A DNA stretch of 37,034 nt from a bacterium (GTDB lineage Archaea > Nanobdellota > Nanobdellia > SCGC-AAA011-G17 > GW2011-AR17). The position numbers and the translations under genes were made by a program. Below are positions 1 to 37,034 of the stretch, piece after piece. The stretch is taken from the NCBI GenBank assembly GCA_030697685.1, contig JAUYPF010000028.1, positions 1 to 37,034 of the forward strand. The letters are read 5' to 3'. The first letter of the stretch is position 1, and the number at the start of each line of letters is the position of its first letter. A model generated the notes under the pieces. It saw only the letters and a list, made by a program, of their open reading frames with translations. It made no database searches and had not been told where the DNA came from.

Positions 1-44
1 TAGCTTATGGTTAAATATATAAAGTTCTGGAAAAGCCTTTCATT

Positions 45-1235
45 ATGTTAATAGGAATAGTAGGCAAACCCTCGACAGGAAAATCAACATTTTTCAAAGC
101 AATAACTTTGGCAGAGGTTGAAATAGCTAATTATCCCTTTACTACTATAAAACCAAATCATGCTGTGGGTTACATTCGCATAGCTTGTGCTGATAAGGAT
201 TTTTCTACTCAATGTCATCCTCGTATGGGCTATTGTGTTGAACATCAGCGATTTCTTCCTGTGGATCTTCTTGATGTTGCTGGATTAGTGCCAGGAGCAA
301 GTGAAGGATTGGGAATGGGCAACGCATTTTTAGATGACCTAAATCAAGCTGATGCACTCATTCATGTGATTGATCTTTCTGGGTCTACGAATGAAAAAGG
401 AGAGCCAATTCCTTCTGGAAGTTATGATCCTATCAATGATGTTCTTTTCTTAGATGAAGAATTAGATCTATGGTATTTGCGTCTCTTGAATAAAGGCTGG
501 GATAAGTTTGCACGACAAGTGAAACAAGAAAATGCAAATATTTTCAAGGCAATTTCAAAGCAGCTTTCTGGGTTGCGTGTTACAGAGGACATTGTCAAAG
601 ATGCAGTAAAGAAGTTACAGCTTTCTGATGTGATTGAACAATGGAGTGGAGATGATCTTCGAAAATTAGCTTCCTATTTACGAAGTGTGACGAAGCCTAT
701 GATTATTGCAGCAAATAAAGCAGATATTGGTGTAGCAAAGAAAAATCTTCAGAGATTACAAGAGCGTTTTCCTGAGAGAATGATTATTCCTTGTTCTGCA
801 GAGTCTGAGCTTGCTTTGAAAGGTGCTGCAAAGAAGGAATTGATTAATTATGTCCCTGGTGATGGGAAGTTTACTTATTCTAAGGAAATGAGTTATGTGC
901 AAAAGAATGCTTTAGATTTTATTGACAAAAATATTCTTCAACAGTATGGAAGCACAGGTGTACAAAAGGTTCTTGATACTGTTGTTCTTGATGTGTTGAA
1001 GTATATTGCTATTTTTCCTGGTGGAGTGAATAAATTAGAGGATCAGCATGGTTATGTTCTCCCTGATTGTTTTTTGATGAAAGATGGTTCTACTGCTTTA
1101 GATTTTGCCTTTCGTTTACATACGGATATTGGAAATGCATTTATTCGTGCTATTGATGTGCGAACAAAGAGAACTGTAGGAAAAGAACATGTGTTAAAGC
1201 ATAGAGATGTTGTGGAAATTATTGTGCGAAAGTAA
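45..1235 (+). CDS. YchF/Obg-type GTPase with C-terminal TGS domain
   Basis: This is a translation-factor-class P-loop GTPase/ATPase of the OBG-HflX superfamily, expected to act in the cytoplasm on or near ribosomes. The 396-residue protein has the G1 loop GKPSTGKST at residues 7-15, the G3 motif DVAG at 77-80 and the G4 motif NKAD at 224-227. A TGS domain fills roughly the last 80 residues, with the typical pattern of FPGG followed by a hydrophobic LDFAFRLH stretch. The length matches the archaeal form. A TATA-like stretch (taaatatataaag, about 12-24) ends about 20 bases before the ATG, so the mRNA is probably leaderless. It converges on the zinc-finger/AbrB gene with a one-base gap. Nothing looks damaged. 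The exact client of this family in archaea is not established. Confidence 0.93.
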   Translation: MLIGIVGKPSTGKSTFFKAITLAEVEIANYPFTTIKPNHAVGYIRIACADKDFSTQCHPRMGYCVEHQRFLPVDLLDVAGLVPGASEGLGMGNAFLDDLNQADALIHVIDLSGSTNEKGEPIPSGSYDPINDVLFLDEELDLWYLRLLNKGWDKFARQVKQENANIFKAISKQLSGLRVTEDIVKDAVKKLQLSDVIEQWSGDDLRKLASYLRSVTKPMIIAANKADIGVAKKNLQRLQERFPERMIIPCSAESELALKGAAKKELINYVPGDGKFTYSKEMSYVQKNALDFIDKNILQQYGSTGVQKVLDTVVLDVLKYIAIFPGGVNKLEDQHGYVLPDCFLMKDGSTALDFAFRLHTDIGNAFIRAIDVRTKRTVGKEHVLKHRDVVEIIVRK

Positions 1236-1236
1236 A

Positions 1237-1542
1237 TTATGCTGGAATAATTTTAAGCATTCCTTTTTCTCTTGTGATTTGTGCTTTCGTTCCAGGTTTA
1301 ATTTTAAGTTCTTTGACCATCTCTTCTGGTATAAGGATAGCAATACTATTTCCCCATTTTGCAAAGCTCGTTTGTTTAGCTTTGCGTAATTGTCTATACT
1401 TTTGTCCAAGTTCTTTCATTTGATCCATTGTGAGAATTTCTTCTCCACATTTTGTACAATGGTAGGCTTCATAGTCTATCTTCTCTATAGGCATTTTTCC
1501 ATAGATTTTTTCCATTTCCCCTTTACAAATGTGGCATTTCAT
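1237..1542 (-). CDS. Zinc-finger plus AbrB/MazE-like DNA-binding protein
   Basis: A 101-residue two-domain protein. Residues 1-35 form a small zinc finger with CxxC pairs at 3-6 and 29-32, resembling the YgiT/MqsA-type finger. Residues about 60-101 look like a SpoVT-AbrB swapped-hairpin domain (AKWGNSIAILIPEEMVKELKIK, then KAQI and a MLKI strand). Such combinations are usually antitoxins or small transcription regulators. A GAGGAAA ribosome binding site precedes the ATG. It lies 30 bases downstream of the dinD-like gene on the same strand, so it may be co-transcribed with it. No toxin gene is adjacent in the usual arrangement, so an antitoxin role is only a possibility. Confidence 0.75.
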   Translation of the reverse strand: MKCHICKGEMEKIYGKMPIEKIDYEAYHCTKCGEEILTMDQMKELGQKYRQLRKAKQTSFAKWGNSIAILIPEEMVKELKIKPGTKAQITREKGMLKIIPA

Positions 1543-1572
1543 TTTAGTTTCCTCGTTCTATTGTTTTAATGA

Positions 1573-2385
1573 TTATATATTCTCTTCTTTCTTTATTTTC
1601 TTTTGTAGTTTTTTAATATCTTTTTCGGCAGATAATTCTTCCGGTTTAATTCCACTGTCTATAAGGAGTCCTCTTACTTTTGAGTTATTCTTTGTATGCT
1701 CAGAAGTGATTTTGCTTTCACCTGAAAGATTCTCTTGTTTTACATTAAAATTAGTAATTTCTGTTGCGAGATTCTTTGCAGTAATGGTTATTGTTGGAAG
1801 AAAATCAGCAAGAGGTCTTTCTTTTGGGATTTTAAGCTTATTTTTCATTTCGAGTGTTGTGAAACCGCCAAATAAGGCTTCATCTCCCTTACTTCTAATT
1901 CTCGCAAAACCTGCATCATCCACGCCTCTTTCATAAATCAGTTTTGAAAGTTCTGTTTCTGAGTCAATAAGTTTTTTTCTTGCTTGGAGTCTTTCTGAGA
2001 GTGCTATTCTTTCTTCTATGATTTCTTGTTTTCTGGTCTGGACTGCAAAATAGCTTTGTGCGAATGCAATTTGTTCTTTTCTTGGATCTCCATTTTGTGC
2101 GATAAGGTAGCAGGCATATCTGGTGAGCATAATATCTTCAACTTTCCTTTCTGCTTCTGAGCCTAACTTGACCTTTTTGTTGGCGCCGACAAAATGGTCT
2201 TCAATTCTATGGCCAGAATTTTTGCATGAAACCTTTGCTTTTTCAATAACTTGACAAAAGTTTCTCCATTCATCATAATCTAATAGCCTTTGTAAATCTC
2301 TTGCAAACCAAAATTCTATGCCTTCTTTTTCATTTGCATAGTCTTCAAATGTTTTTTTCAGTTTTGTTATGATCTCTTTTTTCAT
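1573..2385 (-). CDS. DinD-like DNA-damage-inducible protein
   Basis: The 270-residue protein resembles bacterial DinD. The N-terminal half has a BRO-N-like fold signature (FWFARDLQRLLDYDEWRNF, then MLTRYACYLIAQNGDP), followed by a helical segment with QTRKQEIIEE and a FGGFTT motif. In E. coli, DinD belongs to the SOS regulon and is reported to restrain RecA activity; whether the archaeal protein does so is unknown. The promoter carries two copies of the palindrome described at 2433-2476, and a TATA-like TTTTTATTAAA lies about 27 bp before the start, so the message is probably leaderless. The C-terminal 60 residues are lysine/glutamate rich and probably flexible. It sits in an accessory patch with a BRO antirepressor gene, consistent with a viral or mobile origin. 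Confidence 0.85.
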   Translation of the reverse strand: MKKEIITKLKKTFEDYANEKEGIEFWFARDLQRLLDYDEWRNFCQVIEKAKVSCKNSGHRIEDHFVGANKKVKLGSEAERKVEDIMLTRYACYLIAQNGDPRKEQIAFAQSYFAVQTRKQEIIEERIALSERLQARKKLIDSETELSKLIYERGVDDAGFARIRSKGDEALFGGFTTLEMKNKLKIPKERPLADFLPTITITAKNLATEITNFNVKQENLSGESKITSEHTKNNSKVRGLLIDSGIKPEELSAEKDIKKLQKKIKKEENI

Positions 2386-2404
2386 AGTTTTTCTTTATTT
2401 TTTG

Positions 2405-2477
2405 TTTAATAAAAAGCTTTGTACATTTTTTTCGGAAGATTTCCGTGATTTTAAAAGAGATTCCGAAGGATTTCCGA
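2405..2477 (-). promoter_or_regulatory. dinD-like promoter with tandem CGGAA-N3-TTCCG operators
   Basis: Read on the minus strand, CGGAAATCTTCCG occupies 2445-2433 with its centre 54 bp upstream of the dinD-like ATG. A TATA-like TTTTTATTAAA follows at about 2418-2407. A weaker distal copy, CGGAAATCCTTCGG, lies at 2476-2463, about 30 bp further out and thus about three helical turns away. The same motif, orientation and spacing recur upstream of the genes starting at 7250, 11223 and 27650. Placement just upstream of the TATA region suits an activator or a BRE-overlapping regulator; which one is unknown. Confidence 0.72.
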
Positions 2478-2485
2478 ATTCTCCT

Positions 2486-2890
2486 CTAATGATATCTCTT
2501 AAATTCTTCTGCTTTCTTTAAGAGCTCTTTTGCTTGAGGAAAGGTGAGCAGGTTCATTGCTTCTTGATAAGAAAGCCATTTGTAGTCTGTGTGTTCTTTA
2601 GAAAGTGTTATATTTTCTTCTTGGGTTTCTGCAAGAAAATAAATTACTTCTTTATGCACTGTTCTTCCTTCTTTTTTGTAGAAATATTCTTCCTTTTCTT
2701 TAAAATCTCTCACAAAAAAGACTGTTGTTATTCCTGTTTCTTCGAAAAGTTCTCTTCGTGCAGTATCTTCAGGTTCTTCATTTGCTTCTACTTTGCCTTT
2801 TACATAACTCCAGTGTCCAGATGTATAATGGAGAAGAAGGTATTTGTCTTTATTGAAGAGGATAATCCCTACTGAATGTTCTTGTGGCAT
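2486..2890 (-). CDS. NUDIX hydrolase
   Basis: A compact 134-residue NUDIX pyrophosphohydrolase. The Nudix box runs from residue 32 to 54 (GKVEANEEPEDTARRELFEE, then TGI) and satisfies GX5EX7REUXEEXGU, with the REUXEE glutamates that bind metal intact. The preceding HWSYVKGKVE resembles diadenosine polyphosphate hydrolases of the MutT/Ap4A group, so a house-cleaning role on dinucleoside polyphosphates or oxidised nucleotides is plausible, but the substrate cannot be read from sequence. A TATA box (TTTATATAC, about 2911-2919) about 25 bp before the ATG implies a leaderless message. Its stop lies 9 bases from the distal operator of the dinD-like gene downstream. Confidence 0.9.
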   Translation of the reverse strand: MPQEHSVGIILFNKDKYLLLHYTSGHWSYVKGKVEANEEPEDTARRELFEETGITTVFFVRDFKEKEEYFYKKEGRTVHKEVIYFLAETQEENITLSKEHTDYKWLSYQEAMNLLTFPQAKELLKKAEEFKRYH

Positions 2891-3041
2891 ATTTTTGTAA
2901 TATCTTTATTGTATATAAAACTTCATGGGGATGTATAAATAGTCTTTTTTTTATTTTTGTCATATGAAAAGTATTATGATAGAATGAAAAAGAGATTTTA
3001 GGAAAAATTCTCCTATATAAGCTTTTTCTCGTTAGACAAAC

Positions 3042-3068
3042 GGCATGGGGCGCGCAGAACTTATAAAG
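3042..3068 (+). promoter_or_regulatory. GC-rich element plus TATA box of the BRO gene
   Basis: GGCATGGGGCGCGC at 3042-3055 is strikingly GC-rich in this AT-rich context and is followed by a TATA box, CTTATAAAG, at 3060-3068. A similar block, GGCATGTGGTGCGCGC, lies directly before the TATA box of tnpB at 33115-33130. The BRO gene then has a leader of about 30 nt with an AGGAGA ribosome binding site before the ATG at 3121, unlike the leaderless neighbours. Confidence 0.5.
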
Positions 3069-3120
3069 AGTCTTTCTTTTGTTTACAATTGCTTTTGAAC
3101 CCGTGTGACAGGAGAAAAAA

Positions 3121-3975
3121 ATGCAAGAAAACAAAAATGCTTTAGTAGTCTTTCAAGACAAAAAAATACGACGCACATGGCATAACAATGAGTGGTACTT
3201 CTCTGTTGTAGATGTAGTTGGTGCTTTGGCAGAAAGTGATAATCCGCGAAATTATTGGAATATGCTTAAAGTAAGGGAACTAGAGCATGGAATTGAGCTG
3301 TACACAAATTGTGTACAACTGAAATTACTCTCAACAGATGGAAAACACTATTTTACAGACTGTGCAAACACTAAGGGAATGTTTAGGATAATACAATCTA
3401 TCCCCTCAAAGAATGCAGAACCTTTCAAACTTTGGTTAGCAGAAGTTGGATATGAAAGAATACAGGAAATAGAAAACCCTGAGCTTGCTCAAAGTCGTAT
3501 GAAAGAACTCTATAGGGCAAAAGGTTATTCTGATGAATGGATAGAGAAAAGAGTAAGGGGAATTGCAGTACGAGATGAATTGACAGATGAGTGGAAAAAA
3601 AGAGGAGTTGATGAAAATAAAAATTTTGCAATTCTCACTGCTGAAATTTCTCAGGCCACTTTTGGAATGACTCCAAGTGAATATCAAAAATTTAAAGGGC
3701 TTAAAAAAGAGAATCTTAGAGATCATATGAATGATTTGGAGCTCATTTTTTAGATGCTTGGAGAAAGAGTCACTACAGAAATTACTCGAAAGGATCATGC
3801 TGAAGGTTTTGATGCATGTGAAGATGCTGCAAAAAGAGGTAGAAGAGTAGCAGGTAATGCAAGAAAGGAAACGGAAAAAGAGATTGGGAAGCCTATTACT
3901 TCCAGTGAAAATTATCTTGACACACCTGAAAAAGAAAAAAGAAAGCACATAGTGGGAAAGAAGAAAGATGTTTAG
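3121..3975 (+). pseudogene. BRO-family phage antirepressor gene with in-frame TAG
   Basis: Residues 1-110 form a BRO-N domain (RRTWHNNEWYFSVVDVVGAL, later FRIIQSIPSKNAEPFKLWLA), followed by the conserved middle region ERIQEIENPELA. The second half has AEISQATFGMTPSEYQKFKGL and LRDHMNDLELIF. At 3751-3753 the frame meets TAG and continues in the same frame with MLGERVTTEITR and GRRVAGNARKE, which is the normal C-terminus of the family. The TAG therefore replaces one codon inside the usual LELIF-x-MLGE stretch; without it the protein would be 284 residues. Because the TAG is directly followed by ATG, reinitiation could yield a separate 73-residue C-terminal piece. TAG is used as an ordinary stop elsewhere (the IMPDH and Kae1 genes), so read-through is not expected. 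A nonsense mutation or an assembly error is the simplest reading. Confidence 0.85.
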
Positions 3976-4056
3976 TATGTTAGAGCTCAAGTGAAAATAC
4001 TTTTTCTCTATTTTAGTCTCTAAATCTTTTTAAAGCTTCAAAAAAGGATTTTTTCT

Positions 4057-6840
4057 ATGCAAATTCGCTCTGGTCTTACATATAATGATGTGCTTCTTGT
4101 TCCAAAGAGAACGCCTTTAAACTCTCGAAGTGAAGCTGATTTACATACACAGTTTACGAAGAATATTTCTCTTAACATTCCTCTTGTTAGCTCAAATATG
4201 GCTTCTGTAACAGAACATAAGATGGCAATAGCTATGGCACGAAATGGGGGTCTTGGAGTTATACACCAATTTGGAACGATTGAAGAACAAGTAGAAGAAG
4301 TGAAAAAAGTGAAAAAGAGTACGAGTTATGTGATTGAGCATCCTCTTACTGTGCAAGACCATATTACTCTTGGGCAAGCAATTGACATCATGAAAAGTGA
4401 AAGTGTGACGAGTCTTCTGGTGTTGCGAGGCGATGAACTTGTAGGTATATTTACTTCTCGAGATTATCTTTTTGAAAGTAATTGGGGAAAAAGAATTTCT
4501 GATGTGATGACTCCACGAGAGAAACTTATTACTGCTTCTTATGGGATAAGTCTTGATGAGGCAAAAGAACTTCTGCATAGACATAGGATTGAGAAGTTGC
4601 CCTTGTTACAGCATGGTCGATTATTAGGCCTTATTACTACAAAGGATATTATGAAAATTGAAACGTGGCCGCAAGCAAATCGAGATAGTAAAGGAAGATT
4701 ACGTGTGGGTGCTGCTGTGGGAGTGAAGGATACGCTTGTACGTGCGGAAGCTTTGATTGCTGCTGGTGTTGATGTTTTGATTTTAGATATTGCGCATGCA
4801 CATTCTGATCTTGTCATTCAAAGAGTGAAGGAGTTGAAACAAAATTTTTCTATTGATGTGATGGTGGGAAATATTGCTACTGCTGATGCTGCAAAAGATC
4901 TTATTGAAGCTGGAGCTGATGGGTTGAAGGTGGGAATTGGGCCCAGTGGTGTATGTCTTGAAGGAGATACTCCTATTTTAATGAGTGATTATACTGTTAA
5001 AAAAATTAAAGATATTGAAGTTGGAGATCAAGTTATAACACATATGGGGAGGATAAGAAAAGTTATTACAAGCTATAAAAGACTTTATTCTGGGAAATTT
5101 ATCTCTCTTAAAGTGAGAGGGTGTCCAGGAAGGCTAGTAATGACTCAGGAGCACCTTGTACTTGCAACACTTTTTCAAGCTGATCCTAAGAAAATTGCAA
5201 AATATGGTCCCAAATATTATTTTTCTAAAACAAAACATAATCAAGGATTAATATGGGCTAAAGCAAACCAGGTCAAGAAATTTGATGTTATGGTTTTATC
5301 TAAAGTTGCCTGTGAAAAAGAGATACGAACTTTATTTGATTTGGCAGAGTTATTTCCTGAATATGCTTTCGATTCTCAAAAAATATGGTCTCAGAAAATT
5401 GGATTTAATCCTAATGATGAATCTTATACTAACCTTGCAGAACGTTTTGAAACGACACCAAGAATTATAGGAAATATCGTACATGGTGGAAAATCAATGA
5501 ATATGATTTTAAACTATGAAGTAAATTCTTATTTAGAAACTACTGATTATCAGAGAGAAATGGTACCTGTTAAGATTAATAGGCTTATAGAATTAAATGA
5601 GGATTTAGCTCTTCTTATGGGCTATTATTTAGCAGAAGGTTCTATTGGTGGGTATCAAAATAATTGGCATGTAGGTTTTGATTTCCATATACATGAGACT
5701 TTTTATCATGATGATGTAAAGAAATTAGTAGAAAAAATATTTGGTTACTCAGGTACAGGGTTTATTTATGATAAAGAAAATAATAGTGCAAACGTCTCTG
5801 TTTATAATAACCTCATTGCAAAATTTATTAAAAAGCTTGTACCAGGAACTGCCCTTACAAAGATAATTCCAGAATGTGTTATATATGCAGATGAAAAAGT
5901 CTTGAAGAATATTCTGATTGGAATGATACGAGGTGATGGTACAATCAAAGACTATAGAAGGGTTAAGTATAAATCCTCTTCTATATCCCTTGCATTTCAA
6001 GTTTCATACCTTCTTGAGAGGTTGGGGTATTTCTCAACTATTACAAAAGCAAAACCCTCTAAAAAAAGTATAAATCCTAGTTATATAGTAAATATCTCTG
6101 GGAAACAGTATGAAAAGTTTTCTTTAGATTTCCATGAATTAAATATTAATGTTAGACCTGTGGCTATATCTAAACAACAAATCTGGGATGATGAACATTA
6201 TACCTATCTTGCTGTGGAGGATGTACAAGAATTGGATACAGAAATGGATGTTTATAATATTGAAGTTGAGGATGATAATTCCTATATTGCTAATAGGGTG
6301 GTAACTCACAATTGCACCACAAGAATTATTTCTGGGTCTGGTGTTCCTCAATTAACAGCAGTGATGGATGTGTGTTCTGCTGCAAAATTGTATGGTGTGC
6401 CTGTATGTGCTGATGGTGGAATGAAATATCCTGGTGATGTGTCAAAGGCTCTTGCTGCTGGCGCTTCAAGTATTTTTTCTGGAAGTTTCTTTTCTGGAAC
6501 GGATGAAGCACCGGGAATGATTATTATGAAAGATGGGAAGAGATACAAAAGGTATATGGGAAGTGCTTCTTATGATAGTAATCATGAACGAAAGGAAAGT
6601 CAAGAAGGGAAAAAAGTGAAAGAGAAATTAGATGTCTTTGTGGAAGGTGTTGCAACACTTGTTGATTATAAAGGACCAGTTGAAGAAGTGATTAAAGCAA
6701 TTATTAAGGGTGTGCAGAGTGGCTTTAGCTATTGTGGTGCACGAACGATTGCGGAGATGCAAGAGAAAGCAGAATTTATTCAAATCACTGCAAGTGCTTG
6801 GGAAGAAAGTCTTTCGCGTGGGACGAAGTTGAGTGATTAG
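4057..6840 (+). CDS. guaB: IMP dehydrogenase/GMP reductase family enzyme, intein-containing precursor
   Basis: The 927-residue precursor comprises 474 host residues and a 453-residue intein. The host enzyme interconverts IMP with XMP (dehydrogenase) or GMP (reductase) in guanine nucleotide metabolism. Residues 1-90 start the barrel, two CBS domains follow at about 95-205, the barrel resumes with RLRVGAAVG, and the catalytic loop reads GIGPSGV, intein, CTTRIISGSG. The +1 residue after the intein, precursor Cys753, is the catalytic cysteine. The C-terminal part has ADGGMKYPGDVSKAL and the flap-region sequence EGVATLVDYKG. In IMP dehydrogenases the position before VxYKG is often a catalytic arginine; here it is leucine, so a GMP reductase or altered activity should be considered. 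A TATA-like CTTTTTAAA lies about 26 bp before the ATG, implying a leaderless message. Confidence 0.9.
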   Translation: MQIRSGLTYNDVLLVPKRTPLNSRSEADLHTQFTKNISLNIPLVSSNMASVTEHKMAIAMARNGGLGVIHQFGTIEEQVEEVKKVKKSTSYVIEHPLTVQDHITLGQAIDIMKSESVTSLLVLRGDELVGIFTSRDYLFESNWGKRISDVMTPREKLITASYGISLDEAKELLHRHRIEKLPLLQHGRLLGLITTKDIMKIETWPQANRDSKGRLRVGAAVGVKDTLVRAEALIAAGVDVLILDIAHAHSDLVIQRVKELKQNFSIDVMVGNIATADAAKDLIEAGADGLKVGIGPSGVCLEGDTPILMSDYTVKKIKDIEVGDQVITHMGRIRKVITSYKRLYSGKFISLKVRGCPGRLVMTQEHLVLATLFQADPKKIAKYGPKYYFSKTKHNQGLIWAKANQVKKFDVMVLSKVACEKEIRTLFDLAELFPEYAFDSQKIWSQKIGFNPNDESYTNLAERFETTPRIIGNIVHGGKSMNMILNYEVNSYLETTDYQREMVPVKINRLIELNEDLALLMGYYLAEGSIGGYQNNWHVGFDFHIHETFYHDDVKKLVEKIFGYSGTGFIYDKENNSANVSVYNNLIAKFIKKLVPGTALTKIIPECVIYADEKVLKNILIGMIRGDGTIKDYRRVKYKSSSISLAFQVSYLLERLGYFSTITKAKPSKKSINPSYIVNISGKQYEKFSLDFHELNINVRPVAISKQQIWDDEHYTYLAVEDVQELDTEMDVYNIEVEDDNSYIANRVVTHNCTTRIISGSGVPQLTAVMDVCSAAKLYGVPVCADGGMKYPGDVSKALAAGASSIFSGSFFSGTDEAPGMIIMKDGKRYKRYMGSASYDSNHERKESQEGKKVKEKLDVFVEGVATLVDYKGPVEEVIKAIIKGVQSGFSYCGARTIAEMQEKAEFIQITASAWEESLSRGTKLSD
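4954..6312 (+). mobile_element. Intein with LAGLIDADG homing endonuclease in the guaB-like gene
   Basis: The intein spans precursor residues 300-752. Block A begins with Cys300 (CLEGDTPILM). Block B has the TxxH motif as TQEH at about 5144-5155. The central part has two LAGLIDADG-type helices, LLMGYYLAEGS (about 5611-5643) and ILIGMIRGDGT (about 5911-5943). The C-terminal block reads VYNIEVEDDNSYIA and ends VVTHN, followed by the +1 Cys. All residues needed for standard splicing are present, and the endonuclease motifs keep their acidic residues (AEG, GDG), so it may be active in both functions. No splicing-related damage is seen. Confidence 0.95.
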
Positions 6841-6885
6841 ATAGAGTTTCTAGTTAAATTTATCTAAAAATCTTTAGATGTTTGT

Positions 6886-7044
6886 CTATATAAAAATATT
6901 TTTTATTGTTTGGATGGCTTTTCCTAATTGAGCATCAAAGAATGTAGAGCCTTCTCTTGTAAGAGCTATCATTATAAACATGAATAAAATGAATGCTATT
7001 ACTAATTGATAGTTTTCTTTTAGCCATGTTCCTGTTTTTTTCAT
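6886..7044 (-). CDS. Small single-pass membrane protein (52 aa)
   Basis: Not recognised. The chosen start is the ATG at 7044, which overlaps the stop of the upstream gene as ATGA; a longer reading from 7098 would run into that gene and is unlikely. The 52-residue product has a short basic N-terminus (MKKTGTWLKENYQ), one hydrophobic helix at about 14-30 (LVIAFILFMFIMIAL) and a polar tail. The overlap implies translational coupling with the two-helix protein starting at 7250. Together they form an operon controlled by the palindromic operator at 7298-7310. Function unknown; a membrane stress, holin-like or pore role would be speculation. Confidence 0.68.
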   Translation of the reverse strand: MKKTGTWLKENYQLVIAFILFMFIMIALTREGSTFFDAQLGKAIQTIKNIFI

Positions 7045-7250
7045 TGTATTTCCTCTTTTAGGATTTTTTCTTTTGCCCAATCTAAAATTATTAGCCACAC
7101 AAAGAGATACGCTAGTTCTGTTGCTATTATTAAGGCTATTGACTTTATAAGTATGCCTGAGATATAGTACGCCAATGCCGCAGCACCTACTATAAATGTT
7201 GTATAGGTTCTTGTGAGATCAGAAAGGAATTCTATATTTGTTTTTGTCAT
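7041..7250 (-). CDS. Small two-pass membrane protein (69 aa)
   Basis: Not recognised. The 69-residue protein has two hydrophobic helices at about 18-36 (TFIVGAAALAYYISGILI) and 38-57 (IALIIATELAYLFVWLIILD), then a charged tail (WAKEKILKEEIQ). Its stop overlaps the start of the 52-residue gene by ATGA. The promoter has a TATA-like TTTATTAAA about 27 bp before the ATG, preceded by the palindrome CGGAAATCTTCCG centred 54 bp from the ATG, identical in layout to the dinD-like and 27650 promoters. The product is therefore likely part of the same regulon. Confidence 0.72.
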   Translation of the reverse strand: MTKTNIEFLSDLTRTYTTFIVGAAALAYYISGILIKSIALIIATELAYLFVWLIILDWAKEKILKEEIQ

Positions 7251-7269
7251 ACTCTTCTTTAAGGAAATA

Positions 7270-7331
7270 TTTTTAATAAAGCTTTAGCATAAAAATCCGG
7301 AAGATTTCCGAAAAAAGCGGAAGATTTTTGG
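7270..7331 (-). promoter_or_regulatory. Operator and TATA box of the small membrane protein operon
   Basis: On the minus strand a perfect CGGAAATCTTCCG covers 7310-7298, centred 54 bp from the ATG at 7250. It is followed by GATTTTTATGCTAAAGC and TTTATTAAA. A half-conserved copy (CAAAAATCTTCCG, 7330-7318) lies 20 bp further upstream, two helical turns away. The stretch between operator and TATA closely matches the one at 27603-27619 (GTTTTTATGCAGAAATG), so the conservation extends beyond the palindrome. Confidence 0.72.
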
Positions 7332-7370
7332 AAACAAAGTTATTTAAGTGATTCTTTTTTATCTATTCCT

Positions 7371-8402
7371 GTGAAAAGAGTTGTGATTATTGGTGGTGGC
7401 TTTGCAGGTGCATATATTGCTAGGCATTTAGAAAAAGATTTTGATGTGACTCTCATAGATACAAAAGATTATTTTGAATTTACCCCTGGGATTCTTCGAA
7501 CTATTGTTCATACAAAACATATGAGGAAAATTCAAGTCTTGCATCGTCATTATTTACATCAAGCAAAGTTTGTGCATGGAGAAGTAAAAGAATTTAATAA
7601 AAATAAAGTTTTTGTTGGAAAAAAGAAGATACCTTATGATTATCTTTTTGTGTGCTCCGGTTCAAGATATAATATTCCTATCAAAGAAAAAAATATTGTA
7701 CTTCCTAATCGGGCAGACACTTTGAAAAAGGCCCATAGTGAAATTCTTGATGCGAGAAATGTGCTAATTGTCGGCGGAGGATTTGTTGGTGTAGAGCTTG
7801 CAGCAGAGATTGTTGATTTTTTCCCTGATAAAGAGCTTATCCTTGTGCAGGCTAGGAATGTCTTACTGGAAAAATGTTCTCAGAAAGCACAAAAGTATGC
7901 TGAAAACTATTTGAAGAAAAGAAATGTGGAGATTATTTATAATGAACGCATGGATAAACAGGATGGAAACCTTTTCTTTACACACACTGGAAGAAAGATT
8001 CATGCGGAGCTTTGTTTTTTGTGTACTGGAATTGTTCCGAATACTGAGTTTTTTCATAAACATTTTTCTTCTGTATTAAATGAAAAAAAACAAGTGATGG
8101 TAGAACATACTCTACAAATGAAGGGATATAAGAATATTTTCGTTGTTGGAGATTTGAATGATCTTGCTGAAGAGAAAACAGCACAGAGTGCTGAAAAACA
8201 AGCATATGTTGCAATACAAAATATTTTTGCGCTAGAAAATAAAGAGAAGTTAATTTCTTATCATACTTTTCCGAAAGTTATGGTTATTAGTTTGGGAAGA
8301 TTTTATGGAATTATTACATACAAGAATTTTACTTTCACTGGTATTCTTCCTGCATTATTAAAATGGTTTATTGAATGGAAGACGATGATATACTACCGTT
8401 AG
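7371..8402 (+). CDS. NDH-2/AIF-like FAD-dependent pyridine nucleotide oxidoreductase
   Basis: A 343-residue flavoprotein with two Rossmann folds: the FAD motif GGGFAG at residues 8-13, the NAD(P)-binding GGGFVGVE at 135-142, and the second FAD motif VVGD at 258-261. There is no CxxxxC redox pair, which separates it from thioredoxin reductases and fits type II NADH dehydrogenases or FSP1/AIF-like quinone reductases. The C-terminus (LLKWFIEWKTMIYYR) is amphipathic and aromatic and could bind the membrane surface. The likely reaction is electron transfer from NAD(P)H to a quinone-like or other acceptor. The start is a GTG, supported by a TATA-like TTATTTAA about 27 bp upstream. It overlaps the convergent DCC-family gene by 4 bases at their ends. 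Confidence 0.87.
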   Translation: MKRVVIIGGGFAGAYIARHLEKDFDVTLIDTKDYFEFTPGILRTIVHTKHMRKIQVLHRHYLHQAKFVHGEVKEFNKNKVFVGKKKIPYDYLFVCSGSRYNIPIKEKNIVLPNRADTLKKAHSEILDARNVLIVGGGFVGVELAAEIVDFFPDKELILVQARNVLLEKCSQKAQKYAENYLKKRNVEIIYNERMDKQDGNLFFTHTGRKIHAELCFLCTGIVPNTEFFHKHFSSVLNEKKQVMVEHTLQMKGYKNIFVVGDLNDLAEEKTAQSAEKQAYVAIQNIFALENKEKLISYHTFPKVMVISLGRFYGIITYKNFTFTGILPALLKWFIEWKTMIYYR

Positions 8403-8800
8403 TAGAGAAATCTTTCCTTAAGTTCTTTTGTTGGCATTCGGCAGGTAGTTCTTTTTCCAAACCATTTATAGCGATTTCTTGCTATATAATCATAGATTGC
8501 ATCTCGTATGAATCTTGGTGTTCCGATAAATGCGTATAATAAGAAATATGGAAATGGGAGATATTTAAGAATGTGAAAAAAGGCAGTAGATTTTGTTGTA
8601 TATCTTTCGTCTTCAATAAAAATAATACTTTCTTTGATTTCTTTTGGTGAAATTTTATATTTTTTAAAAATCTCTTTTGCATTTTCTGATTGTGAAGCAA
8701 GAAATTTTATTCTTTTTTTGTGATCCAAGTCTATAATGAAATTGATGAAACCATTGCAGAAATTGCAGACACCATCAAAAATAAGAATAGCATATTCCAT
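8399..8800 (-). CDS. DCC-family thiol-disulfide oxidoreductase (DUF393)
   Basis: The 133-residue protein belongs to the DCC family, named for the N-terminal motif; here residues 9-15 read DGVCNFC, giving a CxxC redox pair at 12 and 15. The rest follows the family: KSTAFFHILKYLPFPY in the middle and CRMPTKELKERFL at the end. Members are predicted thioredoxin-like oxidoreductases; substrates are mostly unknown. A TATA box (TTTATATAC, about 8823-8831) lies 27 bp from the ATG, so a leaderless message is likely. Its position between a flavoprotein, a cupredoxin-like lipoprotein and DoxX suggests a shared redox role, which is inference. Confidence 0.9.
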   Translation of the reverse strand: MEYAILIFDGVCNFCNGFINFIIDLDHKKRIKFLASQSENAKEIFKKYKISPKEIKESIIFIEDERYTTKSTAFFHILKYLPFPYFLLYAFIGTPRFIRDAIYDYIARNRYKWFGKRTTCRMPTKELKERFLY

Positions 8801-8855
8801 TTTTTAACTATGATATTTAGAAGTATATAAATATTTGTAATAAAAAATAAAAAAT

Positions 8856-9293
8856 TTACTCTACGATAACCTTACCAAATAAACTTGGATTCAAATGATC
8901 GTGATAGCTCCATTCACCAGCTTCATCAAAAGTAAATATGAATATTTCACCCTGTGCTAAACCTTTACATGCATCAAATGTTGAACCACTACATCCACCA
9001 GTTGTTGGATATTCTGTATGACTTGGATGTACTGCAGATGCAGGCCAGTGATTATTTGCATCTTTATTGACAAAATTAACTGTTGTTCCTTTTGCAATTG
9101 TTAGAGTACTAGGACTAAAACCGGAGGAAGTAATTTCTATTGTTGCTTCTTCAGAGATTGTTTCTGCATCTGCTGGTTCTAGAACTACTGCTTGGTCTGT
9201 TATAATTTCTGTTTCTGTTATTACTTGTGTACACGCAGAGAGCAGAAATAATGCGACTCCTAAGAGAATGCTTAGTTGTAAACTTTTTTTCAT
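8856..9293 (-). CDS. Cupredoxin-like lipoprotein
   Basis: The 145-residue protein starts with a lipoprotein signal: basic MKKS, a hydrophobic stretch, and the lipobox LSAC with Cys21. The mature part has one cupredoxin-like beta domain: EITSSGFSPSTLTIAKGTTV, then NNHWPASAVHPSH, and a closing WSYHDHLNPSLFGKVIVE. In classical blue copper proteins the closing loop supplies Cys, His and Met; here the position usually taken by Cys is Asp (YHDH) and the Met is not obvious, so it may bind copper differently or not at all. Two cysteines in GGCSGSTFDAC may form a disulfide. It probably sits on the outer face of the membrane. A TATA-like TTATTTAAATAG is centred about 26 bp upstream of the ATG. Confidence 0.87.
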   Translation of the reverse strand: MKKSLQLSILLGVALFLLSACTQVITETEIITDQAVVLEPADAETISEEATIEITSSGFSPSTLTIAKGTTVNFVNKDANNHWPASAVHPSHTEYPTTGGCSGSTFDACKGLAQGEIFIFTFDEAGEWSYHDHLNPSLFGKVIVE

Positions 9294-9329
9294 CTTTCTT
9301 TAGAGCTAAAGATTATTTAAATAGTTTGC

Positions 9330-9509
9330 TTAACAACAGCCTTTACAATCTTTATCTGTATGTTTATGTGTAAAAGGCATTTTTTTTCCACAGCAGAGAA
9401 TGGGTTCAGTAGAACGAGACCAGCAGTGCACACATTCGTATTCTTTAATATGTACATATCTCGTACGAATTTTTTCATAATTCTCTGGTGCTTTAATGAT
9501 TCTTGCCAT
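9330..9509 (-). CDS. Small Cys/His-rich protein (59 aa), probable metal binder
   Basis: The 59-residue reading frame encodes a basic N-terminal half and a cysteine-rich second half with ECVHCW, ILCCGKKM, and the terminal DCKGCC, plus two histidines in THKHTD. Seven cysteines in 34 residues point to zinc, iron-sulfur or copper binding. No family is recognised. It is on the same strand as and just upstream of the cupredoxin-like gene, though the latter has its own TATA box in the 36-base gap. The density of cysteine codons in an AT-rich stretch makes a chance frame unlikely. Confidence 0.65.
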   Translation of the reverse strand: MARIIKAPENYEKIRTRYVHIKEYECVHCWSRSTEPILCCGKKMPFTHKHTDKDCKGCC

Positions 9510-9575
9510 TGTAGAAAAATAATACTTTTTTAAAGTAAGAAAGATTTATATATCTTCCTCTATTTTAATTGAACT

Positions 9576-9956
9576 ATGGTATTACCAGTAAACACAGATT
9601 TGGGTTTATTTATTCTTCGCTTGGGATTAGGATTTATTTTCCTATACCATGGTGGAATGAAATTAAAAGCCCCTGGAATGATGGCAAAAGGTTTAGGATG
9701 GCAGTCTTGGCAAGTTGTTCTTTTAGGGCTTGTTGAAGTGCTTGGAGCTCTCTCTGTTATTTTTGGTGTCTATACACTATATGGGGCTGCTGCATTGGGG
9801 CTTGTGCTGATTGGGGCACTTTATTATAAAATTATAAAGTGGAAAACTCCTTTCTTTGCAATGGATAAAATGGGATGGGAGTTTGATCTCATTTTGTTAG
9901 CTGCGAGCCTTGCTGTATTCCTTGGAAACGTTGGAGCATACGCTCTGCTTCCTTAG
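9576..9956 (+). CDS. DoxX family membrane protein
   Basis: The 126-residue protein has four predicted membrane helices: about 8-26 (LGLFILRLGLGFIFLYHGG), 45-64, 68-86 and 102-122. It shows the DoxX start pattern of an R in helix 1 followed by FLYHGGMKL. Family members range from a subunit of terminal quinol or thiosulfate:quinone oxidoreductases to unknown membrane redox proteins; a specific reaction cannot be assigned. A TATA box (TTTATATA, about 9545-9552) lies about 27 bp before the ATG, implying a leaderless message. It closes the group of redox genes from 7371. Confidence 0.9.
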   Translation: MVLPVNTDLGLFILRLGLGFIFLYHGGMKLKAPGMMAKGLGWQSWQVVLLGLVEVLGALSVIFGVYTLYGAAALGLVLIGALYYKIIKWKTPFFAMDKMGWEFDLILLAASLAVFLGNVGAYALLP

Positions 9957-9991
9957 GTAAGCTTTTAAACTTCTTTTTTTTCTTTTTCTTT

Positions 9992-10951
9992 ATGATTGTA
10001 TTAGCTGTTGAGTCGAGTGCCCATACTTTTGGAATAGGTATTTTTGATGGAAAGAAGATTCTTGCGAATGCTCGAGATATTTTCTCCACTGAGCAAGGTG
10101 GAATGATCCCTAATGAAGTTGCAAAACATCATATGGCTGTGAAAGAGAAAGTTCTTGTTGAGGCTTTGAAAGAAGCGAAACTCACTATGAAAGATATTGA
10201 TTTAATTTCTTATACACAAGGGCCTGGATTAGCACCTGCTCTCTTAGTGGGAAGGGATTTTGCCCTTGCTTTAGCGAAAGAATATAAGAAAAAACTTCTT
10301 GGTGTGAATCATATTGCTGCACATTTAGAAATAGGTTTGTTTTGTACTGGAGCAAAAGACCCAATATTTCTTTTTTGTTCTGGAGCGAATACACAAGTGA
10401 TTGTGCATGAAGATAAATATCGTGTGTTTGGAGAAGCACTTTCTATTGCAGTGGGAAATGCATTTGATAAGTTTGCACGAGAAATAGGCTTGGGATTTCC
10501 TGGTGGACCAAAGATTGAAGAGCTTGCGAAAAAAGGAAAATATGTTGCACTTCCTTATTCTGTGAAAGGGATGGATGTTGATTTTTCTGGTATTGTGACA
10601 AGAGCAACGCAATTGTATAAGAAAGGTATAGCGAAGGAAGATCTTTGTTTTTCTTTGCAAGAGACTTGTTTTGCTATGTTGATTGAAGTTACAGAGCGAG
10701 CATTGGCACATTGCGAGAAAAAAGAAGTTCTTTTGATTGGTGGTGTTGCTGCGAATAAAAGATTTTCTGAGATGTTAGAGGTGATGTGCAAGCAACGAGG
10801 AGCAAAAGCTTTCACTGTGCCATTAGAGTATGCAGGAGATCAAGGTGCGATGATTGCCTATCAGGGATGGTTAGAGAAAAAAAGAGAACAAAAAGAATTT
10901 GATATTAATCCTAAGTGGCGAGTGGATGAAGTAGAAACGTTTTGGAAGTAG
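9992..10951 (+). CDS. kae1: tRNA N6-threonylcarbamoyladenosine transferase Kae1
   Basis: Kae1 is the catalytic subunit of KEOPS and transfers threonylcarbamoyl to A37 of ANN-decoding tRNAs (t6A). The 319-residue protein has the ASKHA-fold start VESSAHTFGIGIFDG, the metal-binding HIAAH (His107, His111), the nucleotide loop FCSGANTQV, the GGP motif FPGGPKIEELAKKGK and the C-terminal metal ligand Asp283 in AGDQGAMIAY. It is the stand-alone form, without a fused Bud32 kinase. The start is supported by a TATA-like CTTTTAAAC about 26 bp upstream. It converges on the frameshifted winged-helix gene, three bases away. Confidence 0.96.
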   Translation: MIVLAVESSAHTFGIGIFDGKKILANARDIFSTEQGGMIPNEVAKHHMAVKEKVLVEALKEAKLTMKDIDLISYTQGPGLAPALLVGRDFALALAKEYKKKLLGVNHIAAHLEIGLFCTGAKDPIFLFCSGANTQVIVHEDKYRVFGEALSIAVGNAFDKFAREIGLGFPGGPKIEELAKKGKYVALPYSVKGMDVDFSGIVTRATQLYKKGIAKEDLCFSLQETCFAMLIEVTERALAHCEKKEVLLIGGVAANKRFSEMLEVMCKQRGAKAFTVPLEYAGDQGAMIAYQGWLEKKREQKEFDINPKWRVDEVETFWK

Positions 10952-10954
10952 TAA

Positions 10955-11223
10955 TTATTCTTTTTCTTTTTGTTGTTCATAATATCCTAGAATTTCTTCA
11001 GCCTTTTCAGGGTTTAGAGAATAATGTATTTCTTGTGTTTTGATGAGAGCAATAAGCCAGCCATCTAATACAAGTTCTTTTACTGCTTGTTTTGTGTTTT
11101 TACTTCCTCGTATGGATCTAGGAAGACCGCCAAAAATATTCTCTGTATGGCTGCACCCCATTTATTCCATCGAACGAGTTTACTTATTATTAGTTCTTTT
11201 ATAATCTCTTTTGTATATCCCAT
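10955..11223 (-). pseudogene. Winged-helix protein gene broken by a one-base deletion
   Basis: From the ATG at 11223 the frame reads MGYTKEIIKELI, SKLVRWNKWG, then loses the frame. The downstream part, read from 11157, continues as CSHTENIFGGLPRSIRGSKN, then KQAVKELVLDGWLIALIKTQ and ends in HYSLNPEKAEEILGYY. Joining the two at the TGGGG run near 11155-11160 needs one extra G and gives an approximately 90-residue winged-helix protein with a natural WNKWG-C-SHTENI junction. The downstream ORF alone, starting MGCSHTENIFGG, would lack the first helices. The promoter carries the palindrome at 11270-11282, centred 53 bp from the ATG at 11223, which supports that start. Either a real decay event or a sequencing error in the G run is possible. 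Confidence 0.72.
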
Positions 11224-11269
11224 ACACTCTTTCTCTTTTTTGTCTTCATAAAGACTTCTTGGAATTTTT

Positions 11270-11282
11270 CGGAAAGTTTCCG
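11270..11282 (-). promoter_or_regulatory. CGGAA-N3-TTCCG operator between divergent winged-helix genes
   Basis: On the minus strand the palindrome reads CGGAAACTTTCCG and is centred 53 bp upstream of the ATG at 11223. A degenerate TATA (CTTTATGAAG) follows at the usual place. It lies in the 137-bp gap between the frameshifted winged-helix gene and the intact winged-helix gene starting at 11361, so it could serve both directions. Confidence 0.6.
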
Positions 11283-11360
11283 GATTTAATAGTTCTAAAA
11301 AGATACATTATTGTCTCAAAATAGAAATATTTATATACACTAAGGTATTTGTATATTTTT

Positions 11361-11693
11361 ATGAAAGAACAATCTTTATTTATTGCATTTATAGGGGACT
11401 CTCCTACTGTCCGGGTTTTTGATTATCTTCTTACTGTGAGAGGGCTTGATTTTTGTATTTCGGATCTTGCGGATAACGCACATATAGGAAGGGCTACACT
11501 TTATCGTATTTGGAAAAATCTTATAGATAAGGATATACTTATTGCTACGAGAACTATTGGAAAAGCAAAATTGTATAAACTTAATACTTCTGATCCAAAA
11601 GTTAAGAAACTTATTGAAATAGATGATATGCTTATTCTTGAAGCTTTGAGAAGTAAAGTTCGTGCAAAGAAGAGCTTGAGAGTTGTTTCTTAA
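11361..11693 (+). CDS. Winged helix-turn-helix transcription regulator
   Basis: A 110-residue protein with a winged-helix domain at about 10-80. The helix-turn-helix is FCISDLADNAHIGRATLYRI, the recognition helix being IGRATLYRIWKNLIDK, followed by a wing at TRTIGKAKLYKLN and a C-terminal helix VKKLIEIDDMLILEALR that could mediate dimerisation. The ATG at 11361 is preferred over a TTG four codons upstream because a TATA box (ATTTATATAC) is centred about 27 bp before it, giving a leaderless message. The gene diverges from the frameshifted winged-helix gene, and the shared gap contains the palindromic operator, which makes it a candidate regulator of the motif's targets. The ligand is unknown. 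Confidence 0.83.
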   Translation: MKEQSLFIAFIGDSPTVRVFDYLLTVRGLDFCISDLADNAHIGRATLYRIWKNLIDKDILIATRTIGKAKLYKLNTSDPKVKKLIEIDDMLILEALRSKVRAKKSLRVVS

Positions 11694-11705
11694 TTATTCT
11701 AGAAC

Positions 11706-11783
11706 TTAATCAGGATGAGGTGTTTTTTCTGGTTGGCGCAGTTCTCTTGTTCTGACACCATGCCTCCAACAAGATCTATTCAT
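11706..11783 (-). other. Possible 25-residue microprotein or small RNA
   Basis: The 130-bp gap between the winged-helix gene and the S-layer-like gene contains a block (about 11700-11785) with higher GC than its surroundings. On the minus strand it holds a 25-codon frame starting MNRSCWRHG and ending EKTPHPD, with a composition rich in R, H, W and P. On the plus strand the same block contains GGTGT and ACACC arms about 36 bases apart. Either coding or structured RNA could explain the composition; neither is established. Confidence 0.25.
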
Positions 11784-11826
11784 GTTTTTTAGATCTCTGT
11801 TATAATTAAATTAAAAAAATAAAAAA

Positions 11827-13149
11827 TTAATAATAAGTTTGTCCTTCTTTTGGCTCTAATTCATCTTCGTCATCATCTTTTAATTTTCGGAAAGCAACAA
11901 TCAATCCAATAATGATGATTAAAACGATTAAGATGATAAATCCAACCTTAAGTATTGAATTAGTGTCACCAAACAAACCCTCATTTTCTTCAACAGACAT
12001 TTCCATATCTACTTCTTCTTGAAGTTCGTCATCTGCATTTAAGATTTGTAAGCTAAACTCATAATCTCCAGAAGCATCATCATTTGGTGTTAAGGTTACT
12101 GTTACTTCTTGAGATTCACCAGCAGCAACTGTCACAGATTCAGGAGAGACATCACTATCTGCCCATTGTTCTTCTCCATTCACATGTACAGAATAGATTT
12201 CAGAACCAGAACCTGAGTTAGTAAAAGTCAAAGTAAGACTTGTTTCTTCTTCAGCTTTTCCTTCAAGATCTGAAGAACTAATAGAAATTTTTGTTTCTGC
12301 TTCTCCAGATTCTTCTGCTTCTTCATCTGAGTCAGTGCATTCAATCCAGACTTTGTATGTTTCTTCTAAAGTATCATGGCCTCTGTTATAGCTTACTTTT
12401 ACAGTAAGGTCATAGTAATCACATTCTAAATCAGCATCTACATTCAAAGTTACTGTTGCAGAGTCAGATGATTCTTCGTCTTCATTATTTTCTTCAAATG
12501 CTGCTAGTTCGTTAATATAATCAACAGATGAATCTCCAGCAAGAGAAACTTCTACTTTAATGTCTTCTTCTTTATCTTCTCCGAGATTTTCTACACGAAC
12601 TTCTACTGAACTTGTTTCACCAGCATCAATAGAATTGTCATAGATAACATCAACAATTTTTACATTGTGACTTGATCTTTCTGCGAAGAGCCCAAAGTCT
12701 TCTCTTTCACTATCTTCACTATCATAAACTTCTATATAGAGAGTGTATTCATTATCTTCTACATCTAAGTCAGCTGGAATTTCTAAGGTGAGAGTTTTTT
12801 TGTAGCTTACTCCAGGTTCAATATCAAATTCCCCAGAACTTGCTTCAATATCATCATATTCATAACCGCCAATCCATGCTTTCACACGAACTTCCACGGT
12901 ACAATCATCTACATTGCCGCCAGGACAAAAAGTAGAATTTCCTGTTCCATCAATATAGACTTCCACTTCTGTAGATTCATCAAGCTCTACTTGTGTTGTG
13001 GTTGATCCACCACTAGTCATTTCTACATCATTTACTTTTACTTTTGTAATGCTATAGAAATTACTATCTGCACTTACTAATACAGATAAACTTAATAGCC
13101 CAATGAGTAAGATTAATGCAGCACTAATTGCTTTTAGGTTTTTGCTCAT
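11827..13149 (-). CDS. Secreted, membrane-anchored S-layer-like protein
   Basis: The 440-residue protein has a signal peptide (MSKNLKAISAALILLIGLLS and cleavage near VSADS), a long extracellular part made of acidic beta-rich domains, and one C-terminal membrane helix at about 400-422 (ILKVGFIILIVLIIIIGLIV) followed by a basic and acidic cytoplasmic tail. The ectodomain looks like repeated CARDB/NEW3-type immunoglobulin-like folds: two segments with SVEVRVENLGEDKEEDIKVE and SLTLTFTNSGSGSEIYSV. These are common in archaeal cell-surface proteins. A TTTATAAA box at 13198-13205 leaves a leader of about 22-25 nt, and ATGGGGGAAC before the start gives a weak ribosome binding site. High surface expression is plausible, but no function beyond envelope structure can be read. 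Confidence 0.78.
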   Translation of the reverse strand: MSKNLKAISAALILLIGLLSLSVLVSADSNFYSITKVKVNDVEMTSGGSTTTQVELDESTEVEVYIDGTGNSTFCPGGNVDDCTVEVRVKAWIGGYEYDDIEASSGEFDIEPGVSYKKTLTLEIPADLDVEDNEYTLYIEVYDSEDSEREDFGLFAERSSHNVKIVDVIYDNSIDAGETSSVEVRVENLGEDKEEDIKVEVSLAGDSSVDYINELAAFEENNEDEESSDSATVTLNVDADLECDYYDLTVKVSYNRGHDTLEETYKVWIECTDSDEEAEESGEAETKISISSSDLEGKAEEETSLTLTFTNSGSGSEIYSVHVNGEEQWADSDVSPESVTVAAGESQEVTVTLTPNDDASGDYEFSLQILNADDELQEEVDMEMSVEENEGLFGDTNSILKVGFIILIVLIIIIGLIVAFRKLKDDDEDELEPKEGQTYY

Positions 13150-13232
13150 TTTTAGGTTCCCCCATAGTTTTTGATTCTCAAGGTTCTAAATCAGAGTTTT
13201 ATAAATCTTATGGTAATGATAAAGAAAAATAC

Positions 13233-13982
13233 TTACCTTTGTGTACGTATAGATTCTTGTTTATTTTTATTCCTTCTTGGAGATGAATTTTCTTTGAGTT
13301 CTTCTCGCAGGATTTCTTGCATTTCTTTTTCAGAGATTGCACAACCTTTGAAACGCATGCTCCAAAGTAATGCATCAAGAAGATCTCTTCTTGTTTGTTG
13401 ATTCTTTTGTGGAAGATAATTATCAAGAATTCCTAATTCGTAAGCTGCAATACTAAGTTCTACTGAACGGATAATGGGAATGTCTCCAATCATTTGTTTA
13501 AAACGTTTTAGATTTTTTTGGTCGATCTTTACATCTTCGTTAAACTTTTTCTTAAAGAGATTGTTTAGGCTTGTTGGAGATTCTATGAGCAGCCTTGTTG
13601 TTCTTTCATCAATAACTAAAGCTTGTGCATTGATTTTTTTTGCAAGGACAAGTGCAGTAAGTTCGCCTTCATCGATAATTTTGAGAAAATTATTTTTGCC
13701 TAGAAAGATTTTATTTGCAATTGCATCAAGCTCTTGTATTTCTTTGCTGAGGTCTTGTTCAATATATACTTTTAGTGTACCTTTATTGAGTTCGTTGCTT
13801 ATTTGGATAGATTCAAGTTTAAAGCGTTTAATTTGAAACGGTCTATCAATAATTTCTTTCTTTACACTTTGAGTTATAAAAAATTCTCCTTGATATTTTT
13901 CCTTTAATGGCTGAAGAATCCAGAGAAGATTGTTTAAGGCAAGACTAATAATTGTACTTGAATCAAAGATAATTGCTCTCAT
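13233..13982 (-). CDS. PIN-domain protein, probable RNase
   Basis: The 249-residue protein opens like a PIN nuclease: MRAIIFDSSTIISLA with the first catalytic Asp, then DEGELTALVLAKK with the conserved Glu, then ALVIDERTTRLL with the next Asp. It is longer than a typical VapC, with a C-terminal helical part containing ARRD-like RRDLLDALLWSMRFKG and a basic tail (SSPRRNKNKQESIRTQR). Its start overlaps the stop of the upstream HTH gene by four bases, so the two are translationally coupled and resemble a toxin-antitoxin or paired regulator/nuclease unit. The third gene upstream is an XPD-like helicase. An RNA target is likely from the family; which RNA is unknown. Confidence 0.72.
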   Translation of the reverse strand: MRAIIFDSSTIISLALNNLLWILQPLKEKYQGEFFITQSVKKEIIDRPFQIKRFKLESIQISNELNKGTLKVYIEQDLSKEIQELDAIANKIFLGKNNFLKIIDEGELTALVLAKKINAQALVIDERTTRLLIESPTSLNNLFKKKFNEDVKIDQKNLKRFKQMIGDIPIIRSVELSIAAYELGILDNYLPQKNQQTRRDLLDALLWSMRFKGCAISEKEMQEILREELKENSSPRRNKNKQESIRTQR

Positions 13983-14548
13983 ATTGAAAAGAGTCTCCTA
14001 GTAAAATTTATTCTTTCTCGTGTAGAAGTGCTTGTATCTTTTACAAATGGAATTATCTTTGTTTCTCCTACATAACTCATGAGTTCCCAGGAAGAGATCC
14101 CTAGAAGTTGTGCTGCTTTCCCAGCAGAAAAGCCATGTTCATAAATTCTTTCCCCTCTTTTTATTTTTGCATGTTCTAGCACCTGTGTAATATACATACC
14201 AAACTTTTTTTCAAAGCGTGAGATATGTTGAAAAATTCTTTTCATGGTCTCTTTGTATTCTTTTTCTTTGTCTTTTTCTAGAGCATTCTTTGCAATAAAT
14301 AATTCTACAGCGATCTTTTCTTTGAATACTTTTAGTGCAGGATTATTTTCTAATCTTGGACGGTTCAATATTTTTGAGAGGGAAAAAATAATGACTGAAA
14401 TAGAAATAGAATCAGGATCTTGAAACATGCTTGCGTTATGTAAGGTTTGGTTACTAAGAACTTTGATTTTTGCAATATCTTCCTTGATGAGAAGTGGTTG
14501 AACATTTTTTAAGACTCTTAGAATATCTTTTTTTACTTCTTTATTCAT
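13979..14548 (-). CDS. HTH-containing partner of the PIN protein
   Basis: Not firmly recognised. The 189-residue protein is mostly helical. Its C-terminal 45 residues contain a likely helix-turn-helix, FSAGKAAQLLGISSWELMSY, followed by ERINFTRRLF. The N-terminal 130 residues show regular heptad-like helices (KIKVLSNQTLHNASMF, later IAVELFIAKNALEKDKEKEY). The gene starts eight bases after the helicase stop and its own stop overlaps the PIN gene by four bases, so all three are one operon. An antitoxin-like role over the PIN protein is a reasonable inference from this layout. Confidence 0.65.
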   Translation of the reverse strand: MNKEVKKDILRVLKNVQPLLIKEDIAKIKVLSNQTLHNASMFQDPDSISISVIIFSLSKILNRPRLENNPALKVFKEKIAVELFIAKNALEKDKEKEYKETMKRIFQHISRFEKKFGMYITQVLEHAKIKRGERIYEHGFSAGKAAQLLGISSWELMSYVGETKIIPFVKDTSTSTRERINFTRRLFSI

Positions 14549-14556
14549 AATTTTTC

Positions 14557-16458
14557 TTATGGATTTGTTTTTAATAAATCTTCCTGTTCAAAGAATTTTT
14601 GAATCATAGGAAGTGGATTCTTTTCTATTTTCATATTCATATCTGGAGAAAAACATTTCTTGTAGTTTTGCCATGCATATCTTTCATCCATGAAGATGAC
14701 TACTCCTCGATCTGTTTCACTCCTAATGCATCTTCCTGCACTTTGTAGGCTTTTGATAATTGCAGGAATGGTGTAGCCATAGTCCCATCCACGACTAAAT
14801 CTTTTATCATAATAATTAATGAGTTCTTGTGTTTCTAAGTCTGGTCTTGCTAATGGAAGGCCTACAACAATAACTCCCTTGAGAAGATCTCCTGGTAAAT
14901 CTATGCCTTCTGCGAAAGAACCTCCTGCTACAGCAAGAAGTATTGCTCCTCGATCTTTGTATTCTTTGAACCTTTCTAATAGATCGCCTCTTTGTTCTTT
15001 GCTAAGTTCTGCATCTTCAATGAAAAGCGTTTTTGTTGATTTGTCTCTTAAAAAATCATAGACCTGTTCTAAAACATAATAACTTGGAAAAAAGATAATT
15101 GAATTTCCAGGAATAGCATTAGTAATTTCTGCAGATTTTTTTGCAATAGTTTCCCACATTATTGCTGTTCGTGTGGTGTATTTTGTTGATGTTTCTGGAA
15201 TAATAATATTTAATCTGTTTTCTTGCGGGAAAGGGTTTTGGTATTCAATGGTTATTGCTTTTTTTTGGTCTAAGCCAAGAAGATCTGCATACATTTCTGT
15301 AGGGGTGAGTGTTCCAGACATCATAACAAATGCATGTGCTTCTTGGATTATACTTCGAAGAGCAATTGCTGGATCAAGACAGCGATACGAAAGTGTGACA
15401 AAACTTTTTCCAGTCTTTCCAAATGCTCTGCTTAGGATTCTTGTAAAGCCTTCTTCTGGGCCAGTCCAATGTTCCATAAATTGTGCGAGAGATTGGGTAA
15501 AACTTCTCTTTTTTTCCTTAAGCACTTGGTCTGAAACAAAGACGCAGTTGCCCATGATCTCCTCGTAATTTCCTATCTTGTCTACTTCTTTTATGAACTC
15601 TTCTTTTTTTATCAACACCTCTTGTTTGTCCAAAGGAATTTTTTTGAGAAGTCTTTCCAACGCTTCTTTTAATTGAGAAATATCTCGTGCAATTTCATTA
15701 TAGCCTAAATTTTTTGTTTCTTTTGCTGCAGCTTCAATAATAAAATTAGAAAGGCTTGCTGTAAGTAGATCTCGTGCACGAGAAGGGATATTATGGCCTT
15801 CATCAAAAATTACAATACAATCATTAAGAGTTTTATTTATTCTTTTGAGAAGAGAGTCTCTGATATGAGGATTTAGCATATAATTATAATCCGCAATAAT
15901 AACTTGTGCTTCTTTTCCTAAAAATCCTGCCATTTCATAACTACAGAGATCTGCGTTAAAATTCATACTATTGAATTCTTCTACGTGCATAGGAGATTCC
16001 TCTTTGAGTTTTTTTATCACATTTTGTGTTTCTGGAGAAATTTTCCCTTTTAATCTTACATTATCAAAATAGCTGCATTGTCCTTTTTCTCTAAGATCTT
16101 TACAATATTCAATAAATTCGTTTGATCGAAGCATATGTACTCCTGATTGATTGCACATGCTTTTTTTTCCAATGATATCTACTGCAACAAGCTCAAGATT
16201 AAATTTCTTTTTTATTTGTTTTAATGTTTCAATGGCAATCAAGTGTTGTGTATTTCGTGAGGTAAGAAAAAAGATTGTTTTATTTTTATTTTCTTTTATG
16301 ATGTAAGTAAGTGCTGGAGAAAGTGCTGCAGAAGTTTTTCCAATGCCAGTTGGTGCATGCACGAGAAGTTGTCCTTTATTTTGTAGAGTTGTATAAATTT
16401 GATTCATAAAAGCTCCTTGAATTTTTCTATATTCTTCATACGGGAAAAGAAATTCCAT
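14557..16458 (-). CDS. XPD/DinG-type iron-sulfur DNA helicase
   Basis: A 633-residue superfamily 2 helicase with 5'-3' polarity expected from the family. Walker A is APTGIGKT at 35-42 and the DEAH-type box is DEGH at 219-222. Four cysteines at 102, 119, 128 and 172 lie between motifs I and II, where XPD holds a 4Fe-4S cluster. Motif VI reads QSAGRCIRSETDRG near residue 578, and the segment GSFAEGIDLPGD matches motif V. It probably acts in DNA repair. A TATA-like AGCTTAAATG lies about 29 bp before the ATG. It heads an operon with the HTH and PIN genes, an association not usual for XPD. Confidence 0.92.
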   Translation of the reverse strand: MEFLFPYEEYRKIQGAFMNQIYTTLQNKGQLLVHAPTGIGKTSAALSPALTYIIKENKNKTIFFLTSRNTQHLIAIETLKQIKKKFNLELVAVDIIGKKSMCNQSGVHMLRSNEFIEYCKDLREKGQCSYFDNVRLKGKISPETQNVIKKLKEESPMHVEEFNSMNFNADLCSYEMAGFLGKEAQVIIADYNYMLNPHIRDSLLKRINKTLNDCIVIFDEGHNIPSRARDLLTASLSNFIIEAAAKETKNLGYNEIARDISQLKEALERLLKKIPLDKQEVLIKKEEFIKEVDKIGNYEEIMGNCVFVSDQVLKEKKRSFTQSLAQFMEHWTGPEEGFTRILSRAFGKTGKSFVTLSYRCLDPAIALRSIIQEAHAFVMMSGTLTPTEMYADLLGLDQKKAITIEYQNPFPQENRLNIIIPETSTKYTTRTAIMWETIAKKSAEITNAIPGNSIIFFPSYYVLEQVYDFLRDKSTKTLFIEDAELSKEQRGDLLERFKEYKDRGAILLAVAGGSFAEGIDLPGDLLKGVIVVGLPLARPDLETQELINYYDKRFSRGWDYGYTIPAIIKSLQSAGRCIRSETDRGVVIFMDERYAWQNYKKCFSPDMNMKIEKNPLPMIQKFFEQEDLLKTNP

Positions 16459-16577
16459 ATTCTCTTTTGATTTGAACTTTCATTTAAGCTTATTGGTGCG
16501 CATTTTAGGAAAGTTATTTAAATCCCTTTGCTTTAGAAAATTTATTAAAATCAATTTTAAAAAAGGTGGTGATTGTT

Positions 16578-19500
16578 TTGGTAAAAAATAAAATAATAAA
16601 AAAGTTAGGTGTTCTTATAATGATGATAGTTCTTTTGTCATCAGTATTTTCTGTTGCTTTTGTGCAAGCAGGGGCAATGAATCAAGGGTGGAATTTCTTG
16701 ATTACTGGATATGCCATTGATGATGTTGAAGAGTCTGGTGGAGTAGAAATAGATACTAGTCTTTATTCTGGTTCTGCAGGGCTTACTCCTGATTCTCCCT
16801 TCTATTTTGTTGATACTTTATTTGATAGATTTTCTTCTTCTGAAGATCTTGCTCAAGAAAAGCTTGGTGAGATGGGTGTAATGATTTCTGAAGGAAGTTA
16901 TTCTGATGCTGGTGTTGCCGCAAAATATTATTCTAATGCTGCTTTGAAATTACAAAGTGATGTCGGGACTTTTGAAAATAATGATGAGTTCTTTGTAGAT
17001 CAAAGATATGTCTATGGGCAAGATGCCTATATTGGTTATTTAAAATTACAATTGGTGGAAGGGGTTGATTCTGGATATTTGAGTCAAGAACTTGCTGCAG
17101 AAACAGGCATTGATGGTGTTCATGAAAATGTTATTGCATTAAAAACTGGGCTTATTGAAACAAGAGATTCTTATATTGTCACATATGCTGAACAACAAGG
17201 AGTGAGTATTATAGATGCTGATCTTGCTTTACAAGAGAGTGAAGCTGATGCTGGCCTTGATGTTTATCATGAAGCCGAGCTTGCTCAGAGCTTACCTAAT
17301 GCTGGGGAAGCATTTATTGAAGTAGAACAAGAACTTCAAAGTCTTCTTGCATCTTCTGATGTGAGTGTAGAACAAGAAATAGCTATAGAAGAGCTTCTTC
17401 AAGAAGTGGAATTACATTTAGAAGAGGCAGCTGGCGCTTATGAAAGTGGATTCCTTGGTGATGCTCTGGGAGAACTTGCAGATGCAGAAAACCTTCTTTT
17501 TTTAGCTGATAGAATTCTTGATGAAGGTATAGATTCTGTGCCTGTCGAGGAGATAGAACTTGTTGTTGAAGAAGAAGAAACAGAAAGAGAAGAAGAAACA
17601 AATAGAGAACATGGTGAATATGATCTTTATTTAGAAGATCTTCTTGAAAGATATCCAGAACGAGCGGAGAATATTCAAAGAGAAGCTGGACGAATGCAAA
17701 GAGTGAATGATCTTAATGAATTATATCAAGGACAGTATGGAGATCTTTATGCTGATCTAGTTACTGAAGGAAGAACTGATGCTGAGGCTGCTCAACTTAT
17801 GGGTCAAAGATGGGATAATTTATATCTAGAAATTTATGGAGAACCAAATACACCTCCTGGTTTTTATGAAGATGATTTTCAGGATGAAGAGGATGATTTA
17901 GAAGTTATTCCTGTTAGAAGAATAGATTATGAATCACAAGCGGAACGTGCAAATGAGTTAACTTCTCAAATATCTGAAGAATTAAAAACAGAATATCAAC
18001 AATTGATTGATGAGGGCTTGGATGAACATGATGCAAATATGGAAATAGGAAAATTCTGGGATCAAAGATATTTAGAACTCTATGGTGAGCCTTACTATCC
18101 TTCTGGAATGGGGGATATAGAAGGAGGAGTTGTTAGTATTGATGATGGAAGTGTTCTTCTTGATGAAGAAGAATTAGATTCTAAGGAGATGGGAGGTTTT
18201 TTCCTAGATGAGAAATATTATGATTTTGCTACAGGAAATACTTATAAATTTATTGAGAATGGATATACCTATACAGATTTCCTTGGAGAAGAACATGAAT
18301 TCCTTTATGATGAAGGTTTTGTTCCAAGTGAAGAAATTGAAGGATTCCAAGATGGTACAGAAGAATATGAGTATACTATTATTGAGAATGGACAAGAGTT
18401 AACTTATAGCTATACTGTAACAGGATATAGTATAACAGATGAAGAAGGTGAGGTAGTTGATTCAGGAGTGTATGATGAGGGAACGTATGAGACTGTTGGA
18501 GGAGATGCAGAAGTTGTTATTGATACTTTTGGATTTGAAATTGATCCTGTAGAAGGTGATACGATTCTTTTTGAATATAGCCCAGAGTTCGAAAATTATG
18601 TTTCTGTTGAAGGGCAAGTGTATATTCCATCACAAGGAGCAGCATATCACACTAGAGCAGTAGATTATAAAAATGGTGTTTATGAGTATAAATCTGGAGA
18701 TGGTGCATGGGCTTATGATCCTGCAGCTGGAGTTTGGACTTCAACTAATGGGGAAGTATACACACCATATGTTATGAATGTTGCTCCAGCAGGATATGAA
18801 AGTTATGGAAGATATGAATCTGAAAGTGGAAAGACTTGGAACTATGATAATAGAGAATGGAGATCTGATAAAGGAGATAAATGGGCATATTACTCAGATG
18901 AGGGAAGCTGGAGAAATTCAGATACTGGAATTGCGTATAACCCTGGCTTAAGTTATCAGACATATAAATATAATGGAGCTGATTCTTCTGCAAGAGGGAA
19001 TTATGAAAGTTATACTTCCTATGGTGGTGTAACTTGGTCTTTTGATAAGGAGACAAATGCTTGGAGTTCTAGTGAAGGAGGAAGCTATTATGTTCCAGAC
19101 TATAGTAGTTATAATATGGGATATAAGAGTGCTGAAGAAACAGGAGGAAATACTGCAGGGTATTCTTATAGCTATTATGGATATCAAACAAATTATGCTG
19201 CTGGATCTTCTTCTGGAATGGGATCTGGTGCAACGTGGAATTATGATAGTGCAACTGGTGGTTGGCAGTCTTCTACAGGAGAAACATATTACACTCCAGT
19301 TTCTACGAACTATTATTCTCCAAGTTATACATCTGGAAGTACTACAGCTGGAACTGGAACAGCTGATTCAAAGGGAAACATTTGGAATTATGATAGTAGT
19401 ATAGGGCAATGGGTCTCTCCAACTGGAGAAGCATATACGCCTACTTACTCTACCTATTCTTCTGGAAGTTATTCTGGTGGTGGAGGATATGATTCAAGTG

Positions 19501-19844
19501 GGAATTATGTTGGAGGAGAGTATGGAGGATATACCACTGGTGGAAGCTATGTAGGTGGAGAATCTTACACCTATGATTCTTCAACAGGAACTTATACAAC
19601 AACTGCTGCCGGAGGCGGTACTGGTTCTACTGCATATGGAAGTCCAGCACAATCAGGAGGTTATCCTAGTGGAAGTTATAGTACTTCAGGAGATTCTGGA
19701 ACGAGTTATTCTAGTGGAAGTTATAGTACTTCAAGCAGTGGAGGAGATTCTGGTGGAAGTAGTTCTAGCAGCGGTGGAGACTCAAGTAGCTCCTATAGTG
19801 CTCCAACAGGATATGTTTCTTTGAATCTCTATAGAAGATTCTAA
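16578..19844 (+). CDS. Large secreted repeat protein with DUF5667-like N-terminus
   Basis: The TTG at 16578 is preferred as the start over the GTG codons upstream because GGTGGTGAT at 16565-16573 is a good archaeal ribosome binding site four bases before it. The 1088-residue product has a signal peptide (basic MVKNKIIKK, hydrophobic core, cleavage near FVQA). Next comes a helical region beginning AGLTPDSPFYFVDTLFDRF, which resembles DUF5667. A central acidic part has two copies of a module with TDAEAAQLMGQRWDNLYLEI and EHDANMEIGKFWDQRYLELY. The second half has tyrosine/tryptophan repeats (see 18702-19590), then a Ser/Gly-rich end. No membrane anchor is seen at the C-terminus, so it may be released or bound to other surface proteins. 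Its role (adhesion, envelope) is inferred. Confidence 0.75.
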   Translation: MVKNKIIKKLGVLIMMIVLLSSVFSVAFVQAGAMNQGWNFLITGYAIDDVEESGGVEIDTSLYSGSAGLTPDSPFYFVDTLFDRFSSSEDLAQEKLGEMGVMISEGSYSDAGVAAKYYSNAALKLQSDVGTFENNDEFFVDQRYVYGQDAYIGYLKLQLVEGVDSGYLSQELAAETGIDGVHENVIALKTGLIETRDSYIVTYAEQQGVSIIDADLALQESEADAGLDVYHEAELAQSLPNAGEAFIEVEQELQSLLASSDVSVEQEIAIEELLQEVELHLEEAAGAYESGFLGDALGELADAENLLFLADRILDEGIDSVPVEEIELVVEEEETEREEETNREHGEYDLYLEDLLERYPERAENIQREAGRMQRVNDLNELYQGQYGDLYADLVTEGRTDAEAAQLMGQRWDNLYLEIYGEPNTPPGFYEDDFQDEEDDLEVIPVRRIDYESQAERANELTSQISEELKTEYQQLIDEGLDEHDANMEIGKFWDQRYLELYGEPYYPSGMGDIEGGVVSIDDGSVLLDEEELDSKEMGGFFLDEKYYDFATGNTYKFIENGYTYTDFLGEEHEFLYDEGFVPSEEIEGFQDGTEEYEYTIIENGQELTYSYTVTGYSITDEEGEVVDSGVYDEGTYETVGGDAEVVIDTFGFEIDPVEGDTILFEYSPEFENYVSVEGQVYIPSQGAAYHTRAVDYKNGVYEYKSGDGAWAYDPAAGVWTSTNGEVYTPYVMNVAPAGYESYGRYESESGKTWNYDNREWRSDKGDKWAYYSDEGSWRNSDTGIAYNPGLSYQTYKYNGADSSARGNYESYTSYGGVTWSFDKETNAWSSSEGGSYYVPDYSSYNMGYKSAEETGGNTAGYSYSYYGYQTNYAAGSSSGMGSGATWNYDSATGGWQSSTGETYYTPVSTNYYSPSYTSGSTTAGTGTADSKGNIWNYDSSIGQWVSPTGEAYTPTYSTYSSGSYSGGGGYDSSGNYVGGEYGGYTTGGSYVGGESYTYDSSTGTYTTTAAGGGTGSTAYGSPAQSGGYPSGSYSTSGDSGTSYSSGSYSTSSSGGDSGGSSSSSGGDSSSSYSAPTGYVSLNLYRRF
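18702..19590 (+). repeat. Degenerate W-x-Y-D repeats in the large secreted protein
   Basis: At least six degenerate units share the pattern [T/A]W-x-[Y/F]D, a few residues, then W-x-S-x-x-G-x-x-Y. Cores are AWAYDPAAGVW, TWNYDNREWRSDKG, TWSFDKETNAW, TWNYDSATGGW, IWNYDSSIGQW and, most degenerate, YTYDSSTGTY. Spacing between units is uneven, about 40-70 residues. The pattern suggests stacked small beta hairpins exposing aromatic residues, as in cell-wall or carbohydrate-binding repeats. Beyond it, a Ser/Gly tail contains a 23-base sequence starting ctagtggaag that occurs twice exactly (19666-19688 and 19711-19733). Confidence 0.7.
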
Positions 19845-19897
19845 TTTTTTTATTTTTTTTAGTTATCTTTTTATAGTTCACTATTATTTTCTTTTCT

Positions 19898-20806
19898 ATG
19901 AAACGAAGTGTTATTCTTATGGGTGGAAAGACTTTTGTGCTTTCTTTACCTGCTGCGTGGATTAAAAAATATCAAATTCAGAAAGGGGAAGAGTTAGATC
20001 TTGAAGAAAAAGATAATGCAATTATTGTCCGTACAGACAATAAACCTTTTGGAAAAGAATTAGATATAGATTTTAGCGTTTTAGATTTGATGCTTAATAG
20101 AGGCCTTGGTGCAATCTATAAAGCAGGGTATACAAAAGCAAAAATACATTTTCAAACAAAGGAACAATTACAAAAAATTGAAGAAACTTTACAACGTACT
20201 CTTATAGGTTTTGAAATTACTAAACAGGAGAAAAATTATGTTCTTATTGAAAGCCTTGCAGAAATTAAAGCTGAAGAATTTGCTGCTTCTCTTAAAAGAC
20301 TTTTTTATTCTCTGGAAATGATGAATGAAGAATTAACTCAAGCACTAGTCTCAGGAGATCTTCTGGCATTGCAAAAAGTTGTTGCAAAGGATGGACAAAT
20401 TAATAGGCTTGCAGATTTTTGTCGAAGGGTTATTAATAGTGGTCAAATACAGTTTCTTCATAGGCCTGCTGTTCTTTATTATCTTGTAGAGCAATTAGAA
20501 AGGATTGGAGATATCTATAAGAATATTGCACAGTTAGCAATTGATAAGAAGATTATATCTGGTGCTTCTTCTCAAAAATTATTTGCAGAAATTAATACTA
20601 TTTTTATTCAATATAGAACTCTTTTTTTTAAATTTGATCTTGTTGGTTTTGAAGACTTTGGGAAGAAGTTCTATGATTTGCGAAAAAAAATAGATACTTT
20701 ACAAAGCCAAAAACAAAATAAGGAATTAGATCTTTTTTATCATCAGAAATATCTGCTTGAAACCATTATTGATATGAATGGTGCACTTTTAACTTTGAAT
20801 ATATAA
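19898..20806 (+). CDS. AbrB-PhoU fusion, phosphate uptake regulator
   Basis: The 302-residue protein begins with a SpoVT-AbrB domain at about 1-45 (SVILMGGKTFVLSLPAAWIK, then LDLEEKDNAIIVR). The rest is helical with PhoU-like repeats, such as LKRLFYSLEMMNEELTQAL and LYYLVEQLERIGDIYKNIAQ, the E-R-IGD pattern being typical of PhoU. Archaea often carry this fusion, thought to combine DNA binding with sensing of phosphate-transport state. No pst transport genes are in the window. A TATA-like CTTTTTATAG lies about 26 bp before the ATG. Its end overlaps the convergent kinase gene by 18 bases. Confidence 0.85.
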   Translation: MKRSVILMGGKTFVLSLPAAWIKKYQIQKGEELDLEEKDNAIIVRTDNKPFGKELDIDFSVLDLMLNRGLGAIYKAGYTKAKIHFQTKEQLQKIEETLQRTLIGFEITKQEKNYVLIESLAEIKAEEFAASLKRLFYSLEMMNEELTQALVSGDLLALQKVVAKDGQINRLADFCRRVINSGQIQFLHRPAVLYYLVEQLERIGDIYKNIAQLAIDKKIISGASSQKLFAEINTIFIQYRTLFFKFDLVGFEDFGKKFYDLRKKIDTLQSQKQNKELDLFYHQKYLLETIIDMNGALLTLNI

Positions 20807-22348
20807 ATATTTATTTAATCTCTCTCTTAATCCATCTTCTTGGAGTTCTGCTAAATTTTCTTTTAGTTTTTGGGAATAGTAGCGAGAAGTATCTGGGTTT
20901 TTTTGTGAGAAACTTCCAATTTGACAGAGATTTGTATGGATTCTATAAAATTCTCTTCCTTCCATATTTATAGGACTTTTTTCTTTATATGCATTGAGTA
21001 TATTTTCTTTGTTTAAGCCTTCCCATTGAGGTGCTTCGAGAAAAGTTTCTATGTCAAGCCATGGATTTGCGAGGCACATAGTTTCAAGATCAAAAAATGT
21101 TCCTCCATCTAGTATATTAGAAGGATAAAAATCTCCATGAGAACTGACTTTTCTTTCTCCTTTTGTTCTTCTATCATAGAATTCTTGGTATGTTTGCAGG
21201 AGAAGTTCTGCTTTTCTATTATAGCCAAATCTTGATAGCACTCTTCTTTCAAACTCTTTTATAGGAGAATATTCTTCTAAATTTATGTCTAGGCTATGGA
21301 GTATTGCTATATTTCCTAAAGCTTTTTTTCCTTGCTCTTCTTTTTCTTCTTTAGAAACTTCATTTTTACAAAACTCTTCTAAATTTTTTCCTTGTCTTCT
21401 TTTTACTATGAGAACGTCTCTTTCTTCTTCTTCTTTATAGTATGCAAGTCCAATCGCACAGATAATTTCTTTCCCTTTGAGAGCTTCTTGAACTAATTGT
21501 AAATTCTCCCATTCTTTTCTTAAACTTGAACCTTTTTTTATAATGATTACTTCTCTAAAATAATTTGTATTAAATTCATATACTTCATTTCTTGATTTCC
21601 CTAAAGGTTTTTTTTCTAATGATTTTTCTATTGCTTTCCATGCTCCTGTAGCTTCAGGTCTTTTACAGGTTGTGAGGAACATTGCATGAATTACTTTTAA
21701 TTCGAGACTATCTTGTTTTTTCTCCAAAATATTTTTCCAATCTTTTTCGAAGAGTCTTTCTATGTTTCCTTCCCTAAGATCATAGAATGCTTCTCTTAGG
21801 AGATTACTTGTATTATTTTGGATTATAGATCTTATTCTTATTGCCCCAGTGAGTAAAACACTATTTATATACTCATCAAATGTTTTTTCTTTGTTTAGGT
21901 TGCTATCTAAATATTGAGTGTACAAATCCATAGCTTCTCCAAATTCCCCTTTTCTCAAATGGTATCCAGCTTTTATTGGAAGTTGTGTTTTTGGTGGTAA
22001 GTTCCTTATATATTGTAACAATTCTAAACCATATTCCTTTTGTTTTTGATTATCACTTTTAAAATCAGCATATATTCCTCTTAGTGCAATATTTGTTCCT
22101 TTTAGAAAATTTTTTAGCCTTGGCTGTGGTATTTTTCCTAAAAAGCTTAACCAATATGCGGATCCTAAAAAAAGAAGGAAGCTTAGTTCTTGAGGTGGAT
22201 CCCAATGATGATAATGAATAAATCCTCTTTCACTAATATCTACCTCCCCATTTCTTATTGCTGGAAGATGAAGTAGTGCTAAAACTAATGCAGAAGTTTT
22301 CCATTTATTTTCAAATGGCCAATCTGTAATTTTTTGCAAAATAGACAT
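20789..22348 (-). CDS. Membrane-linked APH/choline-kinase-type phosphotransferase
   Basis: The 519-residue protein starts with two hydrophobic segments at about 17-32 (TSALVLALLHLPAI) and 55-73 (LSFLLFLGSAYWLSFLGK). A helical, TPR-like middle follows (AGYHLRKGEFGEAMDLYTQY). The last 260 residues are a kinase-like fold: a lysine strand DVLIVKRRQGKNLEEF, then the catalytic loop HGDFYPSNIL and the metal motif FFDLE, matching HGDxxxxN and D-x-E of aminoglycoside and choline kinases. The substrate is unknown; small molecules such as sugars or lipid head groups are typical for the family. The arrangement of membrane anchor, helical repeat and APH domain is unusual. It overlaps the PhoU-like gene at the 3' ends. 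Confidence 0.75.
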   Translation of the reverse strand: MSILQKITDWPFENKWKTSALVLALLHLPAIRNGEVDISERGFIHYHHWDPPQELSFLLFLGSAYWLSFLGKIPQPRLKNFLKGTNIALRGIYADFKSDNQKQKEYGLELLQYIRNLPPKTQLPIKAGYHLRKGEFGEAMDLYTQYLDSNLNKEKTFDEYINSVLLTGAIRIRSIIQNNTSNLLREAFYDLREGNIERLFEKDWKNILEKKQDSLELKVIHAMFLTTCKRPEATGAWKAIEKSLEKKPLGKSRNEVYEFNTNYFREVIIIKKGSSLRKEWENLQLVQEALKGKEIICAIGLAYYKEEEERDVLIVKRRQGKNLEEFCKNEVSKEEKEEQGKKALGNIAILHSLDINLEEYSPIKEFERRVLSRFGYNRKAELLLQTYQEFYDRRTKGERKVSSHGDFYPSNILDGGTFFDLETMCLANPWLDIETFLEAPQWEGLNKENILNAYKEKSPINMEGREFYRIHTNLCQIGSFSQKNPDTSRYYSQKLKENLAELQEDGLRERLNKYLYIQS

Positions 22349-22394
22349 TCTTTGGAGAATTCTTCTTTATTTTTTAAGAATTTAGGTAGAAAAA

Positions 22395-22775
22395 TTACTT
22401 CTTCTTTTTCATCTCAGCATGAAAAGTACTTGGAATATCAATGATATATTTTCCTTCTTCTAGTTTAATCACTAATGGATCTCCTTTAAACAAATCAATG
22501 AGATCAATTTCATATTTACCTGGGCTTGTTACTCGGATGCTTTCAAAGTCAAGGATGATTGCTTGTTCATGGTCTACATTTCCTACGAGTTGGAGGATAT
22601 CTTCTTCGAGCTCTTGTTTTTCTTCTATAGTTAGATTCTGGGTCAGCTCTTTTGCTTTTTCAATTGCTTCTTCTTTTACAAAAAAGAAAAACTTGCCTCC
22701 ACATTCACAACCCATGAGCAGTTCTTTACATCCTGATGGATACAACTTTGCACAGCGAACACATTGATGTGGCAT
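22395..22775 (-). CDS. oapC: OapC/ArvC-type zinc-ribbon protein
   Basis: The 126-residue protein opens with a zinc ribbon: cysteines at 5, 8, 23 and 25 (CVRC and CEC), a spacing seen in the archaeal family found beside the OapA GTPase. The middle is an acidic helix (EKQELEEDILQLVG) and the end is a small beta domain (SIRVTSPGKYEIDLIDLFKG, then IIDIPS). The gene follows the DUF2073 gene with no gap, and both follow the Era-like GTPase with one base between, so the three are one operon. In haloarchaea the trio lies near replication origins, but the function is not settled. Confidence 0.8.
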   Translation of the reverse strand: MPHQCVRCAKLYPSGCKELLMGCECGGKFFFFVKEEAIEKAKELTQNLTIEEKQELEEDILQLVGNVDHEQAIILDFESIRVTSPGKYEIDLIDLFKGDPLVIKLEEGKYIIDIPSTFHAEMKKKK

Positions 22776-23177
22776 TTATTTTCTCCCTTGTAGAAGCCTT
22801 CGTGATGCAAGGCTATGTGTGAATAGTTCAATTTTGTCTGGATTCCTTTTAATTTCTTTGACCACAGTTGCAGGGCCAATGATTGTTAATCCTTCTCTGT
22901 CACCCATGAGCATTTTAATCATTGCATTTTTTATTTGTTTTGTTACTTTACTATTATTATCTATAGTAGGATAAATAGTACAGAGTTCAATGCCTTTGAA
23001 TTCTTTATTTACCTCTTCCATGGTCTTTTCAATAAGACCAGCTTCTTCTATTGATTTTAAGCGGCCTTGCATGAGAATAATTTTGTTCTTTTTTACAATT
23101 GCAAGAAGTTTTGCTATTCTTCTCTCTGAGGAAAGGTTTTCTATTTCATTAAATGGGATGTATTGGAGTGTTAACAT
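22776..23177 (-). CDS. oapB: OapB/ArvB-type DUF2073 protein
   Basis: The 133-residue protein belongs to the DUF2073 family: FNEIENLSSERRIAKLLAIV near the start, ILMQGRLKSIEEAGLIEKTM in the middle, then MLMGDREGLTIIGPATVVKE and a basic end (ASRRLLQGRK). It is conserved in archaea and almost always adjacent to an Era-like GTPase and a zinc-ribbon protein. The basic tail and GREGLT segment suggest possible nucleic acid or partner binding, which is inference. The start lies one base after the GTPase stop and its stop is immediately followed by the OapC start. Confidence 0.83.
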   Translation of the reverse strand: MLTLQYIPFNEIENLSSERRIAKLLAIVKKNKIILMQGRLKSIEEAGLIEKTMEEVNKEFKGIELCTIYPTIDNNSKVTKQIKNAMIKMLMGDREGLTIIGPATVVKEIKRNPDKIELFTHSLASRRLLQGRK

Positions 23178-23178
23178 T

Positions 23179-23817
23179 TTATCTTACCATTTTGACAATG
23201 CTTTCATAAAGCTCTTCCATGTTCGTTCCTTGTTCTGCGGAAATACCTACAATAGGATATTGGGGAAATGCTGCTTCTATACTCTTGACGTTTGCTTTCT
23301 TTAAATCTATTTTGTTTGCTGCAATGACTACTGGAATGTTTCGTGCTGCAAGATTTCCAATAATAGTAATATTTACTTGTGAGTATGGATTTGTTGTAGA
23401 ATCAAGAACAACAATGACGCAGTCCATGTTATCAAGCCATTTAATTGCTTCAATCACTCCTTTCGTTGCTTCTTTTGCTCGTTCTTTTGCAAGTTTTCTA
23501 CTCATTTTATGCTTCAGAAAGTCTTCATAATCAATCTTTGTCGCAATACCAGGTGTATCAATAAGATTGAAAGTAAGTTCTTTTCCTTTTTTCTTCATAT
23601 GAATATTTTCTTTGGTTTGGATTTCTCTTGTTTCATGTGCAATTTCTGAGACAGAACCCATGATGGCATCCTCGCCAAGCCAATCTTTACAAATACGGTT
23701 TGCAGTAGAAGTTTTTCCTGAGTTTGGAGGCCCATAAAGACCAATTCTCATATGTTTTTTCTTTGCGAAAAGACTTGGGATCAGTTTATTCAGAAGTGTT
23801 TTTAAGGCATCAATCAT
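23179..23817 (-). CDS. oapA: OapA/ArvA Era-like GTPase
   Basis: A 212-residue small GTPase with the P-loop GPPNSGKT at residues 29-36, the DTPGI motif (G3), the NKID motif (G4) and the SAEQ loop (G5). An N-terminal helix of about 22 residues (LNKLIPSLFAKKK) precedes the fold. It belongs to the archaeal Era-like group encoded with DUF2073 and zinc-ribbon partners. GTP hydrolysis is expected; the process it controls is not established from sequence. It is the first gene of the three-gene operon, and an A/T-rich CTATTTAAAA lies about 35-45 bp upstream. Confidence 0.88.
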   Translation of the reverse strand: MIDALKTLLNKLIPSLFAKKKHMRIGLYGPPNSGKTSTANRICKDWLGEDAIMGSVSEIAHETREIQTKENIHMKKKGKELTFNLIDTPGIATKIDYEDFLKHKMSRKLAKERAKEATKGVIEAIKWLDNMDCVIVVLDSTTNPYSQVNITIIGNLAARNIPVVIAANKIDLKKANVKSIEAAFPQYPIVGISAEQGTNMEELYESIVKMVR

Positions 23818-23916
23818 CTCTTTTTCCTCAGATGCTCTTTAGGGGGAGCTATTTAAAAAGATTTCTGTGCTTTTGTATCGTTAGCTTAGTGGATATTCTT
23901 CTTTGAAAAATAAGAT

Positions 23917-25002
23917 TTAACTCTCCAAAGCTTTCATGACAATAGTAGCATATGCTCCTTTAGGTAAATAAAAAGAAACTTCTTGTACACCATTTTCAAA
24001 TATCTTTAATTCTAATTGTTCAATCTTAATGAGAGCTTTCCGTGTTAAACCTTCAGAAGCCAATGCTGGAATCTCGCAATGAAAGGTCTCATACCAAATA
24101 CCCTCTTCTTTCATAAGCCCTTCAATAATATCTTTTGTATCTCCAAGAAGTTTACTTTTATATCCAACAATAGGCCATTCAAAATCTTTATACTCATCAA
24201 TGAATACAAGCTTCCCTAAAGCATATGATACTTCATAGAATTTTTTGTAATTGAGTTTAAGAAACCTTGCAAGGGATTCATTATACAAATAACTCTGGTA
24301 GGATTGTGTGAGCATAGTAAAAAGTTGTCGCGGCAAGGATTTCAATGCACCTTTGAAATCTTGAGGGTGCTGTGCAAGGTGTGAAATCAATTTTCTTTCA
24401 TTATACAAATACTTAGGAAATTTTTCCACCTGCCAATCTCCCCAATGATTTTCCATCCATCGCCTTGCTGCAACATAATCTGGAGTTTCTGTAGGAAAAG
24501 GATATAGGAGATACAATTTGACTGCTTCTTCATATTCACCTAAAAGAACTTTTTTTCCTATGATATGTAAGTTTGGTCTATATCCTCCAAAGCGTTGCTC
24601 ATCATAGTAGTTTACAACACAAGAAATCTGCCGTAAAGGCTTCAGTAAATCCCTTGCAACAATTCCAAAGCGATTTCCTCGTAATTGTCCAAGAGCAATA
24701 GCCTTATCACCATAGCCTAAAAAAGTAATAGTAATATCCTTAATTCGTATCTGTTTTATTTTTTCTTCATTTACTTGATACACAGATACATATTGCTTGG
24801 TAATTCCTTTTCGATCTTTTTGTCCAGCAACAGCAAAGCGTTTGACATTCACATGTAATTGTAGTGCAAGTGCATCTAAAGCTTTCAAGGTAGTCCAATT
24901 CTTTTTCTCTAAAAGAAAATAAGTATAGTTTCCTTTCTCTTGTACATGAAGGTCTAAAACTTCCTCTACATAAAAATCCTCAAGTCTCTGTTTCACAGCC
25001 AT
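23917..25002 (-). CDS. truD: tRNA pseudouridine synthase TruD
   Basis: TruD makes pseudouridine 13 in tRNA. The ATG at 25002 (MAVKQRLEDFYVEE) is chosen because the family starts here; 23 residues of upstream frame (MLCFLCKSK...) are unlike TruD. The 361-residue protein carries the catalytic Asp63 in AGQKDRKGIT, the conserved RFGGYRPNLHIIGK (usually RFG-x-RP-x-TH), a TRUD-specific insertion domain and the C-terminal ALASEGLTRKALI region, which matches the usual PG-x-RR-like end only loosely. The protein is at the short end for archaeal TruD. It follows the hypothetical gene at 25038 with a 35-base gap. Confidence 0.9.
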   Translation of the reverse strand: MAVKQRLEDFYVEEVLDLHVQEKGNYTYFLLEKKNWTTLKALDALALQLHVNVKRFAVAGQKDRKGITKQYVSVYQVNEEKIKQIRIKDITITFLGYGDKAIALGQLRGNRFGIVARDLLKPLRQISCVVNYYDEQRFGGYRPNLHIIGKKVLLGEYEEAVKLYLLYPFPTETPDYVAARRWMENHWGDWQVEKFPKYLYNERKLISHLAQHPQDFKGALKSLPRQLFTMLTQSYQSYLYNESLARFLKLNYKKFYEVSYALGKLVFIDEYKDFEWPIVGYKSKLLGDTKDIIEGLMKEEGIWYETFHCEIPALASEGLTRKALIKIEQLELKIFENGVQEVSFYLPKGAYATIVMKALES

Positions 25003-25037
25003 AATCAAAGAGAAAGAAATAGTCTTTAAGAGAGTTT

Positions 25038-25358
25038 CTATTTTTTTACTTTTACATAAAAAGCATAACAATAATAGTGCTCTCTGATATATCCTTTTCT
25101 GGATCGATGAAGAAGAAGAATACTCAAACCATTCATTTGAACGAGCTCATCAGAATAATTTTTTAGTCTTCCATATTCTTCTCCATTTTTATTATTCGAT
25201 AGAAATTTGTCTAAATCTAAACAAAGGAAATCCACTCCCCCTTGTGTATTTGTTGTATCTTCATAAAATTCTCCCAAAAGAGTATAGTCTGGAGATATAC
25301 GCACAAGCCGAGAAAGTTCTACAGAAGCTTTTTTTGATTTCAATACACTAAAAGTCAT
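25038..25358 (-). CDS. Hypothetical protein (106 aa)
   Basis: Not recognised. The 106-residue protein has mixed alpha/beta character with KSKKASVELSRLVRISP near the start, then a strand-rich GGVDFLCLDLDKFL, a polar loop with SNNKNGEEYGRLKN, and the end IREHYYCYAFYVKVKK. There is no signal peptide or membrane segment. A TATA-like TTAAATAG at about 25381-25388 lies 27 bp before the ATG, supporting a leaderless message and a real gene. It may be co-transcribed with truD downstream. Confidence 0.55.
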   Translation of the reverse strand: MTFSVLKSKKASVELSRLVRISPDYTLLGEFYEDTTNTQGGVDFLCLDLDKFLSNNKNGEEYGRLKNYSDELVQMNGLSILLLHRSRKGYIREHYYCYAFYVKVKK

Positions 25359-25383
25359 AATTTTTAAAAGGAATATACTCTAT

Positions 25384-25521
25384 TTAACTCTTTTGCCAAG
25401 AAACTTCCTTCATTTGGAATACAATCCAAGCAAAAGCAAAGAAAAATACTGCAAGAAAAATAATAAAACCTAATCCATTAATTTTAGAAAGGAATCTTTT
25501 TATTTTTGCAAAATAGAACAT
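25384..25521 (-). CDS. Small single-pass membrane protein (45 aa)
   Basis: A 45-codon frame with a basic N-terminus (MFYFAKIKRFLSK), one strong membrane helix (GLGFIIFLAVFFFAFAWIVF) and a short polar end (QMKEVSWQKS). A TATA box (TTTATATA, about 25541-25550) lies 25 bp before the ATG, so it is probably a leaderless transcript. The stop overlaps the TATA region of the next gene on the same strand. Function unknown. Confidence 0.6.
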   Translation of the reverse strand: MFYFAKIKRFLSKINGLGFIIFLAVFFFAFAWIVFQMKEVSWQKS

Positions 25522-25560
25522 ACTCTTAAGTGAGGAAGGCTATATAAATAATTTTGGGTA

Positions 25561-26199
25561 TCAAACGACAATTCGCGCATCAACAACAAAACCTCTTTTG
25601 CTATTGATCACAAAAGGATTAATATCCATTTCCTCTATTTCCTTATGTTTCAAAGGAATCTGAGAAACACGAACAAGCACTTTCTTCAAAAGTCTAATAT
25701 TAACTGCTTCAGCATTTCTATATCCTAAAAGCAAAGCTTTCATTTTCAATTCTTCAATCATTGCATCAGCATCTTTATTTGTAATAGGGCATACCCGAAA
25801 AGACACATCCTTCAAAAGTTCTGTATAAATGCCACCAATACCAAAAACAAGAACATGCCCAAAGCTAGGATCTTTTTTCAAGCCTATTAGAACATAACTT
25901 CCTTCAATATATTCCTGTACCAGAATTCCTTGCAAACGTAATTTTTTTGTATGTGCTAAAGAAAGAAGATCCTCATATTCATGCATTAATTCTTCAAAAT
26001 CTTTGACAAAACGAACACCTTTTATTTCGGATTTATGTAAGGCATCAGGAGAGATAATTTTTAATACTAATGGAAAGCCTAACTTTTTTGCAGCTTGTTC
26101 AACCTCATGAAGTGATTGAACAAGAGTATGCTTTGCAACAGGAATATATTTCTTCAAGAAATCTTCTGCAACATCCTCTGTATACACTCCTTTCTCCAT
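25561..26199 (-). CDS. acdB: ADP-forming acetyl-CoA synthetase, beta (ATP-grasp) subunit
   Basis: This enzyme converts acyl-CoA, ADP and phosphate into the acid, CoA and ATP, a main route of ATP formation in fermenting archaea. The beta subunit supplies an ATP-grasp domain. The 212-residue protein shows DFLKKYIPVAKHTLVQ, GFPLVLKIISPDALHKSEIK and GILVQEYIEGSYVLIGLKKD, all typical, and the final INPFVINSKRGFVVDARI. The ATG at 26199 is preferred over 26205 because the TTTATAAAT box at 26222-26229 then lies 27 bp upstream. The alpha gene diverges from it across a 61-base gap, so both may share control through the near-palindromic TATA element. Confidence 0.9.
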   Translation of the reverse strand: MEKGVYTEDVAEDFLKKYIPVAKHTLVQSLHEVEQAAKKLGFPLVLKIISPDALHKSEIKGVRFVKDFEELMHEYEDLLSLAHTKKLRLQGILVQEYIEGSYVLIGLKKDPSFGHVLVFGIGGIYTELLKDVSFRVCPITNKDADAMIEELKMKALLLGYRNAEAVNIRLLKKVLVRVSQIPLKHKEIEEMDINPFVINSKRGFVVDARIVV

Positions 26200-26260
26200 A
26201 CACATATCTAAGGGAAGAAGATTTATAAACTTTCTTGCCCAAGATAAAAAAGAGCTTTAC

Positions 26261-27580
26261 ATGCAGAATTTTTTCACTCCTAAATCTATTGCAGTTATTG
26301 GTGTTTCTCAAGATACAAAGAAGGTAGGCCATATTATTTTCAAAAATATCTATAAAAAATTTAAAAGTTATCCTGTGCATCCAACAGAAAGAAATATTCT
26401 TGGAGAAAAAGCTTATGCAAGAATAGAAGATATTCCTCAGCATATTGATTTAGTAATCATTGCAATTCCTGCAAAGTTTGTCGTTCGCATAGTGAGAGAC
26501 TGTGGCAGAAAAGGAATAAATCATTGTATTATTGTCTCTTCTGGTTTTAAAGAAATTGGAAACGAGATTTTGGAATATGAACTTGCAAAAGCTTTAGATG
26601 AATATAATATGAAATGTATAGGACCAAATTGCCTTGGTGTTTTCGATGCACATTCTGGTTTAGATTCATTGTTCCTTCCAGTAAAAAAACTCACGAGACC
26701 TAAAGCTGGAGGCATATCTTTTATTTCTCAATCTGGTGCAGTAGGTTCTGCAGTTTTAGATCTTCTTGCAGATGAACATCTAGGCTTTGCAAAATTCATA
26801 AGCTATGGAAATGGAACAAATCTTTCAGAAACAGACTTCCTAGAATATTTGGAAAAAGATTCACAAACAAAAGTAATTTGTATGTACATTGAAAGTATCC
26901 ATGATGGAAGGAAATTTATGGCTGTTGCAAAGAAAATAAAAAAACCAATTATTATTCTAAAAGGTGGTCGTTCACAGCAAGGAGCAAAAGCAACACTCTC
27001 ACATACAGGTTCTTTAGCAGGAAGCTATGAAATTTATAAAGGAGCTTTCGAACAGTCTGGTGTTATTGTTTCTGAATCTTTAGAAGAAGTGTTTCACATT
27101 GCAAAATTATGTGAGATGCTTCCAAAAGCAAAAGGAAAGAGAGTGCAAGTAATCACTAATGGTGGTGGTTATGGTATTCTAACAATTGATGAGTGTGAAG
27201 CACAAAAAATTTCTCTAGCAAAAATGAGCCAACATACAAGAAACTTTCTCAAGCATCATGTTCCAAAGATTGTTACAATAGCAAATCCCATGGATTTAGT
27301 TGGTGACACAACAAATGAGCGTTATGGCTTAGCTTTGAAAATGTGTATTGACGATAAGAACATTGATGTGATTTTACTGATCATCCTTCACCAAACTCCA
27401 TTAATCGATGAAAATATTGTTGAAGTAGTAAGGAAACATGCAGGAAAAAAGCCAATTATAGTTATTTCTACTGGTGGAGAACAAACAAAAATACTTTCAA
27501 GAAAGTTTGAAGAAGCGCGTGTTCCTGTATTCTCTTTTCCAAAAGATGCTGTTTCTGCGTTAAAGAAATGGTTAGAATAG
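26261..27580 (+). CDS. acdA: ADP-forming acetyl-CoA synthetase, alpha subunit
   Basis: The alpha subunit carries the CoA-binding and ligase domains. In 439 residues: a Rossmann-type start KSIAVIGVSQDTKKVGHIIF, then VHPTERNILGEKAY, the CoA-binding loop GPNCLGVFDA at 121-130, ISQSGAVGSAVLD at 155-167 and the phospho-histidine motif SHTGSLAGS with His248. A third domain contains VQVITNGGGYGILTIDECE and IANPMDLVGD. The conserved catalytic histidine and all loops are present, so it should be active with the divergent beta subunit. Substrate range (acetate or longer and aromatic acids) cannot be read from sequence. Confidence 0.93.
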   Translation: MQNFFTPKSIAVIGVSQDTKKVGHIIFKNIYKKFKSYPVHPTERNILGEKAYARIEDIPQHIDLVIIAIPAKFVVRIVRDCGRKGINHCIIVSSGFKEIGNEILEYELAKALDEYNMKCIGPNCLGVFDAHSGLDSLFLPVKKLTRPKAGGISFISQSGAVGSAVLDLLADEHLGFAKFISYGNGTNLSETDFLEYLEKDSQTKVICMYIESIHDGRKFMAVAKKIKKPIIILKGGRSQQGAKATLSHTGSLAGSYEIYKGAFEQSGVIVSESLEEVFHIAKLCEMLPKAKGKRVQVITNGGGYGILTIDECEAQKISLAKMSQHTRNFLKHHVPKIVTIANPMDLVGDTTNERYGLALKMCIDDKNIDVILLIILHQTPLIDENIVEVVRKHAGKKPIIVISTGGEQTKILSRKFEEARVPVFSFPKDAVSALKKWLE

Positions 27581-27589
27581 TTCTAATTC

Positions 27590-27630
27590 CGGAAATCTTC
27601 CGGTTTTTATGCAGAAATGTTTATTAAAAG
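27590..27630 (+). promoter_or_regulatory. Operator and TATA box of the 29-aa peptide operon
   Basis: CGGAAATCTTCCG at 27590-27602 is a perfect palindrome, part of a 15-base CCGGAAATCTTCCGG, centred 54 bp before the ATG at 27650. It is followed by GTTTTTATGCAGAAATG and the TATA-like TTTATTAAA at 27620-27628. This 39-base arrangement is nearly the same as at 7310-7272 in reverse orientation, which controls another small membrane-protein operon. Confidence 0.72.
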
Positions 27631-27649
27631 AAATAGACTAAAAGAAAAT

Positions 27650-27739
27650 ATGGAAAAAATAACTCCTCTCCTGATAGTATCAATACTTTGTGTTATAGTT
27701 CTAATTATGCTTTTGATCAAGGTGGTATATTTCCAATGA
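27650..27739 (+). CDS. 29-residue hydrophobic membrane peptide
   Basis: A short frame, MEKITPLLIVSILCVIVLIM then LLIKVVYFQ, composed almost entirely of one membrane helix. Its stop overlaps the ATG of the next gene (ATGA), so it is translationally coupled. It starts at the position expected for a leaderless transcript from the operator promoter at 27590. Size and hydrophobicity recall bacterial SOS-induced membrane peptides such as TisB, but there is no sequence evidence for homology. The alternative reading, starting the next gene at 27688, would ignore the ATGA overlap and the promoter. Confidence 0.6.
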   Translation: MEKITPLLIVSILCVIVLIMLLIKVVYFQ

Positions 27740-28077
27740 AATTAGACTGGGAGTCTATTGGATATTGGATACTTGCACTCTTTGGAATGTTCACAATTTA
27801 CCAGGCATTACGATATATCTTTGGTGGTTCTTGGGCAGTTGAAGGTTTAGTACTCGCTTTTTTAGTTGTGAATTTAACATTAACCATTTCAAATGGTATG
27901 AGACTTTCACATTTTGAATGGGAATTCAAAGAGTTTAAGCATGCCATGCTTGCTTTAGCAAAAGATTTTAAAGAGTTTAGAGAAGAGATGCGTGAGTTTA
28001 AACATGAAATGCACTATTTTAAGGCTCATACTGAAAAAAAATTAGAAATAATAGATAAGAATCTCAAAATGAATTAG
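27736..28077 (+). CDS. Two-pass membrane protein with C-terminal coiled coil
   Basis: Not recognised. The ATG at 27736 (MKLDWESIGYWIL) is chosen for the ATGA overlap with the peptide gene. The 113-residue protein has two membrane helices at about 8-27 (IGYWILALFGMFTIYQALRY) and 32-50 (WAVEGLVLAFLVVNLTLTI), then a long charged helix with heptad-like FKEFKHAMLALAKDFKEFRE and EMREFKHEMHYFKAHTEKK, probably a coiled coil facing the cytoplasm. It may oligomerise. Its regulation with the 29-residue peptide under the shared operator makes it part of the same stress-type regulon. Confidence 0.72.
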   Translation: MKLDWESIGYWILALFGMFTIYQALRYIFGGSWAVEGLVLAFLVVNLTLTISNGMRLSHFEWEFKEFKHAMLALAKDFKEFREEMREFKHEMHYFKAHTEKKLEIIDKNLKMN

Positions 28078-28192
28078 AATCTCGTAGACCTACTTTCTAA
28101 AGGCTTTTCAGTCTTAAATCCACATTTTTTACAATATCTGGTGGCATACATGCGATCAGAATTTTTACAGTTGATACCAGGTGACTAAGCAT
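28074..28192 (-). pseudogene. Decayed copy of the small zinc-ribbon gene
   Basis: This is a second, damaged copy of the gene at 28900-29043. Bases 28084-28130 are identical over 47 positions to 28910-28956, and the start ATGCTTAGTCAC is shared. In the correct frame the C-terminal part reads YCKKCGFKTEKPLESRSTRF, but near the 5' end the frame is lost: a loss of about four bases (CTGC or TGCC) after the CAC codon destroys the first CxxC pair. The stop overlaps the end of the convergent membrane protein gene. The two copies lie as direct repeats on either side of the DUF433/DUF5615 pair. Confidence 0.65.
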
Positions 28193-28251
28193 ACCTAAAC
28201 AAAAAATTACAAAACGCAAATCTTAAATAGAATAGGGTCTTAATCAAATGG

Positions 28252-28479
28252 ATGGAAAAATGGGAAAAAAGAATTTGTACAGATCCAGAAATCATGGTAG
28301 GCAAGCCTGTAATCAAGGGCACTCGTATAACTATTGATTTTATTATAGAATTGCTTGCTCATGGTTGGACTCAAGAACAAATACTTGAAAATTACCCTCG
28401 TTTGAAGAAAGAAGATATCACAGCGGCATTAGAATATTCCGCTCAAGCTTTAAAATTAGAGACAATGTATTCCTTCTAA
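28252..28479 (+). CDS. DUF433-family antitoxin
   Basis: The 75-residue protein is a typical DUF433 antitoxin: RICTDPEIMVGKPVIKGTRI, then TIDFIIELLAHGWTQEQILE and NYPRLKKEDITAALEY, which form a winged-helix-like DNA-binding fold. It ends one base before the PIN-like DUF5615 gene, the usual arrangement of this toxin-antitoxin type. A TATA-like CTTAAATA at about 28222-28229 lies about 27 bp before the ATG, so leaderless. It is expected to bind and silence its partner and to repress its own promoter, as inferred from the family. Confidence 0.92.
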   Translation: MEKWEKRICTDPEIMVGKPVIKGTRITIDFIIELLAHGWTQEQILENYPRLKKEDITAALEYSAQALKLETMYSF

Positions 28480-28480
28480 C

Positions 28481-28846
28481 ATGAAAAAAGAAATAAAATT
28501 TCTTGCAGATGAAAACATTCCCTTAAAAGTAATCTCAAATTTACTTAGAGATAGGATAGATATAATTGCTGTAGCAGAAAAAAGTGCAAGAATTAAAGAT
28601 GAAGAGATACTAGAGCTTGCAAAAAAAGAAGGAAGGGTAATAATAACTTTTGATAAAGATTTTGGTGAGCTTGTATTTAGAAAAAAAAGAGAGACAAATG
28701 GAGTTATATTATTACAGTTACACCCTCAAACACAAGAAAAAACTGAAATGATTCTAAAAAAAGTGTGTAGCCTTAATATTGACTTCTCTTCTTCATTTTG
28801 TATTGTAAAAGAATCTAGGATAAAGGTAATTTCTCTACGTCATTGA
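28481..28846 (+). CDS. DUF5615 PIN-like toxin
   Basis: The 121-residue protein shows the DUF5615 pattern: FLADENIPLKVISNLLRD with the first acidic residue pair, then IDIIAVAEKSARIKDEEILE, the core FDKDFGELVFRK with the central Asp and Glu, and GVILLQLHP. These residues correspond to the acidic centre of PIN-like ribonucleases. With the DUF433 gene one base upstream, it forms a complete toxin-antitoxin module. No residue loss is seen, so it may be active. The pair is bracketed by two zinc-ribbon gene copies, which could allow its loss by recombination. Confidence 0.9.
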   Translation: MKKEIKFLADENIPLKVISNLLRDRIDIIAVAEKSARIKDEEILELAKKEGRVIITFDKDFGELVFRKKRETNGVILLQLHPQTQEKTEMILKKVCSLNIDFSSSFCIVKESRIKVISLRH

Positions 28847-28899
28847 CCCTTATCTTTTTTTATAACCTCTCAGGGAATATAAAATTTATAAGTCTCTAT

Positions 28900-29043
28900 T
28901 TAAAACTTAGTAGACCTACTTTCTAAAGGCTTTTCAGTCTTAAATCCACATTTTTTGCAGTATTGTATATCATACATTCCATCAGGAAATTTATGTTGGC
29001 CAATATGCAATGAACCTTTACATTCTGGGCAGTGACTAAGCAT
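28900..29043 (-). CDS. Small zinc-ribbon protein (47 aa)
   Basis: The 47-residue frame encodes MLSHCPECKGSLHIGQ and QYCKKCGFKTEKPLE, giving two CxxC pairs (5-8 and 29-32) 20 residues apart, a standard zinc ribbon. No family can be named. A TATA-like GTATTAAAAG (about 29065-29074) lies 26 bp before the ATG, so a leaderless message is likely. The gene is intact, unlike its copy at 28074. Zinc ribbons of this size often bind nucleic acid or a larger partner. Confidence 0.72.
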   Translation of the reverse strand: MLSHCPECKGSLHIGQHKFPDGMYDIQYCKKCGFKTEKPLESRSTKF

Positions 29044-29110
29044 ACAGGAATAGAAACAAACACTCTTTTAATACTTTTGTAAAAAGCAAGAAATATAAAC
29101 AAGAAGCTCT

Positions 29111-29530
29111 ATGAAAGAGGCTATGGATAAAAAAAAGATGCTACATCATATTCATCCAGAAGATGTAGTACAGTTAGTTTTTGGTGCATTAATATTTGGT
29201 ATTCCTGCAGCATACACCCAAGAAACATGGGATCTAGGAACACAACTTCACTTTGTAAATTATCTTTTCCTTTTCCTCCTTTCAATCTTATTAATCGCTT
29301 TGATCATATTTCACGCAGGGTATAATAGGCATAATATTAAAACTTTGGAACATTTATATACACGAAGAGTACTTCTTTCTTACATGTTTATTTTTCTTTC
29401 CTGTACAACATTTCTTGTATTAATAGGAAAAGCCCCTTGGTTTATTGATCCTTTGCTTGCATTGCAAAGAACCATTATAATTAGTGTTCCAGCTTCCATT
29501 TCAGGAATAACTGCTGATATAATCCGTTAA
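29111..29530 (+). CDS. Four-helix membrane protein, DUF2391-like
   Basis: The 139-residue protein has a short charged start with [10 protein letters not shown] and four membrane segments: about 19-35 ([15 protein letters not shown]), 47-67 ([20 protein letters not shown]), 86-104 ([20 protein letters not shown]) and 114-137. The pattern resembles the DUF2391 family of archaeal and bacterial membrane proteins of unknown role. An internal ATG at 29123 is an alternative start, since a TATA-like AAATATAAAC at about 29090-29099 would place it at a leaderless position. The SDR gene follows after 11 bases with a good ribosome binding site, so the two are likely one operon. Confidence 0.65.
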
Positions 29531-29541
29531 GGAGGAAAAAA

Positions 29542-30255
29542 ATGAAATTAAAAGGAAAAGTTGCAATTGTTACAGGTGGAACAAAAGGAATAGGAAAAGC
29601 AATTGCAGAAAAGTTACAAGCAGAAGGTGCAGAAGTTGTTGTTTGTGCAAGAGAAAAGACTAAAGGGAGATTTCTCTGTGTTGCAGCGGATGTTACAAGT
29701 TCTTCTGACATAAAAAAACTCATTGAACAGACGGTGAAGAGATATAAACGTATAGATATCCTTGTAAATAATGCTGGTGTATATCCTTCTATAGAACTAA
29801 AAGATATGACTGAGGATCAATGGCAACAGGTTTTAGATGTAAATTTAAATGGTATATTTAATTGCACAAAGGCAGTGCTTCCATATATGATGAAAAAAAA
29901 ATTTGGGAAAATCATAAACATTGCTTCAGTTGCGGGTTTCTCTCTTGGTTTTCCAGGTCTTGTACATTATTGTACTACCAAAGCTGGAGTAGCCGGATTC
30001 ACAAAAGCAGCAGCATTAGAATTTGCACAGTATAAAATAAATGTCAATGCTATTGCTCCTGGACTCATTATTACTCCTGGTGTCAAAGATTTTATGGATA
30101 AAAAAGAAATTGCTTCCTTTGTAAAGACAATCCCTCTTAAGAGAGCAGGAAAGCCAGAAGATATTGCAGAAGTTGTTGCATTTTTAGCTTCAGAAGAATC
30201 TTCATACATTACTGGACAAACAATAATTGTAGATGGTGGTCTCACAGTTCAGTAA
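29542..30255 (+). CDS. Short-chain dehydrogenase/reductase (FabG-like)
   Basis: The 237-residue enzyme has the NAD(P) motif TGGTKGIG at 11-18, NNAG at 76-79, catalytic Ser129 and the YxxxK pair Tyr143/Lys147 (YCTTK). The C-terminal part ends [11 protein letters not shown], typical of classical SDRs related to 3-oxoacyl-ACP reductases. The substrate is unknown; in archaea this group often acts on sugars or other alcohols. Arg residues in the loop after the second strand (CAREKT) would favour NADPH, which is a weak inference. A GGAGG ribosome binding site sits just before the ATG, and the gene is probably co-transcribed with the membrane protein upstream. Confidence 0.9.
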
Positions 30256-30267
30256 GACCTTTTTAAA

Positions 30268-31092
30268 TTATTTTTTCTTATAATTGACAATCATTTCTAG
30301 AAGAAGTTTTACTGCAAGATGTGCAGTCCTTTGATCCTGGTCATAGCTTGGGCTAAGTTCCATAATATCAAAACCTACAACATCAAACTCAGAAAGAATA
30401 TTTTTAACGAAAGGAATAACTTGATGATAATGCAATCCTCCTGGAACTGGTGTAGAAACTCCTGGTGCAAATGCTGGATCAAAAACATTCAAATCTACAG
30501 AGAGATAGACTTTTCCTTGAACAACTTTTTTTATTTCTTTAAAAACAGCAGAAACTCCTTTCTCATACACTTCCTCCACAGAAATACTCAATAAAACTTC
30601 TTTTTTGATATGTTTTAATTCTTCAATTTCTGGCTCTCGTACTCCAATTTGAATACATTTTCCAAAGTTAATCTCTGTATCAGTAAGCACAGAGCCATAA
30701 TATCCCTGGAGGGAAGAGAGAATACCAGGATGTGCATCAAAATAAATCACTGTCACATCAGGAAATTGTTTTATCACTTCTGCAGTAATGGAATGATCTC
30801 CACCAAGGACAATAGGAATTTTATCTTTAAGCACTTCAATAACTTTTCCTAATTTTTTCTTGTCTACATTTCCATAATCATGAATTTTTTGTACGAACTT
30901 TCCAGAGTCTACTGGTGTGGAAGAAAATGTTCCTTTTTTCTTAAAAACACATCGTTCATATGCTACTTTTCGTATTGCATCAGGCCCTCTTTTAGATCCT
31001 GTTCTTGGTGATCTATTCCCAGATTCATCCGGCACTCCTATAAGAACAAATTCCGCATCCTGTAAAGGAGCACTTGCATAAACAAATTTCAT
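30268..31092 (-). CDS. Agmatinase/arginase-like protein with altered active site
   Basis: The 274-residue protein clearly has the ureohydrolase fold: GVPDESGNRSPRTGSKRGP at the start, LGGDHSIT with the first metal His, then FDAHPG, SVDLNVFDPAFAPGVSTPVP and DIMELSPSYD. However, the motif DAHxD reads DAHPG, the DxD of SxDxDxxDP reads DLN, and the substrate-loop HG seen in agmatinases (FDHGT) reads YYGS. Two of the six usual Mn ligands are therefore missing. It may use one metal, act on a different substrate or be non-catalytic. The ATG at 31092 (MKFVYA) is preferred to 31107 because the five residues in between are unlike the family. It follows the 36-residue gene by 23 bases. Confidence 0.85.
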   Translation of the reverse strand: MKFVYASAPLQDAEFVLIGVPDESGNRSPRTGSKRGPDAIRKVAYERCVFKKKGTFSSTPVDSGKFVQKIHDYGNVDKKKLGKVIEVLKDKIPIVLGGDHSITAEVIKQFPDVTVIYFDAHPGILSSLQGYYGSVLTDTEINFGKCIQIGVREPEIEELKHIKKEVLLSISVEEVYEKGVSAVFKEIKKVVQGKVYLSVDLNVFDPAFAPGVSTPVPGGLHYHQVIPFVKNILSEFDVVGFDIMELSPSYDQDQRTAHLAVKLLLEMIVNYKKK

Positions 31093-31115
31093 AGAGAAAA
31101 AAAGCAAAAAGAGCT

Positions 31116-31226
31116 TTAATTACTTTTTGTTCTTGCAGAACCACCTTTTTTATAGACTCTAAATTTTCTTTTTAATTTTCCTTCTTTTTTACTTTTTCTT
31201 TGGTCTTCTGAAGTGTATGCTCCCAT
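31116..31226 (-). CDS. Small basic protein (36 aa)
   Basis: A 36-codon frame encoding MGAYTSEDQRKSKKEGKLKR and KFRVYKKGGSARTKSN, strongly basic and without hydrophobic segments. Its ATG overlaps the stop of the lipoprotein hydrolase gene as TAATG, and the agmatinase-like gene follows 23 bases later, so it looks like a coupled member of that operon. A role as RNA- or DNA-binding protein would be a guess based only on charge. Confidence 0.55.
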   Translation of the reverse strand: MGAYTSEDQRKSKKEGKLKRKFRVYKKGGSARTKSN

Positions 31227-32182
31227 TATTCTGTAAACTCCTTCATTGCTTGTAAAATAACTGCTTGATAATTTTCTTTTTCAGAAAGTACAGGAATAGT
31301 TTCAAGTGTATACATTTTATTTATAGAATTCCCATCACCATTCACACGCACCCAGTCTAAATATTGTATAGCAAGATTATTAAATTCCAACGAATGTTCA
31401 TTTATTTCTTGGACATGATCTTCTTCTGTTTGTACAATCATTAAATGATCAACCTTAAAATAAGGAACAAAGCGTAATGCTTCTCTTTCTACCCAATAAT
31501 CTTCATCATCACAAGTAATTCCTTCTTTAACAGCCCCACTATCAGTACAGCCAGTACTAACATAATTTCTGTTCACCGGTCCTTCCCATTCAATATAATA
31601 TGAAATTTCTGGTTGAAATCTTCCAAGCATTCCAGAAGCCATAGCAACTCCATAGGAATAGGAAACAACACCTAGTTTTTCTTCATCAACATTTTCATAA
31701 GAAGCTAAAAATCTATACAAATTATAAAGTCCATCTTGATCATCATATCCATTATAATCTATTTCTCCTTCACTTAATCCTCTGCCTTCTGCACTAAATA
31801 TCAAAACTATAAACCCTTCAGATACAATTTTTTCAACAATTGAAAATTTTTTATCTACTCCAGAAGGTTTTAGCAAACTATTTTTAGACCCTATTCCTCC
31901 TGGCACAAGAATAACTGCAGGAACATCTTCTAAAATTTCTTTTTGTGAATACACAGAAACATCCCACCGAGAGCCAGTACTGGGATTTTCAATAAGATAA
32001 TCCTTTTGAATAATTTTATTACCCTCAAAAGAATATTCCTTTGTTTCAATAAGGCTAGAAGAAATTTCTGTTAAAATAATCTCCTTCTCTACTTCTTTAT
32101 AATCATACGTTTCTCGATCATAAGAAGTATCAATACTGCAAGAGCTAATAACAATAAAAAATAGGATAATAATCATCTTCAT
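31226..32182 (-). CDS. Lipoprotein alpha/beta hydrolase
   Basis: The ATG at 32182 (MKMIIILFFIVISSC) is preferred to 32203 because the TATA-like CTATTTTAAT lies about 24 bp before it. The 318-residue protein has a lipoprotein signal with lipobox ISSC, so it should sit on the outer membrane face. The hydrolase part includes VILVPGGIGSKN (oxyanion region), GRGLSEGE, and the nucleophile elbow VSYSYGVAMA, where the usual first Gly of GxSxG is Ser. An acidic Asp and His follow in TEEDHVQE, close together. It resembles dienelactone-hydrolase and S9-type esterase or peptidases. The substrate is unknown. It is the first gene of a three-gene operon. Confidence 0.78.
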   Translation of the reverse strand: MKMIIILFFIVISSCSIDTSYDRETYDYKEVEKEIILTEISSSLIETKEYSFEGNKIIQKDYLIENPSTGSRWDVSVYSQKEILEDVPAVILVPGGIGSKNSLLKPSGVDKKFSIVEKIVSEGFIVLIFSAEGRGLSEGEIDYNGYDDQDGLYNLYRFLASYENVDEEKLGVVSYSYGVAMASGMLGRFQPEISYYIEWEGPVNRNYVSTGCTDSGAVKEGITCDDEDYWVEREALRFVPYFKVDHLMIVQTEEDHVQEINEHSLEFNNLAIQYLDWVRVNGDGNSINKMYTLETIPVLSEKENYQAVILQAMKEFTE

Positions 32183-32219
32183 AGACTTAGAAGAGTAAAT
32201 CAAATTAAAATAGTTTGTG

Positions 32220-32948
32220 TTATACAGAAATTCCTTTTTTTCTTAAAGTTTCAATTTCTTCAAATGTGAGTAATCTTAATGGTTCTTCATTTCCTGCATT
32301 CATTTCATCAATAGCGTATTGTAATCGCCTATCAAGATTTTCAGTAGCAATAAACTTCGCAGCTATAACTCCTTTTACTTTCTGATCATATACTAAGTCA
32401 AACTTTGTCAATGTTTCTAATACCTCTAGATTCATTACAGTAAGCAATTCTCTTTCTGTAATCCATTCAGGTGCTCTTTGAGATTGTCTATAATCTGCAA
32501 TAACACCTCCAGTAAATTTTACAACTTCTAATCTAGGCCTCTGCTGCTTATAATATGTAACATGCCCAAATTCCTGTGCTTGCCTTTCTAATCCTAATAA
32601 CTTTATTCTTTTTCGAATTTCTTCCCTAGTCCCTGTTCGTGAAGGTTTAAATGGCCCTTGATCCCAATTATAAAATACAGAATCATCAAACACAGAAACA
32701 CAAGCAACTTTCTCTTTTCCAAGAAATCGCATAAATTTGTTTAAAGCTTCTTGTTCAGGTTTATAGCTTGAATCACTATGCACAACAACAAGATACTTTT
32801 CTTGATCTCTTTCTAAAGAAATAAATCTTCTTATCTCTGCATCATTATATCCAAAGACCTTATTTGGTGAAATCGAAGAAAAAGTTCCTCTACTACGCAA
32901 TTCTTCTACTAAGTATTCTTTAATAGCTTCCCTTTCCCTAAGCCCCAT
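32220..32948 (-). CDS. Hypothetical protein (242 aa)
   Basis: Not recognised. The ATG at 32948 (MGLREREAIKEYLVEEL) is preferred: an ATAAATAAC box is centred 24 bp before it, which fits a leaderless message. An open frame continues upstream to 33119, but its extra 57 residues would be encoded by the hairpin-rich end of the adjacent tnpB element and have unlike composition. The protein shows LERDQEKYLVVVHSDSSYKP, a strand-rich CVSVFDDSVFYNWDQGPFKP, a basic helix EEIRKRIKLLGLERQAQEFG and the C-terminal LRLLTFEEIETLRKKG. No signal or membrane segment. The VVVHSD strand may belong to a nucleotide or metal-binding fold, which is speculation. Confidence 0.55.
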   Translation of the reverse strand: MGLREREAIKEYLVEELRSRGTFSSISPNKVFGYNDAEIRRFISLERDQEKYLVVVHSDSSYKPEQEALNKFMRFLGKEKVACVSVFDDSVFYNWDQGPFKPSRTGTREEIRKRIKLLGLERQAQEFGHVTYYKQQRPRLEVVKFTGGVIADYRQSQRAPEWITERELLTVMNLEVLETLTKFDLVYDQKVKGVIAAKFIATENLDRRLQYAIDEMNAGNEEPLRLLTFEEIETLRKKGISV

Positions 32949-32996
32949 AGGTAAATAAAAGTTTAAGTTATTTATTTCCTTTTGGGTAAAATACCT

Positions 32997-33078
32997 CGCA
33001 GCTTGCTGCGATAGTTTTTCATAGTGAAGCTTTGGACAATGCTTGGACAAAATTATTTTGTCACTACAAGCCTTGTAG
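32997..33078. repeat. Three perfect hairpins in the left part of the tnpB element
   Basis: Within 82 bases lie three perfect inverted repeats: CGCAGC-TT-GCTGCG (32997-33010), GACAAAAT-T-ATTTTGTC (33046-33062) and CTACAAG-C-CTTGTAG (33064-33078). The direct repeat TTGGACAA also occurs twice at about 33032-33051. The first hairpin matches the right-end hairpin; the other two have no counterpart there. The density suggests a structured DNA or RNA region, such as a transposon end or a regulatory RNA upstream of tnpB. Confidence 0.65.
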
Positions 33079-33114
33079 CCATTGAATTTGACCTCATGGA
33101 CAGTCGGACATGTT

Positions 33115-33144
33115 GGCATGTGGTGCGCGCCAGGCTTATAAATA
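33115..33144 (+). promoter_or_regulatory. tnpB promoter with GC-rich element
   Basis: GGCATGTGGTGCGCGC (33115-33130) precedes a TATA box CTTATAAATA (33135-33144), which lies 26 bp before the tnpB ATG, giving a leaderless message. The GC-rich block resembles the one before the BRO gene TATA box at 3042-3055. Confidence 0.55.
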
Positions 33145-33165
33145 CTTTTTGCTTATCTTTATTTT

Positions 33166-34287
33166 ATGCAACGCACTGTGAGTTTGGTCTTGGAGAAAAA
33201 TAAGGATTTGTATGCTTTGATTATTTTATATAATCGTATTGCGAATGTGCATATCCAGTATTGCTTAGAAAATCAAACTCTTTCTAAGAATGATTTGCAT
33301 CATTTGCTTTACAAAGAAATAAGAAAAAAATATCCAAAGTTTCCTAGTGCATTGATTCAATGTGCACGCGATCATGCAGTAGAAATGTTGAAAGGGAATA
33401 AGATGAATGTTCAAACAAAAAAGCGTTTGGATTCTTCGATTCGCTTTGATAGGAGAACGATGAAGGTATTTTTAGAGTCTGGGACTTTGCAACTCACGAC
33501 TCATGTTGGAAGAAATAAATACCCAGTAAAAGTTCCTGTACATTTCCAGAAATATTTTTCTTGGGAAGTGAAGTCATTGAACCTTGGAATCAATAAAAAA
33601 CATTGTCTCGTGAAGGTTGTTGTTGAGGGCAAAGTTCCTGAGCAAAGCAGATGCAGTGAAGTCCTTGGTATTGATTTGGGATTGAGAAATTTTGCTGCAC
33701 TCAGTGATGGACAAATTATCCCTAGTAAAGAAATCAATCGTGTAAAAAGAAAATATGCTCATCTGAGAAAAGAACTCCAGTCAAAAGGCACTCGTGCTGC
33801 AAAGCAAAAGTTACAGGCTTTAGCAGGACGAGAAAGACGGTTTATGAGCGGCTGGAATCATAACTTGACAAAGTATCTTGCATCGCTTCCTTATGGAGCA
33901 TTTGCAGTGGAAGATTTGAAAGGCATTCGTAGTGGAAGAAAAGGAAAAGTGTTCAACAGAAGGAGAAGCAACTGGGCATATGCACAGTTCCGAAGTTATC
34001 TGCAATACAAAGCAGAAGAACAAGGAAAATTTGTTCTGTTAATCGACCCAAAATACACTTCCCAGCAATGCAAAAACTGTTTGTACATTGCAAAAGAAAA
34101 CAGAAAAGGAAAAATCTTTCATTGTCAAAAATGCAACTACATCTCAGATGCAGACACTAACGCAAGCAAAAACATCTCTCGAAGAGGATCAAAAATCTTC
34201 TTTGAGCAGGCTGTTGTAAACCAGCCATATATCTCAAACTATGAGGCATTGCTTCGTTTAGAGAAAATACATATATCTGCAGCGTAA
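33166..34287 (+). CDS. tnpB: TnpB, RNA-guided nuclease of an IS605-type element
   Basis: TnpB proteins are RNA-guided DNA endonucleases encoded by IS200/IS605 transposons and are ancestral to Cas12. The 373-residue protein has an intact RuvC-like centre: Asp170 in LGIDLGLRNFA, Glu249 in FAVEDLKGIR and Asp330 in SDADTNASKNI. The zinc finger is CKNC and CQKC (Cys302, 305, 320, 323). The basic region KGKVFNRRRSNWAYAQFRSY is typical. Nothing is truncated, so it is likely active. The end of the gene overlaps the right-end structure at 34276-34323, where the guide RNA scaffold is expected by analogy with known systems. Confidence 0.93.
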   Translation: MQRTVSLVLEKNKDLYALIILYNRIANVHIQYCLENQTLSKNDLHHLLYKEIRKKYPKFPSALIQCARDHAVEMLKGNKMNVQTKKRLDSSIRFDRRTMKVFLESGTLQLTTHVGRNKYPVKVPVHFQKYFSWEVKSLNLGINKKHCLVKVVVEGKVPEQSRCSEVLGIDLGLRNFAALSDGQIIPSKEINRVKRKYAHLRKELQSKGTRAAKQKLQALAGRERRFMSGWNHNLTKYLASLPYGAFAVEDLKGIRSGRKGKVFNRRRSNWAYAQFRSYLQYKAEEQGKFVLLIDPKYTSQQCKNCLYIAKENRKGKIFHCQKCNYISDADTNASKNISRRGSKIFFEQAVVNQPYISNYEALLRLEKIHISAA

Positions 34288-34323
34288 TGCCCCACAGCTT
34301 GCTGTGATGTGGATAGCTGCAGA
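34276..34323 (+). ncRNA. Right-end nested hairpin, probable 3' part of the TnpB guide RNA
   Basis: An outer 8-bp stem TCTGCAGC (34276-34283) pairs with GCTGCAGA (34316-34323) and encloses the inner hairpin CACAGC-TT-GCTGTG (34293-34306). The outer left arm overlaps the last codons of tnpB, whose TAA is at 34285-34287. In characterised TnpB systems the guide RNA scaffold covers the 3' end of tnpB and the right end, with the guide taken from flanking DNA. If so, the guide would begin close to 34324 and further. That assignment is by analogy. Confidence 0.5.
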
Positions 34324-34356
34324 GAAAAATGTAGGTTTACAAGGAGTTATGTGATA

Positions 34357-34554
34357 TTATTCTTCTTCGTCTTCTTCCTCATCCTCTTCATCATTATTAG
34401 CTTCGAGTTCTTCCCATAAAGCTTCTTCTGCTTCTTCAAATTCTTCTTCGCTAATAATCCCTTTTTTGATAAGAAGATCAATGAGTGCATCAATCTTATT
34501 ATATGCTGCAACAGCAATCTCTTCTGTGTCTAAATCTTCATGTTTATGTTCCAT
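34357..34554 (-). CDS. Small acidic protein (65 aa)
   Basis: Not recognised. The ATG at 34554 (MEHKHEDLDTEEIAVAAYNK) is supported by GGAGG seven bases upstream; a TTG seven codons earlier has no such site. The protein has a helical middle (KIDALIDLLIKKGIISEEEF) that may form a helix-turn-helix-like or coiled pair, and a tail of nearly continuous Asp/Glu. It lies 28 bases after the aminotransferase on the same strand and may be co-transcribed. The acidic tail could bind a basic partner. Function unknown. Confidence 0.68.
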   Translation of the reverse strand: MEHKHEDLDTEEIAVAAYNKIDALIDLLIKKGIISEEEFEEAEEALWEELEANNDEEDEEEDEEE

Positions 34555-34582
34555 TTTGTGTTCCTCCAAAGGCAAGCAAAAT

Positions 34583-35749
34583 CTAATGTTTCTTTAAAAA
34601 TCTTTCTAATCTATGCATAGCTTTTTCAATTTTAGCATATTCAGTAGCATAGCTCAAGCGAATATATCCCTCTCCCTCACTTCCAAATTCTGTTCCAGGA
34701 ACAACAGCAACCTTTTCTGTTTTAAGCAGAGCATTTGCAAAAGCAAAACTATTTTTATTATACTCTGAAATATTGGAAAAAGTATAAAATGCACCTTCTG
34801 GTTTTACTGTAGGCAATCCCATCTCATTGAGGCGTTTCACTATGAATATTCTTCTCTGGTCATATTCTTTTCTCATTTTTTCAATATATTTTGGATGCAG
34901 AGTGAGTGCTTTCACACCTAAAAGTTGAGATACATGGGGGGCACAGAGGCTCATATAATGTGTCGATTTCTCCATAGCGTCAATCATTTTCTGCTGGCCA
35001 GCAGCATAGCCTAAACGAAATCCACAAAGTGCATAGGACTTAGAAAAAGTATGAAAAGTAAGAACATAGTCTTTCATTCCATTAAAACAACCTATAGAGA
35101 TATGTTTTTTTCCATCATAGATTAGTTTTTCATATGCCTCATCAGAAAAAACAAATAAATCTTTATCAACTGCAATATCTGCAATTTCTTCGAGAATTTT
35201 TTTACTCAAAACAGTCCCAGTAGGATTGGAAGGAGTATTCAAAAGAATGATTCTTGTTTTTTTTGTCACAGCTTTTTTAATTAAATCAGGATTAATCACA
35301 AATTTTTCTTCTTCTTTCAAGGGAACATAAGAAGGCACTCCATTCACTAATTCTATTGCAGGGATATATCCTAGATATCCAGGATTAGAAAGAATAACTT
35401 CCTCACCAGGGTCAAGGGCAGAAAGAAATCCTGCAAACAATGCTTGCTGTGATCCTGCTGTTACAAGGACTTCATCTGCGGAAACTTTAATCTTGTTTTC
35501 TTTGTGTAATTTCCTTGCTATTGCTTCTCGGAGTTCTGGAATTCCTTGTCCAGAAGTATAATGATTGAGATTATTCTGTTTGTGTTTGCGCACAATTTTT
35601 TTGAGTTCTCGAACGAGCGGTCTAGGCAAGTTAAAATCAGGTTCTCCAATGCTCAAAGAAAGAGTCTCTTTATTCTCTGCTGCAATTCTTGTGAGCTTCT
35701 CAATAATAGTACTTGGAAGATCACGTTCTCTTTCAGACACCTCTTTCAT
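34583..35749 (-). CDS. Class I/II aminotransferase (aspartate aminotransferase-like)
   Basis: The 388-residue protein is a PLP-dependent fold-type I aminotransferase. The Schiff-base lysine is Lys237 in TFSKSYALCGFRLGY; other cofactor residues are Asn175 in NTPSNPTG, Asp203 in FSDEAYEKL and Arg245. The N-terminal LSLSIGEPDFNLP and YTSGQGIPELREAIA and the C-terminal RLSYATEYAKIEKA are as in archaeal aspartate or aromatic aminotransferases; which amino acid is used cannot be said. A TATA-like CTATTTTAA lies about 27 bp before the ATG. All conserved residues are in place. Confidence 0.94.
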   Translation of the reverse strand: MKEVSERERDLPSTIIEKLTRIAAENKETLSLSIGEPDFNLPRPLVRELKKIVRKHKQNNLNHYTSGQGIPELREAIARKLHKENKIKVSADEVLVTAGSQQALFAGFLSALDPGEEVILSNPGYLGYIPAIELVNGVPSYVPLKEEEKFVINPDLIKKAVTKKTRIILLNTPSNPTGTVLSKKILEEIADIAVDKDLFVFSDEAYEKLIYDGKKHISIGCFNGMKDYVLTFHTFSKSYALCGFRLGYAAGQQKMIDAMEKSTHYMSLCAPHVSQLLGVKALTLHPKYIEKMRKEYDQRRIFIVKRLNEMGLPTVKPEGAFYTFSNISEYNKNSFAFANALLKTEKVAVVPGTEFGSEGEGYIRLSYATEYAKIEKAMHRLERFLKKH

Positions 35750-35944
35750 TCTATCTTTTAAAGAAAGGAGCTTAAAATAGTTTTTGGAAAAGTGCAGTAT
35801 TTCTGGCTAAATGTGCCGTTACACTTTCAAAAAAAGAGAGATAATGGTAAATATGTAGGGGTACAAATCTTTCGTCCAATAACCTTTTAGTTATATAATC
35901 TAACAGAAAAGCTTAAATACTCCTTAGATGTTATATTAACTAAC

Positions 35945-36274
35945 ATGATAACAAATAAGCAAATCCTTATTTTTAAACACTCTGCTGACACATTGTATAA
36001 TGCCAAAGATTATACTTCTTCAACAATTCTTTACTTTAAAACTCTTTTTGCAGTTCAAGATATTCTCCTCTTAAAAAAAATTGGCGAATCCCCAAAAGAT
36101 CATACGATGCGTTTTGGAAAGCTAAAAGTACATTTTCCTGATCTTTTTCAAGAATTAGATCTAGAGTTTGACACATATAGGGATACATATTCTAAAATTA
36201 TTGACAAAGCAACCTGTGAAAGAATAAAAAGGATAGTAGAAAATGATATTAAGAAATACCAAATTAAGGAATAA
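35945..36274 (+). CDS. HEPN-domain-like protein
   Basis: The 109-residue, all-helical protein resembles small archaeal HEPN proteins: ADTLYNAKDYTSSTILYFKT matches the first two helices. A motif R-x6-H (Arg56 to His63, MRFGKLKVH) is present, compatible with the RNase motif of HEPN toxins though its location is not the usual one. It overlaps the nucleotidyltransferase gene by 32 bases, the layout of HEPN-MNT toxin-antitoxin pairs. A TATA-like CTTAAATAC at 35912-35920 lies 28 bp before the ATG, so the message is probably leaderless. The gap upstream (35750-35944) holds only promoter sequence as far as I can see. Confidence 0.68.
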   Translation: MITNKQILIFKHSADTLYNAKDYTSSTILYFKTLFAVQDILLLKKIGESPKDHTMRFGKLKVHFPDLFQELDLEFDTYRDTYSKIIDKATCERIKRIVENDIKKYQIKE

Positions 36275-36842
36275 TCTCAAAAAAATAGTGCAAGCAAACA
36301 AATCTATAGAGGATATACTCCTCTTTGGATCAATTATAAGGGGAAAACAGCATCCTCAAGATATAGATATAATTGTTTTATTTAAAAGCAAAGTAGATAA
36401 GGCTGCAGAATACAAAATAAGAAAAGAATTAGAGAAGTATGAAAAAAACATTTCAATAGTCTCTAAGACAAAAAAGACTGCTCTTGAACAAACTTTTGAT
36501 GCAAGAGAGAGTATTCTTTTCGAGTGTATAAGCCTACTTTCTGGAAAAAATTTGGCAAAAGAGTATGGTTTTTCCTCATTAGGGATGTTAAAATATAAAA
36601 TAAAAGGTTGGACAAATCTTCAAAAAACCAAATTTTATCATGCGTTAAACGGTCGTTCTGGTAAAGAAGGGATATTAGGGCAACTGAGTGGTATAAAGCT
36701 CTCTGATAATATTATTCTTGCTCCATTAAACAAAATAGAGCTTATGAAAGCGTTTTTAGATTCTTGGGAAATAGAGTACCTCTATATCCCATTACTTATT
36801 CCTGACAGAATGAATCATAAAAACATCCTTGAAGGACTCTGA
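36243..36842 (+). CDS. MNT-type nucleotidyltransferase with extra C-terminal domain
   Basis: The 199-residue protein has a minimal nucleotidyltransferase domain in the first 90 residues: LLFGSIIRGKQHPQDIDIIV, with Gly29-Ser30 and the metal-binding Asp40 and Asp42. In HEPN-MNT pairs this enzyme modifies or inhibits the HEPN partner, for example by AMP transfer. Unlike minimal partners of about 100 residues, it has about 100 further residues (GFSSLGMLKYKIKGWTNLQK, then GKEGILGQLSGIKLSDNIIL) that I do not recognise. The start overlaps the HEPN gene by 32 bases; a GTG further down is an alternative but no ribosome binding site decides. Confidence 0.75.
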   Translation: MILRNTKLRNNLKKIVQANKSIEDILLFGSIIRGKQHPQDIDIIVLFKSKVDKAAEYKIRKELEKYEKNISIVSKTKKTALEQTFDARESILFECISLLSGKNLAKEYGFSSLGMLKYKIKGWTNLQKTKFYHALNGRSGKEGILGQLSGIKLSDNIILAPLNKIELMKAFLDSWEIEYLYIPLLIPDRMNHKNILEGL

Positions 36843-36935
36843 AGCTTTTTTTGGTAGTTACTCCTTTAAAAAGACAAAAAGTATATAAACTAGGAAAGAT
36901 CCTAAATAACAAGAAAAAGAGTGAAAAGGAGAAAA

Positions 36936-37034
36936 ATGGTAGAAACAATCGCAATTCATAGAAGTAAGCCTTTAACTGGTTCACTACATTATGTTCCGGA
37001 TAAGAATCAAGCATTAATCTGTGCTTTGGAGTCT
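36936..37034 (+). CDS. Start of an unidentified gene, cut by the window end
   Basis: The frame starts with ATG at 36936 after an AAGGAGAAA ribosome binding site, with a TATA box (GTATATAAAC) about 50 bp upstream, and stays open to the window end. The 33 visible residues begin MVETIAIHRSKPLTGSLHYV and continue PDKNQALICALES. No family can be named from this stretch. Confidence 0.6.
   Translation, partial: MVETIAIHRSKPLTGSLHYVPDKNQALICALES

Follow-up and report, generated by a model that had tools for sequence, protein, structure and literature searches.

The operon at 27589-28077 of the window (the whole stretch of 37,034 nt analysed here) consists of a compact operator-promoter and two genes for small membrane proteins:

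27589..27603, + strand: palindromic operator CCGGAAATCTTCCGG, with its core CGGAAATCTTCCG at 27590-27602
27604..27608, + strand: T5 tract leading from the operator to the core promoter, with T at 71-94% at each of the consensus positions 16-20
27616..27628, + strand: presumed BRE-like AA (27616-27617) and TATA box TTTATTAAA (27620-27628), corresponding to consensus positions 27-28 and 31-38
27650..27739, + strand: 29-aa single-TM peptide MEKITPLLIVSILCVIVLIMLLIKVVYFQ (Ka/Ks 0.36, an imprecise value resting on few sites; codon-position changes 5/0/4)
27736..28077, + strand: 113-aa protein with two TM helices and a helical/coiled-coil tail, ATGA-coupled to the peptide (Ka/Ks 0.12; changes 8/2/23)

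The palindrome is directly followed by TTTTTATGC (27604-27612), and the ATG of the 29-aa frame is found at 27650, 47 nt past the palindrome. According to its TATA-to-ATG spacing, the operon is probably leaderless. An alternative in-frame ATG further upstream would give a 40-aa product. Since this codon sits inside the promoter and is missing in the congener, we prefer the 29-aa start. The gene upstream of the operon ends about 9 nt before the palindrome. Directly past the operon, at 28252-28846, lies a gene pair that we take to resemble a DUF433-type antitoxin with a DUF5615 PIN-like toxin; this pair has no palindrome.

Further operator copies and the genes behind them are located on the opposite strand of the window:

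7298..7310, - strand: operator of a sister membrane-protein operon, with the same palindrome
6886..7250, - strand: sister operon, a 69-aa 2-TM protein (7041-7250) joined by an ATGA overlap to a 52-aa 1-TM protein (6886-7044)
2433..2445, - strand: operator copy 47 nt upstream of a dinD homologue
1573..2385, - strand: the dinD homologue (Bro-N by Pfam), a candidate member of the same regulon
11270..11282, - strand: variant operator CGGAAACTTTCCG with TTTATGAAG and an ATG at +46 (about 11223)

A preliminary description of this DNA attributed one promoter design to the operons starting at 27650 and 7250, and both indeed contain the palindrome, TTTTTATGC, TTTATTAAA and the ATGA overlap. The leaderless start proposed there for both agrees with the TATA-to-ATG spacing, and it is this spacing, rather than a mapped start site, that speaks for it. 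The topology that the two operons were said to share holds insofar as both encode pairs of small membrane proteins (29 and 113 aa versus 69 and 52 aa). The order, however, is reversed, 1-TM then 2-TM in the first and 2-TM then 1-TM in the second. The 69/52 operon is kept in G003 and G002 with operator variants, its operator being spelled CGGAAATCTTCCG, CGGAAATCTTTCG and AGAAAATCTTTCA in three congeners. In G002 (locus L207) the 69-aa gene has an in-frame TAA at codon 6, with promoter and 52-aa partner looking intact, which could be either a recent loss or a MAG error. The nearby guaB gene (IMPDH, 4057-6840) seems to contain an intein (CLEGDTPIL...VVTHNC). Behind the variant site at 11270, the gene at 10955-11223 (- strand) is divided into two overlapping frames (MGYTKEI... 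and MGCSHTEN...), as if by a frameshift at a GGGG run; an assembly error, a pseudogene or recoding could each account for it.

The palindrome recurs in the genome beyond chance. The exact 13-mer CGGAAATCTTCCG has 21 copies in 1.07 Mb against none for the reversed control, and CGGAANNNTTCCG has 22 sites, of which 21 share the loop ATC, compared with 2 sites when the pattern is reversed. CGGAAATCTTCCG is also abundant in the congener G002 and in G036, from another family, and is absent from most relatives. Variants of the form CGNAANNNTTNCG+GWTTTT were found in 23 of 117 relatives (about 115 matches, compared with about ten in controls), and operator variants occur in 45 of the 279 genomes of a phylum sample. 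The spelling of the half-site is specific to the genome: TTCCG mostly in G000, TTTCG or TTGCG in G003, often TTGCG in G016/G017. Such spelling fits co-evolution with a resident factor. No exact match was found in viral contigs, and the matches in bacterial genome contigs are probably due to chance, as those inspected had no promoter elements. In G030 (loci L032-L035) the same palindrome has repeated surroundings of another kind (GTGAAATCGCAAAC...AAAGCTTAAATAA), and in one case a TnpB gene follows; this may be an alternative promoter layout or else a repeat element. Our literature search returned no paper on the motif and nothing relevant on an archaeal toxin-antitoxin (TA) or SOS-like regulon of this kind.

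Of the 153 sites pooled, 87 are followed by an open frame whose start lies 43-55 nt downstream; in 70 of these it falls at +46, +47 or +48. The logo of 65 sites with a start codon reads C1G2-AA-TT-C12G13-G-A/T-TTTTT...AA...TTTATTAA, with AA at positions 27-28 and TTTAT(T/A)AA at 31-38; we read these two elements as BRE and TATA of leaderless transcripts. The 29/113 operon has the full arrangement of palindrome, T5, TATA and start codon at about +47. The site is kept before the same genes in two genomes for the 29/113 pair, an OB-fold/nuclease pair and VapBC. At the other 66 sites there is no start codon at the expected place; a longer leader is seen at some of these, others run into tRNA-like genes and others are probably chance matches. 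At L018 (from 4553), L021 and L172, the motif and TATA are followed by sequences that resemble tRNAs (T-loop GGTTCAAATCCC) and seem to contain insertions; ARAGORN and Rfam recognised no known RNA in them. Those of L018 and L021 sit upstream of a conserved membrane protein with AHEVAH.

Behind the operator, genes for toxin-antitoxin, nuclease, transposon/integrase and small membrane proteins are strongly represented. Pfam assigned 104 downstream proteins to DUF2283 (9), PIN (6), DUF4258 (6) and MazE (4), to PemK, VapB, ParE, PBECR2, SNase, LTD and DUF3800 (2 each), and to YhcG, ORF6N, phage integrase and TnpB (one each). Several other operons behind it code for two small membrane proteins each. 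No TA family had two or more matches among 85 background ORFs, a rough control since some of these frames are spurious. The preliminary description had placed the 29-aa peptide in the regulatory company of a dinD homologue, and this is borne out: the window gene at 1573-2385, with the operator at +47, matches the NCBIfam model 'DNA damage-inducible protein D' with an E value of 2.9e-105, and many TA modules join it. Some members are neither TA nor defence genes. From these comparisons, the existence of the regulon as such is well supported. A shared operator-promoter before TA, nuclease and transposon genes suggests that these archaea have a stress or defence regulon not described before.

Further information about the 29/113 pair was obtained from its relatives. 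One outcome that would speak against the small frames is a promoter kept without them. In the congener G002 we found the opposite, the same operon with its promoter after what is apparently the same upstream gene, and the frames under purifying selection. A search with the 113-aa protein gave matches in 21 of 117 genomes. At 23 of 24 loci examined in relatives from the order, a TM peptide of 27-38 aa abuts the 2TM gene (gap -5 to +4 nt), and under a stricter test applied identically to both sets, an upstream TM peptide was present for 22 of 24 family genes and for 2 of about 320 unrelated genes. The peptide has a single TM segment, fewer than 60 aa and a hydropathy maximum of 2.8-3.7 in 23 of the 24, with the consensus IxLxIWLI in the alignment. 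The aligned 2TM proteins have a GGS turn between the two TM segments and tails of two types, DFK-like and HxGWHKGK. A profile search of the phylum sample found family members in 41 of 279 genomes, with the peptide at 40 of 51 loci. Several copies occur in single genomes (G257, G151), and the archaeon DeMMO3_27 has two such pairs behind the operator. The window pair fits the family definition, a 2TM protein with a GGS or GHSPT turn and an abutting TM peptide on its 5' side. Judged by gene order and sequence, the 29/113 pair is conserved and belongs to a previously unnamed two-gene family of DPANN archaea, in which a single-TM peptide of 27-41 aa abuts a 2TM protein.

Neither protein has a clear home in Pfam, PHROGs or the PDB. 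DUF7554 matched five family members weakly (best 3e-4). AlphaFold predicts helices at residues 5-29 and 33-112 of the 113-aa protein, a TM hairpin with a long helix (pLDDT 71, pTM 0.30). No Pfam TA family was found in either protein, and the pair does not combine a DNA-binding antitoxin with an enzymatic toxin, both products being membrane proteins. A phage holin or spanin was considered and set aside, PHROG matches across the family being scattered and weak; the best, to an Rz-like spanin (4.6e-6), concerned two members other than the window protein and is probably due to the coiled coil. Rfam at its gathering threshold had no match in the whole window.

The operator is part of some of the family's promoters. 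In 55 distinct family promoters, an operator with at least 6 of the 8 fixed bases lies at 45-49 nt 17 times versus 1.8 expected, a roughly 9-fold excess. The operator also peaks at 67 and 78 nt, which fits tandem sites at distances of 20 and 31 bp; an earlier scan with a TATA filter had found few tandem sites. These spacings correspond to two and three helical turns and would therefore be expected of a protein on one face of the DNA. The palindrome is missing from 39 of the 55 promoters. As so many family members lack it, the module is not tied to the shared-operator regulon everywhere.

Taken together, we consider it fairly probable that the window contains a leaderless operon of a new membrane-protein family, placed under an operator-promoter with a dimeric factor and acting as a membrane effector of a stress or defence regulon. 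The peptide of 27-41 aa would be translated just ahead of the two-TM protein with its GGS or GHSPT turn and charged C-terminal tail. A lineage-specific operator-promoter would drive the operon, with the palindrome CGNAANNNTTNCG bound by the putative dimeric factor about 18 bp upstream of the TATA box, a near-fixed spacing from which the factor, more likely an activator than a repressor, could recruit or license transcription initiation. The same operator-promoter is found in front of modules of the VapBC, HicBA, MazF/PemK, ParE and DUF4258-DUF2283 types, and also before dinD, TnpB, an integrase, nucleases that are secreted or of defence type, and further pairs of small membrane proteins. On induction, the pair would enter the cell's own membrane and change its permeability or energy state, the second protein serving as partner or modulator of the peptide. 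A membrane-acting stress response, as suggested in the preliminary description, is plausible. More tentatively, and with some doubt of our own, we propose that a single archaeal transcription factor may govern this dispersed stress/defence regulon, with its TA modules, nucleases, mobile-element genes and various types of two-gene membrane-peptide operons, across a DPANN class through the fixed-spacing operator-promoter. In function it would be a counterpart of the SOS-controlled toxins of bacteria, with an evolutionary origin independent of LexA. Two candidates for the factor were discarded. The wHTH gene beside the site at 11270 occurs in multiple copies whether or not a genome has the motif, and an ImmA/IrrE-type M78 peptidase, weakly matched in G000 (7.3e-7) and more weakly in G002, does not clearly track the motif.

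The factor could instead be a repressor that keeps TA and membrane operons silent until stress or foreign elements release it. Bacterial TA and SOS operators are mostly repressor sites, and the tandem sites also suit cooperative repression. Here, however, the site is upstream of BRE/TATA, neither over it nor downstream, and an archaeal site in that position more often means activation. For this reason activation is favoured, and we think repression unlikely, though worth keeping in mind.

We also find it unlikely that the 29/113 pair merely uses a common promoter and forms a small membrane complex of an ordinary kind, for transport or envelope functions. That most family members have no operator agrees with it; a patchy distribution (41 of 279 genomes) with multiple copies in G257 and G151 is, in contrast, atypical of a housekeeping subunit, and the regulatory company is rich in TA modules.

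A true SOS-like regulon, in which damage releases or activates a factor that switches on dinD, radA, TA modules and membrane peptides, would make the 29-aa peptide similar to TisB or DinQ. DinQ of E. coli, a toxic peptide with a single TM segment, is under SOS control and depolarises the membrane (PMC3567139). Besides this precedent, the dinD homologue with its motif at +47, a motif 380-770 nt upstream of radA in G000, G001 and G002, and the nucleases, integrase and TnpB among the motif genes speak for such a regulon. Against it, of the dinD homologues present in 5 of 117 genomes, that of the window genome alone has the motif at +47; the motif is absent from radA in the other families examined, and other reading frames lie between motif and radA in G000 and G002. 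Furthermore, no S24/LexA-type peptidase (PF00717, E≤0.001) was matched in G000-G006, which comprise the window genome (92% complete) and its relatives in the genus, and PF00717 matches outside this group were mostly weak and may be signal peptidases. Because of the missing peptidase, the dinD link in one genome and the genus-only radA link, the SOS reading is weak. The specific link to SOS and DNA damage implied by the preliminary description was not upheld, and we regard such a regulon as improbable. The radA frame of G000 and G002 also seems to contain an intein.

Even less can be said for the units being mobile cassettes that carry their own common promoter and form no dedicated regulon, which we judge quite improbable. 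TA modules, TnpB and integrase are abundant and the distribution is patchy, as expected of cassettes; yet operator spelling tracks the genome and not the gene, as the three congeneric versions before the 69/52 operon illustrate, and the site is kept before the same genes in two genomes. Finally, we reject as most improbable that palindrome and T-run are an intrinsic terminator of the upstream gene: in spite of the hairpin with T5 and the short distance to that gene, where the orientation of the gene upstream of a promoter-like site was resolved, it was divergent in 22 cases and co-directional in 9, and a terminator leaves the fixed start codon at +47, the conserved TATA and the fixed ATC loop unexplained.

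Compared with known systems, DinQ is by analogy the nearest functional relative of the 29-aa peptide. Like DinQ and TisB, it is a very small single-TM peptide, and in the window its palindromic operator is shared with a dinD homologue. Unlike them, it is translationally coupled to a second membrane protein with no RNA antitoxin evident, and its system has no LexA and an operator upstream of an archaeal BRE/TATA. For the promoter, the nearest analogue is EarA, an activator proposed to help recruit TFB to the weak BRE of the Methanococcus maripaludis fla promoter (PMC5512572); the operator just upstream of BRE/TATA resembles its site. The target genes differ, and the window palindrome stands at fixed spacing before dozens of unrelated operons. 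Type II TA modules (VapBC, HicBA, MazEF, DUF4258-DUF2283) have similar two-gene overlapping operons and the identical operator-promoter, but the 29/113 operon encodes two membrane proteins, and no DNA-binding domain is recognised in either. The NrpR operator of methanogens, GGAA-N6-TTCC, is also a palindrome with GGAA/TTCC half-sites; its spacer is 6 as against 3 in the window palindrome, and its gene set is unrelated.

We know of no description of an archaeal global regulator for toxin-antitoxin and membrane-toxin-like genes. If our reading is correct, it would add a sequence-defined regulon of dozens of sites and a new bicistronic membrane-peptide family, and the question of coordinated dormancy or abortive defence in archaea could be addressed directly. 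The operator consensus with the +47 rule could also serve as an annotation tool for small genes that gene callers miss.

Two other arrangements around the motif were observed. At L006 and L022, one palindrome apparently serves two divergent promoters, for an OB-fold membrane protein and a secreted staphylococcal-nuclease-like protein. In G000, G002, G036 and G091 (L152, L171, L184, L200), the motif also precedes a second recurrent operon, in which a 2TM protein of 56-58 aa comes before a membrane protein of 86-89 aa.

What the first reader, a model, noticed from the sequence alone, without database searches (positions are those of the whole stretch)
32990..34325. tnpB-only element with matching end hairpins and a nested right-end structure
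Left CGCAGCTTGCTGCG and right CACAGCTTGCTGTG keep pairing through compensating changes, which is good evidence that the hairpins matter. The right end adds an outer 8-bp stem overlapping the tnpB stop, where a guide RNA scaffold is expected. The RuvC residues are intact. The left end holds two further perfect hairpins without right-end partners, possibly a separate structured RNA or a binding site. Flanking sequence after 34323 would be the guide.
Basis: partly seen in the sequence, partly recalled or inferred. Interest (0 to 1): 0.58.

Follow-up and report, generated by a model that had tools for sequence, protein, structure and literature searches.

The report
TnpB element on a repair-gene promoter
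This is an ordinary small mobile element with an RNA-guided DNA-cutting enzyme in a tiny archaeon, but its gene is driven by a promoter sequence shared with many other selfish DNA-cutting genes and with the host's own DNA-repair genes, which hints that selfish genes have plugged into an undescribed repair switch.

Summary
The element is real: a tnpB-only IS200/IS605-type insertion in a DPANN archaeal MAG. It splits two genes that are adjacent in 6 of 6 congeners. TnpB has an intact RuvC triad and dN/dS of 0.11-0.24 in nine pairwise comparisons. The right-end structure is a conserved guide-RNA scaffold with three nested helices. It ends at 34340 (...GTTTAC), not 34324, so the guide starts at 34341. 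The left-end hairpin recurs in several relatives; three copies in one congener have lost it. The two extra left-end hairpins do not hold up: they fall inside a ~115-bp promoter module and their pairing is not conserved.

That module is the surprise. The same motif (GGACA repeats, GGCA, GCGCG, TATA box) occurs at 15 sites in this 1.07-Mb genome and in 45 of 103 genomes of the order. Downstream lie LAGLIDADG and HNH-like endonucleases, several unrelated TnpBs, BRO/KilA-N proteins, DNA methylases, and host Hef, Lhr and Hjc repair genes. Hef promoters carry it in 10 of 17 genomes, with variants in 5. Selfish genes carry their own host lineage's version (44 of 46).

Best reading: a standard TnpB element under a host, probably repair-linked, regulon. 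The element is shown; regulation by DNA damage is inferred.

The parts
32984..34340 (+). tnpB-only IS200/IS605-type element (left edge +/- about 2 nt)
   Evidence: right edge from copies in G002, G001, G029, G056 that share sequence to GTTTAC and then diverge; left edge from alignment with G002 (AGGGTAAAATACC after TTTAC), G003 and G056; genes on either side adjacent in 6 of 6 congeners
32997..33010 (+). left-end hairpin CGCAGCTTGCTGCG, preceded by AATACC
   Evidence: direct; similar ATACCC-hairpin in G002, G029 (two copies), G056 and others; absent or degenerate in three G001 copies
   Evidence: aligns with upstream regions of HEG, TnpB, Bro-N, 89-aa and 148-aa genes elsewhere in the genome
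33097..33144 (+). core promoter motif TGGACA..CGGACA..TTGGCA..GGTGCGCGCCAG-TATA (TTATAAAT 33136-33143)
   Evidence: 15 sites in G000, 45 of 103 genomes; strict pattern found once in the window against 0 in 100 shuffles
33166..34287 (+). tnpB, 373 aa, RuvC D170/E249/D330, zinc ribbon CKNC(302)/CQKC(320); start about 25 nt after the TATA box, so probably leaderless
   Evidence: dN/dS 0.11-0.24
   Evidence: MFE fold of window, G002, G056, G058 and one G001 right end
34276..34323 (+). omega-RNA helix 2, arms 34276-34283 / 34316-34323
   Evidence: anchored arm pairing in five elements
34293..34306 (+). omega-RNA helix 3 / right-end hairpin CACAGCTTGCTGTG, preceded by AATGCCC
   Evidence: direct; folds in relatives
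34336..34340 (+). element terminus TTTAC (right cleavage-site-like pentamer; same letters as the left-flank pentamer in G002 and G003)
34341..34356 (+). predicted native guide (first 16 nt of the right flank)
   Evidence: inference from the boundary plus the ISDra2 rule (about 16 nt from the flank, PMC8612924 passage)

Best explanation
A tnpB-only IS200/IS605-type element. Transcription starts at a TATA promoter just before tnpB. The 3' part of the transcript folds into a three-helix omega-RNA that ends at 34340 and continues into the flank as guide, so that TnpB would cut the element-free site and favour retention of the element by recombinational repair. Movement needs a TnpA in trans. The tnpB promoter is not private: it is a copy of a cis-element that the host lineage uses for the repair genes Hef, Lhr and Hjc and that many unrelated selfish endonuclease genes also carry. 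The most likely mechanism is that a host regulator, probably an activator because the site lies just upstream of the TATA box, switches these genes together when DNA is broken or forks stall, so that selfish nucleases act when recombinational repair is available. Shown here: anatomy, covariation, constraint, insertion, and the shared motif with its gene list. Inferred: RNA-guided cutting, the need for TnpA in trans, the regulator, and induction by DNA damage.
For: TnpB families; copies at different sites in three congeners; genes adjacent in 6 of 6 congeners but split here; purifying selection; omega-RNA folds (z of -2.4 or lower in 7 of 9 right ends) and anchored stem pairing. Shared motif: 15 sites in G000, best E 7e-13; reversed-pattern control 0 in G000; downstream gene classes; Hef promoters taken by protein search carry it in 10 of 17, variants in 5, none in 2; selfish sites match their own lineage's host-gene site in 44 of 46, 0 of 2000 label shuffles as extreme; ORF start 13-25 nt past the motif model's end in 60 of 95.
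Against: The motif is absent from several TnpB relatives: nhmmer E < 0.1 in 10 of 25 upstream regions, and not in G078, the next closest element outside the genus. At least one free-standing LAGLIDADG gene (C11) lacks it and sits after a tRNA. No regulator is identified. Some regulon genes have no evident repair role. The window's left flank is CTTTT, not TTTAC. Three G001 copies lack a clear left end and one lacks the inner right hairpin, so not all copies are mobile.
Confidence: 0.75

Rival explanations
1. The shared motif is a constitutive strong promoter, for example an unusual upstream/BRE element read by the general factors or a TFB paralogue, with no link to damage. Selfish genes use it because it expresses well.
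For: It sits directly against a TATA box at leaderless distance, and several genes without a known repair role carry it.
Against: Only 15 sites in a 1.07-Mb genome and 2 in the 37-kb window. The identifiable host genes are Hef, Lhr and Hjc rather than highly expressed housekeeping genes. Repeated GGACA units and lineage-specific versions look like a dedicated factor's site.
Confidence: 0.3
2. The motif spread as DNA: selfish genes captured or copied one promoter cassette by recombination, and similarity reflects common descent rather than shared regulation.
For: About 115 bp are alignable between many sites in G000, including bases outside the repeats. One strong copy lies before a C5 methylase in another family (G044) similar to the G003 one.
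Against: Hef promoters across seven genera keep the motif or a variant while the surrounding sequence differs, so it is maintained as a site in host genes too.
Confidence: 0.15
3. The two additional left-end hairpins are a separate structured RNA or an extended transposase recognition site of the element.
For: Both stems are perfect in the window; z = -2.1 for the 41-nt stretch.
Against: The same sequence block precedes non-transposon genes, and the pairing is broken there and in the G002 copy. The whole region folds at z = -0.5. No Rfam match.
Confidence: 0.04
4. The element is a domesticated, immobile TnpB used as an RNA-guided regulator rather than a nuclease.
For: No TnpA in the element; the only TnpA gene found in the genome belongs to another element with different ends; some relatives lack left ends.
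Against: The RuvC triad is intact, and copies lie at different sites in G000, G002 and G003.
Confidence: 0.06

Closest known systems
IS200/IS605 tnpB-only (IS1341-type) elements with reRNA/omega-RNA, ISDra2 TnpB as reference (PMC8612924, passages read)
   Same: TnpB with RuvC D/E/D and zinc ribbon; right-end scaffold RNA overlapping the 3' end of tnpB; guide from the right flank; end hairpins
   Different: No tnpA; probable flank motif TTTAC rather than TTGAT (and not present at this copy); tnpB expressed from a promoter shared with host repair genes
Haloarchaeal sotRNA/omega-RNA of IS200/IS605 elements (Rfam RF02656, RF02657; PMC12558985, passages read)
   Same: Archaeal omega-RNA in the 3' part of tnpB
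   Different: No match to these families at gathering score in the window, at E up to 10 in 34100-34450, or at gathering score in six relatives
SOS/LexA control of integron integrases (PMC3108266, abstract read)
   Same: A mobile-element DNA enzyme under the host's damage-response operator, with the operator kept by the mobile gene
   Different: Bacterial LexA box; here a different motif, an archaeal TATA promoter, an unidentified factor, and many unrelated selfish nuclease families
Orc1-2 DNA damage response element ANTTTC of Sulfolobales (PMC9738581, passages read)
   Same: Archaeal damage regulon with a short promoter motif
   Different: A different, longer motif (GGACA repeats, GGCA, GCGCG) and a different phylum; no Orc1-2 link tested
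Irradiation-triggered transposition of ISDra2 (PMC2806898, start of abstract in search listing)
   Same: Couples an IS200/IS605 element to DNA damage
   Different: There it is transposition of the element; here only a shared tnpB promoter is seen and no induction was measured

Membership tests
IS200/IS605 TnpB element | TnpB family protein (OrfB_IS605 + TNB domains) | tested here: met
   Pfam above cut-offs; NCBIfam guided_TnpB 151 bits against cut-off 100
IS200/IS605 TnpB element | Intact RuvC catalytic D/E/D | tested here: met
   D170, E249, D330; motif positions assigned from recalled TnpB alignments
IS200/IS605 TnpB element | Subterminal hairpins at both ends | tested here: met
   both in the window; recur in G002, G029, G056; lost at the left end of three G001 copies
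IS200/IS605 TnpB element | Right-end scaffold RNA with conserved structure | tested here: met
   no transcript data
IS200/IS605 TnpB element | Insertion 3' of a fixed short flank motif (TAM) | tested here: inconclusive
   TTTAC flank in G002 and G003, TTTAT in G056, CTTTT in the window, neither in the two G029 copies
IS200/IS605 TnpB element | Y1 transposase TnpA in the element (autonomous members only) | tested here: not met
   tnpB-only; the single PF01797 hit of the genome is at C48, in an element with different ends
IS200/IS605 TnpB element | RNA-guided DNA cleavage | not testable with these tools
   needs biochemistry
Haloarchaeal sotRNA (RF02656/RF02657) | Match to the Rfam covariance models | tested here: not met
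DNA-damage regulon | Shared cis-motif before repair genes | tested here: met
   Hef 10 of 17 plus variants in 5; Lhr and Hjc sites
DNA-damage regulon | Induction by DNA damage and a defined regulator | not testable with these tools
   no expression data; a 148-aa regulon protein gave no PDB match with E below 0.18

The most novel reading that the evidence does not exclude
DPANN archaea of this order have an undescribed DNA-repair regulon (cis-element GGACA-n-GGACA-n-GGCA-n-GCGCG next to the TATA box; core targets Hef, Lhr, Hjc, and conserved 89-aa and 148-aa proteins). Unrelated selfish nucleases, namely LAGLIDADG and HNH homing endonucleases, several TnpB families and BRO/KilA-N genes, have independently adopted its operator and track its lineage-specific sequence, so that DNA cutting by selfish genes is timed to the host's recombinational repair.
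Probability: 0.45. Interest if true: 0.82.

Novelty: new variant of a known kind. Interest (0 to 1): 0.56.

Why it matters
How TnpB and homing endonucleases are expressed in their hosts is poorly known, and I know of no described damage-response regulon in DPANN archaea (recalled; four paper searches aimed at this, listed none). A single cis-element before repair genes and before many unrelated selfish nucleases makes a clear, testable idea: selfish nucleases tie their expression to the state in which cuts are repaired by copying, which is what homing and TnpB-mediated retention need. The corrected scaffold end (34340) also fixes the guide for anyone testing this TnpB.

Tried and rejected
Separate structured RNA at the left end: rejected.

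Element-specific promoter: my first idea after one search was an operator peculiar to DPANN tnpB elements. The pattern search in the genus and the downstream genes showed that it is genome-wide.

Mobilisation by the resident TnpA (C48): its element's ends do not resemble these. The two G002 TnpA loci that I printed upstream of the gene show no similar left end by eye.

Exact empty site by alignment: the gap between the two flanking genes is 0-25 bp and unalignable in congeners, so adjacency is shown but not the exact junction. For the G029 copy, joining the flanks appears to restore a reading frame; I worked that out by reading, not by a tool call, and make no claim on it.

Viral carriage of the motif: the strict pattern gave 0 hits. 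One 19-mer hit lies inside a coding region of a phage contig with no motif by nhmmer: chance.

Solved structures for the 89-aa and 148-aa regulon proteins: nothing with E below 0.09.

MAFFT alignment of right ends (A6) shifts the outer stem by one column, so I counted anchored arms instead of using count of structure pairs.

Limits: the motif model was built from sites in this genus selected by a pattern that fixes GACA, GCG and TTATAAA, so those letters are not independent support; GGCA and the second GGACA are. One search listed only part of its matches. I analysed 111 distinct sites (nhmmer E up to 0.3) from the loci held; 93 proteins went to family scans. HNH and some LAGLIDADG labels (C45, C2, C21) rest on my reading of the sequence, as Pfam found no such domain there. 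Hef promoter calls were made by eye. The host-gene and selfish-gene lists were picked by me from the sites (16 and 46 of the 111).

Full report
Setting. The window is contig C55 of a 1.07-Mb genome in 65 contigs, 92% complete. Close relatives of its TnpB lie in MAG records named Nanoarchaeota UBA10136 and Candidatus Woesearchaeota NC_groundwater_1850, so this is a DPANN archaeon. Handles: G001-G006 are congeners; others are of the same family or order.

The element. The ORF 33166-34287 is a TnpB of 373 aa: Pfam OrfB_IS605 and Cas12f1-like_TNB above cut-off, NCBIfam guided_TnpB, catalytic D170/E249/D330 and two zinc-ribbon CxxC pairs. It is the only close copy in its genome; the other hit (32% over 178 aa) belongs to a tnpA-tnpB element at C48. 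In the relatives search, 14 of 60 genomes have a match at E below 1e-20, the own genome counted. Congeners G002 (87%), G003 (76%) and G001 (63-69%, four pieces) hold the nearest. Pairwise dN/dS among window, G002, G003, G001 and G078 copies is 0.11-0.24 in the nine of ten pairs that could be computed, so the protein is under purifying selection.

Insertion. On the minus strand the window has an aminotransferase, a 65-aa acidic ORF, the element, an ORF without Pfam match (32220-32954), a hydrolase-like ORF and an arginase-like ORF. In all six congeners the acidic ORF and the next ORF lie next to each other on one contig; in the four whose sequence I compared they overlap or are at most about 25 bp apart. 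The element therefore entered a compact gene pair. The gap itself cannot be aligned, so the exact junction is not proved. The copies in G002 and G003 lie in other surroundings, and the G002 left flank has no good match in the other six genomes of the genus.

Ends. The window and G002 copies agree to ...AAAATGTAGGTTTAC and then differ; copies in G001, G029 and G056 also end in GTTTAC, and more distant ones in GTTAC. At the left, G002 reads TTTAC|AGGGTAAAATACCCC, G003 TTTAC|TGGGTCAGCTACCC, G056 TTTAT|GGGTCTGATACCCC and the window CTTTT|GGGTAAAATACC. So a TTTAC-type flank is likely for the family but is not present at this copy, and the two G029 copies do not show it either. The left hairpin follows ATACC(CC); the right hairpin follows AATGCCCC. 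In recalled IS608 biology the letters before each hairpin pair with the cleavage sites; equal cleavage letters and near-equal guide letters at both ends would fit that. Three G001 copies lack a clear left hairpin.

Guide-RNA scaffold. Of nine right ends folded, seven fold better than shuffles at z of -2.4 or lower: window -3.7, G002 -4.7, two G001 copies -4.3 and -2.9, G056 -2.9, G058 -2.4, L062 -2.4. Two do not: G029 (0.0) and L064 (-0.6). Window, G002, G056 and G058 show three nested helices; one G001 copy keeps an outer helix without the inner hairpin. With arms anchored on GTAATGCCCC (or its close forms) and GGATA, the outer stem pairs 8/8 (window), 8/8 (G002, same letters), 8/8 (G056, different letters), 7/8 (G029) and 6/8 (G058); arms crossed between differing sequences give 2-6. 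No Rfam family matches, including the haloarchaeal sotRNA families named in PMC12558985 (passages). By the ISDra2 rule (PMC8612924, passages) the guide would be the first ~16 nt after 34340.

The extra left hairpins. GACAAAATTATTTTGTC (33046-33062) and CTACAAGCCTTGTAG (33064-33078) are perfect in the window. They are not kept in the G002 copy. In the same genome the same block, as ACAAAATTATTTTGCCACTACAAGGCTTATATCC and the like, precedes other genes without the pairing. They are part of a promoter.

The shared promoter. Upstream of the tnpB TATA box is TGGACA-gt-CGGACA-tgt-TGGCA-...-GGTGCGCGCCAG. A loose pattern gave 18 raw hits in G000 against 0 for the reversed pattern, and hits in 6 of 7 genomes of the genus. 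A sequence-only model from 29 sites found 15 sites in G000 (best E 7e-13) and matches at E up to 0.05 in 45 of 103 genomes of the order; in the window only 33096 and 3024. In G000 most sites extend into a ~115-bp bipartite module with further TTGGACA units. The ORF start lies 13-25 nt past the motif model's end in 60 of 95 sites with an ORF of 80 aa or more, which fits leaderless archaeal promoters.

What it drives. The 15 G000 sites precede, by Pfam, two TnpBs (window; C13), three LAGLIDADG genes (C27, C37, C48), three Bro-N genes (C4, C64, window 3121) and a Hef-type helicase (C8); by my reading one further LAGLIDADG-like (C21) and two HNH-like genes (C45, C2) without Pfam support; and ORFs of 43, 89 and 148 aa of unknown function. 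Among 93 downstream proteins from all genomes: LAGLIDADG_3 in 24, guided_TnpB in 11, Bro-N in 8, KilA-N in 2, C5 DNA methylase in 2, DEAD helicases in 8 (five with the Hef-type helical domain, the rest Lhr-like by reading), Hjc resolvase in 2. The 89-aa protein recurs behind the motif in 11 genomes.

A test not started from the motif. I looked up Hef orthologues by protein: 17 of 18 family genomes have one. Upstream, the motif is plain in 10 of 17 (all seven genomes of the genus, plus G007, G010, G012), a variant stands at the same place in 5 (G016, G017, G013, G008, G011), and nothing similar is seen in 2 (G015, G009) (judged by eye). Six of the ten were also motif-model hits listed; four were not listed there.

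Lineage matching. The motif differs between lineages (for example GTGACATGGCATTTGCGCGCAG in G010, GGACACGACAAACTTGCGCGCC in G065). For 46 selfish-gene sites and 16 host-gene sites in four lineages, the nearest host site is of the same lineage in 44 of 46; mean within-lineage similarity 0.60 against 0.56, with 0 of 2000 label shuffles as large. The G029 host site is a small unknown gene, and the genus contributes most sites, so this is supporting, not decisive.

Counter-evidence. Of 25 TnpB upstream regions only 10 have the motif at E below 0.1, and G078, 58% identical, does not. Of five short-frame LAGLIDADG genes found by Pfam in G000, three have it, one (C11) follows a tRNA without it and one is cut by a contig end; the other Pfam hits lie in long frames, probably inteins. 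No regulator is identified and no expression data exist.

Interpretation. The element is an ordinary TnpB element. Its promoter is the finding: a cis-element of the host lineage, kept before Hef and other repair genes and carried by many unrelated selfish DNA enzymes. Its position just upstream of the TATA box suggests an activator. By analogy with LexA control of integron integrases (PMC3108266, abstract) and irradiation-triggered ISDra2 transposition (PMC2806898, search listing), the likeliest sense is timing to DNA repair. The known archaeal damage element ANTTTC (PMC9738581, passages) is different. Searches listed no paper on such a motif; I read only the items named.

Noticed in passing
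window 3002-3750: A second copy of the shared promoter motif drives a Bro-N (BRO family) gene at 3121-3753 in the same window.
   Followed up: yes
window 4057-6840: IMP dehydrogenase-like ORF of 927 aa that appears to be interrupted by an intein with a LAGLIDADG domain (PF14528 hit at 5905-6120).
   Followed up: no
L140, L143, L154, L138, L173, L117, L119, L129, L130, L133, L125: A conserved ~90-aa protein (SGN.E..IW.NE ... NLRKQD pattern) of unknown family follows the motif in 11 genomes; the G000 copy has no Pfam match and the profile no convincing PDB match. Possibly the core member of the regulon.
   Followed up: partly
L141:309-752, L147, L156, L111: A 148-aa protein with the motif upstream, 73-86% identical between genomes, looks winged-helix-like to me (reading only); a candidate regulator.
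   Followed up: partly
L081, L114, L132, L184: Small ORFs (about 45-93 aa) ending in a shared ...IFS.QL..LP.E-like pattern follow the motif in four genomes; possible microprotein family.
   Followed up: no
L107 (G044) and L066 (G003): Similar C5 DNA methylases in two families of the order, both behind the motif (a strong genus-type copy in G044); suggests transfer of gene plus promoter.
   Followed up: no
G000:C48:53539-55152 (L002, L032): A separate tnpA-tnpB IS605 element in the same genome with different ends and no shared promoter motif seen upstream.
   Followed up: partly
L127, L170, L171 (G004): Motif hits that lie about 150 bp from contig ends, alike where printed, as if a repeated element broke the assembly there.
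   Followed up: no
L005, L016, L020, L021 (G001): Several TnpB pieces in one congener; two stop at the same residue (199) at contig ends, the left ends look eroded and one copy lacks the inner right hairpin.
   Followed up: partly
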